Shown piece by piece: positions 1-44,556 of a stretch of DNA of 44,556 bases (position 1 is the first letter of the stretch; each line of letters starts with the position of its first letter). The DNA lies in the IMG/VR virus record IMGVR_UViG_3300027573_000056, positions 1 through 44,556 of that record. The stretch is one strand, 5' to 3'. A program made the translations under genes and the position numbers. Under the pieces are notes generated by a model, which was given only the letters and a program-made list of their open reading frames with translations, made no database searches and had not been told where the DNA came from. This DNA is from a virus.

Positions 1-126
1 GTTGAGCAAATGGATTTCCGCCTGGAGCGAGCCCTCCGGGTATTTCTCGATGAACGCTGCGATGCGTTCCTTGACCTCGATGTAGCCCTTGAGGTCGGAG
101 TTCTGGCCTGTAGCCCTGCTGGTCAT
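1..126 (-). CDS. N-terminal fragment, same family as the right-end gene (partial)
   Basis: The gene starts at ATG 126 and runs off the left edge after 42 codons. The visible peptide ends ERIAAFIEKYPEGSLQAEI. This pattern (YIEV..RI..F..YPEGSL) is the usual N-terminus of a phage protein family whose later part carries ETSAWGRAIAALG, and that later part is seen at the right edge of the window (43965-44556). The two fragments do not join in frame, and both contain the YP(E/D)G segment, so they look like two paralogous copies rather than one gene cut by circularisation. Function is not established; a role near recombination or single-strand DNA handling is possible but unproven. The start overlaps the upstream stop (ATGA). 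Confidence 0.6.
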   Translation of the reverse strand, partial: MTSRATGQNSDLKGYIEVKERIAAFIEKYPEGSLQAEIHLLN

Positions 127-395
127 TTACTTGCCCTCTTGTACGAAAACGCGAGCACGTCGCTGGCTGAGCAGGCCGTGTAGTCACCGTCTGGACTGAG
201 CCACGAGAACCCTAGTGACGACGGACTCGCGTGGTGGTCGGCGAGGTTCCAATACTCGTCCCCGTCTCGCCACGCGAGCTCGTAGGCGTCCACCACGAAC
301 GTCGACTTGCCGTCCACTTGAAGCACTGAGAGCCATTCGGGGTAGCCCCGCAACAGCACCTGTGTCACGCGGTCAATGTCTATCGCGAGACTCAT
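123..395 (-). CDS. Small unknown phage protein, 90 aa
   Basis: No family is recognised. The protein is acidic and aromatic-rich (WLSVLQVDG, YELAWRDGDEYW), has no membrane segment or cysteine pair, and looks like a small globular domain. Its stop overlaps the next start by four bases (ATGA), so it is translationally coupled to the left-edge gene, and it follows the 146-aa gene by two bases. It belongs to the minus-strand operon that begins near 1311. Confidence 0.7.
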   Translation of the reverse strand: MSLAIDIDRVTQVLLRGYPEWLSVLQVDGKSTFVVDAYELAWRDGDEYWNLADHHASPSSLGFSWLSPDGDYTACSASDVLAFSYKRASK

Positions 396-397
396 GG

Positions 398-838
398 CTA
401 CTCCTTCTTGATGAGCGATTCAGACCCGCTCGTCGGCATGTGCGCCCGCTTGAAGATGTCCACCCACGAGGCCCCGGGGTGCTTCTCGACGCTCGCGTGG
501 TCAGCCGAGAGCCAGCCCTGCTTGGCCGCAGCCACCACCACTTCGGGGTGCGACTCAGCCAGCGATACGAGGTCGTAGCCGTGGCGCGTGGAGCCGCGCA
601 AGATCCAGGTCTCGTCAATTTCCCCGTTGTAGAGCAGGGGGTTTCCGCGGTCGTCGGTCTCGAGGTCGTCGCGGTTCAACTCCATATAGCGCTTGAGGAG
701 GTCGCGGGCCTGCTTCATCGCGCGCTCTAGCGGGCGCAACTGCTCTGAGATGTCGTGGATGTCCTTGATCCAGTCCACCGCCTCGGCGCGCTCGCGGAGC
801 TTCTGCTCCTCCATCTCCCGCGCGATATCCTCAACCAC
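398..838 (-). CDS. Helical unknown protein, 146 aa
   Basis: I place the start at GTG 838, because GGAGG stands six bases upstream and the GTG overlaps the stop of the preceding gene; the longer open frame to 868 would run deep into that gene. The first half is charged and helical (MEEQKLRERAEAVDWIK, then RPLERAMKQARDLLKRYME), suggesting a coiled coil. The second half is a mixed domain (WILRGSTRHGYDLVSLAESH). No enzyme motif is visible and no function is assigned. Confidence 0.7.
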   Translation of the reverse strand: MVEDIAREMEEQKLRERAEAVDWIKDIHDISEQLRPLERAMKQARDLLKRYMELNRDDLETDDRGNPLLYNGEIDETWILRGSTRHGYDLVSLAESHPEVVVAAAKQGWLSADHASVEKHPGASWVDIFKRAHMPTSGSESLIKKE

Positions 839-1040
839 GAGCAGCCTCCATAGACGCGCGTAGCGCAATCAGCATTTTCCGCAGGAACACCTCGGCTCCG
901 TGCTCCGCGATCGCCATGCTCGCCGTCGTGATCCACATCTCATCAGTCACGAGGGCCGGATACGGCGGGATGCCCGCGTAGATCGGATTCGCAAACACGT
1001 CCGCGATGTCGTCGGCCGTCCACTTGCTAACCACGGTCAC
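831..1040 (-). CDS. Small conserved-type phage protein, 69 aa
   Basis: It has the pattern NPIYAGIPPYPALVTDEMW, which recurs in small phage proteins of unknown role (I recognise the pattern but know no function). It starts at a GTG that overlaps the stop of the upstream gene and ends inside the start region of the 146-aa gene. The second half is helical and ends with basic residues. Probably cytoplasmic. Confidence 0.7.
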   Translation of the reverse strand: MTVVSKWTADDIADVFANPIYAGIPPYPALVTDEMWITTASMAIAEHGAEVFLRKMLIALRASMEAARG

Positions 1041-1311
1041 GACTCAGCAGCGGCTCCGCACTCACGTCATGGAGGAACACGGGATCTGACTGGGTGTTGT
1101 TCGCCAGGACAAACTGCCGCTGGCGAAGGTCTTCGGCCGCGTCGAGCATGAGCCGGATGCACGCCTCAACGTCGCCCGTGTACTTGAACTGGTTGAGGTT
1201 GAAGCGCCCCGCGTCTGGCCAGTGGCGGTCTAAGGCGTCCAGCAGCGACTCGCTGATGAGCACTGCACGATAGCCCTTGACGGTGCTATCCTCGTCCTTG
1301 GAAGCGGTCAT
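1027..1311 (-). CDS. Unknown protein, 94 aa, first gene of the left operon
   Basis: ATG 1311 is preceded by AAAGGAG at a good distance, so the start is well supported. The protein is a small helical domain (LISESLLDALDRHW, DVEACIRLMLDAAEDLRQRQF) with no recognised motif. It is the first gene of a five-gene minus-strand operon leaving the window at the left. The upstream region 1312-1413 carries a TTCG-loop hairpin and must hold the operon promoter, though I see no convincing consensus boxes. Confidence 0.7.
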   Translation of the reverse strand: MTASKDEDSTVKGYRAVLISESLLDALDRHWPDAGRFNLNQFKYTGDVEACIRLMLDAAEDLRQRQFVLANNTQSDPVFLHDVSAEPLLSRDRG

Positions 1312-1342
1312 TCTCCTTTGATCCTTTCCAGCCCAGCATCTC

Positions 1343-1362
1343 GCCCCTTCGGGGGCGTTTTG
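1343..1362 (+). terminator. TTCG-loop hairpin with T-run
   Basis: A perfect six-pair stem CGCCCC/GGGGCG closes a TTCG tetraloop and is followed by TTTT on the plus strand. This is a textbook intrinsic terminator for plus-strand transcription. On the minus strand the hairpin would lie in the 5' leader of the left operon without a T-run, so it probably blocks opposing transcripts rather than the operon itself. Confidence 0.65.
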
Positions 1363-1413
1363 CTACCCCGGCATACTAGCGCATTTGTAAACTGCGCGCT
1401 ACACTCTCGCACC

Positions 1414-1554
1414 ATGAAGTACCTACTGCTTTGTGCCAAGGACGCGGTCGTGTGGCGGGTCGAGGGCACGCGAGCCCTCACGTTCGCGCGGCGCTTCTGC
1501 TACGCCTACACCGCCCTTACTGGCTTCTTCATCGTCGTGGGCCTGCTGGCATAG
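1414..1554 (+). CDS. Possible small membrane protein, 46 aa
   Basis: An ATG at 1414 opens 46 codons that end in a hydrophobic segment (YTALTGFFIVVGLLA), giving a predicted single-pass or tail-anchored membrane peptide with a basic middle part. No Shine-Dalgarno sequence is evident, so translation is uncertain. It is one of few plus-strand genes here and ends just before a bidirectional hairpin at 1560-1582. Confidence 0.4.
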   Translation: MKYLLLCAKDAVVWRVEGTRALTFARRFCYAYTALTGFFIVVGLLA

Positions 1555-1559
1555 CAAGA

Positions 1560-1582
1560 AGCCCCGCTGGTTAGACGGGGCT
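1560..1582. terminator. Bidirectional hairpin between convergent small genes
   Basis: AGCCCCG and CGGGGCT form a perfect seven-pair stem around a nine-base loop. It lies between the end of the plus-strand 46-aa frame and the end of the minus-strand 40-aa gene. On the minus strand it is followed by TTCTTG, a weak T-rich tail, so it most likely terminates the minus-strand gene. Confidence 0.6.
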
Positions 1583-1620
1583 CCCTCACTGCGGCAGCGC
1601 TTAGCGACGCGACGAGTCTA

Positions 1621-1743
1621 CTACGCGGGCGCGGGCGGGTCTGCGGTAGGGGCTTCCTCTTCGTCCTCGTCCTCGTCGGCTTCCTCAGCTTCCGCCTCGG
1701 CGGCCTCTTCCTCGTCTGGCTCTTCGCGCTGTTCGTTCGTCAT
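1621..1743 (-). CDS. Highly acidic 40-aa protein
   Basis: ATG 1743 follows AGGAAGGAG (1761-1753), so I prefer it over a longer frame without a ribosome site. About half of the residues are Glu or Asp, interrupted by Ala, with a short Pro/Ala tail (ADPPAPA). Such strongly acidic small proteins can mimic DNA charge, but nothing here proves that role. It is expressed from the minus-facing half of the divergent promoter/parS palindrome at 1771-1816, with a very short predicted leader. Confidence 0.6.
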   Translation of the reverse strand: MTNEQREEPDEEEAAEAEAEEADEDEDEEEAPTADPPAPA

Positions 1744-1770
1744 TGGGGCGCGCTCCTTCCTGAGCACCGG

Positions 1771-1816
1771 CATTGTAGCGATACGGGTTTCACGTGAAAC
1801 AATCGCGGCTACAATG
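1771..1816. promoter_or_regulatory. parS: Palindrome with perfect 14-bp parS core and two back-to-back promoters
   Basis: GTTTCACGTGAAAC at 1787-1800 is identical to the 14-bp core of the chromosomal parS site bound by ParB in Streptomyces, Mycobacterium and Bacillus. It is exactly centred inside a second inverted repeat, CATTGTAGC (1771-1779) and GCTACAATG (1808-1816). By symmetry each strand reads TTTCAC, 16 bases, then TACAAT, a fair sigma70-type promoter firing in both directions, with the -35 boxes inside the parS core. Protein binding here would therefore repress both flanking genes. A simple operator for a phage repressor is the alternative explanation. Confidence 0.75.
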
Positions 1817-1929
1817 CGGGCATGGATGAGGTAGGGCGGATACGCTTTCGCTGTGCTTGTGAACGCCGATGCTAAGGGTCGAGTACCGCTGAAGGTTGTG
1901 AGGCGCGTCGCTGAAGAAGGAGCCGAGTG

Positions 1930-2193
1930 ATGGTCACACTGATGCGCGACTCTGGTCAGATGACTGGTCTGCATGATGCCGTTACCACTGGCAACGACGT
2001 ACCTGCGGCAGCACTAACCGATATCAATGGCCACCTAAACATGGTGCTGGTCACCTTCCAAATCGAGCACGTCGAGCGTCACGTCGTCCCGATTCGTGGC
2101 GAAGACTATCCATCACTCGCAGCCATATGGGAGAACGACGAGGATGACGCGCCACCTGCTGAGGCGTCGGGTGAGGCTGCGGGACGCCACTAG
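1930..2193 (+). CDS. Unknown plus-strand protein, 87 aa
   Basis: ATG 1930 has AAGGAG eight bases upstream, so it is preferred to the GTG just before it. The protein is acidic at its C-terminus (NDEDDAPPAE) and has no recognised domain. It is the only well-supported plus-strand gene in the left third and would be transcribed from the rightward promoter in the parS palindrome. A 25-codon GTG frame (1853-1930) ends on its start codon and could be a leader peptide. Its stop TAG lies in a CTAG shared with the stop of the convergent gene at 2190. Confidence 0.65.
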   Translation: MVTLMRDSGQMTGLHDAVTTGNDVPAAALTDINGHLNMVLVTFQIEHVERHVVPIRGEDYPSLAAIWENDEDDAPPAEASGEAAGRH

Positions 2194-2294
2194 CCATACA
2201 GGCAGTCCACCCTCCCGGCCACGTTCAGCAAGGTCGCGACGACGAACAGCAGCAACCCGCCCACCGCGAACCCCCGCCAGAAGTCGAGCGTCAA
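2190..2294 (-). CDS. Small single-pass membrane protein, 34 aa
   Basis: A TTG start at 2294 overlaps the stop of the preceding 28-aa gene. The peptide has one hydrophobic segment (FAVGGLLLFVVATLLNVAG) with a short polar tail. It is the last gene of the lysis cassette. Its stop codon shares the bases CTAG with the stop of the convergent plus-strand gene. A lysis-timing or antiholin role is possible but not shown. Confidence 0.55.
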   Translation of the reverse strand: MTLDFWRGFAVGGLLLFVVATLLNVAGRVDCLYG

Positions 2295-2377
2295 GGCAGG
2301 CGGAACACCCTGCCCATGAACACCGCCACGAGCACGGAGAGCGCCACCCAGCAGGCTAGAAACAGCACTACATTCAT
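2291..2377 (-). CDS. Very small membrane peptide, 28 aa
   Basis: ATG 2377 overlaps the stop of the 72-aa gene as ATGA, which supports coupled translation. Nearly the whole peptide is one transmembrane helix (VVLFLACWVALSVLVAVFMG) with a basic end. The position in the lysis cassette suggests an accessory holin or holin regulator; this rests on context only. Confidence 0.5.
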   Translation of the reverse strand: MNVVLFLACWVALSVLVAVFMGRVFRLP

Positions 2378-2592
2378 GTCCTTGGTACTCCCGGTGGCGT
2401 CCAGGGGAAGCGGCTCCAGTCCTCGAGCGCCTTCAACCTTGCGGTCAACGCATCTATCCGCGCCCGCGCTACGGGGTCTGTGGCAGCCTCAGCGGTCTCC
2501 GGTGTAGAGACCACCGCACCACCCGCTAGCCCAGCAGCGATCAAGGCGATGCGACGTAGCGCGTGACGGCGAGGAGCTGATGTGGAGGTCAC
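2374..2592 (-). CDS. Secreted/anchored small protein with signal peptide, 72 aa
   Basis: The N-terminus has clustered arginines (PRRHALRRIALI), a hydrophobic stretch (IAAGLAGGAVV) and a likely signal-peptidase site around AEA-A near residue 35, so it resembles a Tat-like or Sec export signal. The mature part is a short helix (ARIDALTARLKALEDW). In a lysis cassette this could be a spanin-like or envelope-interacting component, but there is no lipobox cysteine. Starts and stops overlap both neighbours. Confidence 0.6.
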   Translation of the reverse strand: MTSTSAPRRHALRRIALIAAGLAGGAVVSTPETAEAATDPVARARIDALTARLKALEDWSRFPWTPPGVPRT

Positions 2593-2870
2593 GGGGCTGG
2601 CGCTGGTGTCTCTGCTGGCGGTGCAGGAGCGGTTACGACCACCGTGGGCGTGTTCGTCCCCATGGCCGGGCTGGGCACGTCGTCAGGGAGCAGCGCGCCC
2701 AGCAGCGGACGGGCAATGGCCGCATAGACGCCGAGGGCAGCCGCTACCAACTCGGCATCTGCACCGAGCCGCGCCATCACGAGCCCGATCAGGATGCCAA
2801 CCGGGCCGAGGATGGCCCCCCATTGCGTCTCGGCTTTCCCGTTGACCGTGTACGTCGGAAGCGATGGCAT
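2589..2870 (-). CDS. Putative holin, 93 aa
   Basis: I choose ATG 2870 because AGGAGG stands just upstream; a longer frame to 2888 lacks one. Two hydrophobic segments (WGAILGPVGILIGLVMARL and LVAAALGVYAAIARPLLGALL) are separated by a short acidic turn, followed by a Pro/Ala/Thr-rich tail. Size, two-helix topology and a position just downstream of the endolysin fit a class II holin, which forms inner-membrane holes at lysis. Sequence alone does not distinguish holin from antiholin. Confidence 0.6.
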   Translation of the reverse strand: MPSLPTYTVNGKAETQWGAILGPVGILIGLVMARLGADAELVAAALGVYAAIARPLLGALLPDDVPSPAMGTNTPTVVVTAPAPPAETPAPAP

Positions 2871-2880
2871 TGCAGTCCTC

Positions 2881-3027
2881 CTACTCAATAGCCACGATCA
2901 GCCGCTCCGCCATGTGCGCGAGCGCAAAGAACGCGAGCCCGATCGCGATCCAGTTGAAACGTGGCAGCAGCGCCAGCGCCGCCAGTACGAAACACACAAT
3001 GGCAATGACGATCAGCGCGACTTCCAT
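2881..3027 (-). CDS. Two-helix small membrane protein, 48 aa
   Basis: ATG 3027 is immediately adjacent to the endolysin stop at 3028. The protein has two hydrophobic helices (ALIVIAIVCFVLAALALL and WIAIGLAFFALAHMAERLIV) with a short PRF turn. It lies between the endolysin and the putative holin and is a second candidate holin or antiholin. It is short but clearly spaced as part of the cassette. Confidence 0.6.
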   Translation of the reverse strand: MEVALIVIAIVCFVLAALALLPRFNWIAIGLAFFALAHMAERLIVAIE

Positions 3028-3702
3028 CTAGCCCTCCCATGTCTTTAGCACCTCGAAGCGATAGCGGTGGATGTAGGTCTGCGGGTCGTAGCCCTCGTAT
3101 TCCGTGCCCACGTTTGGGCCGATTGGCTCACCGTCCCAGTGCTGAGCGATATCTAATTGGTACTCGAACTTGCCGGTGAGGGCGTTCCAGCCGCGGTACG
3201 AGAACGCGACGTTGGGGCCAACAGGGATGGCTGGTGGGAAGTAGCGCTCCCACGGCACGCGCCCCGATGGGCAGAGCGTGTTGTGTACCTCGCGATGCTC
3301 AAAGAGCGTCTGGCCTGCCGGGTTGCGCGAGAGCGTGAAGCCGCCCTGCTCCGCTATCCACTGCGAGAGCGCCACACTCGATGCTACCTGAGCCTCGGTG
3401 AACGGCTCGCTGAGGTTGGAAGGTGGCCCACCCTCGTGCTCGATGCCCACCAGGCGCTCGTTGTTGGCCTTCGCGCCTGAGTGCCAGCATGAGGCATTGA
3501 GCGGGTAGTGCTGGTAGACCACGCCGTCCTTCGCGATCGAGAACTGCCACGATGCGGCATTAGGGTTGTCGAGCACCGTCCACGCGCCCATGAGCGAGCC
3601 CTGCATCGAATGACAGATGATGCCGTTGACGGCGTTCTCAGCCGGCCAGAACTTGCCTTCCGGCCCCGGTCGCTGAATCGCGGGCGCGTAGAACAGTTCC
3701 AT
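3028..3702 (-). CDS. Endolysin: N-acetylmuramoyl-L-alanine amidase (Amidase_2 type)
   Basis: It cleaves the bond between muramic acid and the stem peptide in the cell wall. The catalytic domain spans about residues 20-150. Likely zinc ligands are H31 (in IICHSMQG), H136 (in EHREV) and C144 (in TLCPSG); the H-C spacing of eight matches the T7 lysozyme type. A C-terminal segment of about 70 residues (GWNALTGKFEYQLDIAQHW) may bind the wall. There is no signal peptide, so release depends on a holin, and holin candidates follow directly. The start overlaps the upstream stop. Confidence 0.9.
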   Translation of the reverse strand: MELFYAPAIQRPGPEGKFWPAENAVNGIICHSMQGSLMGAWTVLDNPNAASWQFSIAKDGVVYQHYPLNASCWHSGAKANNERLVGIEHEGGPPSNLSEPFTEAQVASSVALSQWIAEQGGFTLSRNPAGQTLFEHREVHNTLCPSGRVPWERYFPPAIPVGPNVAFSYRGWNALTGKFEYQLDIAQHWDGEPIGPNVGTEYEGYDPQTYIHRYRFEVLKTWEG

Positions 3703-4100
3703 CAGCCGTCACCTCCGTCTAAAGGGCGCGCTGCCTCATGTTCTGTGAACCGCCGCGCGAGGTCAGCCACGCCGTTGTCGAGCGATTGGAGGCGCGCCGA
3801 GTGCTCGTCAATCGTGGACTGGTGGCCCTGCACGAGTCCGCTTAGGACAGCACCTTCGTCGCGGCTCGCCCTGATCTGCGCCAAGACATCGGCCTCGATG
3901 ATGCGGGTGAGTTCCTGAATCCCATCGGCAATCTGAGGCGCGGCTGCGATCGCCTTGGCGACTGGCACCAGTAGCAGCCGCCACACGATGTTACGCAGGA
4001 TGTACCCCGCTCCCGCTGCGCCGGCCGCGATCACGGCCAGGTCAACGAGCCAGTGGCCCTCGCTGATCCCGTCGACCACCTCGAAGATTCCTAGGAACAT
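3702..4100 (-). CDS. Membrane protein with coiled coil, holin-like, 132 aa
   Basis: One or two hydrophobic segments lie near the N-terminus (VDLAVIAAGAAGAGYILRNIVW, in part) followed by a long helical region (IQELTRIIEADVLAQIR, STIDEHSARLQSLDNGVADLARR) that should form a coiled coil in the cytoplasm. This layout resembles small phage proteins such as DUF2746, often encoded beside the endolysin. Its stop overlaps the endolysin start, so the two are coupled. A lysis role is inferred from context. Confidence 0.6.
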   Translation of the reverse strand: MFLGIFEVVDGISEGHWLVDLAVIAAGAAGAGYILRNIVWRLLLVPVAKAIAAAPQIADGIQELTRIIEADVLAQIRASRDEGAVLSGLVQGHQSTIDEHSARLQSLDNGVADLARRFTEHEAARPLDGGDG

Positions 4101-4112
4101 AACGCGCCTTCG

Positions 4113-4340
4113 TCAGTCATTTGCGACCGTTTCATGTACGTCATGCGGCCCGCCGCCACCGGGTCGCCATCCGACCTCGACCCATGCGCCCTCGTACCAG
4201 TGCTTGAGCTGGTGCGGCTCCACGGACTCGTCGTACCAGAGCACCGCCCACTGCGGAGGCGGCCTGTGGCCGGCGTAGATCGTCACTGGCACACGGTAGG
4301 AATCTGGTTCTGGCTGCTGCGGTGTTGGCTCTAGCGTCAC
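4113..4340 (-). CDS. Unknown small protein, 75 aa
   Basis: GTG 4340 overlaps the stop of the upstream structural gene and is preceded by GGTGGAG; the longer open frame upstream is a shadow of that gene. The sequence is aromatic and Pro-rich (QWAVLWYDESVEP, HWYEGAWVEVGWRPGGGGP), resembling small beta-rich, sugar-binding or tail-decorating domains. It separates the appendage genes from the lysis cassette. No family is recognised. Confidence 0.6.
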   Translation of the reverse strand: MTLEPTPQQPEPDSYRVPVTIYAGHRPPPQWAVLWYDESVEPHQLKHWYEGAWVEVGWRPGGGGPHDVHETVAND

Positions 4341-4726
4341 GACTCCACCCCCATGATGTACAGGTAGAACGCGCCGCCGTTGAGGTCGGCCGTGGCGATC
4401 ACGAGCGAGGGCTCTCTCGCCGCGGTGAGCGTGATCCACGTCGCGATCGTGCCTTGCAGCGGGATCGTGACCTTGTTGCCGGTCGAGCTCCACGGAGCAC
4501 CCGCCACCACCGTCGCGCTCACGATATCGTTCGCACTCTCGCCCGAGGTCAGTGCCGCCGTGGCAGCCCCGGCTGAGCCGAGCGCCGTGTCGACGTGGAT
4601 AAAGGCGTTCTGGATGATGAAGCCAGATGGCAGCGGGCCATAGGGCTGCCTGAGCTTGATCGTGCCCTGCGCGCCGCCCTGTGTCGCGTAGCTGTACGAG
4701 AACATCCGCCCGATGGCACGGCTCAT
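4337..4726 (-). CDS. Structural/appendage protein, 129 aa
   Basis: An all-beta, Ala/Thr/Ser-rich sequence without catalytic motifs (FIIQNAFIHVDTALG, VTIPLQGTIATWITLTAA). It starts at ATG 4726, overlapping the stop of the large Pro-rich protein. Its content and place in the tail-appendage run suggest a virion accessory or fibre component. No family name can be given from sequence alone. Confidence 0.6.
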   Translation of the reverse strand: MSRAIGRMFSYSYATQGGAQGTIKLRQPYGPLPSGFIIQNAFIHVDTALGSAGAATAALTSGESANDIVSATVVAGAPWSSTGNKVTIPLQGTIATWITLTAAREPSLVIATADLNGGAFYLYIMGVES

Positions 4727-6591
4727 ACGACGATCGTCTCGGAGATGGTGACCGAGCCGGTCCAGGCGTTCACGTCTGAGGCCAGCGGGTAGTTGATTGT
4801 CGCGCCGGTCGCCTGGTTGCGGAGCACGAGGTAGGCCGTGCGGTCGTTGAACGGGGCCGCGAAGCCGTCATTGGAGAGCACGATCGAGACGGCGAAGTTC
4901 GCGCCGACCGCCGCAGCGTTGGGCAGCGCCGCCGAGACGAGCCGGATGCGATAGCCGAGATAGCGCTTCAGGTGCTCCCGGTAGGAGTACGCGCCTGATG
5001 TGTGCGTAGTGTCCCAGTCATCCATGGTCGGGGCGTTCCAGCTGAGGTACGAGAAGTCGCGGGCGGTGAAGTCGCCGTATTCCGCGAGCCGTTGCGCCTC
5101 GGTGAACCCGAAGTCCTCCTGCTCACCACCGACCGCCTTACCCACGGCCCAGCCGCCCTCGAGGAACGCCTCGTCGCCGGCAGCGTCGCCAGTGACGAAT
5201 GTCCCTCCCTCGGTGCTGTCGGCAAGGAAGGCGTCGTTGTGATGCGCGAACCGCGCCGTGGGGGTTACGCCCTGAGAAATCATGTATCTCAGGTGGCGTG
5301 GGTAGCGGAGCGCAATCGGCCTGTCCGCGAAAGAATCGAGCAGGCGCTGGTAGAACTCATCCAGGTCTGTCCAGTAGGCCGAGGACTCGTTCTGGATGTC
5401 ACCCAGCGTGGTCGAGTCGTGCCACTCGCCCCACTTGCCGAGGAACCCGGCCTCGTAGAGCGCGATCACGTCCTTGTTGGCGTTGCACTTGGCCGCAAGC
5501 TGCGTGATGTGCGTGTACATGCGCGCCAGCGAGACATCGTTCGTGTCAGACCCGGCGTAGTCGTACACGAACCTGACGACCATCTTGATCCCGTTTGCGC
5601 GGAACCAGTCGAAGTCGGCCTGCATGTTGTCGAGATAGGCCGCCGAGATCTGATCGTCGCCACGGAACGCCCGCAGGTCGTAGACGCACTTGACGAGGTT
5701 GACCTGCTGGGTCTGTTGTAGCCCCAGGATCTCGCTCTGGTGGTTGGAAATCCTGATGCCGTCACGCGGCACCACGTAGTACTGGAAGAACCCGCGCTCG
5801 GGGTTGGTGAACGCCTGCGTGTTCTCGGTGTACGTGTAGTTCGACGTGGCCGCGGAACCGCCCACCGTGAACGTGTGGCCGAGGTTCCAGAAGCCGTTGG
5901 TGTACTCCCAGACCTGCGTCGAGGTGCCGGTGACAAATGTGTTGGCGGGCCGGATCGCAAAGCGCGGGTCGTTGCGGATCGACGCAGACGCGTCTGGCAG
6001 CCACAGCAGCATGTCGTAGGCCGTAGCAGGCGGCCCCTCGCCGGGAGGCGGAGGAGGCGGTGGAGGCGGAGGAGGCGGCTCCACGGGCGGTGGTGGTGGT
6101 GGAGTGACCGGGGGCGGCGTGCCGGGTGGGTCTGGTGCTGGCGGTGGTACGGCCGGCGGAGGTGTAGCCGTGCCGCCGCCTGCGGTCGCGACCGAGATCA
6201 TCACCACGCCGTCGTCGTTCCACATCTGGCCCGGTACGCCGGGGTCGGTTGTTGGCAGGTCGGCAAAGATGTCGCCCCAGCGCAAGAGCGGGGTCCCGAG
6301 CGAGCCGGTGTTATCGGTGATCGGGGAGACGGTGTTGACGCCGTTCAGAATCGTGAGCTCGGTCGTGTACCACGCGTTCAGGTCGGTAAAGAACGTGGAC
6401 TCGAACACGCGCCGTGGCGTGCTGCCGTCTATCCAGACTACCGATTCGCCATCCGCCCGCCCGCGTATCTCCTGCGGATAATCGGAGCCCTTCTTGGGCT
6501 TCACGAAGATGCCGCCGAGCAGGTTCAACCCGGTCGGAGAGCCACCGAAAACGTCGCGCAGCAGCCGCATAACATCTTCGGTGATCGTCAT
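4723..6591 (-). CDS. Tail-associated protein with DUF4874/DUF4832-like domain and poly-Pro hinge, 622 aa
   Basis: Residues 1 to about 140 are a virion-attachment-like region. Residues about 145-188 are an almost pure proline hinge. From about 255 onward the protein reads as a carbohydrate-active TIM-barrel type domain: TNPERGFFQYY is the hallmark start of DUF4874, followed by barrel strands (NLVKCVYDLRAF, KMVVRFVYDY, VIALYEAGFLGKWGEWHD). The last part (RLVSAALPNAAAVGANFAVSIVLSN) fits the C-terminal beta sandwich of DUF4832. These families are usually found in secreted bacterial sugar-acting proteins, so a receptor-degrading or receptor-binding spike is likely. GKWGEWHD carries plausible acidic catalytic residues. 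Confidence 0.75.
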   Translation of the reverse strand: MTITEDVMRLLRDVFGGSPTGLNLLGGIFVKPKKGSDYPQEIRGRADGESVVWIDGSTPRRVFESTFFTDLNAWYTTELTILNGVNTVSPITDNTGSLGTPLLRWGDIFADLPTTDPGVPGQMWNDDGVVMISVATAGGGTATPPPAVPPPAPDPPGTPPPVTPPPPPPVEPPPPPPPPPPPPGEGPPATAYDMLLWLPDASASIRNDPRFAIRPANTFVTGTSTQVWEYTNGFWNLGHTFTVGGSAATSNYTYTENTQAFTNPERGFFQYYVVPRDGIRISNHQSEILGLQQTQQVNLVKCVYDLRAFRGDDQISAAYLDNMQADFDWFRANGIKMVVRFVYDYAGSDTNDVSLARMYTHITQLAAKCNANKDVIALYEAGFLGKWGEWHDSTTLGDIQNESSAYWTDLDEFYQRLLDSFADRPIALRYPRHLRYMISQGVTPTARFAHHNDAFLADSTEGGTFVTGDAAGDEAFLEGGWAVGKAVGGEQEDFGFTEAQRLAEYGDFTARDFSYLSWNAPTMDDWDTTHTSGAYSYREHLKRYLGYRIRLVSAALPNAAAVGANFAVSIVLSNDGFAAPFNDRTAYLVLRNQATGATINYPLASDVNAWTGSVTISETIVV

Positions 6592-6980
6592 CAGTCGATC
6601 GCCCGCAGGACATGGAACAGGAGATAAAACGAGTACGCGTCGTCAGGAGACACGTAGAACTGGATGATGTAGTCCTGCCACGCGCCATAGGTGCGCGGCG
6701 TCGTGATGTATGTCGGGTTGAGCGCCACCGAGAGCGTCACACCGCCATTGGCTGCCGTGGTGTCATCGTTGCCGAGCGTCACTGCCATGTCCTCGTAGGA
6801 GGAGTTCAGCACGTTGTTGAACGTCGCTCCTGCCCTGCGAAGCGTGGCCGTGACGGTCTTGCCGGTGAGCACGAGCGCGGTGCCTGGAGTCGATTCCAGC
6901 GTGGGCTGGAACGAGCATGTATCGCGGTCGAACACGTACGCCAGCGAGTCCACGATCGGGATGCGGCGGGTGGGGCTCAT
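6591..6980 (-). CDS. Structural protein, 129 aa
   Basis: The start is ATG 6980, which overlaps the upstream stop (ATGA); the longer frame is a shadow. The sequence is beta-rich (DTCSFQPTLESTPGTALVLTG, in part, then YIIQFYVSPDDAYSFYLLFH) and resembles a small Ig-like or baseplate/appendage domain. It lies between a fibre-like protein and the Pro-rich spike. No family is recognised; a virion role is inferred from neighbours. Confidence 0.65.
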   Translation of the reverse strand: MSPTRRIPIVDSLAYVFDRDTCSFQPTLESTPGTALVLTGKTVTATLRRAGATFNNVLNSSYEDMAVTLGNDDTTAANGGVTLSVALNPTYITTPRTYGAWQDYIIQFYVSPDDAYSFYLLFHVLRAID

Positions 6981-7390
6981 GTGAGCACCCACTGGAGCGC
7001 ACCGATGGCGAAAGTCGGTGTCTGCCCTACTGCGGGGATGCCTGGTGAGGTCAGCGTCCCGAAGTGCCACACGTCGCTCGTGCCCTCGGTGGTCGAGTTG
7101 CAGAGCCCGAAATGGGTGATAGTGCCCCAGCTCGCGGTCACTGTCGGGAAAGCGATTGCCGCACCGTTCGCGCCGGCAAGTGCCGATGTCGCCGGAAAGT
7201 TGGTGCTGTTGTTGGTGACAGCCACCCGCGCGTATCCAGTGCCGGAAGTCGAAACCTCGTTCGTCCCGAGGCCGGCGATCGTCGGTGAGGCGGTGAACAG
7301 CGCGACGTGCCAGGTGCCTTCGGCTGCGTGGGCGGTGCCCCCGAAGATCTCCGAGCCGATGCTGTTGCCTTCTGTTGTCGTAAGGGCCAT
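6977..7390 (-). CDS. Small tail-fibre-associated protein, 137 aa
   Basis: The pattern is that of a widespread small phage appendage protein: TWHVALFTASPT near the start, a Gly/Thr turn followed by GYARVAVTN, then AIAFPTVTASWGTITHFGL and a final GTLTSPG strand. Proteins of this type are annotated as tail-fibre proteins in many tailed phages; their exact fold role is not known to me. The start at ATG 7390 lies five bases after the beta-propeller gene stop. Confidence 0.7.
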   Translation of the reverse strand: MALTTTEGNSIGSEIFGGTAHAAEGTWHVALFTASPTIAGLGTNEVSTSGTGYARVAVTNNSTNFPATSALAGANGAAIAFPTVTASWGTITHFGLCNSTTEGTSDVWHFGTLTSPGIPAVGQTPTFAIGALQWVLT

Positions 7391-7394
7391 AGGG

Positions 7395-8669
7395 CTACCT
7401 CGTCCCCAGCGTTGCGGTGATCACTTTCTGGACGGTGAGCGGTCGACACTTCACGACCACGGGCGGTGAAGCCGCAGTAACGTTTGAGAGCGTCGCGGTC
7501 AGTTGGAAATTGATCGTGAGTATGCCAGCGAGGTCGAACGCCCCCACGGTGACGAACGCCAGTTCGATGTACAGGTCTGTATCCGAGAACGAGTAGTAAG
7601 CCGGCGCTGCCAATGCGACGTTCGGAGCCGGGTCGGCATTGATGGCGGTGGTGGTCTCATTGGCGGTCGAGTACGCCGTCTCCGAGCCCCACGTCGCGCC
7701 CGAGTCCGTCGAGATCTTGTAATAGATCCTGCTGGCGCGGCCGTAGAACGCGTAGAGGTGGCCCTCGGTGTCGATCTGCAAGGCGCAGGCGTTGGCATCA
7801 GCGATGCTGGACAGGACATCCGTGCGCGCAGTGATCGAGGCAGTGCCGTTCACATCCCAGCACTTGAGGGTGTTCGTGGGGTTGTCTGACTCGAACGCCA
7901 GCACAAATACGTGACCGTCAGAGCGGCGGTAGGCGGTGCTGAAGTTGTTGTAGACGAGCGAGCGTCCCATGTTCGTGCCGATGGTGACCGGGGTCAGCCA
8001 TAGCCCTGCCGAGTCGTCCCACTGCACTACCTTGATCGCAACGGCGGAGATGTCCGACCAGAACGCGAGCACATCGTTGGTGTCCGCCGTCAGCTCGGCT
8101 GGCCAGATCTGGATGAGGTCGGAAAGCGCCTGACCGAAATCCCTGTCACTGGACGCAGCGAACGAGGTGCCGCCGTTAGTGGAGATCAGGTGCTCAACGG
8201 GGTCCCCTGAGTCGAAGACGCCTTTGACACCGACCACATGGATGTTCTCGGAAAGAGACTCACCGATGGAGAGCGGCCCCGAGGACGGGGCTGGGTTGAA
8301 GTTGGAGATATGCGTCCCGGTCGCTGTCCCGAGCGTTTCCGTCTCCAGGTTGACGCTGTTGTAGTAGTAGCCGCGGTTGCTCCCGGTATCGTCATGGCAG
8401 ACGACATGGACGATCGGGCTGTTGGCAGTGTCGTGCCAGCGCTCGTAATAGATGTCCATGTCGATGAAGCCTGAATTGATGCTCAGGATCTCGACACGCG
8501 CGCCCCACGTCAGCCCGGCATCAATGGATTTCTTGTAGTAGCACTCCACGTTCGTCGCGACAAAGAACTCGTACAGGGTCGTGGAGTCGTACCAGACCTG
8601 CAGGCGCGTGGAGCCATTACGCGCCCAGTTGGGATTGTCTACAGCAGCATCAATGGTGACCTGGGCCAT
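7395..8669 (-). CDS. Asp-box (BNR) beta-propeller protein, sialidase-like fold, 424 aa
   Basis: Asp-box motifs of the S-x-D-x-G-x-T-W type appear several times: SIDAGLTWG near the start, STNGGTSF in the middle and STDSGATWG near the end. They mark blades of a sialidase-like propeller. The catalytic arginine triad of true sialidases cannot be confirmed, so sugar binding is a safer guess than hydrolysis. The last 60 residues (VTAASPPVVVKCRPLTVQK) look like an attachment domain. It is paralogous to the protein at 12783-14105, sharing for example TASITA(R/K)T in the same place. The ATG start shares a base with the upstream stop (TAATG). Confidence 0.75.
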   Translation of the reverse strand: MAQVTIDAAVDNPNWARNGSTRLQVWYDSTTLYEFFVATNVECYYKKSIDAGLTWGARVEILSINSGFIDMDIYYERWHDTANSPIVHVVCHDDTGSNRGYYYNSVNLETETLGTATGTHISNFNPAPSSGPLSIGESLSENIHVVGVKGVFDSGDPVEHLISTNGGTSFAASSDRDFGQALSDLIQIWPAELTADTNDVLAFWSDISAVAIKVVQWDDSAGLWLTPVTIGTNMGRSLVYNNFSTAYRRSDGHVFVLAFESDNPTNTLKCWDVNGTASITARTDVLSSIADANACALQIDTEGHLYAFYGRASRIYYKISTDSGATWGSETAYSTANETTTAINADPAPNVALAAPAYYSFSDTDLYIELAFVTVGAFDLAGILTINFQLTATLSNVTAASPPVVVKCRPLTVQKVITATLGTR

Positions 8670-10627
8670 TAGTCGAGCAACCAGACCTGCAACGTGACCT
8701 CGATGCCCTCGACGCCGTTGCCCTTCAAGTCCTTGCGCTGCGGCTGGCCCGCGACCATCGCGTACTTGCTGTCGAGCGGCTTGTCGCCGGGGAGCAGCAC
8801 CTTGAACGGGCCGTCCGACTGCTCGGATGCGAGACGCGTCAACTCCGCCATGCGCGTGTCGATGTCGTCGCCGCCCTGCAAGAGCAGCGTCACTTCCTCA
8901 ATCATCGCGGGGCGCTCGTCGTACTCGATCTCTAGTGCCCCGTTGACCTCTGGCGGTAGCGTCTCGGCGTTCGTGCCGTCAGCCCGTTGTGTCAGCCGCG
9001 GCTTGAAGTTGCGGCCCGAGATGTTGTGTAGCGGCTGGCCGTCCGGGCCGGCGTTGCCGATGAGCGTGTGTTGCCCCGGGATGTCCATGAGCGGGCCGAT
9101 GTCGATGTAGTCCGGGTCTGTCACCCACGGGTTTACGTCGAACGTGACCGCGAGCTGCCAGTCCGAGCAGTATTCGACGTTCAAGACACGACAGCGCGCG
9201 AGCCGGAGCGTCTTGAGCAGGTTCGGGTCGCGGTCGAGGGTGGTGCCGTACCAGATGCCGCCCGACGTGGAGTAGAGCCGCGCCGCGAACAGGTCGTCGC
9301 GGCCGTCACGCGAGATCGTCTCATAGGCGATGTTGCCGTCTTCGCCCCAGATGATCACCGGGTTCGTGGGCGTGTTGGAAGCGAAGATGCAGCCCACCTC
9401 GGCATCGGTGATGTAGCGCGAGGGGTAGAGATCGGGCTGGCCTGAGCCGCCCGTCTCGCTGGAGAACACGCAGCGGTACATATACGAGTGCCCCGCGACC
9501 GTGAGGACGGCATCCCACTTCTCGCCGCGGTCTGCAAAGACTTCGGTCGTCCTGCCGCTGTGCCCGGTGAACTGCTTCATGCGCTCACCGATGCCCACGG
9601 GGTTGTCGGTGTGGCCCGCGATCGCGCGTTGCCCGATGTCGGCGGTGCAGTAGAGCCAGCCCCAGCCGGGGTCGGCGTAGCGCGCCCCGTTGTGCGCGCT
9701 CTTGTGACCGACTAGCGCCCGCGAGAGCGGTACGGGCTTGCCCTGATCGGTGAACGAGAACAGGTTGCTGATCTTCCCCGCGTACGTGTAGGGGCCGTGC
9801 GAGCCGATGCCGTTGATGTTCTCGACCGGGTTGCCGATCGGGAACGGACTCGCGTAGGTGTTGAAATAGTCGAACGTGTACGAGATGTTGTTTGTGGGCT
9901 GGTCGGGGTTCGTACCGTCGAAGATCCCGAACCAGAGCCGGTCGGAACCTGGCGCAAGCGCCGTCACGAGCAGCGTGTCCAACCCATAGTTGTGCTGAAT
10001 ATTCATCCCCGACGACGAGGCACTGATGATGATCGACATGCGGTTCGATGCGCCGTAGGCGATCCAGAGCCAGTTCTGCCACACCGCGACGCCGACCACG
10101 AGCGCGGGCAGGACCTCGGTGTCCACCACCGTCCACGTCGACATGTCGATCTGGTTCACGATCGCGCCGTGGAACACGAACAGGTAGCCCTGCAACTCGG
10201 CCATGAACCTGACGACATCGCCAGAGGAGCTTGACGTACCCGTGACCGCCTGCACGCCGCCGTAGTACGAAGTCCCGTAATAGGCCGAGCCGTACATAGA
10301 GGATGTGCCAGCAGCCACCACTGGCGGGTTGGAAGCGGAGAGCGAGACCGCAGTACGTTTGCCGAGCGACAGGATGCGCCTGGGGAAGCGCGTCTCGATG
10401 TTCTGCGTGTAGTCCACGCCGAGGTAGCCGACTACAGACTCCTGCGAGCCGCCGACCGGGCCGTCCAGCCGCCACTCCACCCGCTTGATACGGCCGGGGT
10501 CAGTGCCGTTCGTCGGGCGCTGCGTGCGCGTGACAGCACGCTTGCCGCCGAGTTGGAGCCTGTCGGTGACGAGCGGGTATTCCCTGTCCCCGATGCGTAC
10601 CACGTCATCCACTACAACGTCCGCCAC
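8669..10627 (-). CDS. Large virion protein, tail/nozzle candidate, 652 aa
   Basis: A 652-aa beta-rich protein with repeating blade-like strands (GYLFVFHGAIVNQIDM, NWLWIAYGASNRMSI, RLWFGIFDGTNP) after a Gly/Tyr-rich loop (YGSAYYGTSYYGG). The C-terminal part (LPPEVNGALEIEYDERPAMI, then FKVLLPG) looks like a separate domain. Size and position among appendage genes suggest a tail nozzle or tube component of a short-tailed virion, comparable in place but not visibly in sequence to the tail tubular B protein. The start is GTG 10627, inside the end of the upstream gene. Confidence 0.55.
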   Translation of the reverse strand: MADVVVDDVVRIGDREYPLVTDRLQLGGKRAVTRTQRPTNGTDPGRIKRVEWRLDGPVGGSQESVVGYLGVDYTQNIETRFPRRILSLGKRTAVSLSASNPPVVAAGTSSMYGSAYYGTSYYGGVQAVTGTSSSSGDVVRFMAELQGYLFVFHGAIVNQIDMSTWTVVDTEVLPALVVGVAVWQNWLWIAYGASNRMSIIISASSSGMNIQHNYGLDTLLVTALAPGSDRLWFGIFDGTNPDQPTNNISYTFDYFNTYASPFPIGNPVENINGIGSHGPYTYAGKISNLFSFTDQGKPVPLSRALVGHKSAHNGARYADPGWGWLYCTADIGQRAIAGHTDNPVGIGERMKQFTGHSGRTTEVFADRGEKWDAVLTVAGHSYMYRCVFSSETGGSGQPDLYPSRYITDAEVGCIFASNTPTNPVIIWGEDGNIAYETISRDGRDDLFAARLYSTSGGIWYGTTLDRDPNLLKTLRLARCRVLNVEYCSDWQLAVTFDVNPWVTDPDYIDIGPLMDIPGQHTLIGNAGPDGQPLHNISGRNFKPRLTQRADGTNAETLPPEVNGALEIEYDERPAMIEEVTLLLQGGDDIDTRMAELTRLASEQSDGPFKVLLPGDKPLDSKYAMVAGQPQRKDLKGNGVEGIEVTLQVWLLD

Positions 10628-11451
10628 GCCGTAATGAACGACTGCGCATAGATGATCGTGTCAGAGGCATCGGACGTGTCCTGCGCGGCCTGGAGTTGCA
10701 CCCAGCCAGCGGTCGAACTGTTAACGATGGTGCCGGTGAGCCTGAGCCCAACACCGGCCGCGGCAGTAGCAAGCGAATTTGAAGCCGTCCAGTCTGTGAC
10801 GCGAATCGCAACGTGGGCGGCGGCGTCGATCTTGATGGCGTTTCCGGTGCCGGCCGCACCGGACGGGACGGTGAAGGCACACTTGATGTCAGGAGTAGCA
10901 CCTGTCGAGAGCTGCCCCTCCATCACGAACGACCACACCGTCGAGGCGTCCATCCAGAACTTGATGCCGGTCACGTCTCCGAGCGTAACGTTGGCGTTCT
11001 TGGTGAAGTTCGCCGTGGAGCGCCAGGTCTGTACCATCGCGGGGCCGATGCGCTGGTCGTAGTTCGTCTGGGATGAGGCGATCGTTCCGCCTGCGGCCAC
11101 GTAGACGAGCATCAGGGGGAAATAGTCCGCGCCCAACTCTGGGATCGCGGGAGTTGCCGCAGCGGTGCCGGAGACCATGACCTCGGTGCCGGTGGAGTCC
11201 AGCGCGATCCACGTCCAGCGCGGGTTCGTAGAGTCGGCTACGAGCGTCCCTGCGTCAGCCTGCGCCGCCACCGTGACCGGGACGCCGTTGTGGATGAGTG
11301 CGCCGGCCGCCACGTCATAGGTGAGGTCTGCGGCATCCAGTGTTACGGCGCAGCCGCCGATCAGGACGTACGTGTGTGGGGCCGCGAACATCTCCGCGTG
11401 CGTGTCTGGAATCGGCATCGTCGTATCGGTAGCCGCGAACAGTCGAGCCAT
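10612..11451 (-). CDS. Appendage/fibre-type protein, 279 aa
   Basis: The start is ATG 11451 (AGGAG six bases upstream), one codon after the longer GTG start. Residues up to about 140 resemble the N-terminal part of phage fibre-base proteins (AGALIHNGVPVTVAAQADAG; RWTWIALDSTGTEVMV; FPLMLVYVAAGGTI), a pattern common in proteins that cap or tether tail fibres. The second half is a beta-sandwich-like domain with many Ala/Thr. Its stop lies within the start of the 652-aa gene. Confidence 0.6.
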   Translation of the reverse strand: MARLFAATDTTMPIPDTHAEMFAAPHTYVLIGGCAVTLDAADLTYDVAAGALIHNGVPVTVAAQADAGTLVADSTNPRWTWIALDSTGTEVMVSGTAAATPAIPELGADYFPLMLVYVAAGGTIASSQTNYDQRIGPAMVQTWRSTANFTKNANVTLGDVTGIKFWMDASTVWSFVMEGQLSTGATPDIKCAFTVPSGAAGTGNAIKIDAAAHVAIRVTDWTASNSLATAAAGVGLRLTGTIVNSSTAGWVQLQAAQDTSDASDTIIYAQSFITAWRTL

Positions 11452-12782
11452 CACGCACTCCTAACCGTGGCGGCCCGCAGAGGCTTCGGCACCGGCAGCG
11501 ATACAAAGTTCTTGGTGAGCCGCGTCCACTCGCCCCGCACCCCGAAGTCGCGTGGGTCGGCCGGGTCACCGTCGAGGATCACGTCGAGGCGCGTCCTATC
11601 CTGGTTAGGCTTGCGGATCTCCAGCAGGTTCGTGAGCAGCCCTGCCTCGAGCGCGCGGGCGTACTGGTCGTCTATCTCGTCTGCGTCGTCGTCCATCGCT
11701 GGGAAGGGTCTACGCGTGTAGATGATCAGTTGCCCGTGTGCGTCCTCGCGCAGTTCGACCGCCGGCACACCGCCGACGTTGCGCCGCACGTAAGCCAACT
11801 CGTGTTCCTCGTAGCCAGCCGAGCCGTAGTCACGCAGCGCAGTCGGGAAGTCGTCCAGCGGCACGAGTCCCGCCCAGTGGAAGTTCGCGGATGCGTCGCC
11901 CGTGTCCACTGAGAGCACGAGTCTGAGTTCGGTGTCGGTAGCAGCGGTGTCGTACGAGACGGTCAGGAACTCTGGCAGGTCGTCGGTGCCCGAATGGTAC
12001 GAGCTGTAGGTCGTGGACGAGCCGTTGTAGATGCCGATGCGCGCCCTTGAGGCGGTGGAGCATGTCACCCAGGCACGGCCCAGCACGGTCGGGAGCGTCG
12101 CACTGGATGAGCGCGTGTGGTACTGGAGGAAGGGCGCAGGGATGGACTGGTAAAGCGTGGCATCGGCCCCAGTGCGCGCCAGCGTGACCGCGTAGGCGGA
12201 ACGGATGCCGCCAGTGACTCGCGCCACCGTGGCATCCGTGCCGGCCATCGTCCAGCCGTCAGGTACGGCGGCGTCGCCGTTGTCCCAGAGCCCGAAGTCC
12301 TCGTTGTGCAGCGTGTTCGGTGAGTGCGAACTCCACACCGCGTCGATGTCGTCCGCACCGATCAGCCACGTCAACTGAGGCAATGGGATGAGCAACTGGC
12401 CCGAGTGCAGCGGATACACGTAGCGGTAGGTGCGCCGCATCTCACGCAATGCGACGTTGCCAGCATCCCGCGCCTCAGTGAGCGTGTAGCCGGGGTATTT
12501 CTGAAGGATGTACGTCTCGTTCGAATACGTCTCGTCTGAGCGGTCTGCGAAGTGCGCGGTGCCGGTGAGGTCTTCCCAGAGCTCGACCGTCTTCTCGCGG
12601 TCGGTCTCGTTTGTGGCTTCGAGCATCCAGAGCAGGCCGTTCTTGAACAGCCCATCGTCGCCAGTCGTATTGATCAGGCCCGAGAGGATTGCCGTCGTGC
12701 CGGTGCCAGATGAGATCGAGCCAGTGCGCGCGCCGATGCGCCTGAGGGCGCGCCGTAACAGTTCCGTCCGCGTCACTACCAC
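11451..12782 (-). CDS. Virion protein with inserted carbohydrate-binding-like region, 443 aa
   Basis: The N-terminal 130 residues are helical (RTELLRRALRRIGARTG, MLEATNETDREKTVELW), as expected for an adaptor or connector. The middle (about 165-310) is a jelly-roll-like beta domain (DFGLWDNGDAAVPDGW, typical of a carbohydrate-binding module start). The C-terminal third returns to helices (DDQYARALEAGLLTNLLEIRK). The split suggests an adaptor with a decorating domain inserted. The gene ends one base into the next start. Confidence 0.55.
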   Translation of the reverse strand: MVVTRTELLRRALRRIGARTGSISSGTGTTAILSGLINTTGDDGLFKNGLLWMLEATNETDREKTVELWEDLTGTAHFADRSDETYSNETYILQKYPGYTLTEARDAGNVALREMRRTYRYVYPLHSGQLLIPLPQLTWLIGADDIDAVWSSHSPNTLHNEDFGLWDNGDAAVPDGWTMAGTDATVARVTGGIRSAYAVTLARTGADATLYQSIPAPFLQYHTRSSSATLPTVLGRAWVTCSTASRARIGIYNGSSTTYSSYHSGTDDLPEFLTVSYDTAATDTELRLVLSVDTGDASANFHWAGLVPLDDFPTALRDYGSAGYEEHELAYVRRNVGGVPAVELREDAHGQLIIYTRRPFPAMDDDADEIDDQYARALEAGLLTNLLEIRKPNQDRTRLDVILDGDPADPRDFGVRGEWTRLTKNFVSLPVPKPLRAATVRSA

Positions 12783-14105
12783 TTAGCGCTGCCTTCGCCG
12801 TGTGCCGAGAAAGCCCTTGTTGAGCGGGTTGCCTTGACCGCCACCCGTCCCACCACCGCCGCCTCCGCCGCCTCCCTGTCCACCACCGCGGCCGGGATTG
12901 GGATTGCCACGGTTCCTACCGGGTGCGTTGCCTGAGTTGCCGGGAGAACCGCCACCAGCGCTACCGATCGCTACGCTGTTCACGTAGTTGAGGTACAGGT
13001 CGGAGGCCCCGTTATCTCGGAAGCAGGGCATGAACCTTGACCCGCCTGACCCTCCCAAGTCACATGACATTGCTAGATGAGCACGGCCAGTCTCGCCGTA
13101 TGCCTGCTCGCCACCCCATGTGGTACCGCCGTCAGTGGACTTCTGGTAGAAAGGAGTGACGGAAGTGCCGATTGTCTCGGAACCGTCTGCCTTACCCATG
13201 TACCCGACATAGATGTCACCTGTGGCCTGGTCGATGCAGACGCACGGGTTGTACATGTCGTCTTTGTCGGTCGTGATGTTCGTCTTCGCCGTGATCGAGG
13301 CCGTCGAAGCGATGTCATAGACCTTGAGGTCGCCAGTGGCGGAATCGCGCTCGGTGAAATACGCAAGAATCAAGTGGTTGTCAGAATGGCGCACCGACGC
13401 GGAAAACCCGTACCCCACGGTGGTGAGACTAACCCAGGCCATAGCAGCAATAGCGGTTTCCGCCGTGGAATCGCCGCTGTCGGAGTGGACTTTCAGGGAA
13501 ATCGCGGCACCGGTGCGGTCTTGAAAGAGGAACCAGGGATCCTGATTGTCGGTCTCATTACCAGGGAACACTAGGACGATGTCATCGTCGTCGTCTTCCA
13601 CAATCCCGGTATCAGACCGTTCCGTCCAATTCACGCCGCCGTCTGTAGAACGACATAGACCAGCTTCAATCGCTCCACCCAACATGAACCACAGGTAGAG
13701 GTTCCCGCCACGCATCTTGGCGATGGAGCACTGGTGTCTCGTATCGACCGTCGTGCCCGCGTACACCGCAACCTCACTGCCGAGCGTGTCGGAGGCGGTA
13801 TCAAGATTCTTGTAGAAGACATCCGCACTCGTGTTGTCGATGTACGCAATATGAATGAGCGTACCTGTGATTCCCGGTGTCCATTTGTCGTACCAGACAT
13901 CGAATCCAGCGATGAGCGCCGTCGATACCGTGACCGCGGCACCCCATGTCTGACCGCCGTCAGTGGTCTTTTCATAGAACAGGTCATTGAGGACGGAATC
14001 ACTGTAGAACTGATAGCCGATCAGACGGGACACAAACACTTGCTGGCGGCCTGACTTATTGACAGGCCCGCTCGACACCGCATCGTGAATGAGGACATCA
14101 GCCAT
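12783..14105 (-). CDS. Second Asp-box beta-propeller protein, Gly-rich C-terminus, 440 aa
   Basis: Asp-boxes TTDGGQTWG, STDGGVNWTE and STDGGTTWGG mark propeller blades of sialidase type. Blade order and flanking text (TASITAKT; STDGGTTWGGEQAYG) match the protein at 7395-8669 closely enough to call them paralogs. About 60 residues at the end are Gly/Asn/Pro-rich with a run of glycines, then a basic tail (GFLGTRRRQR), unlike the other copy. It may serve as an alternative receptor-binding unit. The ATG is at 14105. Confidence 0.75.
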   Translation of the reverse strand: MADVLIHDAVSSGPVNKSGRQQVFVSRLIGYQFYSDSVLNDLFYEKTTDGGQTWGAAVTVSTALIAGFDVWYDKWTPGITGTLIHIAYIDNTSADVFYKNLDTASDTLGSEVAVYAGTTVDTRHQCSIAKMRGGNLYLWFMLGGAIEAGLCRSTDGGVNWTERSDTGIVEDDDDDIVLVFPGNETDNQDPWFLFQDRTGAAISLKVHSDSGDSTAETAIAAMAWVSLTTVGYGFSASVRHSDNHLILAYFTERDSATGDLKVYDIASTASITAKTNITTDKDDMYNPCVCIDQATGDIYVGYMGKADGSETIGTSVTPFYQKSTDGGTTWGGEQAYGETGRAHLAMSCDLGGSGGSRFMPCFRDNGASDLYLNYVNSVAIGSAGGGSPGNSGNAPGRNRGNPNPGRGGGQGGGGGGGGGTGGGQGNPLNKGFLGTRRRQR

Positions 14106-14109
14106 GCAG

Positions 14110-14349
14110 CTAGACGGGCTCCACCGTCAGCACTTCGAGGCCGAGCGGCTTACCCCAGAACTCTGGCTCTGCCTTCGAGTTCCAGCCTGGGCGGAACGTG
14201 CGCTCGCGTACCGGCAGGCTCATCTCCGCCTCGTACTTGTTGATGAGCCTCGTGAGCGCGCTCTTGTCACCAGCCTCTAGCGTGACTGTGGTGTACTCGG
14301 GATTGCATTCAGGTTGTGTGAACCGGATCGTGACCTTGAACTGCGGCAT
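14110..14349 (-). CDS. Small unknown protein, 79 aa
   Basis: A compact alpha/beta sequence (FKVTIRFTQPE, TTVTLEAGDKSALTRLINKYE) with no cysteines or membrane segment. It stands alone between structural genes and has a good ribosome site (AGGAGAT upstream of the ATG). No function is recognised. Confidence 0.65.
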   Translation of the reverse strand: MPQFKVTIRFTQPECNPEYTTVTLEAGDKSALTRLINKYEAEMSLPVRERTFRPGWNSKAEPEFWGKPLGLEVLTVEPV

Positions 14350-14357
14350 GTGATCTC

Positions 14358-14948
14358 CTAGGAAAACATCTCAATCGGACAGACCGCGTACTTCGCGCCC
14401 CAGTACACCGTCGGGCCGGTGCCGCCAGCCGAGAACAGGTAGCAGACAAGCGAGCCACCCACCGTCGCGGAGCCACCGATGAGCTCGATGCCGTTCGGCG
14501 TCCACAGGTACTCGGTGTCCACGCCTTCGGCGGTGTCCACGTCCGCGCCGATCTGCTTACCCATCAGCCGCATCCCGTAGCCGGCGGTGCCGGTCGCGCC
14601 CGTGTAGACCACGGCACTCTGCGTGGCCGATGCGAACTTCTGGTTGCAGTTGACCTGGAGTTCGGCGGTGCCGGCAGAGCCGCGCTTGGCGATGTTGTCG
14701 CGTTCCACGATCAGCGTGAGCGGCCCCGTGCCGACTGTGCCGGCCTGACCGAAGCACACTTCGATCGGGATCAGCCAGAAGTTGACCGGCACCTGCACGA
14801 TCAGCGCCGGCGTCGTATCAGCGAACGATGTCTGACAGGTGATCACGTCGTTGGCGTCCGCGTCGGACGTGCGCCACACGAAGCCGTCCATCGTCAGGGC
14901 AGAGATCAAGTCTCCGCCGTTCGCCAGCAGCCCTGAGTAATAGCTCAC
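14358..14948 (-). CDS. Minor structural protein, 196 aa
   Basis: A beta-rich protein without enzymatic motifs (ALIVQVPVNFWLIPIEVCFG, GPLTLIVERD). It resembles small capsid-decoration or tail-knob proteins of environmental podophages, but I cannot assign a family. The spacing of nine bases to the next gene and three to the previous gene indicates the same transcript. Confidence 0.6.
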   Translation of the reverse strand: MSYYSGLLANGGDLISALTMDGFVWRTSDADANDVITCQTSFADTTPALIVQVPVNFWLIPIEVCFGQAGTVGTGPLTLIVERDNIAKRGSAGTAELQVNCNQKFASATQSAVVYTGATGTAGYGMRLMGKQIGADVDTAEGVDTEYLWTPNGIELIGGSATVGGSLVCYLFSAGGTGPTVYWGAKYAVCPIEMFS

Positions 14949-14951
14949 TCG

Positions 14952-15599
14952 CTACTCCATCTCTGGAGCAGTCGGCTCCACCACTGGCGCAACTGCTCGT
15001 GGCGGCCTACCTGGCCTGCGTACTGCCTGCCCTGCGAGTGCAGCCTGCGCCATGCCACGCATCGCCTCGCGGTCGAGCCGGCGTTCCTCGGCTTCGATGG
15101 CGCGCTGGCGGCGCTCCTTGGCGGCCTCGATGATCCGCCACTCATCCTTGTGCTTCGCGCGCATGTGCGAGTCGCGGTCGTAGATGGAGCGGAAGTCCGC
15201 CTTGTTGGGCTTCGATGGGTCGGCCATGTTGCAAGTGCGGCCCTGTAGGCCGATGTCGTCCAGCCATGCGCGGTCGGCTTCGGCGGGCCCGTCCTTCTCA
15301 TCGAAGTCCGGGTGCATGTAGCACATCACCTTGCCGCGCTTGTACTCAGGCGCCGCCCCAGCCATACCCGGCATCCAGAACGCGGGCTGGCCGTTGGTGA
15401 GGCGCTTGGAGAGCACGCGCTGGGCGTCGATGCGCAGGATCGGGCGCGGCTCGCCGTCGAGCATCGAGTACACCGTCACCTTGGCGTCGGTGTTGGCGGT
15501 CGTGACGAGCCCGGTGTCGCCCTCACCCAGCGAGAGCCCCGACGGGACTTGCCCGAGCGCCTGCGAAATCTCCGCGCCACGTACGAGGTCAGTAACCAC
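14952..15599 (-). CDS. Unknown protein with possible zinc site and basic tail, 215 aa
   Basis: I choose GTG 15599, with GGAG seven bases upstream and an overlap with the previous stop, over the longer frame to 15680. The middle contains spaced Cys/His residues (VMCYMHPDF, GRTCNMADP, RDSHMRAKHKDEW) that could bind zinc, followed by a long basic helix (AAKERRQRAIEAEERRLDRE) and a Pro-rich end. It may be a virion-assembly or DNA-contact protein. Function is unknown. Confidence 0.6.
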   Translation of the reverse strand: MVTDLVRGAEISQALGQVPSGLSLGEGDTGLVTTANTDAKVTVYSMLDGEPRPILRIDAQRVLSKRLTNGQPAFWMPGMAGAAPEYKRGKVMCYMHPDFDEKDGPAEADRAWLDDIGLQGRTCNMADPSKPNKADFRSIYDRDSHMRAKHKDEWRIIEAAKERRQRAIEAEERRLDREAMRGMAQAALAGQAVRRPGRPPRAVAPVVEPTAPEME

Positions 15600-16134
15600 G
15601 GATGGACTCCAATCGTCTCTGCTGCTCGCCCGCGGCGATCGCGGAGTAGCCGTTGCGTTGTGTCTTGCCACCGGGGCCATAGACGCTTCTATTTTTCACG
15701 ATGGCGATGTCCTGCTCGATCAGCCGTGCGTAGTCCTTGAACAACGTGGACTCGCTGATCTGCTGCTTGAGCAATCGTTGGGCGAAGTCGTCCATACGCG
15801 CGTGCTCGGCCATCTCGACGCACTCCGCGACGGAATGCTCAAGCAGGATCGGCTGGAAGTACGGCGGCGCGGGTCGCATGTCGCCCTCGGCGTACTCCAT
15901 GAGGAACTGCGTCGTAGGCCCCAGGTCCCACCAGAAGCCCGCGAGATGGTCGCCGCGTGGCATCAACAGCACCTGCCAGCGGTGCTCGGTGCCGTCCTTC
16001 GCGTGTCCGTAGGACTCCTGCACGCCGTAGACGGGCTCGTTACGGTCTACCGACATGAGCGTGCCGCCACGCATAGGAAAGAGCATCCGCATCATGCGCG
16101 GCACGTACGTCGTGTTTGATTCGATGCGGCTCAT
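15589..16134 (-). CDS. Unknown protein, 181 aa
   Basis: ATG 16134 overlaps the upstream stop (ATGA); the extra 38 codons of the open frame are a shadow. The sequence contains a beta region (RWQVLLMPRGDHLAGFWWDLG) and then a helical half (AECVEMAEHARMDDFAQRLLKQQ). No motif is recognised. It is one of three consecutive uncharacterised virion-region genes with overlapping ends (14952-16655). Confidence 0.6.
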   Translation of the reverse strand: MSRIESNTTYVPRMMRMLFPMRGGTLMSVDRNEPVYGVQESYGHAKDGTEHRWQVLLMPRGDHLAGFWWDLGPTTQFLMEYAEGDMRPAPPYFQPILLEHSVAECVEMAEHARMDDFAQRLLKQQISESTLFKDYARLIEQDIAIVKNRSVYGPGGKTQRNGYSAIAAGEQQRRLESIRGY

Positions 16135-16655
16135 GCGAAGACCGCTCGTCCTGTTTCGTCCACGAACGCCTTGCCGTCGACAAAGATGTGCGAGCCCTTG
16201 TCGAAGTAGTTGACGTTCACCGGCCCGCGATAGCCCTTCACGAACCACAGTTCGCTCGTGCGCTCGTCACGCAGCCGCCAGAACTCCTCGGATCCGACTT
16301 CCGCCTTCTCGCGTGCGTAGCAGAGCCGCCAGTGAGACTCACGCCCCTGTGGGAACGGCTCATCAGTCCCTACCTGGCAGGTGTCGTGGTTGTGCGCCGG
16401 CGTGATGTCGCAGGCTTCCGAGGCCGCAGCACTCGCCACGTCCTCGCCGGGGAGGTAGACGTAGGCCGTCTCCCCCTTGACCTGCAACAGACAGCGCACG
16501 ACGCAGCGCCCCGAGCGTTCGGTGTCCTCGAAGTCCCACTGGCCGACCAGGCGGTCAGCGAGCCACGAGTCCTCACCGAGCCGAAAGCGCATCTTCCCCG
16601 TGCTACGCGAGTAGTCGAAGAAGTACGTCTCTACTGACTTAGGCGGAGCCTGCAC
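16131..16655 (-). CDS. Unknown protein, 174 aa
   Basis: A mixed, aromatic-rich protein (VETYFFDYSRSTGKMRF, LVGQWDFEDTERSGRC) with four or five cysteines but no clear zinc spacing. Probably a structural or assembly protein, judged from its position between tail-fibre and connector-region genes. The start overlaps the end of the 83-aa gene by 17 bases. Confidence 0.6.
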   Translation of the reverse strand: MQAPPKSVETYFFDYSRSTGKMRFRLGEDSWLADRLVGQWDFEDTERSGRCVVRCLLQVKGETAYVYLPGEDVASAAASEACDITPAHNHDTCQVGTDEPFPQGRESHWRLCYAREKAEVGSEEFWRLRDERTSELWFVKGYRGPVNVNYFDKGSHIFVDGKAFVDETGRAVFA

Positions 16656-16890
16656 CAGCGGGCTCCTTCGCCTTCGCGCCGTTCGTGGATGCCGTCGACG
16701 TTGGCAGTTCGGGTGGCGGCGGGCGGAACTCCCAGCCGTTGTCCGTGACCACCAGGTCGTCCAGCGAGAGCTCGCCTTCCTTCAGGCTCTTGAGGTCAGC
16801 GAGCGCCTTCTTCTGACCCGTCTCGAGCGTGTCGATGATGTTGAGCGCGTTCGAGTAGTTCTGGAGCAACATCTGGTTGACGATTGCCAT
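16639..16890 (-). CDS. Small helical protein, 83 aa
   Basis: The N-terminal 50 residues form a helical stretch (LQNYSNALNIIDTLETGQKK), followed by a Pro/Thr/Ala-rich tail. It sits directly after the tail-fibre-like gene (one base from its stop) and could be an assembly chaperone or small stabilising subunit for that fibre. This is inferred from position and composition only. Confidence 0.55.
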   Translation of the reverse strand: MAIVNQMLLQNYSNALNIIDTLETGQKKALADLKSLKEGELSLDDLVVTDNGWEFRPPPPELPTSTASTNGAKAKEPAGAGSA

Positions 16891-18426
16891 CTAGACCTTC
16901 GCCTCCAATGCCTCGACCTTTGCGTTCAACGCCTGGAGCGCAGCCGTCAGGTGGCCCACCGAGTTGATGAGCGAGAGGCCGCGCTTGCGTGCGCCCTGCA
17001 TTGCCCACAGCGCCTCTTCACCGAACACACCGACGAACTCTTCGCCATCGCCGTTCCAGAGGCCAGTCGGCATCTTCTCGGGCGCATAGGTGAAGTGGTG
17101 CACCGGCGACGAGATGACCTTGGTGAGTGCTTCGTTGCCACAGACGATCCCGAGGTCGTTCTTGAACGCACCCAGGGAAGCCGCCGCCCACGAGGTCACA
17201 CCCGAGGCGTTGCAGGTGAGCTGCATCCCCGAGCAAGCCGCGTCCGCAGTCGGAAGCGTGTACGCGCCAGTACCACAGGCGGGTGCCGTGATCGTGATGG
17301 CGGTGGTGCCGGTCACGCCGGCAAGCGTCAGCGTGCCCGTCGATGTGCCGGGGACGCCGATACGCAGACTCGCCACCGTGGTCGCGCCAGTTGAGATGCG
17401 GACGCGTTCGGCTGGCGTCTGTGAGCCGTCCGGCGACGTGGCGAAAACGAGCCGTCCGGGCATGTCCGTGGACGCACCCGGCGTAGCGTCAACAAACGCC
17501 TCGATCGAAGCGGCCGGGTCGAACCCGGTGCCACCGTCTGCACCCATGAACACGATGCGACCGAGCGAGTCGTTCGTCGCGACGATGGTGTTGGTGCCGA
17601 GCGTCGCGCTCTTGCTGCGGCCCAGGATGATCTCCGGGCCATCTGCCGCCGTGGAGCTGTAGAGCGCGACTAGCGCCGCGCCGTCCACACCGACCGTCGT
17701 GCCCTGTAGTTGAAGGTCGGGGACAAGGCCGTTGACCGTCATCTTCGACGAGTTGCCGACAACGAGCCCGCCCGTGCCGTTGGGCAGCGAGACGAGTTGC
17801 GCAGCAGTGAGCGTCATCGCGGTGGTGAGCACCGATGGACAGGCATCGGTCGCGGTCTGGAACGTGAGCACACCGGGGCCACGCGTGGTGGCGATGGTGC
17901 CGGTCATCTCCGCGAGGATGCGCGCGCCACGGACAAACTCGTTCGTCGCTACTGCACCATAGAAGTCAATCGAGCCCATGTCGTCGGCAGACGTGACCAC
18001 CGTGGGCGCAGAGTTCGTACCGCGCGACTTGCGGAACTCAAGCGAGGGGCCGGTAGCTGTCGCGGTTGAGCCCATGATCGAGACGAGCGTCGAGACCACG
18101 CCGTCGTGCAGGCCCATGTCGTCGTTCTCGATCGTGTCACCGATGACGAGCACCGGGACATCGACGGAACCGCCAGCCGGAAGCTGGATCAGCAGCTTGT
18201 TGGCGTTGGCGTCCGCGGTCTCCCAGAGAAGGTCGGCCGGTGCGCCTGTGCCGAGACTGACCGCGGTGTCGTCACCAAAGACGAAAGCGCCGCCGAGTGT
18301 GGTAGCAGCCGTGAACACGATGTCGTTCGCATCGAAATCGAAGACCGATGTGCCATTGAACCGTGCGTGCATACGCGCGGTAGAGGGGTCGTAGCGCCAG
18401 CCCGTACCCTTGGACGTGTTGGGCAT
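16891..18426 (-). CDS. Tail-fibre-like protein with chaperone-like C-terminus, 511 aa
   Basis: A low-complexity, Ala/Thr/Gly-rich beta-repeat body is followed by the junction typical of fibre and spike proteins (ERVRISTGATTVASLRIG, GTLTLAGVTGTTAI), where a trimeric fibre body meets its tip. The C-terminal about 110 residues (LGAFKNDLGIVCGNEALTK, ending in the coiled-coil ALQALNAKVEALEAK) resemble an intramolecular chaperone of Peptidase_S74 type, though I cannot confirm the catalytic Ser/Lys. It probably recognises the host surface. AGGAGATACAC precedes the ATG, and the leader contains a long inverted repeat (18435-18499). Confidence 0.65.
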   Translation of the reverse strand: MPNTSKGTGWRYDPSTARMHARFNGTSVFDFDANDIVFTAATTLGGAFVFGDDTAVSLGTGAPADLLWETADANANKLLIQLPAGGSVDVPVLVIGDTIENDDMGLHDGVVSTLVSIMGSTATATGPSLEFRKSRGTNSAPTVVTSADDMGSIDFYGAVATNEFVRGARILAEMTGTIATTRGPGVLTFQTATDACPSVLTTAMTLTAAQLVSLPNGTGGLVVGNSSKMTVNGLVPDLQLQGTTVGVDGAALVALYSSTAADGPEIILGRSKSATLGTNTIVATNDSLGRIVFMGADGGTGFDPAASIEAFVDATPGASTDMPGRLVFATSPDGSQTPAERVRISTGATTVASLRIGVPGTSTGTLTLAGVTGTTAITITAPACGTGAYTLPTADAACSGMQLTCNASGVTSWAAASLGAFKNDLGIVCGNEALTKVISSPVHHFTYAPEKMPTGLWNGDGEEFVGVFGEEALWAMQGARKRGLSLINSVGHLTAALQALNAKVEALEAKV

Positions 18427-18434
18427 GTGTATCT

Positions 18435-18499
18435 CCTAGCGAGGGAAGGGGAGGCCGGCCATTGGGCGGCACCTGACTCCCCCCGCGCTATTCGCTAGG
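18435..18499 (-). promoter_or_regulatory. Leader hairpin overlapping the ribosome site of the fibre gene
   Basis: Perfect eight-base arms CCTAGCGA (18435-18442) and TCGCTAGG (18492-18499) enclose further G- and C-run complementarity (GGGGAG/CTCCCC on the transcript). On the minus-strand RNA the downstream arm includes part of the AGGAG ribosome site of the 511-aa fibre gene, and the upstream arm includes the stop codon of the preceding gene. Folding would hide the ribosome site until ribosomes finishing the upstream gene open it. Confidence 0.45.
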
Positions 18500-19214
18500 T
18501 ATCGAGAATGCTCCGGCAGATGATGTAGTCGAGGTCGGCGTTGATCGCCGTGGTGCCCTCGGTACAACCGATTGCCACCAGGCACATCCCGACACTCCCC
18601 ACAATCGGCGTGGTGCTCTTGTACGAGCCGATCACCTGGCCGTTGGCCCATGCCGTTGCGGACAGTCCACCAGGCGCGATCTCGAATGCGAGCACGTCCC
18701 ACGCGTCCGCCACTGGTTGCACGAGCGCCTTCGCGTTGGCAATCGAGTCCTGCGTGAGCGCGTCGGTGTTCTGGGCGAGGAACATCCACGAGTCGGGGCC
18801 GTTGCCTTCCCAGAAGATGCCAACCGCATCGTTCGGGTCTGCCACAGCCGTCGCCGCGGTGGTCGTCACCGTGAACGGATACTCAGAGAGCGTGTCTTCC
18901 TGAAGGTCGGTCAGCCACACCCCCACCCGCTCATCGGCTGTGCCGATCGCGGAGAGCCTGATCCTCGCCTCGACGTAGATCCCGTACTCGACGGGATGCC
19001 AGTGCTTCCCGCCTGCGATCAGCCCACCGATGTCGGAGGCTGAGTCCATCGTGATGCGGATGACTCCACCAGCACCGGCCGTGGTCGTGGCGTCCACGAC
19101 CTCGATCGCGGGGTCGGTGTCGACCGCCCACTCAGGCTTGTCAGCGACGATGTCCCAACCAACGAAGTGCTCCCGCAGTTCCGGGAGGAATGAACCCCTC
19201 GCGCCTTGTGGCAT
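18495..19214 (-). CDS. Jelly-roll-like structural protein, 239 aa
   Basis: The first gene after the capsid. The sequence suggests a concanavalin-like or jelly-roll fold: HWHPVEYGIYVEARIRL, then VGVWLTDLQED, SWMFLAQNTDALTQ, AWDVLAFEIAPGG, SATAWANGQVIGSYK. This strand pattern is common in sugar-binding and capsid-decoration proteins. It may decorate the head. GGAAG precedes ATG 19214. Confidence 0.65.
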   Translation of the reverse strand: MPQGARGSFLPELREHFVGWDIVADKPEWAVDTDPAIEVVDATTTAGAGGVIRITMDSASDIGGLIAGGKHWHPVEYGIYVEARIRLSAIGTADERVGVWLTDLQEDTLSEYPFTVTTTAATAVADPNDAVGIFWEGNGPDSWMFLAQNTDALTQDSIANAKALVQPVADAWDVLAFEIAPGGLSATAWANGQVIGSYKSTTPIVGSVGMCLVAIGCTEGTTAINADLDYIICRSILDT

Positions 19215-19259
19215 TTCGTTACTTCCTTACTCGAACAGCGATACCAGTCGCCGGGTTGA

Positions 19260-20129
19260 TTACGAAGTCGGCGCAGTCGCGTCGTGCAAGAGGCCGTAGC
19301 CCCACACGTCGCGGCGCTCGCCGTAGGCATATCCGCTGGTCATAAAGACTTCATCCGCGCCACCACCCACGTCGGGACGGCGGTTCGTCTCGGTCTTCAG
19401 TTCCAGTTCGCGCACAAGGACAAGGGCGTCACGTGCGTACACCGCGCCGCGGGCGTCAGGTGTGGCGTTAACCTCGATGTTTCCATCGCTCCACACGTTT
19501 GCGCCCGAGACGGTGCCCGCGAAGCCCTGCCTGTAGAAGTCGGCCGAGATGCCTTCTGGCACGGTGTAGGTGCCGATGCCGTTCTCGATCTCGTCCTGCA
19601 AGTCCTTGATGCCGAATGGGTGCAGTACCGCGTTGATCGGCCCTGCGCCCATGCCAGACTCAGTGGTGTTGCCGCGGATGCGGGACACGCCGGCTGAGAT
19701 GTGGCCGTGGTTGAGGGTCGCCCCGGTGCCACAGAGCTGCACCGAGAAGTTCGCGTACTGCGCCGTGCCGTCGTCGTCGAGCTTGCGGTTCATGGCGAGC
19801 ATCGCGGCCCGGCCCAGGAGCGCCGCCACGTTGCCCGAGATGCGCCGCATGGTCTTGTCGGTGATGCGGGTGAAGACCTGCACCAGTCCGGGCTCGACCG
19901 AGAACAGCGTGTCCGTGAGCTGCTGGGCGTTCTGGTTCACCGTGGCTTCGGTGATGCCCTGGGCCGTGATCTGCTCGACGCGGATCTCGTTCCAGATGTT
20001 GCCCTGGCCTCGTGGGAGGTCTTTGCGGTCGACCGTCTTCGGTACGATCAGGTCGTACTCCTCGAAGATGCGGGCCGACTGGATCATGTCTGGCAGGCTG
20101 TCCGCCAGCGTCGTGGTCGTTGTCGTCAT
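19260..20129 (-). CDS. Major capsid protein, 289 aa
   Basis: The length, position directly after the scaffold, and sequence fit an HK97-fold major capsid protein: Thr-rich N-terminus (TTTTTTLADSLPDM), FEEYDLIVPKTV, a middle helix (ITDKTMRRISGNVAALLGRAAM) and a C-terminal strand pattern (GAVYARDALVLVREL; YAYGERRDVWGYGLLHDA). It would form the icosahedral shell. A GAGGAT ribosome site precedes the ATG. A capsid protein without fused scaffold or protease fits a separate scaffold gene just upstream. Confidence 0.8.
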   Translation of the reverse strand: MTTTTTTLADSLPDMIQSARIFEEYDLIVPKTVDRKDLPRGQGNIWNEIRVEQITAQGITEATVNQNAQQLTDTLFSVEPGLVQVFTRITDKTMRRISGNVAALLGRAAMLAMNRKLDDDGTAQYANFSVQLCGTGATLNHGHISAGVSRIRGNTTESGMGAGPINAVLHPFGIKDLQDEIENGIGTYTVPEGISADFYRQGFAGTVSGANVWSDGNIEVNATPDARGAVYARDALVLVRELELKTETNRRPDVGGGADEVFMTSGYAYGERRDVWGYGLLHDATAPTS

Positions 20130-20138
20130 TGGCTATCC

Positions 20139-20951
20139 TCAGTAGGGCAGCGGGACCCCGAGGCGTTCAGCAACGCGCTTGCGGGCTGGGTCGTTCATCG
20201 GCACCCCGCCGTTCAGCAGCCGTTCGCCATCGAGGTCTCGCGCAGACTGGCCCGGTGGTTGCCCATAGGCCGTAGGTGGATTCGATAAACCGGCAAGCGC
20301 CGCTTCCTTGGCCTCAGCAGCCTTCTCAGCAGCCAGCCGCGCCTCGGCTTCAGCGAGTCCACGGGCATAGCCCGCAGCGTCGCCTTCCGACCGCGCCTTC
20401 TTGATCCCCGAGTTGTAGGCCACCTCAGCGGCGGTCACTAACTCCTCGGGCTTGCCTTCCAGGGATTCCAAGAGACCACCGGCCGTCTCGTCGCCTGACG
20501 CCTGGGCAAGCAGCAGCAAGTTCTTTGCCGTCTGTAGCACCACAGCACCTTCGTTGGCTGAGACGTGGGGCACGATCGCCTTGGCGATCTCCTCGATCGG
20601 CACGCCGTTCATGGCTTGCTGATAGGCCCACTGAGCGGTCTCGGTCGCCCGACTTAACGTGCCCTGATCACGCCTGAGTTCGGCGTCGCGGTTCTGCCGA
20701 CCATTCTGGAAGCCGTCGTTCTGGCGCTTGTCGAGCACCTTGCGACCGGCTTCGTAGTAGGCGGCAGCCTCTAGCCAACCCTCCTCCGTGGACAGGTCGA
20801 ACGCTGGAGTGGCGGATGCAGCCCCTTGGGCGTCACTTACCGCAGCCTCGCCGGGCGCTATCGCAGCCGGTTCCCCGGTCGGCGGTAGCTGGCCCTCGTC
20901 GGTCGGCGGGGCGACGACCGCGGCGGTCGGCTCCACAGACTCGTCTGGCAC
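20139..20951 (-). CDS. Scaffold / capsid assembly protein, 270 aa
   Basis: I choose GTG 20951 because AAGGGGG lies six bases upstream; the longer TTG frame starts inside a terminator. The protein is acidic, Pro/Ala-rich at the N-terminus, helical in the middle (AAAYYEAGRKVLDKRQNDG, LAEAEARLAAEKAAEAKEA), with a Gly/Pro-rich linker and a basic C-terminus (DPARKRVAERLGVPLPY) expected to touch the capsid shell. This is the usual build of scaffold proteins, and it directly precedes the major capsid gene by nine bases. Confidence 0.75.
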   Translation of the reverse strand: MPDESVEPTAAVVAPPTDEGQLPPTGEPAAIAPGEAAVSDAQGAASATPAFDLSTEEGWLEAAAYYEAGRKVLDKRQNDGFQNGRQNRDAELRRDQGTLSRATETAQWAYQQAMNGVPIEEIAKAIVPHVSANEGAVVLQTAKNLLLLAQASGDETAGGLLESLEGKPEELVTAAEVAYNSGIKKARSEGDAAGYARGLAEAEARLAAEKAAEAKEAALAGLSNPPTAYGQPPGQSARDLDGERLLNGGVPMNDPARKRVAERLGVPLPY

Positions 20952-20985
20952 TGGAACCCCCTTCACCAGCACCCGCCAGAAACGC

Positions 20986-21015
20986 AAAAACGCCGCTCGT
21001 CCAGAGACGGCGGCG
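20986..21015 (-). terminator. Intrinsic terminator ahead of the scaffold-capsid genes
   Basis: On the minus strand, CGCCGC and GCGGCG form a six-pair stem (21015-21010 with 20996-20991), followed at once by TTTTT (20990-20986). It lies between the 56-aa zinc protein gene and the scaffold start. It would stop or attenuate transcription from the packaging and ejection genes before the capsid genes, unless a promoter just downstream supplies them; none is obvious in the short space. Confidence 0.7.
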
Positions 21016-21039
21016 CAAAGCGCGGAGGCGAGTTGCTAG

Positions 21040-21210
21040 TTACGGCATTATGGTCGTTTGCTGCTCAAGCGCGCAACCGCGGTCGGTGCAACGGAACGTA
21101 ATTAGCGTCCCGATGTCGCCCCTCACTGAGAAGTGGGCTGGCTTTCCGCACCATTTACAGCGAGGCGTGACCGTGATCCAGGTCACCGGAGCGCCTACCG
21201 TCGAGGTCAT
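21040..21210 (-). CDS. Small zinc-ribbon protein, 56 aa
   Basis: ATG 21210 overlaps the stop of the 1355-aa gene (ATGA). Two knuckles, RCKWCG near residue 18 and RCTDRGC near residue 40, give a C-x2-C ... C-x4-C zinc ribbon on a short beta scaffold. Such ribbons often bind nucleic acid or stabilise small domains; no specific role is known here. The gene is too short to stand out and sits just before a terminator. Confidence 0.7.
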   Translation of the reverse strand: MTSTVGAPVTWITVTPRCKWCGKPAHFSVRGDIGTLITFRCTDRGCALEQQTTIMP

Positions 21211-24200
21211 TGAGGCGGGCCGAAACTAGGGCCTGCTCCACCACCAGGCGGCGGGCCGAACCGCGTGCCGCCACCAGACGACGGTGGTGGGCCAAAGCCA
21301 GTACCACTGCGAGTGGGGCCAGACGCGGGGTAGGCGCTGATACCGAACTCGCCTAGTCCCAACTCCAGCGCGGATGAGCCTTCCATGAGGTTCTGGCCGA
21401 TGGGCGGGATCGGTAGCACCGACTGCGCAATGCCCTGCGGCGAGAGTTGCCCGTATGAGTAGCCCTTGCCAGGCTCAAATCCAGTCCTGAACGCGCCCGC
21501 CGTGACGCCACGCGTGGCGAGCGAGCCAGAGCCGAGGATCACCCGCTCCCACGCCCGTTGTGCATCCAGCGCCGTAACTTCCGGGTCTTGCAGCGCCCGC
21601 AGCGAGAGCGCGAAGGCGCGCTCCACCGAGTCCTGCGGGACGATGTCGATCATGATGTTCTTGCCCTCGTCATTGGTGAAGCGCGACTTGATCACGCCAA
21701 ACCCTAACTTGCTCGGATCTAACTCCATCTCACCGATACCGATCTGGTCATTGAGCCACTGACCGACCGTGGCATAGATGGCGTAGGTCGAGGCGATCAT
21801 CGAGGCGGCCATGATGCGCTGCTCAACACTCGCCCTCGGCGTGATCAACTTCGCCATGTCTACGATCGAACGCACGCGGGCGCGCGACATCGACGGCGAC
21901 GTGAGTGCGCGCCCCTCGAACTTGCGCCGTCCAGCGGTCAACGCCTGCTCTGCGAACGACGAGAGTGTGTTGGCGTTCGATGCCGCCTGCGCGCGTACAC
22001 GTGGGTTCTGGATGTCGCGGCCGAGCGCCCTGAGCATCACGAGGTTGCCCTCGTGGTCGAGGTTGCGGAACGTCCCGAGCACGTTCTCGAACTGCACCTT
22101 GGTCAACTTATCCGTGAGCGGGATCACGTACTTGGTATCGAGCGCCTGCCCGGGCCTGCCGAGGTAGGAGAGCATCGTCCCCACCTCTGGCCGCGCACCC
22201 GACGCCGTGATGCCCTGGTGGAGCCCGTCGAGGGCGTACTGCACGCGCTTGGGCAGTTGGGTGTCTGCTACCTCAGTAGCGATGTGCGGAAGGTGGAGGC
22301 CAGCGAGCGTGCGATTGATGCCGCCAGCTAGCAGCGGCACGCCGCCGCGGCGGATGTTGTTAAGCACCTGCACCCCGAATACGCCCACGTCCCCGAGCCC
22401 GAACATCGTGTTCTTGGCACGCTGCAAGAGCGTGTCGAAACCGCCTATCGCATCTTCCTCATAGGAACGGGCGCCGCGCGTGTCCGCGATCATCTGCTTG
22501 ATGTCGTCGGGCACGGTGGAGCCGAAGCGTGAGCGCAATTCCGCGTTAAACGCTCGTTCCGCCGTCTCGCGCGCCGCCTCCTCCACAACGCCGTCCGCCT
22601 CAAGCGCCGAGCGGAGGATCGCCTTGCGATGCAGCGCCGCCGTCAGCCACGAATTCTTCACGTCGCCCGTGATGGCCGAGCGGACTGAGGCGATCAATTC
22701 TCGGTCGTTGCCGATACGGTCGAGGATCGCGCGGTTGCCTGTCTGCCAGCGCCTGATGATCTCACGCGCGTTATTGATGCCACCAGGGCTCACGGAGAGC
22801 GTCTTATCCAGCTCCGCGTTGGAAACCGGCTTGCCACGTGGCGCAGTGAAGCCGCTCGGCTGTCCAGGTATGTCCGCAGACCGAGCACGAATCTGGTCAA
22901 TGCCTGCGCCAAGCCCGATAGGCGTCTTCGGCTGTGAAGGTGTCGGCCTGTACGGCGCTCCGATATCCACTGCCGCCCGTTCTGGCATTCCAGGAAGGGA
23001 CGGAGCGCCGCCCGATGCCTGCGGTGGCCTAGGCGTCCCACCGAACGTGATATTGCCCTTTTCCTCACTAGCGAGTCGACGCGCAGCGTCCAATAACTGC
23101 TGCCTGCGGTCTTTCGAGACAGGCGTAGGCCGTGCCTCTGGCAGTGCTTCACCACCTTGCATTGGCTTGAAACTTGCAAATGGATCAGCCGGTGCTTCTG
23201 GTGCTGCCTGTGCTGGCGCTACTTTCACTTGCACGCGTTCGCCCGCTCGGCGGAGCGGCAAGCGGAAGTGCGCTTCACTTTCAGGGAACACATCGTTTAG
23301 TTCCAGCCGTTCGATGGGGATGTCCACCGCCACAACTTCCGAACCGTAGCCAGTGATCTCGCGGTCGGGGCGAGTGGAAAAGAACAGCCCATCCTCTTTG
23401 CCAGTCATCGTCCCGGTACGGCGGATCCCAGCGGCGGCCTCGGGATTCGTGGCGTGATAGACGCGAATCGTGCCGTCAGGAGTGATCTGCGCGCCGAGGT
23501 CGCTCACGTCGTCGACCATGTCAAGCACGTTCTCAGCGCGATCGCCACGGACGCCACGAGACGCTAACGCCGCCCGCAACGATTCGCGATTCGCAGCCTG
23601 CCCTGCTGCCTGTGCTGGTAGACCTTCGGGTACGGCCTCTGCTGCGCGTGCTTCCGCGTTGCGGGCGTTTCGCATCCATGCGGTCGTATCGGCTGCTGTC
23701 GCTGGGCCTTCTGGGATGGCGTTGTAGTCGGGGGCGAACACCTGCCCTAGGGCAGGTTGCACTTCTGGGTCTGCCATCGCCTGCTGAGGCGTCAGTCCCT
23801 CAGCCTGCTTGCGCGCAACGAGCGCCTTGATGTCGTCGGGTGTGAGTGGTGCGCCGCCTTCCATGAGCGGGGAGCGCACACGCTCGCCTCGTTGCAGACG
23901 CTGGATCGCCTGCTCGTCCCAAAACGTGTAAGCCCGACCGACGCCATAGGGGTAACTGATGCCAGTAATGCCTGCGTCACCCAGCGCGCGGCGTAACATC
24001 GGCTGGCCGCGAAACACCCCGTAATGCTTGGTGAACGCCGCGAGGAGTTGGGTGTAGTCCGGGCGTAGATTCTCGCCCGTGAGTTGAAGCACTCCTGCGC
24101 GCGCGTCTGCGGGGAGCGCCGCGAGAAACTTCCGCAGTTGCTCTGGACTCAACGATTGCGTGGACGGGATAACGGATTCCATCGCTGAGCGTGGCATCTG

Positions 24201-25274
24201 AATCTGCTGCACACGTCCAGCGCGTTCCTTGGCTGTGAACTGCCAGCCGGTTGAGGTCTCCATCGGCACCACGGAATCGCGCGGCCACGTCTTCTCTGCG
24301 ACTGCGCGCCACCGCGCCAGTTCATCCTCGCGACTTGTGGACTGGCGCAAGATTTCCGCGCCGCGCGCCATCTCGTCAGCATCGACACCTGTGCCGCCCT
24401 CATAGGCACGACGGCGCAACTTCTCCGCAATCTCCTCGTAGAACTCACCCCAAGCCTGCTCCAACGTCTGCGGCTTCCCCGAGCGGTCGAGGTTAGGGAT
24501 ACCAGCCAACTGTCCACCGTTAATGGCATGGACGGTCGCGATATCGGGGTCGTCAGTGAAGTAGAGCCCTTGACCGAGGCGGGCACCGTGGTCTCCGCGC
24601 GTGAGCGAGAGATTCTCCACATCACCAACATCGCCTCGATAGAGCGTGACAGTGGGCTCATCGCGGAACGCTCGGATCGCGCCGATGTCCTCTGTCGCAA
24701 GACGGCGCAGTGTGGGTCGCGCCGCACCAGCAGCGCGCTGGGCGACGCGCGCCGCATCATCGGCCCTGCCCGCACCGGGGATGAGATTCAGCGGGTCGAG
24801 CGTGAACTCCGCAGCGAGGTTGCCGTAGTCCTGAAACGATGCACCGAACGGCGCTGGGTATCGCTCATCTGGCAGCGCCGCGATCGGGCCGAACTGGCGG
24901 AACGAATATGCACTTGGATCAGCGAATCCAACCTGCGCCGCATTGAGCGCGTCAGATGGGTCAGCGAGCGCACCCTTGAGCGCGCCCTGAGGTCGCGCAA
25001 GGTCTTCCAGCACCGTCCCGAAGCCAGCGCCAGTACCGGGCTGAACGCCCGCTACGGAACCAGTCGCAGGTGCATAGCCCTCGTCATAGGACGCACCGTA
25101 GCCAGCAGGAATCGGCGGCGGAGCAGGCGGGAGTGTTGCCATGCGCCACGAGGTAGCGTTAGGCGCGATGTCTGGCTCGTCGGCGGTCAGTTGCGAGTAG
25201 GGAGTAGCCGGTAGCGGGTCATAGCCCGCACGCGGGATATCGGCTAGGACATCCTCCTCTGTCAGTGATGTCAC
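21207..25274 (-). CDS. 1355-aa multidomain (polyvalent-type) protein with two ADP-ribosyltransferase-like domains
   Basis: Residues 1-190: Pro/Ala-rich with helices. Residues about 205-465: an ART-like domain (TLYRGDVG near 210, GQGLYFTDDPDIATVHA near 234-250, and a closing strand AYTFWDEQAIQRL near 448-460) in the pattern of ART domains found in phage polyvalent proteins. Residues about 597-686: a second ART-like domain (IRVYHATNPEAAAGIRRTG, LFFSTRPD, AVDIPIERL, FPESEAHF), with H607, S633/T634 and E667 as possible H-[ST]-E catalytic residues. Residues about 830-1280: a long helical, capsid-internal type region. The tail has repeated FGPP(P/Q). Size and position between portal and scaffold fit a virion protein ejected with the DNA, possibly acting on host proteins with NAD, as T4 Alt does. 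The C-terminal function is unknown. Confidence 0.7.
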   Translation of the reverse strand: MTSLTEEDVLADIPRAGYDPLPATPYSQLTADEPDIAPNATSWRMATLPPAPPPIPAGYGASYDEGYAPATGSVAGVQPGTGAGFGTVLEDLARPQGALKGALADPSDALNAAQVGFADPSAYSFRQFGPIAALPDERYPAPFGASFQDYGNLAAEFTLDPLNLIPGAGRADDAARVAQRAAGAARPTLRRLATEDIGAIRAFRDEPTVTLYRGDVGDVENLSLTRGDHGARLGQGLYFTDDPDIATVHAINGGQLAGIPNLDRSGKPQTLEQAWGEFYEEIAEKLRRRAYEGGTGVDADEMARGAEILRQSTSREDELARWRAVAEKTWPRDSVVPMETSTGWQFTAKERAGRVQQIQMPRSAMESVIPSTQSLSPEQLRKFLAALPADARAGVLQLTGENLRPDYTQLLAAFTKHYGVFRGQPMLRRALGDAGITGISYPYGVGRAYTFWDEQAIQRLQRGERVRSPLMEGGAPLTPDDIKALVARKQAEGLTPQQAMADPEVQPALGQVFAPDYNAIPEGPATAADTTAWMRNARNAEARAAEAVPEGLPAQAAGQAANRESLRAALASRGVRGDRAENVLDMVDDVSDLGAQITPDGTIRVYHATNPEAAAGIRRTGTMTGKEDGLFFSTRPDREITGYGSEVVAVDIPIERLELNDVFPESEAHFRLPLRRAGERVQVKVAPAQAAPEAPADPFASFKPMQGGEALPEARPTPVSKDRRQQLLDAARRLASEEKGNITFGGTPRPPQASGGAPSLPGMPERAAVDIGAPYRPTPSQPKTPIGLGAGIDQIRARSADIPGQPSGFTAPRGKPVSNAELDKTLSVSPGGINNAREIIRRWQTGNRAILDRIGNDRELIASVRSAITGDVKNSWLTAALHRKAILRSALEADGVVEEAARETAERAFNAELRSRFGSTVPDDIKQMIADTRGARSYEEDAIGGFDTLLQRAKNTMFGLGDVGVFGVQVLNNIRRGGVPLLAGGINRTLAGLHLPHIATEVADTQLPKRVQYALDGLHQGITASGARPEVGTMLSYLGRPGQALDTKYVIPLTDKLTKVQFENVLGTFRNLDHEGNLVMLRALGRDIQNPRVRAQAASNANTLSSFAEQALTAGRRKFEGRALTSPSMSRARVRSIVDMAKLITPRASVEQRIMAASMIASTYAIYATVGQWLNDQIGIGEMELDPSKLGFGVIKSRFTNDEGKNIMIDIVPQDSVERAFALSLRALQDPEVTALDAQRAWERVILGSGSLATRGVTAGAFRTGFEPGKGYSYGQLSPQGIAQSVLPIPPIGQNLMEGSSALELGLGEFGISAYPASGPTRSGTGFGPPPSSGGGTRFGPPPGGGAGPSFGPPQ

Positions 25275-25471
25275 TTCTTACGCAGCCTCGCGCCGTGCGC
25301 TCCAAGCCGATAGACCATCTGCGTGAACGTGGAGGGCAACTCGCCACGCTGCATCTTCATGGCGTCGATGCCCAGCAACTCGTCGGCTGAGTTCGCAACG
25401 CCCAGCTCGGGAAACTGCGCCTGTAGTCGCTGCTGCATTGCTTTCACCTGTGCACGCGGAGCACCTTGCAC
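25271..25471 (-). CDS. Small unknown protein, 66 aa
   Basis: The GTG start at 25471 lies one base after the stop of the 51-aa gene. The protein is a helical, Gln/Arg-rich sequence (PRAQVKAMQQRLQAQFPELG) with a basic end (RLGAHGARLRKK). Its stop overlaps the start of the 1355-aa gene. It may be an assembly or DNA-contact peptide. No family is recognised. Confidence 0.55.
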   Translation of the reverse strand: MQGAPRAQVKAMQQRLQAQFPELGVANSADELLGIDAMKMQRGELPSTFTQMVYRLGAHGARLRKK

Positions 25472-25472
25472 G

Positions 25473-25628
25473 CTACTTCTTCTTTCGCGCGTCGGGACTG
25501 TTGGCGTAGCGAGCCCGTACTGAGGCTTCAGCCTTGGCCTTCGAGGTGGAGTGCCCCACCTTCTCGCCCGTGCCCTTCTTCACAATGTCGACGCCCCCAC
25601 CCTTGGCCTTCTTGGTAGTCCACGGCAT
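25473..25628 (-). CDS. Small basic protein, 51 aa, common in phage structural clusters
   Basis: ATG 25628 shares its A with the stop codon of the transglycosylase gene (TAATG). The pattern MPW..., then KKGTGEKVGHSTSKAKAEA and RARYANS, ending in a Lys run, is seen in short basic phage proteins near portal and capsid genes. The strong positive charge suggests nucleic-acid contact. It is too short for a catalytic domain. Confidence 0.7.
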   Translation of the reverse strand: MPWTTKKAKGGGVDIVKKGTGEKVGHSTSKAKAEASVRARYANSPDARKKK

Positions 25629-27676
25629 TACGCAGTCCTCCTAATCGGTGCTTCCCCTACGCCTGCGGGCCGCCTGAGTGCAGCCTGACGCAAGTACGCG
25701 GCGGCGGGCAAGCCTGTCTCCTGTGCGTTAATCGCTGCCATCAACTGCGCCACGATCGGGTCGAAGCCCGGTGACGATGCGAACGTCGGCCCTGGGATCG
25801 CCATGCCCTGCCACGGCGTGTTCTGCTTGGCGATCTGCGTCGAGCGCGTCAGGAAGTCGGTCGCGAGGTTGCGGTCTGTGTCCGCGAAGGCGTCATTGGG
25901 CAGGTCGAAGATTCCGCCAGCCGCCATCTTCACGATGTTCTTGAGGTTGATGCCCAGCGCGCCCATCTGCTCCTCGTTGAACACGCGCGTCCGCCCGTCC
26001 GCGAGCGGCATCACGAGCTCAGGGCCCTTCTCGCCCGCGATGAACGCCTCGTCCTCGATGCCACCCTTGTCCTTGAGCGGCAGGTCGTTGTCTGGCCCCA
26101 TGAGCGCTTGGAGGTTGATGCCCGCGGTCGGATCGCCGTAAGGCCCCTGTGTGGGCGCCCACTGCGCGCCCGCCATGATCTCGTCGGCGTTGAGATTGAC
26201 CGGGCCCGGTAGCGGGGGCTGTCCGCCCTCGACCACGCCCGGTGTCGTGTAGCCCGGCGTGAGGTCGGGAGGCCCAGCCTGCATCGTGCCCTGCGGTGAC
26301 TGCGTGAGTGCGCCGAGGTTGATGCCAGATGGTGACGTTGGGCCGGTGTACTGGATCTGCTCGGCCGGCGTGGTGAGGTCGGAACGCAGCCGCAGCATGT
26401 TCTCCAGCGGCGCGAGGCTCTCAGGCGTGCGCATGTCACCAGCCACGTCCTGCCCCCAGCCTGAGTTGGCGAGCCTCAGTGAGGCGTACATGCCGCGGTC
26501 GCCGGGATCCATCGCGGCCTGCGAGATGTCGCGGTTGACGGCCTGCAACCGATCTTGACGGCGTTCCTCGAGGGCGCGGTTCGCCTGGTCGATCGCGAAG
26601 CGGGCCTGCGAGATGTCCATCTCTTGCCCGAAGATTTGCGCCTGTGTGGCGCGTGCTTCTTGATGACGCCCGATCTCCATCTCGTAGGCGTGCTTGTCCT
26701 TGAGGAACGCGAGGTTCTGCTGCTTGAGCGCGAGGTCGGCCATGCCCATCTGCAACTTGATGGCCTCGTACGGGTCTTCGGCCTCGGTGGCGCGCGGCGC
26801 AGTCGCGATGGGACGGCCCGAGGCGTCGTAGCGCGTCTGCCCGCCTGAGAGCGTGAATCCGCCGCCAGCGGTCGACCCAACCTCCTGCGGAATGCCCTGT
26901 GCCTGCTTCCACGTGCCGTCCGGTTGGCGCTCCCAGAACAAGCCACCTGACTCGACGCGCGGTGGCGCTGCGCCTCCACTGGCCGTCGAGTCCGGGTTTG
27001 GTGGCGCTGGCGGGACGTACTTGTCACCCTCCCAGTAGCCCAACTGCAACTGGAAGGCCCGCGACTCGGGGTACGTCTTGCCATCAGGCCCGCGCCACTG
27101 CGCCCCCTCTAAACCTGTCCCTGAGACCCATGTATAACCCGCGTCAAGTAGGTACTTGCGCCGCTCCTCGCCAGTCCACGTTGACGGGTTGTACGGGTCT
27201 TTGCCTTCCGGCGTCGTCGGAGCGCCGTTTCCACCAGTAAGGAAGTCCCAGATATTCCCACCGATATCACCTAGGTCGAACTCAGGCATCGAACCACCAC
27301 CTTGCGTGCCACCGAGGATCGTGGACACATACTGCTGCGTTTCCGCGAAAGGCGGCACGCCGCCGTACTGCTGCACCGCGCCCGGCCCCGCGTTGTAAGC
27401 CGCGAGCGCCTTGGCATAGTCACCGTCGAACATCTCCAGGTTGGCGGCCATGAGCGCCGCGCCAGCATAGAGCGATGCGATCGGGTCGTTGGGGTCGATG
27501 CCCATGCCAGCCGCCGTCTGCGGCATGAACTGGGCGATGCCAGTCGCGCCCGCTGGTGACGTGCGCCCAACCTGAAAGCCCGACTCCTGCATGATCTGGT
27601 TGAGGTAGATCTGCGGGTCGATGCCGTACGCCTCGGCAGCAGCGATCGCGACCGGGGCATACTGCGCGACGGTCAT
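25628..27676 (-). CDS. Virion lytic transglycosylase (SLT domain), 682 aa
   Basis: The start is ATG 27676, overlapping the upstream stop; the longer frame is a shadow. Residues 1 to about 120 are a lysozyme-like transglycosylase domain: catalytic glutamate in IMQESGF (about E31), GATGIAQFMP, and AYNAGPGAVQQYGG. It should cut peptidoglycan locally during DNA entry. The middle is Gly/Pro-rich with a long helical segment (DLALKQQNLAFLKDKHAYEM). Near the end, AGEKGPELVMPLADGRTRV is a motif common at the end of tape-measure proteins, which is unusual here and may mark an ejected or tail-lumen protein. Confidence 0.8.
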   Translation of the reverse strand: MTVAQYAPVAIAAAEAYGIDPQIYLNQIMQESGFQVGRTSPAGATGIAQFMPQTAAGMGIDPNDPIASLYAGAALMAANLEMFDGDYAKALAAYNAGPGAVQQYGGVPPFAETQQYVSTILGGTQGGGSMPEFDLGDIGGNIWDFLTGGNGAPTTPEGKDPYNPSTWTGEERRKYLLDAGYTWVSGTGLEGAQWRGPDGKTYPESRAFQLQLGYWEGDKYVPPAPPNPDSTASGGAAPPRVESGGLFWERQPDGTWKQAQGIPQEVGSTAGGGFTLSGGQTRYDASGRPIATAPRATEAEDPYEAIKLQMGMADLALKQQNLAFLKDKHAYEMEIGRHQEARATQAQIFGQEMDISQARFAIDQANRALEERRQDRLQAVNRDISQAAMDPGDRGMYASLRLANSGWGQDVAGDMRTPESLAPLENMLRLRSDLTTPAEQIQYTGPTSPSGINLGALTQSPQGTMQAGPPDLTPGYTTPGVVEGGQPPLPGPVNLNADEIMAGAQWAPTQGPYGDPTAGINLQALMGPDNDLPLKDKGGIEDEAFIAGEKGPELVMPLADGRTRVFNEEQMGALGINLKNIVKMAAGGIFDLPNDAFADTDRNLATDFLTRSTQIAKQNTPWQGMAIPGPTFASSPGFDPIVAQLMAAINAQETGLPAAAYLRQAALRRPAGVGEAPIRRTA

Positions 27677-27912
27677 CGCTTCATCTTCCGACGTGCGCGT
27701 TTCGTCGCCTTCTCGTCGCGGTAGGCGCGCAATTCCACGCGGTAACGCTTGCGCGGCAGCCGTTCCTCGATGGTGTAGTAGCCCTTGCGATCCTCTGCGC
27801 CAGCGCGCAACACGCGGAAGTCGATGCGATGCACGAGCCCGCAGTCGCAGCACTCCATCAGGTAGCCGCGCATCCGCGGCGTGACGCGCTCACCATCAAG
27901 CACCTGCTTCAT
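27673..27912 (-). CDS. Small zinc-ribbon-like basic protein, 79 aa
   Basis: MECCDCGLVHRIDFRV is a short knuckle that recurs in small phage proteins next to the portal. The rest is a beta strand segment and a strongly basic tail (EKATKRARRKMKR). The stop overlaps the transglycosylase start. A nucleic-acid contact is plausible, but no partner is known. Confidence 0.65.
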   Translation of the reverse strand: MKQVLDGERVTPRMRGYLMECCDCGLVHRIDFRVLRAGAEDRKGYYTIEERLPRKRYRVELRAYRDEKATKRARRKMKR

Positions 27913-28205
27913 ACGCCACGCTCCAATGGACTCGTGCCGATGTCCTCGATGAACTGTCTGACCTTACGCTCGTACCAAGGCGCGCTGTACGCCTCACACA
28001 CCATCCGCAGTGCGTCCATCACGCCGCGTTGCGAGTAGTCCACAAACTCCCCAATGCGCTGCCCGCGTGTGTACTTCACGTCGCCGTAGGTGCCACCGTC
28101 CATGTCCAACGTCTCGCCGTAGATCGCCTGCATGAGCGCCACCGTCTCAGTGACGAACTGCTCCTGTACGGCGTCGAGCATGTCGATGAACGGTGGGTTA
28201 GGCAT
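27909..28205 (-). CDS. Unknown protein, 98 aa
   Basis: A helical acidic sequence (MLDAVQEQFVTETVALMQAIYG) with a second helical half (RGVMDALRMVCEAYSAPWYERK). It has no cysteine pairs or membrane segment. It lies between two small genes that separate portal and transglycosylase, with a four-base overlap downstream. Function is unknown. Confidence 0.6.
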   Translation of the reverse strand: MPNPPFIDMLDAVQEQFVTETVALMQAIYGETLDMDGGTYGDVKYTRGQRIGEFVDYSQRGVMDALRMVCEAYSAPWYERKVRQFIEDIGTSPLERGV

Positions 28206-28436
28206 CTAGGCTGCTCCACGCCTGACGATGCGCCAATCATCTGCGTACTCACGCCATGGCGGCAGCACCGGGATGAATGTCCCGACCTGTTCAGGTCCGA
28301 ATCGCTCGTACCACTCCTCATCGCTCATACCGCGCGTTGCGATTACGTGGCACGTCCCGACGCGCTCCACATACGTCACGCCGTCATGGATGAATGACGG
28401 GTGCTCGTGGCCCCGCTCGCATGTAACCGTGTTCAT
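28206..28436 (-). CDS. Small Cys/His protein, 76 aa
   Basis: The N-terminus has a CERGHEHPSF motif and later GTCHVIATRG, which may form a small metal site. The rest is aromatic (WYERFGPEQVGTFIPVL). ATG 28436 overlaps the portal stop (ATGA). No known family is recognised. Confidence 0.55.
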   Translation of the reverse strand: MNTVTCERGHEHPSFIHDGVTYVERVGTCHVIATRGMSDEEWYERFGPEQVGTFIPVLPPWREYADDWRIVRRGAA

Positions 28437-30598
28437 ACTGGCACTCCTGCCATCCCCGGCGCGCGTGATCCCAACTGGCCTTGAAGCGTCGGTGCCATGC
28501 CCATGCCGGGCTGCCTCATGCCTACCTCGACCGGGACGTTACCGGGCTGCTGCTGTGGTGGCCCACCGGGGGCAGCGGGTGACTGTTGCTCCCCGGTGGG
28601 TGCCTGCGATTGTGGCACCATCGAAGCCATCTGCGCCTGCATCGCCATCTGCTCGGCCGTGGCGATCGCGAAGTTCTGCGACTGCCGAATCATCTGCGCC
28701 GTGATCTGGCCCTGCGCCGCAAGGTACGCGTTGTGCAAGGCGGAGCCGGGCATGATCTTGTCTGACGCCCCGTACAGGTAGAGCTGCTTCATGGCCTGGA
28801 CGTGCATGTCGATCTCTGCCTGTCGCGGGTCTTGCACCTTCGCGTAGGACTCGAAGTACTCGCGGTCGTTGATGAGCCCCTGTGCGCGCTTCTCCATCCC
28901 CAACTGCTCCCACACGAGCCGCGCCTGCGGGTCTGCGATCTCCTGGTTGACAAGGATGGAGTCGGTGAGGTCTTCGGGGTCGAACTCGACCAGCGCCCTG
29001 AGCGGCCGTGAATCGCTCTTGAAGTTCGCGAGCGGGTAGAAGTACAGCGTCTCGTCCAACTGGCGCAGCCAGCCGTGACACATCAGCATCACTTCTTCAG
29101 CACCGCGGGCCTGGTTGTCGACGGGCTGCTCTAAGTTCTGGTGCGACTGCTCGATCATCAGCTGCGCGTGCCATGCGGCCTCGCTTGTGCCGCCCTGCCC
29201 CTGCGCGGCCGGCGCGGGCATCGCCATCGCTAGTTGTTCGAGGTAGAGCTTCAGCAGCTCGTCCGAATCAGCCGTCTCGATCGTCAACTGGCGCAGCGTG
29301 CCGGGATAGGCCGCCGCTTCCTTCGGGTCGAGACCCGGCACTGTCTCATTCGAGAGCAGCAGCGGCTCGCCGTCCTCGCCGCGGAGGATCGTGCCGTCCT
29401 TCATCTCCACCACCCAGCGCGGCGTGAGGTTGATCGCGGTGGCGTTGCTTCTCAGGCTCTCGATCTGGTTGATGAGCGGCACGTACGCCATCACCTGCGA
29501 CAGCGGTGTAGCGAACTCCATGCCGGGGATGTCGGTGTCGGTGCGCATGAACGGCACTTCCACGATCGGCACCGCGGGCACGCCTCGCACCATGCAGCCG
29601 TGATTACCACGCCACACGATCTTGCCGCCGTCCACGCTCGACCCACCCGGCACGATCATCACGATGAGCTCAGTGCGGTTGAAGAACTTGACGAGCGAGT
29701 ACGTCGAGCCGAGCGTCCCGCCCTCGGGCGGCTCGCCAGTCGTGATGCCACCGTCGATCGCGCCATTCTTGTTCAAGAACAGCCCGTATTGCTCTTGCAG
29801 TTCCGGTGGGGTGAGAGCGCGCTTCGCCGCACTGACCGCCAGCGGAGAACCGGGCGCTAATGAGTGGGCCGGTATGACCTCGGTGATGCACGCCCACTTG
29901 ATGCCGTCCGCGTCGCGCTCTCTAAGCACCATGTCACGCGGATACGCCTTCAACACGAAGAGGCTTTTGCCGTCCTCGGCGTTCTTGCGCATCGCAGCCT
30001 TGCGTCTGGCCGCCCACACATCGCCCGGCTCCGCATACATCACCTTGCCGTGGACGGTCGTACGCTTGCTAGGACTGAGCTTGCCCAGCTTCGCCATCAT
30101 GGCCGCTTCGTCTGAGTCCTCGATATAGATGCGGTCGGGCAATCCGAATGTGGCATCCCGTGGCATGACGTGGAGATAGCCAACCCCGCCCGTGGTCTGC
30201 GCCCACGCACACGCGCGCTGCGCCTCAGCCCCGCCCATTGCCTCCCACAACTCCGCGTTGAGCCGTTCCTGCTTCGCCGCGGTCTTGTCCACCATGACGT
30301 GCAGCTCGTCCTTCTCGGACAAGGGCGTCACCTTGAAGTCGGGACGGTTGCCGGCGATGCGTGAGACGTAGTGCTGCGTGGCCTGCATCGGTGCGTCCGA
30401 CATGGCCTTGAACGTGAGTTGCGACTCGTGCCACGGCGGCGGGATGAGCGTCCCCACCTCGGAGTCCGTAACGGCCAACTGCGTGCGGTTCACGAGCGCG
30501 CGCCAGATGCGCACCCGCTGGTTCACCTCGGCATAGCGACTGTTCGCGTCGCTGATCAACTCCTGGATGACGCGCTCCGACAGCAGCATCTCAGCCAT
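28433..30598 (-). CDS. Portal protein, 721 aa
   Basis: This fits a podovirus-type portal in length and layout: a helical N-terminus (LLSERVIQELISDANSRY), alternating beta-rich wing region, and a central region with DTDIPGMEFATPLSQVMAYVP and INQIESLRSNATAI as in many portals. A long helical part follows (AEEVMLMCHGWLRQLDETLYF), then a Gln/Met/Pro-rich C-terminus. It forms the dodecameric ring through which DNA enters and leaves the capsid. It lies between terminase and the ejection proteins; its stop couples to the next gene. Confidence 0.85.
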   Translation of the reverse strand: MAEMLLSERVIQELISDANSRYAEVNQRVRIWRALVNRTQLAVTDSEVGTLIPPPWHESQLTFKAMSDAPMQATQHYVSRIAGNRPDFKVTPLSEKDELHVMVDKTAAKQERLNAELWEAMGGAEAQRACAWAQTTGGVGYLHVMPRDATFGLPDRIYIEDSDEAAMMAKLGKLSPSKRTTVHGKVMYAEPGDVWAARRKAAMRKNAEDGKSLFVLKAYPRDMVLRERDADGIKWACITEVIPAHSLAPGSPLAVSAAKRALTPPELQEQYGLFLNKNGAIDGGITTGEPPEGGTLGSTYSLVKFFNRTELIVMIVPGGSSVDGGKIVWRGNHGCMVRGVPAVPIVEVPFMRTDTDIPGMEFATPLSQVMAYVPLINQIESLRSNATAINLTPRWVVEMKDGTILRGEDGEPLLLSNETVPGLDPKEAAAYPGTLRQLTIETADSDELLKLYLEQLAMAMPAPAAQGQGGTSEAAWHAQLMIEQSHQNLEQPVDNQARGAEEVMLMCHGWLRQLDETLYFYPLANFKSDSRPLRALVEFDPEDLTDSILVNQEIADPQARLVWEQLGMEKRAQGLINDREYFESYAKVQDPRQAEIDMHVQAMKQLYLYGASDKIMPGSALHNAYLAAQGQITAQMIRQSQNFAIATAEQMAMQAQMASMVPQSQAPTGEQQSPAAPGGPPQQQPGNVPVEVGMRQPGMGMAPTLQGQLGSRAPGMAGVPV

Positions 30599-30767
30599 CT
30601 ACGAGCGCCTTGCTTAATCGCAGCGTTTCCATGTGGTCACGGATGAGCGCGAGGCGTTCTAGCCAGTAGTCCCACGCGCCTTCTTCGTCGCCCATCGCCA
30701 CGATCATCGCGCGCTTCAAGTCCGAGACATCCAAGAACTGGATGAGCAAGCGGTCTTTCTCAGTCAT
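30591..30767 (-). CDS. Small protein upstream of portal, 58 aa
   Basis: I choose ATG 30767, but a TTG 12 codons earlier (30803) is possible. The sequence is helical and acidic (MTEKDRLLIQFLDVSDLKRAM, in part, then DYWLERLALIRDHMETLRL). The end overlaps the portal start by eight bases, so the two are likely co-translated. It may regulate portal synthesis or be a minor assembly factor. No family is recognised. Confidence 0.55.
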   Translation of the reverse strand: MTEKDRLLIQFLDVSDLKRAMIVAMGDEEGAWDYWLERLALIRDHMETLRLSKALVDG

Positions 30768-30848
30768 GTCGCGTTCCCATGACGGAACGTAGTCCTCAAC
30801 CAAGAGCCCTGCCCGTTCGTAGATGCATGACGGAGTGCATCAGCCCCA

Positions 30849-31046
30849 CTACAGACCTAGTCCTTTGTAGAAAGCCCATCCCAGCCCATAGGCGGCTGTC
30901 CCGACAGCGAGGCAGGCACCTAGTCCTATTACGCCATATTCACGTGTCACGCCGAAGATGAGCGCGCCTAGAGCTCCAAAGATGAGCAGCAACATGAAGC
31001 CCCACAACAACCGCGCTATGTGATCGCCTATCCCGGTTATCGTCAT
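30849..31046 (-). CDS. Small membrane protein between terminase and portal, 65 aa
   Basis: ATG 31046 overlaps the terminase stop (ATGA). Two hydrophobic helices (LLWGFMLLLIFGALGALIFG and VIGLGACLAVGTAAYGLGW) are separated by a short polar loop. A membrane protein in the packaging cluster is unexpected and could be a second holin-type or superinfection-exclusion protein. Function is not shown by sequence. Confidence 0.65.
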   Translation of the reverse strand: MTITGIGDHIARLLWGFMLLLIFGALGALIFGVTREYGVIGLGACLAVGTAAYGLGWAFYKGLGL

Positions 31047-32443
31047 ACGGCAATCCTCGCGAGCGGCTTCCCTGCGAGTGACAACTTCGGTAACGCGGGC
31101 CCAGGATCGTGCAGCATCGCCATGATCTCCATGACCGCGTATCTCCTCGCGTCCTGCGCGTCCGCGTGGTGGTCGACGGGCGTCTTGGTCGCGTACCGCG
31201 TCTTGTCGTTTGGGTCGACCGCATCCCGCCACCGGTAGCCGGGAAACTCCGCGATAGAGTTAACACACGACGGGTCGATAGTCAGACGGTCGTTCTCTAA
31301 GAGCGTGGCCGTGAGGTTGAAGCCGTCCTTGCGCGAGTTGTTGGCCGCGTGCGCGGGCAGCCCGAACTGGCTCACGAGCGTAGCTGTGACTGTCGCCTGT
31401 TCGGGTGGACACTCGATCGCGTCGCAGTTGTAGTGGCTCAGGAACCCCCCGATTTCTTCGACGGGTACTGGGCCACGGCGATAAAACTCCCCGTATTGGT
31501 GGACGTGGTGATTTGCATCGAGACCGAGGATGACCACTGCCGTAGGGTCGCCCCCACCAAGGTCGACACCGGCAACGATGCGCCTGCATTGAACCAAGGG
31601 CACTTTCTCACTTCGGACATGCTTCGCCTCATTCCACATCGGGTACACGAGCCCGCTTCTCGCTACGAACGCCTGCGCGTCGGTGTCGGCATAGTAGGCA
31701 TCGAACTCCTCGGGCAGCCCTTCGTACGCCTGCCGCTCACGCTCCAGCCATGCCCGGTCGCGCCCTGGTCGCACGCTCCACGGGATGAACCGCGCCGTGT
31801 AGCCGGTCTCACCGCGCTTTGAGGCCCAGTAGACCAGCGGGAACCAGCCGTTAGGGCCTAAGCCTGGGTCTGCCGTGGAGAGCGCTATGAACTGCCCGCC
31901 AGCGGAAATCGTGGGGCGGATGGCGGCGTAGTTCTGCGCCGCGTAGGGGTGGAAGTGGGCCTCGTCCATGATCACGACCTGGAACGTGAAGGACACGCCC
32001 GCGTCAGGCGTCGATGGGAACGCCATCACCTTGCCACCTGACGGATACGTGATGTCGTCCACCCGGATCGTGGCCCCCACCTGCATCCACTCTGGCAGAT
32101 GCGTCTCCACGAACGCGGTCTTGGCTAAGAGTTCTCTCGCCTCGAGTTGGCCCTTGGAGATGAGCGCCACCATCGCCCCGTTACGGGCCTTCCAGTCGGC
32201 ATAGGCCGCCACCAGCCACGAGTAGCCCAACTGCCTGTCCTTGAGGTCGATCTCCGAGGCCCCAGAGGCCCACGCCTGAGCCTGCTCGATGAGGTACGGC
32301 CACGGCTGCCACTTGGTCACCACCGGGTTCAGCGGGTCGTCTGAGCGGAGCTTCACGAAGTCGAGGAAGTCGATGAAGTTGCGCCGGCACAACTCCTCGG
32401 TCGCGAGCATCGCGAAGGCACGCTCCTTGGTGAGCGTGGTCAC
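31043..32443 (-). CDS. terL: Terminase large subunit, 466 aa
   Basis: This is the DNA-packaging motor and headful or cos nuclease. The N-terminal ATPase has a Walker A-like region (KDRQLGYSW at about 68-76, a variant without the usual GKT), adenine-contact residues upstream (KWQPWPYLIEQ) and Walker B VVIMDE at about 155-160. The nuclease domain begins near 288 with AGVDLGGGDPTAV (acidic residue D291) and ends with ADAQDARRYAV. Length is normal. The GTG start overlaps the preceding gene by four bases. The TerS-like gene lies upstream, separated by one unusual DNA-binding-like gene. Confidence 0.9.
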   Translation of the reverse strand: MTTLTKERAFAMLATEELCRRNFIDFLDFVKLRSDDPLNPVVTKWQPWPYLIEQAQAWASGASEIDLKDRQLGYSWLVAAYADWKARNGAMVALISKGQLEARELLAKTAFVETHLPEWMQVGATIRVDDITYPSGGKVMAFPSTPDAGVSFTFQVVIMDEAHFHPYAAQNYAAIRPTISAGGQFIALSTADPGLGPNGWFPLVYWASKRGETGYTARFIPWSVRPGRDRAWLERERQAYEGLPEEFDAYYADTDAQAFVARSGLVYPMWNEAKHVRSEKVPLVQCRRIVAGVDLGGGDPTAVVILGLDANHHVHQYGEFYRRGPVPVEEIGGFLSHYNCDAIECPPEQATVTATLVSQFGLPAHAANNSRKDGFNLTATLLENDRLTIDPSCVNSIAEFPGYRWRDAVDPNDKTRYATKTPVDHHADAQDARRYAVMEIMAMLHDPGPALPKLSLAGKPLARIAV

Positions 32444-33036
32444 TCGTTGAACCGCTCACGCACGATGCCATCGTCGTCGCCGGACTCAACGCCTGAGCCG
32501 CCTCGCAACACCTCGAAGCGCGCACCCACTGCCCCGACGCGTTGACAGCCCTTACAGCGCAGGATCATCGCTTCGTCGTCGTAAGGCTCGAAGTCGATGG
32601 CCGAACCACCCGCGAAGGGCGTACGCGTGATCGAGACATGCTCCACAGCCTCGTTCAGCGAGTGCCCCTGCTCCACGAGCTCACCGACTTCGGCCTGCGC
32701 CTCTGGTGACTTGAGCGCCTTCACCTGACGGTGTGTGATTTGCTTCACACCTGTCTCACCGTGAGACACCCCTACAAGCTGTAGGGTCACGTTCATCTGG
32801 TCAATGAGCCGGTAAGCGTGGCCGCGTGACTTCGAGAACTCGGCCATCACGTAGCGAGCCATGCTCGTATAGCCGAGCGCAGCCCAGCCCTCGCGTTCCT
32901 CGACCTCACGCAGCCGCACCATGCCGGCGTCCCATGTGTCCTGTGCGTCCTCGAACTGGTTGCGGATGGCGTCGGTCTCTGCCCGCGCCTCGGCCTCGCT
33001 CATCACCACCACGGCCTGTACTGAGAGCTCGTTCAC
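32440..33036 (-). CDS. DNA-binding-like protein between terminase subunits, 198 aa
   Basis: The N-terminal half is helical and contains an HTH-like segment (GYTSMARYVMAEFSKSRGHAYRLIDQM) of a type seen in ParB-like or phage DNA-binding proteins, followed by ITHRQVKALKSPEAQAEVGELVE, a common helix pattern in plasmid and phage DNA-binding proteins. The C-terminus has two cysteines (LRCKGCQRVG). It may aid packaging-site recognition or act as a DNA-segregation-type protein. GTG 33036 overlaps the TerS stop. ParB identity is not established, and no ParA partner is seen. Confidence 0.5.
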   Translation of the reverse strand: MNELSVQAVVVMSEAEARAETDAIRNQFEDAQDTWDAGMVRLREVEEREGWAALGYTSMARYVMAEFSKSRGHAYRLIDQMNVTLQLVGVSHGETGVKQITHRQVKALKSPEAQAEVGELVEQGHSLNEAVEHVSITRTPFAGGSAIDFEPYDDEAMILRCKGCQRVGAVGARFEVLRGGSGVESGDDDGIVRERFNE

Positions 33037-33554
33037 GTCAGACGGGCTTTGGCATCGCGCAACTCACTCTCAGACATCTCAGCCACCAGCCCGAGCACCT
33101 GAGCTCGTAATTGCACGTTGACATCGTGCTTCTCGGAGAACTGCGAGAACTGCCTAACGAGAGTGGCGAGGTTTGCCGTGGCCGTGCGTGGATCCTTCAT
33201 CTCCATGATTGGCTCGCCGGTCACGGGGTCGATGATCGGGCCGAACATGCCTAAGACGGGCGTCATAGATGTGCCGTACTCGATGAGCTCGAGCGTCTTT
33301 GTGACCGCGTAGGCAGCTGTGTTCTCGGCCTGAATGACCTCTGGTGAGCTTTTAGCCACGATACGGAGCACGTTAGCGCGCACCTTAGCCTTCTCAGCGG
33401 CTAAGACTGGTTCGTCCTTAGCGCGCTTCAGGAGACGAGAAGCGGTGACGTAGGCGGATTTGGGGGAGTACCCAGCACGAATCGCGGCTTGGGTGCCGTT
33501 TTGGTCAACGGCGTACTCAGCGAAGAAACGGCGCTGCTTTTCAGATGGAGCCAA
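33033..33554 (-). CDS. terS: Terminase small subunit, 173 aa
   Basis: The N-terminal segment (SEKQRRFFAEYAVDQNGTQAAIRAG followed by YSPKSAYVTASRLL, in part) is the Terminase_2-type helix-turn-helix that binds the packaging site. The middle and end are helical (VIQAENTAAYAVTKTLELIEY; TANLATLVRQFSQF) and form the oligomeric ring. The only in-frame start is TTG 33554, with weak ribosome-site support. It lies upstream of the large subunit, as usual, but with a 198-aa gene in between. The 88-base gap to the next gene upstream shows no clear promoter. Confidence 0.8.
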   Translation of the reverse strand: MAPSEKQRRFFAEYAVDQNGTQAAIRAGYSPKSAYVTASRLLKRAKDEPVLAAEKAKVRANVLRIVAKSSPEVIQAENTAAYAVTKTLELIEYGTSMTPVLGMFGPIIDPVTGEPIMEMKDPRTATANLATLVRQFSQFSEKHDVNVQLRAQVLGLVAEMSESELRDAKARLT

Positions 33555-33642
33555 TGCGGAGCGCCCCCGGTAGCGGTGGTTATGTTAGACCAGATTTGGC
33601 CTTTGCTGGTAGTGCCCTCTTAGGTCGTGGCTATCTTGGGCT

Positions 33643-33855
33643 TCATACCACCGTCCGTAGCGCCTCGACCAAACCCCGCATCGACACCCGCACGTCGATT
33701 ACCACCTCGTCGTCGTATGCGGTCGGCTTACCTTCGTCGTCCTTAGCAGTGCCATCGTGAGAACAAAAGAACGAGTAGTAACCCCTCCCCGCCAACACTC
33801 CAACCAAGCGGTGCTGTAATTCGTGCAGATCGTCATCCGTCAGTGGCTCGCTCAT
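33643..33855 (-). CDS. Small unknown protein, 70 aa
   Basis: A short acidic helical start (LTDDDLHELQHRLVGVL) is followed by an aromatic turn (GRGYYSFFCSHDG) and a beta/helical end (EVVIDVRVSMRGLVEALR). No family is known. ATG 33855 overlaps the stop of the preceding gene. Confidence 0.55.
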   Translation of the reverse strand: MSEPLTDDDLHELQHRLVGVLAGRGYYSFFCSHDGTAKDDEGKPTAYDDEVVIDVRVSMRGLVEALRTVV

Positions 33856-34040
33856 TCTGTCGCTTCCTCTACTGGCTCTAGCTTAAACGGTTGGGGGTGG
33901 AATTCCCTGTAGATCGCGTCGTACTGCGGCTTCGCGGGCGGGCCAATGAAAAAGATCGCGTCACGCGAGAACGCGGCCAAATACCACTCCTCCTCAGTCA
34001 CCCAAACCGGCACACCGAACAACGTCCCCATTTGCTTCAT
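33852..34040 (-). CDS. Small unknown protein, 62 aa
   Basis: ATG 34040 with AGGACAAGGG upstream; the longer frame is a shadow. The sequence is beta-rich and aromatic (VWVTEEEWYLAAFSRDAIFF). The last codons are FKLEPVEEATE, encoded by a 17-base stretch (TCCTCTACTGGCTCTAG on the plus strand) that recurs at the end of the upstream HNH remnant, where it encodes ALEPVEDKG. This points to recombination or duplication at gene ends. Confidence 0.55.
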   Translation of the reverse strand: MKQMGTLFGVPVWVTEEEWYLAAFSRDAIFFIGPPAKPQYDAIYREFHPQPFKLEPVEEATE

Positions 34041-34141
34041 CCCTTGTCCTCTACTGGCTCTAGAGCAGCGGCAGTCCAAGGCCAGCAAGCATCGTCGCCA
34101 TCAGAGCGATCGACGTGCGACCAGAACAGCGGAGCGTTCAC
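34037..34141 (-). pseudogene. HNH-endonuclease N-terminal remnant, 34 aa
   Basis: The peptide FWSHVDRSDGDDACWPWT is the well-known N-terminal segment of phage HNH-type endonucleases (W-x-V-D-x-S-x-x-x-D-x-C-W-x-W-T), but the gene stops after 34 codons (GTG 34141), before any HNH core. Its end overlaps the next start and carries the shared 17-base sequence, so the nuclease body seems to have been lost by recombination. It may be a short functional peptide, but a decayed gene is more likely. Confidence 0.6.
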
Positions 34142-34142
34142 C

Positions 34143-34562
34143 CTAACCGGCTGCAACATGCCGCTCCTCCAACGCCTTCTCAATCAGCGCGAGCGCCGCG
34201 CCAGAGGTAATTTCACGACGGCCAATCCTGATCACCCGCCAGCCGGCGAGTTCTAATTGCGTGTATTTATCGAGGTCTTTCGTGAAGCCAGCGCCGGTCT
34301 GGTGCCGTCCGCCATGGGCGTCCCACCTCACGCCCTCGCACTCCACGATCACCCGCTGGGCTGGCCAGGCGAAGTCCACGCGAAAGTCGCGCGTGTGGTG
34401 GTACAAGATCGGCGTGTGCGTGAGGTTCGTGTGCTTCTTCCGTGGCAACTCACAGCACCACATCGGATGGAACTCCCGTACTGGCTCGGGATAGGGCCAC
34501 GCGGTACTACGCGACATCAGCGCTAGATGCTCTGCTAACCGTTCCTCTAGCTTTGAACTCAC
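34143..34562 (-). CDS. Vsr/DUF559-type PD-(D/E)xK nuclease, 139 aa
   Basis: The core strands FRVDFAWPAQRVIVECEG carry D and E residues of a PD-(D/E)xK active site (D-x13-E-x-E type). GRHQTGAGFTKDLDKYTQLEL and GWRVIRI then match the DUF559/very-short-patch endonuclease family. It may act in repair, recombination or against foreign DNA. The GTG at 34562 is the likely start; its promoter lies across the strong plus-strand promoter region, so the two units diverge here. Confidence 0.75.
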   Translation of the reverse strand: MSSKLEERLAEHLALMSRSTAWPYPEPVREFHPMWCCELPRKKHTNLTHTPILYHHTRDFRVDFAWPAQRVIVECEGVRWDAHGGRHQTGAGFTKDLDKYTQLELAGWRVIRIGRREITSGAALALIEKALEERHVAAG

Positions 34563-34565
34563 CTA

Positions 34566-34595
34566 TTGACACCTATCCATGTACATGTCTATAAT
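34566..34595 (+). promoter_or_regulatory. Consensus sigma70-type promoter with internal palindrome
   Basis: TTGACA (34566-34571) and TATAAT (34590-34595) are both perfect consensus boxes, separated by 18 bases. The spacer contains the perfect palindrome CATGTACATG (34579-34588), a likely operator. It should drive the plus-strand genes starting at 34622. A strong early promoter under repressor control would fit; the XRE repressor or the RHH protein encoded nearby is a candidate regulator. Confidence 0.85.
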
Positions 34596-34621
34596 GACTC
34601 CACAAGGGAAGGGACAGAACA

Positions 34622-34789
34622 ATGACCAGCAAAAACTCCATCCGATGCAACTGCCAAGCACGCCGATTCGCCACCGAGACAGTCAAGGTTTCGATTCACA
34701 TCATGGGCCAGTACCGCGACGAAGTCCGGGCAATCCCGATGTGCCACGAGTGCGCGGAGGCGACCCGTGCCAACGGGCTCGCAGCCTGA
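34622..34789 (+). CDS. Small zinc-binding protein, 55 aa, first gene after the strong promoter
   Basis: ATG 34622 is preceded by AAGGGAAGGGA and lies 27 bases after the -10 box. Cysteines RCNCQ near residue 8 and MCHEC near residue 40 form a likely zinc knuckle pair on a beta scaffold (TVKVSIHIMGQYR). It is probably an early protein. Function is unknown; small zinc proteins of this type are common in phage early regions. Confidence 0.7.
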   Translation: MTSKNSIRCNCQARRFATETVKVSIHIMGQYRDEVRAIPMCHECAEATRANGLAA

Positions 34790-35015
34790 GCCGTACTCGC
34801 GCGAGTGGCACGAGACCCGCATGGACGAGCACATCAGCAAACTCGCTGAGGCCGTCCAAGGGTGGCTCGACCGCGATCGCGAGGACTGGCGCTCATCAAA
34901 CCGCGCCGCTGGTCGGCTCCAACTAGTCATGCGGGCCGTCTCTGCGGAAGCGTCGGACATCGCCGCGATCGACTCACATGATCGCTGGTGGGGAGTGAGA
35001 GCGATCCGTGACTAA
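34767..35015 (+). CDS. Small helical protein, 82 aa
   Basis: GTG 34767 has GGAGG seven bases upstream and overlaps the end of the first gene. The sequence is a charged helix bundle (EHISKLAEAVQGWLDRDREDW, in part, then AAGRLQLVMRAVSAE). No motif is recognised. It is the second gene of the plus-strand operon. Confidence 0.6.
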   Translation: MPTGSQPEPYSREWHETRMDEHISKLAEAVQGWLDRDREDWRSSNRAAGRLQLVMRAVSAEASDIAAIDSHDRWWGVRAIRD

Positions 35016-35262
35016 CAGACTGCTGTCCCAAAACACGCTTGCTTGGGAAAATTACTGTGCCGAACCACACTTCGAAGGCGGCGACCGCCGACAGGACTTC
35101 GATAATGGCTGGGACGCCGCACTCGACCAACGCGATCCATCGATCCGACTCGCCTTCGACTTGCTCGACGCCTGGGAACAGTCCTCCGCCGCGAGTGAAG
35201 CCACCGACCTCGCAGACGAAACACTGCAGTTCCTTCAGTCGTGGGGTCTTCGTCGTGCCTGA
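35008..35262 (+). CDS. Small acidic protein, 84 aa
   Basis: GTG 35008 overlaps the stop of the preceding gene, although the ribosome site is weak. The protein is acidic and helical (SIRLAFDLLDAWEQSSAASEA). It is the third plus-strand gene and overlaps the start of the RHH gene. Function is unknown. Confidence 0.55.
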   Translation: MTNRLLSQNTLAWENYCAEPHFEGGDRRQDFDNGWDAALDQRDPSIRLAFDLLDAWEQSSAASEATDLADETLQFLQSWGLRRA

Positions 35263-35386
35263 CAAGCACATCTGGCTCACAACTGAGGCTAGCGCCCACC
35301 TGCGGACGCTCGCGGAACGCTGGGGCCTCTCAGACTCCGCGACGATCGCCGAGGCGCTACGCCTAGCCATTACGTGTACACCCTGA
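35255..35386 (+). CDS. Ribbon-helix-helix (RHH) DNA-binding protein, 43 aa
   Basis: GTG 35255 starts a small protein with a beta strand (HIWLTTEA) followed by two helices (SAHLRTLAERWGL, DSATIAEALRLAI), the layout of RHH transcription factors (Arc/CopG type). As the last gene of the operon it may repress its own promoter, possibly at CATGTACATG. It converges with the minus-strand gene at 35370 with a 17-base overlap of their 3' ends. Confidence 0.65.
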   Translation: MPDKHIWLTTEASAHLRTLAERWGLSDSATIAEALRLAITCTP

Positions 35387-35540
35387 CCTCACTCACCGGC
35401 CCTAGCACGAGCTCGATGACCTCGACGCGATCCGGCTGCTCCCGCCTGCGCTTCGCGAGCGTCTGGTTCATGGTCTCGTGCGCCGCCTGCGGGGAATCAG
35501 CCTCAATCAGCGCTGCCATTGGTATCCAGTACCTGCTCAC
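35370..35540 (-). CDS. Small protein, 56 aa, coupled to methyltransferase
   Basis: GTG 35540 overlaps the methyltransferase stop (GTGA). The sequence starts with a beta strand (YWIPMAALIEADSPQAAHE) of a type seen in small phage proteins, then a basic helix (TLAKRRREQPDRVEV) and a final strand. It may be a ferredoxin-like small domain. No function is assigned. Confidence 0.55.
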   Translation of the reverse strand: MSRYWIPMAALIEADSPQAAHETMNQTLAKRRREQPDRVEVIELVLGPVSEVRVYT

Positions 35541-36232
35541 AGCGCTAGTACCGACTGCCGCAAGCGCTCCACGGCGATCTTGCAGTAGTCCTCGTTGATC
35601 TCGATCCCGATGGCGCGTCGGCCGAGGTCTTTTGCTGCTCGCAGGGTCGTTCCCGATCCCATGAACGGGTCGGGCACCAGCCCGCCGATCGGTGCGTGCT
35701 TGCCTATGAGATGCGCTAGGAGCTCGACCGGCTTCTGCGTCGGGTGCTCGCGCAGTTGCGAGCGCACGGGCGGGTAGCCGGTGATCACGGCACCGTCGCG
35801 CTTGCCGTCGATCGCGCGGCGACCACGGACGCCGTACAGGATCACCTCATAGTCGCGGGCGTACTCCATGTCTGTGTCTCCCATGCCGCCGCGATCCTTG
35901 TACCAAATCAGTGCGTTCTTGATCGCGAAGAACGGCGAGGCTGCATCGTAGAAGTCTGGCCAGCTCTCCCAATGACAGAACAGCAGGTAGTGAGCCTCCG
36001 CGCTCATCACATCGCGCGCCTCATGTAGCACTTGCCGCACCAAGCGGATGCCCTGACGCGCGCCGTCAGCCGAGACGTTCGCGTCCACCCCACGGAACCC
36101 ACCGAAGGCCATACCGTAGGGCGGATCGGTCACGAACAGGTCAACGGAACCCGCCGCCAGAGACGGCAGAACATCGCGGCTGTCCCCGTGGTAGATCGTG
36201 ATCCCGTCCTGCTCGTAGTACGGCTCTATCAC
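35537..36232 (-). CDS. DNA N6-adenine or N4-cytosine methyltransferase, 231 aa
   Basis: DPPYG (about 36-39, motif IV) precedes DPFMGSGTT (about 189-197, motif I), which is the beta-class order of the N6_N4 methyltransferase family. Substrate and AdoMet contacts are typical (VDLFVTDPPYGMAF; HPTQKPVELLAHLIG). The GTG start at 36232 overlaps the upstream stop; earlier starts lie in another gene. There is no cognate restriction enzyme nearby, so it probably protects phage DNA or regulates it. The target sequence cannot be told. Confidence 0.85.
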   Translation of the reverse strand: MIEPYYEQDGITIYHGDSRDVLPSLAAGSVDLFVTDPPYGMAFGGFRGVDANVSADGARQGIRLVRQVLHEARDVMSAEAHYLLFCHWESWPDFYDAASPFFAIKNALIWYKDRGGMGDTDMEYARDYEVILYGVRGRRAIDGKRDGAVITGYPPVRSQLREHPTQKPVELLAHLIGKHAPIGGLVPDPFMGSGTTLRAAKDLGRRAIGIEINEDYCKIAVERLRQSVLAL

Positions 36233-36363
36233 CGCGGCAACGTGCGCCCACGGTCGCGCTCCATCGCCTCTAGCCTCACGTAATGGTCGAAACAGAGCGG
36301 GTAACGCGGCCCTGCTGGCTCCCCGCACTCCACCCCCTCATGTATCCACATGCAGCCGTTCAT
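36229..36363 (-). CDS. Small Cys/His protein, 44 aa
   Basis: ATG 36363 overlaps the stop of the HTH gene (ATGA) and its stop overlaps the methyltransferase start. Residues NGCMWIHEGVECGE and PLCFDHYVRL suggest a small zinc site (C..H..C....C..H). It is too short to stand out but strongly supported by the double overlap. The role is unknown. Confidence 0.65.
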   Translation of the reverse strand: MNGCMWIHEGVECGEPAGPRYPLCFDHYVRLEAMERDRGRTLPR

Positions 36364-36572
36364 CGTGGTGGCAACGTCCCAGGACGGGCGTAGAGCCACC
36401 ATTGAGGCATCTCGGGATGCGGTGAGCGCTCAATCTGGCGGTGCACGTAGGCTCCGTAGATGGCGTCCCGTGCCACCCCTCGCGAAACGCCCATGCGCTG
36501 CGCGATCTCGTTGAGCATCACCCACTCCCCTGCCTCGATCACTCCCGCAACCAACTCCCGCGGGCGCGTCAT
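36360..36572 (-). CDS. Winged-helix/HTH regulator-like protein, 70 aa
   Basis: The segment MLNEIAQRMGVSRGVARDAIYG is a helix-turn-helix, followed by a basic wing (RQIERSPHPEMPQWWLYARPG). This is the size and form of small phage regulators. It lies directly upstream of the methyltransferase and may control it. ATG 36572 overlaps the preceding stop. Confidence 0.65.
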   Translation of the reverse strand: MTRPRELVAGVIEAGEWVMLNEIAQRMGVSRGVARDAIYGAYVHRQIERSPHPEMPQWWLYARPGTLPPR

Positions 36573-36976
36573 GGATGCCTCCCATCGGTCGATGAGCGAG
36601 TAGGAGTCACGTCGGCGCCCTCCAAAGAATCTCCCCAGCCTCCCCGGGGGGACAGTCTTGTGCGACTGCTTGCCGACGTGCCACCTACCCGATCCTCAAC
36701 CTCCACTAGTTCCAATGCGTCACAGACCATGCAGTACGCATTGCCCTCGTCGTCCTCGACCAGCCGCCCACGACACGCACGAAGCTGCACGACGCCGCGC
36801 GGCGCGCGCGGGCACGGTGGTCGTCGCCGCGCGGCACGCGCTTGCCGCCTAGCGGCAACGTAAGCCTCCCGGCACTCCTGGCAGTGCGGGACGCCGTGGT
36901 ACGTCTCCCACCTGTAGCCGGTTGGCGTCCCGTGCTTTGCTGGCTGCACGTTCACGGGCGGCAGTGTATCGCGCAT
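36569..36976 (-). CDS. Zinc-motif protein with HGTxxGY repeat pattern, 135 aa
   Basis: ATG 36976; the longer frame is a shadow. KHGTPTGYRWETYHGVPHCQ followed by ECREAYVAARR is a motif known in many phage proteins (H-G-T-x2-G-Y-x-(W/H) ... C-x2-C), probably a small zinc site on a helix. A second CxxC (YCMVCDALE) lies near residue 85. The end is Ser/Thr/Arg-rich. It is divergent from the plus-strand gene at 37033. Confidence 0.6.
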   Translation of the reverse strand: MRDTLPPVNVQPAKHGTPTGYRWETYHGVPHCQECREAYVAARRQARAARRRPPCPRAPRGVVQLRACRGRLVEDDEGNAYCMVCDALELVEVEDRVGGTSASSRTRLSPRGGWGDSLEGADVTPTRSSTDGRHP

Positions 36977-37032
36977 TACTGACGAGTTATTCACAATGTG
37001 TGAGTAGGCTGTGGATATCTTGGAGGTGCCCC

Positions 37033-37218
37033 ATGCCTGACATGCTTTGCTCCCTCTCCCTCTCTGGCTGGCACGTCCCGACACGTAAGGGCGGGGCCAT
37101 GCAGTGCGCCTGCGGCTACTTGCCCACGCGAGCCGAACTGCGAGAGTTGGAACTGGCACAAGAGCGCTTCCTTCGCCAGGAGTACCGCGACCGCATAAAG
37201 GCGGGACTGCCGCTCTAG
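37033..37218 (+). CDS. Small plus-strand protein, 61 aa
   Basis: ATG 37033 with GGAGG nine bases upstream. The N-terminus is short and polar (MLCSLSLSGWHVP), then MQCACGYLP (a C-x-C pair) and a helix (ELRELELAQERFLRQEYRDR). The intergenic stretch upstream contains the inverted repeat TCACA-ATG-TGTGA, a possible operator for both divergent units. The stop TAG overlaps the stop of the convergent gene in a shared CTAG. Confidence 0.65.
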   Translation: MPDMLCSLSLSGWHVPTRKGGAMQCACGYLPTRAELRELELAQERFLRQEYRDRIKAGLPL

Positions 37219-37349
37219 AGCCACTGCGGGAGCATGGCGATCGCGTACATCGCACTCGTCACGAACACGACTATGGCTATCCCTTGCACCGTGTCCCTAA
37301 CGAACGCCCGTATGCGCTCGCGCCTCTTGTAGCGCGCCCTTCTCGCCAT
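37215..37349 (-). CDS. Small basic single-pass membrane protein, 44 aa
   Basis: ATG 37349, 44 codons. The N-terminus is very basic (ARRARYKRRERIRAF), followed by one transmembrane helix (GIAIVVFVTSAMYAIAML). Its stop lies in the CTAG palindrome shared with the convergent plus-strand gene. It may be a superinfection-exclusion or membrane-regulator peptide; this is a guess from topology. Confidence 0.55.
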   Translation of the reverse strand: MARRARYKRRERIRAFVRDTVQGIAIVVFVTSAMYAIAMLPQWL

Positions 37350-37366
37350 GAACCAGTCGCCTTGCC

Positions 37367-37567
37367 TCACCGTCGGCCAGCGTCCGCTACGGCGCGCGCG
37401 GCGGCATCGGCTGAGACCATCCCCACCGTTCCAGCATCCACGCCAGCCTGAAAGCCCTCGCGGTAGCCATCGACAAAGCCATCAACAGCCTGAACGATCT
37501 CGTTTCGCGGCCACCCGAGCGCGCGCAACGAATCACGGTACTTCTGAATCGCCTCGTTCTCGCTCAT
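37367..37567 (-). CDS. Small unknown protein, 66 aa
   Basis: A helical sequence (NEAIQKYRDSLRALGWPRNE, GFVDGYREGFQAGVDAG) with an Ala-rich end. It is part of the small-gene operon (37367-38225); ATG 37567 overlaps the previous stop. No function is recognised. Confidence 0.55.
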   Translation of the reverse strand: MSENEAIQKYRDSLRALGWPRNEIVQAVDGFVDGYREGFQAGVDAGTVGMVSADAAARAVADAGRR

Positions 37568-37776
37568 GACAACAACCCACCCCTCCCAGCCGCCCGCATC
37601 TCAGCCCTGTAGCCAGGGTCAGAGTCGATAGACGCGCGGCTGCGTGGCGGTGCTACGTGGAGCCCGTGATGGGTGCGCTCGCACTGCTCGCAAAGAGCGT
37701 GCCCACAGAGCCGGGAGCGCGAGGCGATGTTGCCCTCCTGCGTCCCGCAGTCGTGGCAGGTGAGGGTGGTGGTCAT
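37564..37776 (-). CDS. RING-like or treble-clef zinc protein, 70 aa
   Basis: CHDCG near residue 8, RLCGHALCEQCERTH near residues 22-36 give the spacing C-x2-C ... C-x-H-x2-C-x2-C of a RING-like or treble-clef zinc finger. The rest is basic (PPRSRASIDSDPGYRAEM). Eukaryotic RING proteins are ubiquitin ligases, but in phages such motifs are usually just zinc-stabilised small domains. Function is unknown. Confidence 0.6.
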   Translation of the reverse strand: MTTTLTCHDCGTQEGNIASRSRLCGHALCEQCERTHHGLHVAPPRSRASIDSDPGYRAEMRAAGRGGLLS

Positions 37777-37994
37777 GCGACTGCCGTAGGCGCGGGGTCG
37801 TAGTCGAACGTGAAGCCGAAGTCGCGGCAGGACTCGCGCAGCGCCTCGGCGTCCTCGATGATCGCGGCTATCGCCACACGCGCCGAGAGCGACCGCGCCG
37901 CGCCCTGAGCCGCCCCCAACTTCACAACCGCCTGACGAATCAGGTCGTGTGCCTCAGTCACCTGAACAGCCGCTAGATGCTCTTGCCTAGTCAT
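37773..37994 (-). CDS. Small helical protein, 73 aa
   Basis: A coiled-coil-like helical sequence (LAAVQVTEAHDLIRQAVVKLG and SLSARVAIAAIIEDAEALRES) with an acidic end. It is the second gene of the run and is preceded by AAGGGAGCAAGGA. The region 37995-38036 upstream carries TTGACA on the minus strand next to GATAGGTGT, but no good -10 box. Confidence 0.55.
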   Translation of the reverse strand: MTRQEHLAAVQVTEAHDLIRQAVVKLGAAQGAARSLSARVAIAAIIEDAEALRESCRDFGFTFDYDPAPTAVA

Positions 37995-38036
37995 TCCTTG
38001 CTCCCTTCCAACCCACCGAGAGCATACACCTATCTG

Positions 38037-38225
38037 TCAACTACTCGCTACACCTGCATCCTCACCTTGGGGAGTAGCGGGCACGAAGCCTCGACAACCG
38101 AACATCGGTGAGTGGCACATGTGACCGAGCGGACAGCCGCAGTTGAGACAAATCACATCGTCCTCGGGATGCCGCCACTGCGGGCGATTGTCCTTTCGGC
38201 GGAATCTCGACAAGAGCGCCCTCAC
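38037..38225 (-). CDS. Zinc-knuckle protein, 62 aa
   Basis: The start of the frame is GTG 38225, overlapping the upstream stop, with CAAGGAG ahead. CLNCGCPLGHMCHSPMFGC is a dense Cys/His cluster for one zinc. The rest is basic at the N-terminus (FRRKDNRPQWRHPE). Function is not known. Confidence 0.65.
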   Translation of the reverse strand: MRALLSRFRRKDNRPQWRHPEDDVICLNCGCPLGHMCHSPMFGCRGFVPATPQGEDAGVASS

Positions 38226-38944
38226 TCCTTGCCCCCTTGGGGAGTAGCGACAAGGGCGCGCTCTATCCAGTCGTTGCCTAAAACGCGGGCGATGATCTCG
38301 TGGATGTGGTCGTTCTTTGAGAACAACCCAATCTCTACCAGTGCTGCTCTGAGTCCTCCACCTGCCTGCGCGTAATCAGACAGCCGTTGTGGGCCGTGTC
38401 GCGTGCAGAACCAGCCCACGTCAGCGGCGCGCGCCTGAGCGAGTCCTGCCCGGCATTCACGGCATTCAGGGCGGGCCTCGTCGCCTCCACCTACCTGTAC
38501 TGCTCGCTCGGCTTCGGTGGAAGCAAGCACGTTCCAAAGCGGGTGCAGACGGCAGCCGTTCTGAATGTCCCGCCAGTGCGCGCCGCACGAACCGCAGTAG
38601 TCCTCGCCGTCGCCAAAGCCGACCGCCAAGCGAGCCGCGTCTAACGCCGTGAACGTTCCCGTTTCATCGTTCGCCTGCGGTACTGCTCGCACTCGGCGGC
38701 GCTCGATGGACTCGGCTATGACTTGCGGAAGGTATCCCGATGCGTATGGCGTTGTGACGCCGGGGCTGTGCACGTACCAAAAGAGCCCGTTCCCGTTCGC
38801 AAACTCCGTAGCGGAGGCGTCAATGTGTACCTCACGTACGTCGTCGTCCTCATCGCGTGGGTCGTCAGCGGCTTGCATACGACGTCCTCTCTCCGCAATC
38901 TTGGCCTGCCTTACCGCCTCAGCGCGTTCGCTGTAATCAGGCAT
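38222..38944 (-). CDS. Unknown protein with zinc clusters, 240 aa
   Basis: The N-terminus is a charged helix (ERAEAVRQAKIAERGRRM) followed by a beta region (NGLFWYVHSPGVTTPYASG). Two zinc clusters follow, YCGSCGAHW...GCRLHPLW and PECRECRAGLAQ, with a later CTRHGP. The end is helical (NDHIHEIIARVLGNDWIERAL). No enzyme motif is seen. It overlaps the remnant upstream by eight bases, the form of coupling seen throughout this operon. Confidence 0.6.
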   Translation of the reverse strand: MPDYSERAEAVRQAKIAERGRRMQAADDPRDEDDDVREVHIDASATEFANGNGLFWYVHSPGVTTPYASGYLPQVIAESIERRRVRAVPQANDETGTFTALDAARLAVGFGDGEDYCGSCGAHWRDIQNGCRLHPLWNVLASTEAERAVQVGGGDEARPECRECRAGLAQARAADVGWFCTRHGPQRLSDYAQAGGGLRAALVEIGLFSKNDHIHEIIARVLGNDWIERALVATPQGGKE

Positions 38945-39071
38945 TGCGGTCGTCCTCTTGGACTAGGGGGCGGGCGGGCGTGATCTTCCCGCACTCACAC
39001 GTCGCCGCGCCGTTGCGGAAAAGATGGGAACCGTTGCCATCGATCTCGTCGCCACACGTCCGGCTTTGCCT
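38937..39071 (-). pseudogene. Orphan zinc-protein C-terminal fragment, no start codon
   Basis: The frame directly after TAA 39072 is open for 44 codons and contains CGDEIDGNGSHLF and ATCECGKITPARP, a clear zinc-motif C-terminus, ending in the start of the 240-aa gene with a normal coupled overlap. There is no ATG, GTG or TTG in frame. It looks like a gene whose 5' end was replaced when the upstream module was inserted. The alternative, stop-codon read-through from the upstream gene in the same frame, is less likely. Confidence 0.6.
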
Positions 39072-39434
39072 TTATTCACTTAGATCGGCCTCATTTTCTG
39101 GGCAGCCGTTCGCTTTTCTGGGCAAGTTTCCCGCGCCCTCATGTGCCTCAAAAGTGGCCACTGACTTCCGGGGCCGCCCTCGACGCGGTTTCGCCTGTCC
39201 TATATCGTTTATCACTACATTCAGTTCCTTGATCCGTGCTTGGTGCGCGTCGATTCGGGCAAGAGCAATGTCCAGCGTTTCCTTACAGGCCGCTAATTCA
39301 GCCTCCTCCGCATCAAGCGCCTCGAAAAGCACACGAACATTAGCACCGAACATCTGTGCTCCAATCGCACGGTAAATCTCCGTTGTATGTTCTCGACATT
39401 CGGCGTATATTTCGGGGCGGAGGTTCCCGCCCAT
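39072..39434 (-). CDS. Coiled-coil protein, 93-120 aa
   Basis: Two starts are possible: ATG 39434 (120 aa), which overlaps the start codon of the divergent gene, or ATG 39353 (93 aa), with GGAG five bases upstream. The middle is a long coiled coil (LFEALDAEEAELAACKETLD, HQARIKELNVVINDI), followed by a basic AT-hook-like PRRGRPRKS, so DNA contact is plausible. The end (NLPRKANGCPENEADLSE) is encoded by the repeat cluster at 39094-39124. The region has a lower GC content than its neighbours. Confidence 0.6.
   Translation of the reverse strand: MGGNLRPEIYAECREHTTEIYRAIGAQMFGANVRVLFEALDAEEAELAACKETLDIALARIDAHQARIKELNVVINDIGQAKPRRGRPRKSVATFEAHEGAGNLPRKANGCPENEADLSE
39094..39124. repeat. Repeat cluster A: two TTTTCTGGGCA units
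   Basis: TTTTCTGGGCA occurs at 39094-39104 and 39114-39124, a 20-base period. It encodes the end of the coiled-coil gene on the minus strand. The same motif with one-base variants occurs three times in cluster B, and GGCTGCCCAGAAAA (minus strand) is identical in both clusters. Confidence 0.8.
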
Positions 39435-39918
39435 GCCCGATCCTGGATCGCCCGTAGCACGTGGACTGCTCGCTGAGTTGGCTAAAGAAGAAGCCGCTCT
39501 GATGGACGCGTATCGCGACCTGCGCGATGTACAAGTGAAATACGACATTGCTGAGCGGCGGTTCGCCGCGATACGCGACGCCGTAGCCACCTACGTGGAG
39601 GGGAACCCATACGCGAAAGACGTGGTCTGGCCACTGAACGAGGGCAGCCTTGCCCAGCCCGGCTTCCGAGGGCGGTTCCGCTTCGCTCGGATGAACGTGC
39701 TCGACGCCGTCGAGTGGGCACTTGGAGAATCCGACAAGCCCCTGGCCGTCATCGACATAGCAGTCATCCTTGCGGATGGCGGCCTGCCTGTGACCCCCCG
39801 CGCCGTCAACGCATCTCTGCTTCAGGCAAAGCGCGTAGAGCGTCTGACTCGTGGGGATGGGGAGGTCATGTATCGCCTGCGTGAAAGCGAGGTCGATCCA
39901 GCAGATCTGCCGTTCTGA
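39433..39918 (+). CDS. Winged-helix-like protein with coiled-coil N-terminus, 161 aa
   Basis: ATG 39433 with GGAGG nine bases upstream. The first 60 residues form a coiled coil (LLAELAKEEAALMDAYRDLRD, VQVKYDIAERRFAAIRDAV, in parts). The C-terminal part (MNVLDAVEWALGESDKPLAV to TRGDGEVMYRL) reads as a winged helix. It is divergent from the coiled-coil gene, and their start codons overlap. A regulator or partner of the neighbour is likely. Confidence 0.65.
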   Translation: MPDPGSPVARGLLAELAKEEAALMDAYRDLRDVQVKYDIAERRFAAIRDAVATYVEGNPYAKDVVWPLNEGSLAQPGFRGRFRFARMNVLDAVEWALGESDKPLAVIDIAVILADGGLPVTPRAVNASLLQAKRVERLTRGDGEVMYRLRESEVDPADLPF

Positions 39919-39931
39919 GGGAAGTCCCCTA

Positions 39932-39968
39932 GGGCAGGCCACCGGCCGGTAAGCAAGTCGGCCTGCCC
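39932..39968. terminator. Perfect nine-pair hairpin after the 161-aa gene
   Basis: GGGCAGGCC (39932-39940) and GGCCTGCCC (39960-39968) form a perfect stem with a 19-base loop just after the stop codon. There is no T-run, so it may be a 3' stabilising or rho-type structure rather than a classic intrinsic terminator. Confidence 0.5.
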
Positions 39969-40013
39969 CAGAGTCAACCAATGGTTTGGGATCACGACTG
40001 ATTTCGGCGGCGA

Positions 40014-40538
40014 TCATCGGTAGTAGTCCTCAGCAATGAGGATTTGGGCATAGCCCGGATCGCTTTCAAGCCAATCGTCAGTGACTTCGGCACGGGCGAC
40101 ATAGCCCATCTCGGATAAGACTCTCGCGAGTTCCCGGTATGGCGCGGAATCTGGACACCCTGATGAATAGGTGACTACCAAACCCTTGATTGCCTGATGG
40201 TTCAGGAGTGCCCCTGCGTACTGCGATCTCCACCCCGCCGCCGTGAGCAGACTTTCGAGTTCGCGCATGAACCGCTCGTTAGCCACTGTATCCGGAGCCA
40301 GCTCAATCCCAATCTGCGCGGGACAAGCACGTAGCCGCCGAACGGCTGCCGGATACGAGAGTTGTTTATTCCGCGTGGCATCCCTCAGCGCCATGACGAA
40401 AGCAATCAGGAACCACGAACCAACCGCGTAGAACGACCACTTGCTCGGGTCTGCCTGATTCGGCACGACCAAGTTCGACAGCACCAACTCAAAGAGCAGT
40501 AGTTTCCAATCCACAATCGCTCTAACGAACGCGCTCAT
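40014..40538 (-). CDS. Membrane-anchored protein, 174 aa
   Basis: I choose ATG 40538 (GGAG eight bases upstream); longer frames run into the repeat cluster at 40599-40647. Two hydrophobic helices lie near the N-terminus (IVDWKLLLFELVLSNLVV and WSFYAVGSWFLIAFVMAL), then a soluble alpha/beta domain (MRELESLLTAAGWRS, KGLVVTYSSGCPD, ELARVLSEMGYVA) with an acidic end. The topology suggests a membrane sensor or exclusion protein. No family is known. It may be the cargo of the module. Confidence 0.65.
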   Translation of the reverse strand: MSAFVRAIVDWKLLLFELVLSNLVVPNQADPSKWSFYAVGSWFLIAFVMALRDATRNKQLSYPAAVRRLRACPAQIGIELAPDTVANERFMRELESLLTAAGWRSQYAGALLNHQAIKGLVVTYSSGCPDSAPYRELARVLSEMGYVARAEVTDDWLESDPGYAQILIAEDYYR

Positions 40539-40598
40539 CAGGCGCGCTCCAAACCATCGGGCGAGAGGCCGACTCCGCATGACCGGGAGTTTCGCGTC

Positions 40599-40647
40599 TT
40601 TTCTGGGCAGCCCGAAGGTTTTTCGGGCAGACGGTTGTTTTCGGGCA
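40599..40647. repeat. Repeat cluster B: three TTTTC(T)GGGCA units
   Basis: Units start at 40599 (TTTTCTGGGCA), 40620 and 40638 (TTTTCGGGCA), with spacings of 21 and 18 bases. They lie upstream of the 174-aa membrane protein gene and outside any well-supported gene. They have the same orientation as cluster A, about 1.5 kb away, and together the clusters bracket the divergent-gene block. Confidence 0.8.
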
Positions 40648-40697
40648 AAGCCCCACACGTCCCGCGGCGTGGGCCTTCTTCTACAGCGGGGCGCTGG

Positions 40698-40880
40698 TCA
40701 GGCACGATTTGACTCCTTCGCACGGGCTCGCGCTCGACGGACGACTGCTTCGACTGCGTTCTGAAAGCCGATGAGCAGGTGATAAACCTCGTGCCAGTCA
40801 TCAGCCTTTAGTGGCTGGTCAACGAGCGACCGATTACGCAGACGGCGTGGGGCTACAGCGGGGCGCTCAGGGACGGTCAT
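40698..40880 (-). CDS. Small helical protein, 60 aa
   Basis: ATG 40880 overlaps the stop of the HNH gene (ATGA). The middle is helical (WHEVYHLLIGFQNAVEAVV) and the end basic (RRARARAKESNRA). It is the last intact gene before repeat cluster B. Function is unknown. Confidence 0.55.
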   Translation of the reverse strand: MTVPERPAVAPRRLRNRSLVDQPLKADDWHEVYHLLIGFQNAVEAVVRRARARAKESNRA

Positions 40881-41284
40881 GGCTTCAAGTCCTTTAGTGA
40901 AATCACAAATCCGTGCTCGCGGCCCCAGGTGAGCCCGTCCGACGTGACCCACGAGTTACACGCGTTGCAAGCGGCCACCGCGGGCGCGAGCCGTAGTGAC
41001 GCCTTCAAGCCACCCGCACGGCCACGCGGTAAGACCTCGTGAAGCGCCTCAGCCAGTCCGGTGCAGACCGGCGAGAGGATCTGGCACGGCGTCCCCTTCG
41101 CCTCGCGGGCTGCCTCGTCATAGCCGCTCTCCTTGCGGAACGCCCGCATCCCCCTGGACATCGGCTGCAGGCCAGCGCGCGTCGCGTCCTCGTAGGCGTG
41201 GAAGCTCGGATGCCAGCGCGAATGCACGCTCGCACTCTTGCTCGCCTCACACACCGCACAAGGCTTCGCAGCCACTAGCCCCAT
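40877..41284 (-). CDS. HNH-type endonuclease, 135 aa
   Basis: The core shows the HNH-type spacing: GTPCQILSPVCTG, then ALHEVLPRGRAGG, and AVAACNACNSWV as the closing zinc knuckle. The histidine in LHEV and asparagines at the end fit the HNH active site. An N-terminal Cys pair (CAVCEAS) is also present. It could process phage DNA near the packaging site, act as a homing nuclease or aid recombination; HNH nucleases next to terminase genes help packaging, but here it lies in the early arm. Confidence 0.75.
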   Translation of the reverse strand: MGLVAAKPCAVCEASKSASVHSRWHPSFHAYEDATRAGLQPMSRGMRAFRKESGYDEAAREAKGTPCQILSPVCTGLAEALHEVLPRGRAGGLKASLRLAPAVAACNACNSWVTSDGLTWGREHGFVISLKDLKP

Positions 41285-41475
41285 CCTCGAATCGCGGGGT
41301 GAGGCGGCGGCTTCACGACGATCAGGCCGCGACTGTTCGCCTCGTCAGCCCATGACCACTCAGAGCCGTCCGCGCAGTGATGCGGCCCCTCGTGGCGCGG
41401 CAGAAGCTCGCAGATGCTCGACTTGTAGCCCTTCTTCGGATTCGGGACGACGTTCCCGCAGTAGTCCGCCTTCAT
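41275..41475 (-). CDS. Small Cys/His protein, 66 aa
   Basis: ATG 41475 overlaps the preceding stop (TGATG). DYCGNVVPNP, SSICELLPRHEG and PHHCADGSEWSW give a likely zinc site (C..C..H..HHC). Other features are a basic stretch (KKGYKSS) and a Pro-rich end (VVKPPPHPAIRG). The role is unknown. Confidence 0.6.
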   Translation of the reverse strand: MKADYCGNVVPNPKKGYKSSICELLPRHEGPHHCADGSEWSWADEANSRGLIVVKPPPHPAIRGWG

Positions 41476-41699
41476 CAGTCGCCCACCAGCACTGGCTCGA
41501 AGTCGCATAGTGGCAAGCTGCCGTACACGACTGCGTACATGGTGTTAGGCCCCATATGGCGCACGTTGATGCGGGCGTACCCGCAACGGTGGCACGGGTC
41601 GAAGTCGGACAGATGCACCGCGTACCACCGCCGAGCGCCGCGATTCGAATGATGCAGCGCCTTCCACACCGTATCTGCGTTATGCAAGACCTCAGCCAT
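41475..41699 (-). CDS. Small zinc-knuckle protein, 74 aa
   Basis: ATG 41699 shares its A with the stop of the 26-codon frame (TGATG). The core DPCHRCGYARINVRHM is a single CxxC with a following His. The rest is beta-rich (MYAVVYGSLPLCDFEPVLVG). No family is recognised. Confidence 0.6.
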   Translation of the reverse strand: MAEVLHNADTVWKALHHSNRGARRWYAVHLSDFDPCHRCGYARINVRHMGPNTMYAVVYGSLPLCDFEPVLVGD

Positions 41700-41779
41700 C
41701 ACCACGGCCACCTCTCCCGCAGTCGCTCAAAGAAGCCCCGCGCCGGCTCCACTGGCAAGTTCCACGTATGCCCGCTCAA
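41699..41779 (-). CDS. Possible leader-like small peptide, 26 aa
   Basis: TTG 41779 overlaps the XRE repressor stop, and the frame ends exactly at the next start. The peptide is basic and aromatic (NLPVEPARGFFERLRERWPW). The double overlap is the main support; no ribosome site is clear. It may simply couple translation between neighbours. Confidence 0.35.
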   Translation of the reverse strand: MSGHTWNLPVEPARGFFERLRERWPW

Positions 41780-42033
41780 CGGGATGCGGTCCTGGATGGC
41801 TTGGAAGTCGGCGGTGCGTTGGTCGGGAGCAAAGCCTCCAGCGTCACGCCAAGGGCGTCTGCTAGCCGTCGCAACGACTGGACGTGCGGCTGGTCTCTGC
41901 CGGTCTCGTACTTCCATATTTGCTGGCGGCTTAGCCCGGCGAGCTCTGCGAGTTGCGCCATGCTGAGATCCCGCCGCTGCCTCAACTGGCGTATCCGCTC
42001 CCCCAGCGCCTTCGCCTGATTCACTACCGCCAT
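41776..42033 (-). CDS. XRE/HTH_3-family repressor-like protein, 85 aa
   Basis: A classic Cro/C1-type helix-turn-helix: LGERIRQLRQRRDLSMAQLA, then ELAGLSRQQIWKYETG (recognition helix) and LRRLADALGVTLEALL. GGGGAGG stands six bases before ATG 42033. The C-terminal tail is short and polar (NAPPTSKPSRTASR), so there is no cleavage or oligomer domain as in lambda CI. It can repress early phage promoters, for example the one at 34566-34595. It lies inside an operon, not next to a divergent promoter. Confidence 0.8.
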   Translation of the reverse strand: MAVVNQAKALGERIRQLRQRRDLSMAQLAELAGLSRQQIWKYETGRDQPHVQSLRRLADALGVTLEALLPTNAPPTSKPSRTASR

Positions 42034-42052
42034 CCATTGCCTCCCCCTGTCC

Positions 42053-42301
42053 TCATGCCTGAATGCTGTACTCGACGCCAGCCGCGATCAGCACGGCGGC
42101 CTCGAAGTCGTCCAGCCACGGCCCGCCTCGATGGTCACCTTCGTCCTTTGGTTTCAGCCACGATCGCCACTGCAGGGGCCGTGCCTCATCAACAAACAAC
42201 GTCATCGCGACGACACGCTGCTCCTTCGCCGCTGCACGGATCGCGTCCTCGTGTGATGGCTCTAATGCGAGAGCGAGCTGCCCCTCTACCCCTCCAGCCA
42301 T
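42053..42301 (-). CDS. Small acidic protein, 82 aa
   Basis: I choose ATG 42301 (GGGAG eight bases upstream). The sequence is helical in the first third (LALALEPSHEDAIRAAAKEQ), then a beta core (VVAMTLFVDEARPLQWRSWL) and an acidic end. It is not a recognised family. Part of the replication-regulation operon. Confidence 0.55.
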   Translation of the reverse strand: MAGGVEGQLALALEPSHEDAIRAAAKEQRVVAMTLFVDEARPLQWRSWLKPKDEGDHRGGPWLDDFEAAVLIAAGVEYSIQA

Positions 42302-42313
42302 TTCACTCACTCC

Positions 42314-42790
42314 CTAGGGCTTTAGGTTCGCGCGGATCCACGCGAGCATCCGTGTGTATCGCTCCTCTGGCGTGAAGTGGCCGAGTATGTCGTCGTTGCG
42401 CTCGATGAGGTTCCAAGCGAGCGTAAACGCTAGCCCTAGGTGGTTTTCTGCCCAGCGCGCCTGCTCGTCCGCGCTCGTCTCCACCTCGTCTCGCCAGTCG
42501 CTCGTGTCGTTGTACTCAGGCGGGACGTGGCGGGCCTCGCCCTTCCAGATGGCATACGCGCCAAGCACGCACGCTTCCACGTCACCATCGTCCTCGCCTA
42601 CGGAGCAGAACAGGTCACGGGCGAGCCGTGGCTTCGGCAGCGCCAGCATCGCCGCTTCTAGTTCACGTAGCACCTTCTGGCCGCGCTTACTCTCGACGGT
42701 CGCGCGCGAGTTGCGTTCCCAGCGTCCGCTTGCGAGCAGCCCATACACGTCGTCGTAACCGTCGTATGCAGCACCTGTAACCCTACTCAC
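42314..42790 (-). CDS. Unknown helical protein, 158 aa
   Basis: A helical protein with conserved aromatics (VTGAAYDGYDDVYGLLASGRW, in part; RLARDLFCSVGEDDGDVEACV; LGLAFTLAWNLIERNDD). It is coupled to the replication-initiator-like gene by a four-base overlap, which suggests a function in early replication or regulation. No family is known. Confidence 0.6.
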   Translation of the reverse strand: MSRVTGAAYDGYDDVYGLLASGRWERNSRATVESKRGQKVLRELEAAMLALPKPRLARDLFCSVGEDDGDVEACVLGAYAIWKGEARHVPPEYNDTSDWRDEVETSADEQARWAENHLGLAFTLAWNLIERNDDILGHFTPEERYTRMLAWIRANLKP

Positions 42791-43236
42791 CGGCGTCTCC
42801 TTGAGGTCTCGATCCGTTCTGGACGCGCCACCGTGTCACCCGATCCGGATCCGGATCTCCCCTCAGACTGAGAACTCAGATCAAGATCAAGAGAAGAAGA
42901 TCCGGAAGGATCGGGCGTCACCATGACGCCCCTACGTTGACGTGAGAGTAGGTAGGGCAGGCCGACATAGAGGGTGTAGGTGGTGGAGGTGCGGTTCGTC
43001 GCGCCGACTTCGTTGTAGATGAGTCCGCACGCCTCTAGCTCGCGGAGCGCCCGCTGGACGGTGCGCCGGCTGAGGCGCGTCTGTTCCGCGATCGTCCCGA
43101 CGGCGGGCCAAGCCTGACGCGCGAACTTGTCCGCGTAGCTCGCCAGACAGACGAGCACGGCCTTTTCGGATGCGAGGATTGGTCGGTCGCCACATGTATC
43201 GACCGCCAGCGCGGCCACCATTGCGTCCAGAGACAC
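42787..43236 (-). CDS. Winged-helix replication-initiator-like protein, 149 aa
   Basis: I choose GTG 43236 because GGAGG stands five bases upstream. The N-terminal domain (SEKAVLVCLASYADKFARQAWPAV, in part; GTIAEQTRLSRRTVQRALRELEACGLI) is an HTH_36/DnaD-type winged helix as in phage replication initiators. The C-terminal third is low complexity (SGSSSLDLDLSSQSEGRSGS) with many Ser, Gly and Asp. Its DNA holds seven GATC sites and AT-rich tracts, as expected of an origin inside an initiator gene. No separate helicase or loader is visible. Confidence 0.7.
   Translation of the reverse strand: MSLDAMVAALAVDTCGDRPILASEKAVLVCLASYADKFARQAWPAVGTIAEQTRLSRRTVQRALRELEACGLIYNEVGATNRTSTTYTLYVGLPYLLSRQRRGVMVTPDPSGSSSLDLDLSSQSEGRSGSGSGDTVARPERIETSRRRR
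42842..42912. other. GATC-rich tract, candidate replication origin
   Basis: GATC occurs seven times in 71 bases (42842, 42848, 42854, 42879, 42885, 42899, 42909) in the coding end of the initiator-like gene, including GATCCGGATCCGGATC. A local AT-richer stretch (GAACTCAGATCAAGATCAAG) sits in the middle. This layout (initiator gene with repeats in its 3' part) is like phage origins. The GATC sites could also be targets of a methyltransferase. Confidence 0.45.
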
Positions 43237-43284
43237 GAACGCCTCCACCACTGAGGTGAAGGCGCTGGGGAAGACGCGATCACC

Positions 43285-43339
43285 CGCCGGAATCGGGCTG
43301 GAAAAGCACCGCCTAGGGGCGGGCGAGGCGATTCCGGCG
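43285..43339. promoter_or_regulatory. 11-bp perfect inverted repeat upstream of the initiator gene
   Basis: CGCCGGAATCG (43285-43295) and CGATTCCGGCG (43329-43339) are perfect reverse complements with a 33-base loop, in the 140-base gap between the initiator-like gene and the upstream gene. It may be an operator, an attenuator or an initiator-binding site. Confidence 0.55.
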
Positions 43340-43376
43340 CATCGTCCCGCCCCCCAGCAGCGTCGCAATCGTAGCA

Positions 43377-43676
43377 CTAGCGGGCAGCCTGTCGAAAGTG
43401 GTCATGACGAGAGCCACCCACCGCCCCACAGACGCACTGGCTGGGGATGCCTCGTACCTGCTCCTGGCGGATCTCCTCGAGGATGGCCGCCTGCTCCCTG
43501 ACCACCACTGGCTTCGGCTCCTGGGCTTCGATGTGGGCTAGTAGTGCCTCGATGTGGTCACAGAACGCCGGGTCGTACTCGCGTCGGCTGGCGACCTCGA
43601 TAAGCGCGCTCACGTAGAGCCGCTGCATTGCGAACTGACCAGCCCACTCCTCACCGATGATTCGCTGCTCGTTCAC
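43377..43676 (-). CDS. Small Cys-ended protein, 99 aa
   Basis: GTG 43676 with AGGGAG upstream; it overlaps the stop of the 29-aa gene. It is helical (WAGQFAMQRLYVSALIEVASR; EALLAHIEAQEPKPVVVREQ), ending in SQCVCGAVGGSRHDHF, a small CxC-H-x-H cluster. Probably a regulatory or zinc-stabilised helical protein. No function is assigned. Confidence 0.6.
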   Translation of the reverse strand: MNEQRIIGEEWAGQFAMQRLYVSALIEVASRREYDPAFCDHIEALLAHIEAQEPKPVVVREQAAILEEIRQEQVRGIPSQCVCGAVGGSRHDHFRQAAR

Positions 43677-43762
43677 ACGCGGACTCCCTGCTTCTCAAGC
43701 TCCCTGACCACCACTAAGGCCAGCCCCATGTACCAGGCACGCTCTCGCTGCTCAGCGGTCAT
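43673..43762 (-). CDS. Very small helical peptide, 29 aa
   Basis: ATG 43762 overlaps the stop of the 69-aa gene (ATGA) and its stop overlaps the next start (GTGTGA). The peptide is one helix (RERAWYMGLALVVVRELEKQ) with a hydrophobic middle. The double overlap supports translation. It could be a leader or a regulatory peptide. Confidence 0.55.
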   Translation of the reverse strand: MTAEQRERAWYMGLALVVVRELEKQGVRV

Positions 43763-43968
43763 GGAGTGTCCAAGTCTTGAATCAGCAGTAGAACCTCGCG
43801 GATGGTGTCATTCACGCGGACGTAATCGGCTTCGTCGTCCTCGATGCGAGTCCACGCGGAGAACCAGATGCGGGTGCCGCCGCTTTCCGCATCGGGCGCC
43901 AGCCACGCGATGCGGTCAACGTTCACGTAGACCATCCGATCGTTCTGCTCCAGCGAGATAAACCTCAT
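43759..43968 (-). CDS. Small beta-rich protein, 69 aa
   Basis: A beta/helical sequence (RFISLEQNDRMVYVNVDRIAW; VNDTIREVLLLIQDLDTP) with no cysteines. ATG 43968 overlaps the preceding stop. This pattern (beta sheet with a D-R-I-A core) is seen in small phage proteins downstream of recombination-type genes. No specific role is recognised. Confidence 0.6.
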   Translation of the reverse strand: MRFISLEQNDRMVYVNVDRIAWLAPDAESGGTRIWFSAWTRIEDDEADYVRVNDTIREVLLLIQDLDTP

Positions 43969-44556
43969 GCTGGCTCCGGCTGCCCTAGCACGACCTCGTT
44001 GATCCGCTGGCGGGCCTCCGCGAAGTCCGTGATCTGCGAGGGGTTCTGGACGTGCAACACCTCGAGGATTTGCCCACGCCCCATCCCGTGCGCCTCGAGC
44101 GCCCAGTTGAAGAACTCGCCTACGTTCTGGAAGCCACCAGACGCGCTAGGTTGAGGCTGAGCGGCCTGAGTAGCCGCGCGTGACGCCTGAGCCATGCGCG
44201 AGGCGCTACCGAACGCCTTGCTCGCGTCAGGTCTGTCCTGAGCGAACCTGGCCACCTCGCGGTTCGCCTGCTGGCGCTTGTTCGCCACCTCATCCTGCGA
44301 GGCGATCGAGTTGTCCACCTTGAAGCCGAGCGCAGCGATGGCTCTGCCCCACGCGCTCGTCTCGCAGTTCTCGATCTCGCTCCCCAGCGTGTACGGCGTG
44401 GAGCCCGGTATCTGGAGGCTCGACCACCCCACGCCTGGGCGCGCGTCGTCGGCGGTGCGGTAGGCATGGGCACCAACCCAGATCCGGGGGATGCCGTCGG
44501 GGTCGGACGTCGCCCGAACCTCGGCCGTCACGAGGCGCCCATCGGGGTAGGCGGCG
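43965..44556 (-). CDS. C-terminal fragment, ETSAWGRAIAALG family (partial)
   Basis: The gene enters from the right edge in frame (AAYPDGRLVTAEV), so the true start is outside; a GTG at 44531 is not the real start. The conserved segment TPYTLGSEIENCETSAWGRA, then IAALGF, is typical of a family found in many actinobacteriophages and other phages, often near recombination and replication genes. The middle is Gln/Ala-rich (RQQANREVARFAQDRPD), and the end is a helical domain (VGEFFNWALEAHGMGRGQILE) that resembles a small DNA-binding or SAP-like domain. Biochemical function is not established; single-strand DNA annealing is a possible role. Confidence 0.65.
   Translation of the reverse strand, partial: AAYPDGRLVTAEVRATSDPDGIPRIWVGAHAYRTADDARPGVGWSSLQIPGSTPYTLGSEIENCETSAWGRAIAALGFKVDNSIASQDEVANKRQQANREVARFAQDRPDASKAFGSASRMAQASRAATQAAQPQPSASGGFQNVGEFFNWALEAHGMGRGQILEVLHVQNPSQITDFAEARQRINEVVLGQPEPA

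Follow-up and report, generated by a model that had tools for sequence, protein, structure and literature searches.

An exact copy of the 14-bp parS core, GTTTCACGTGAAAC, is located at positions 1787-1800 of the window, the whole stretch of 44,556 nucleotides analysed here, which is a virus record of the linear class in IMG/VR. As the original prediction had stated, the core (a feature without strand) is perfect and falls in an intergenic gap between two small flanking genes, the ORFs of which are divergently oriented. The leftward ORF (1621-1743, minus strand) translates into a tiny and extremely acidic product of 40 aa (MTNEQREEPDEEEAAEAEAEEADEDEDEEEAPTADPPAPA) and has a Shine-Dalgarno-like sequence, AGGAAGGAG; it lies directly downstream of a left -10-like element, from which its transcription would start. 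On the plus strand, a 17-aa ORF (1822-1875) and an 88-aa ORF (1927-2193) appear to be the first and second genes of a rightward unit, and the latter gave no match in PHROGs. The ATG at 1822 is placed 7 nt beyond the right -10-like element, and a leaderless transcript is therefore predicted.

Genes recognised elsewhere in the window encode a terminase, a lytic-transglycosylase virion protein, an amidase-type endolysin and an O-like replication initiator. The early region also contains an XRE/HTH_3 (Cro/CI-like) regulator gene on the minus strand (41776-42033; PF01381, E 1.1e-16; PHROGs transcription regulators, E 3.5e-16), which was absent from the earlier description and points to a possible temperate ancestry even though the search for an integrase gave no match. 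Domain models of ParB (PF02195) and ParA (PF13614) gave no match in the contig, which may be incomplete, in line with the earlier claim that neither ParA nor a clear ParB is present. The pair of PF02195 and PF13614 genes that marks a phage-encoded ParABS system is thus missing from the contig, which has instead the arrangement of a phi29-type orphan, a host-type parS without phage ParAB. The 198-aa protein encoded between TerS and TerL (32440-33036) was considered as a ParB and rejected, showing no Pfam match and only a weak match to a PHROG of unknown function. Neither a tyrosine integrase nor a PF00239 resolvase/serine recombinase was found in the contig. A WhiB-like PHROG motif and Gordonia phage matches for one protein hint at an actinobacterial host, towards which we lean on the basis of these similarities; the major capsid protein (MCP) bears a distant likeness to that of Pelagibacter phages.

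The core is the sole match to GTTTCACGTGAAAC in the 44,556 bases, even when up to three mismatches are allowed, and its half-site, GTTTCAC/GTGAAAC, has no other occurrence in the window. This bears out the earlier statement that there is no second copy, and the mismatch scan against chance that the original prediction had called for gave this single site where about 1e-4 copies were expected (5.6e-5 to 9.4e-5 exact copies by Markov models of order 0-2 on the whole window). The site has the exact palindromic core of chromosomal-type parS and, together with its flanks, matches 15 of the 16 bases of TGTTTCACGTGAAACA, the parS consensus employed in PMC10197239; the right flank A fits, and G replaces T on the left. 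This left flank reads GGG instead of the preferred T, which counts against a reading based on host ParB. Palindromy is ordinary here, given that the window holds four perfect palindromes of at least 14 bp compared with 2-10 in simulated sequence, and that the coaxial symmetry of 17/25 is the normal maximum in simulated or shuffled sequence. Palindromy was therefore rejected as evidence by itself, being no more than shuffled sequence yields; the improbable feature is the identity with parS.

The arms of the predicted coaxial inverted repeat, CATTGTAGC (1771-1779) and GCTACAATG (1808-1816), are present and constitute the only two exact copies of GCTACAATG in the window. The left arm, GCATTGTAGC (1770-1779), reads GCTACAATGC on the minus strand with a -10-like TACAAT at 1777-1772, and a sequence scan placed the right arm, GCTACAATGC, at 1808-1817 on the plus strand with TACAAT at 1810-1815. 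The core is exactly central between these mirrored elements, at 9 bp from each. Of the divergent-promoter palindrome described earlier, the arms and the core thus exist, whereas the overall palindromy stays at the level of shuffled sequence. The sequence GCTANNATGC occurs three times in the 44.5 kb (1380-, 1779- and 1808+), and because all copies fall inside 1380-1817, the arms look like a local -10-type element and not like a part of parS. A second divergent pair of -10-like sequences, TAGTAT on the minus strand and TACACT on the plus strand (1400-1405), lies at 1369-1405 and has GCTANN-type sequence in common with the arms; it is positioned upstream of the ORFs at 1027-1311 (minus) and 1414-1554 (plus), with neither parS nor TTTCAC.

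The original prediction had also described promoters with their -35 box inside the core. TTTCAC-16-TACAAT was indeed found on both strands, but the -35 assignment is unsupported: TTTCAC shares 2 of the 6 bases of the consensus TTGACA, and a sigma-70-type promoter consensus scan of 1-4200, with a -35 near TTGACA at 16-18 bp from the -10, returned none. Nor is TTTCAC a shared -35, because the element at 1380 (minus) and its partner TACACT lack it. The idea that parS serves as a common -35 region of phage promoters was rejected, as TANNNT at that offset was seen in 0 of 230 flanks among the IMG/VR matches listed. In the other viral contigs searched, no real counterpart of parS with TACAAT at the spacing of the window was found; two IMG/VR matches to this arrangement were unrelated, of low or mid GC, and judged to be chance. 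The mirrored -10 arrangement, seen in the window alone among the contigs examined, is the less certain part of the reading.

A locus covering the parS site was not found among viral and genome contigs when the endolysin, portal, TerL, the 1027-1311 protein and MCP were used as queries, and none of the MCP relatives, with 77-79% or 49% identity, extends to the site. A DNA search of 1300-2300 against named phages gave matches limited to the low-complexity acidic ORF. That the parS end is without detectable relatives in the sequences searched counts against the host-ParB reading.

A search of IMG/VR with the bare 14-mer returned at least 120 stretches, from which flank bases were counted in 115 unrelated contigs with one site each. 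Among these listed matches, the outward flank bases are A at +1 (74%), T at +2 (46%) and T at +3 (44%), and flat beyond, compared with controls in which GTGAAAC, TGAAAC or GAAAC at other places in the 115 contigs is followed by A in 25-30%. Moreover, 52 of 113 sites among the matches listed lie outside ORFs of at least 100 aa, against 17.9 expected. The parS-like outer bases and the excess outside ORFs argue that many of the copies in viral contigs are selected parS sites, a conclusion that holds for the set, since some IMG/VR contigs may be mis-binned bacterial DNA. Among 48 contigs (47 of at least 10 kb among the matches listed, plus the window), a ParB fold was detected in 5 and ParA not once.

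The parS 20-mer AATGTTTCACGTGAAACATT matched 212 named phage records, which is not a count of lineages because the records are redundant and 35 Listeria entries were seen without annotation, whereas three scrambled palindromes of the same base composition matched none. The 212 records include phages of Microbacterium, Gordonia, Arthrobacter, Bacillus, Lactobacillus and Roseobacter. When 16 named phages were examined whole, a ParB fold was found in four and ParA in none. Exact cores number seven in Arthrobacter phage Emotion (OQ709216.1; 4448, 6605, 18001, 19680, 20042, 25114 and 44985) and six in Arthrobacter phage JasmineDragon (PP978861.1; 4438, 4974, 17359, 19134, 25227 and 43119), neither of which gave a ParB or ParA domain match. 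Where they can be aligned, the two genomes share about 80% identity, and the three Emotion sites that fall in such stretches coincide with exact copies in JasmineDragon; survival of a core without selection at 80% identity would be 0.8^14, about 4%. The cores of both phages are spread genome-wide, for the most part between genes or at the ends of genes, and one in each is upstream of a recombination directionality factor gene. Together, these data suggest that many unrelated phages carry an orphan host-type parS. The phi29-like B103 and Herelleviridae such as Lpa804 are carriers usually considered lytic.

Several further settings of the core were observed. In six Microbacterium phages it is inside a variable stretch of one gene, annotated as HTH or 'DNA binding protein', and always in the VSRET frame, although the stretch aligns poorly between phages. 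Gordonia phage Woes has intergenic cores at 1082 and 1503, which follow consecutive minus-strand genes. Each is embedded in a longer perfect palindrome that continues the symmetry on either side, by 11 and 8 bases respectively; these sites are possibly combined terminators and parS. The 'bajarodino' records PQ006097.1, PQ006135.1, PQ006178.1 and related ones, of about 6 kb and from rodent samples, have several near-perfect parS 20-mers each, and in some a Zonula-occludens-toxin-like annotation lies beneath the match, as in filamentous phages. A general survey of phage-borne host-type parS was not found in a full-text literature search, the coverage of which is thin for subscription papers.

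Among known systems, the closest likeness is to phi29, for which host Spo0J (ParB) plays a part in the entrapment of the phage genome within the spore (Meijer 2005, as recounted in PMC9437464). That phage lacks ParAB of its own and makes use of host ParB, as would the phage of the window, which differs in being GC-rich. The phi29-like B103 contains one exact core and one copy with one mismatch, and no ParB or ParA domain; its exact copy is inside gene 15, whereas that of the window is between two divergent -10 elements. In SGI1, parS mimics bind ParB of the IncC helper plasmid (PMC10954446), so that parS-like sites of a mobile element likewise borrow ParAB of another replicon, but the phage of the window would use ParB of the host chromosome instead of a helper plasmid. 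RedRock and related actinobacteriophages also have centromere sites on phage DNA, which are however arrays of 8-bp repeats served by their own ParA/ParB (PMC7157519), unlike the chromosomal 14-mer of the window. The parS3 and parS4 sites of P. aeruginosa are similarly intergenic, with ParB binding lowering the expression of adjacent genes, but are chromosomal and are not known to have mirrored -10 elements alongside.

Combining the locus with these comparisons, we consider an orphan host-type parS fairly likely here, one that host ParB would bind and from which it would cover two divergent -10 elements, and a little more confidence can be placed in the broader proposal that host ParB binds here and matters to the phage. 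We infer binding, clamping, repression and DNA positioning as follows. On entry, chromosomal ParB of the host would bind the 14-bp core at 1787-1800, form a CTP-dependent clamp and slide to the flanks, as ParB is known to load at parS, close with CTP and slide (PMC12704722). As the core is 9 bp from each -10-like element, bound ParB would occupy both divergent start sites and the stretch upstream of each, and this cover may lower both transcripts. Through the same ParB patch, the phage DNA could become tethered to ParA/SMC of the host and be placed or partitioned along with the nucleoid, a mechanism put forward for phi29 and Spo0J. Given ParB binding, local repression and genome positioning appear about equally likely and may coexist. 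ParB represses the genes adjacent to the intergenic, promoter-proximal parS3 and parS4 of P. aeruginosa, while in B. subtilis the loss of Spo0J left the expression of parS-adjacent genes unchanged (PMC7022226), so repression by ParB is not automatic. In the window, it also counts against repression that the -10-like sequences are without a recognisable -35. With a single site, compatibility with ParB of the host is at most presumptive, and the existence of a phage XRE regulator speaks against the host-ParB reading. As originally predicted, recruitment of host ParB explains the site best, since parS is common in phages and almost all of its carriers are without ParA.

A tentative alternative, clearly less probable than the combined reading, is that parS acts in partition only, segregating an extrachromosomal prophage via host ParA/ParB, with the closeness to promoters incidental. 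The low-copy prophage plasmid of the original prediction finds little or no support: the contig yielded no integrase, resolvase/serine recombinase or ParA, nothing in the window was recognised as the replication or maintenance module of a known phage-plasmid, and parS also occurs in phages usually considered lytic (B103, Herelleviridae such as Lpa804). The exactly central position of the core between two -10 elements is likewise not expected from partition only. The alternative gains from the XRE repressor-type gene, which exists even though no integrase or resolvase was found in the contig, and from the ability of the SGI1 parS mimics to stabilise a parasite (PMC10954446).

It is unlikely that the palindrome is instead an operator of a phage repressor, such as the XRE protein (41776-42033), with a coincidental match to parS. 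Such a regulator is encoded in the window, and a palindrome between mirrored -10-like elements is in the usual operator position. The repeated or similar half-sites of an XRE operator, also near the repressor gene, were however not seen: GTTTCAC is found nowhere else, the surroundings of the XRE gene included, no inverted repeat with arms of at least 7 is present at 41650-42400 around that gene, and the arms are unique in the window too. Both the unique half-site and the missing inverted repeats around that gene weaken the operator explanation, and a random 14-bp palindrome would be exactly parS in about 1 in 16,000 cases (4^7 half-sites). A functionless chance occurrence is the least probable explanation and quite improbable, for although any striking motif was sought (a look-elsewhere effect) and palindromes of 14 bp are in themselves no rarity in the window, the expectation of about 1e-4 copies, the intergenic position and the strong population signal for parS in phages stand against it.

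The orphan host-type parS in the window is thus likely to be real, and the phage probably borrows host ParB. Exploitation of host ParB has already been documented for phi29, and the present comparisons suggest that an orphan parS of the host type occurs commonly in unrelated phages. The carriers include cultivable actinobacterial phages, so that positioning, partition or silencing of phage DNA by host ParB is directly testable. What the window contributes is an arrangement in which one site is possibly parS and operator at once. It is conceivable, if rather speculative, that host ParB acts as a transcription regulator of the phage, with early gene expression following the level and state of ParB in the infected cell and the same site attaching the genome to the segregation machinery. 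If this is true, orphan host-type parS would represent a widespread and mostly unrecognised phage strategy.
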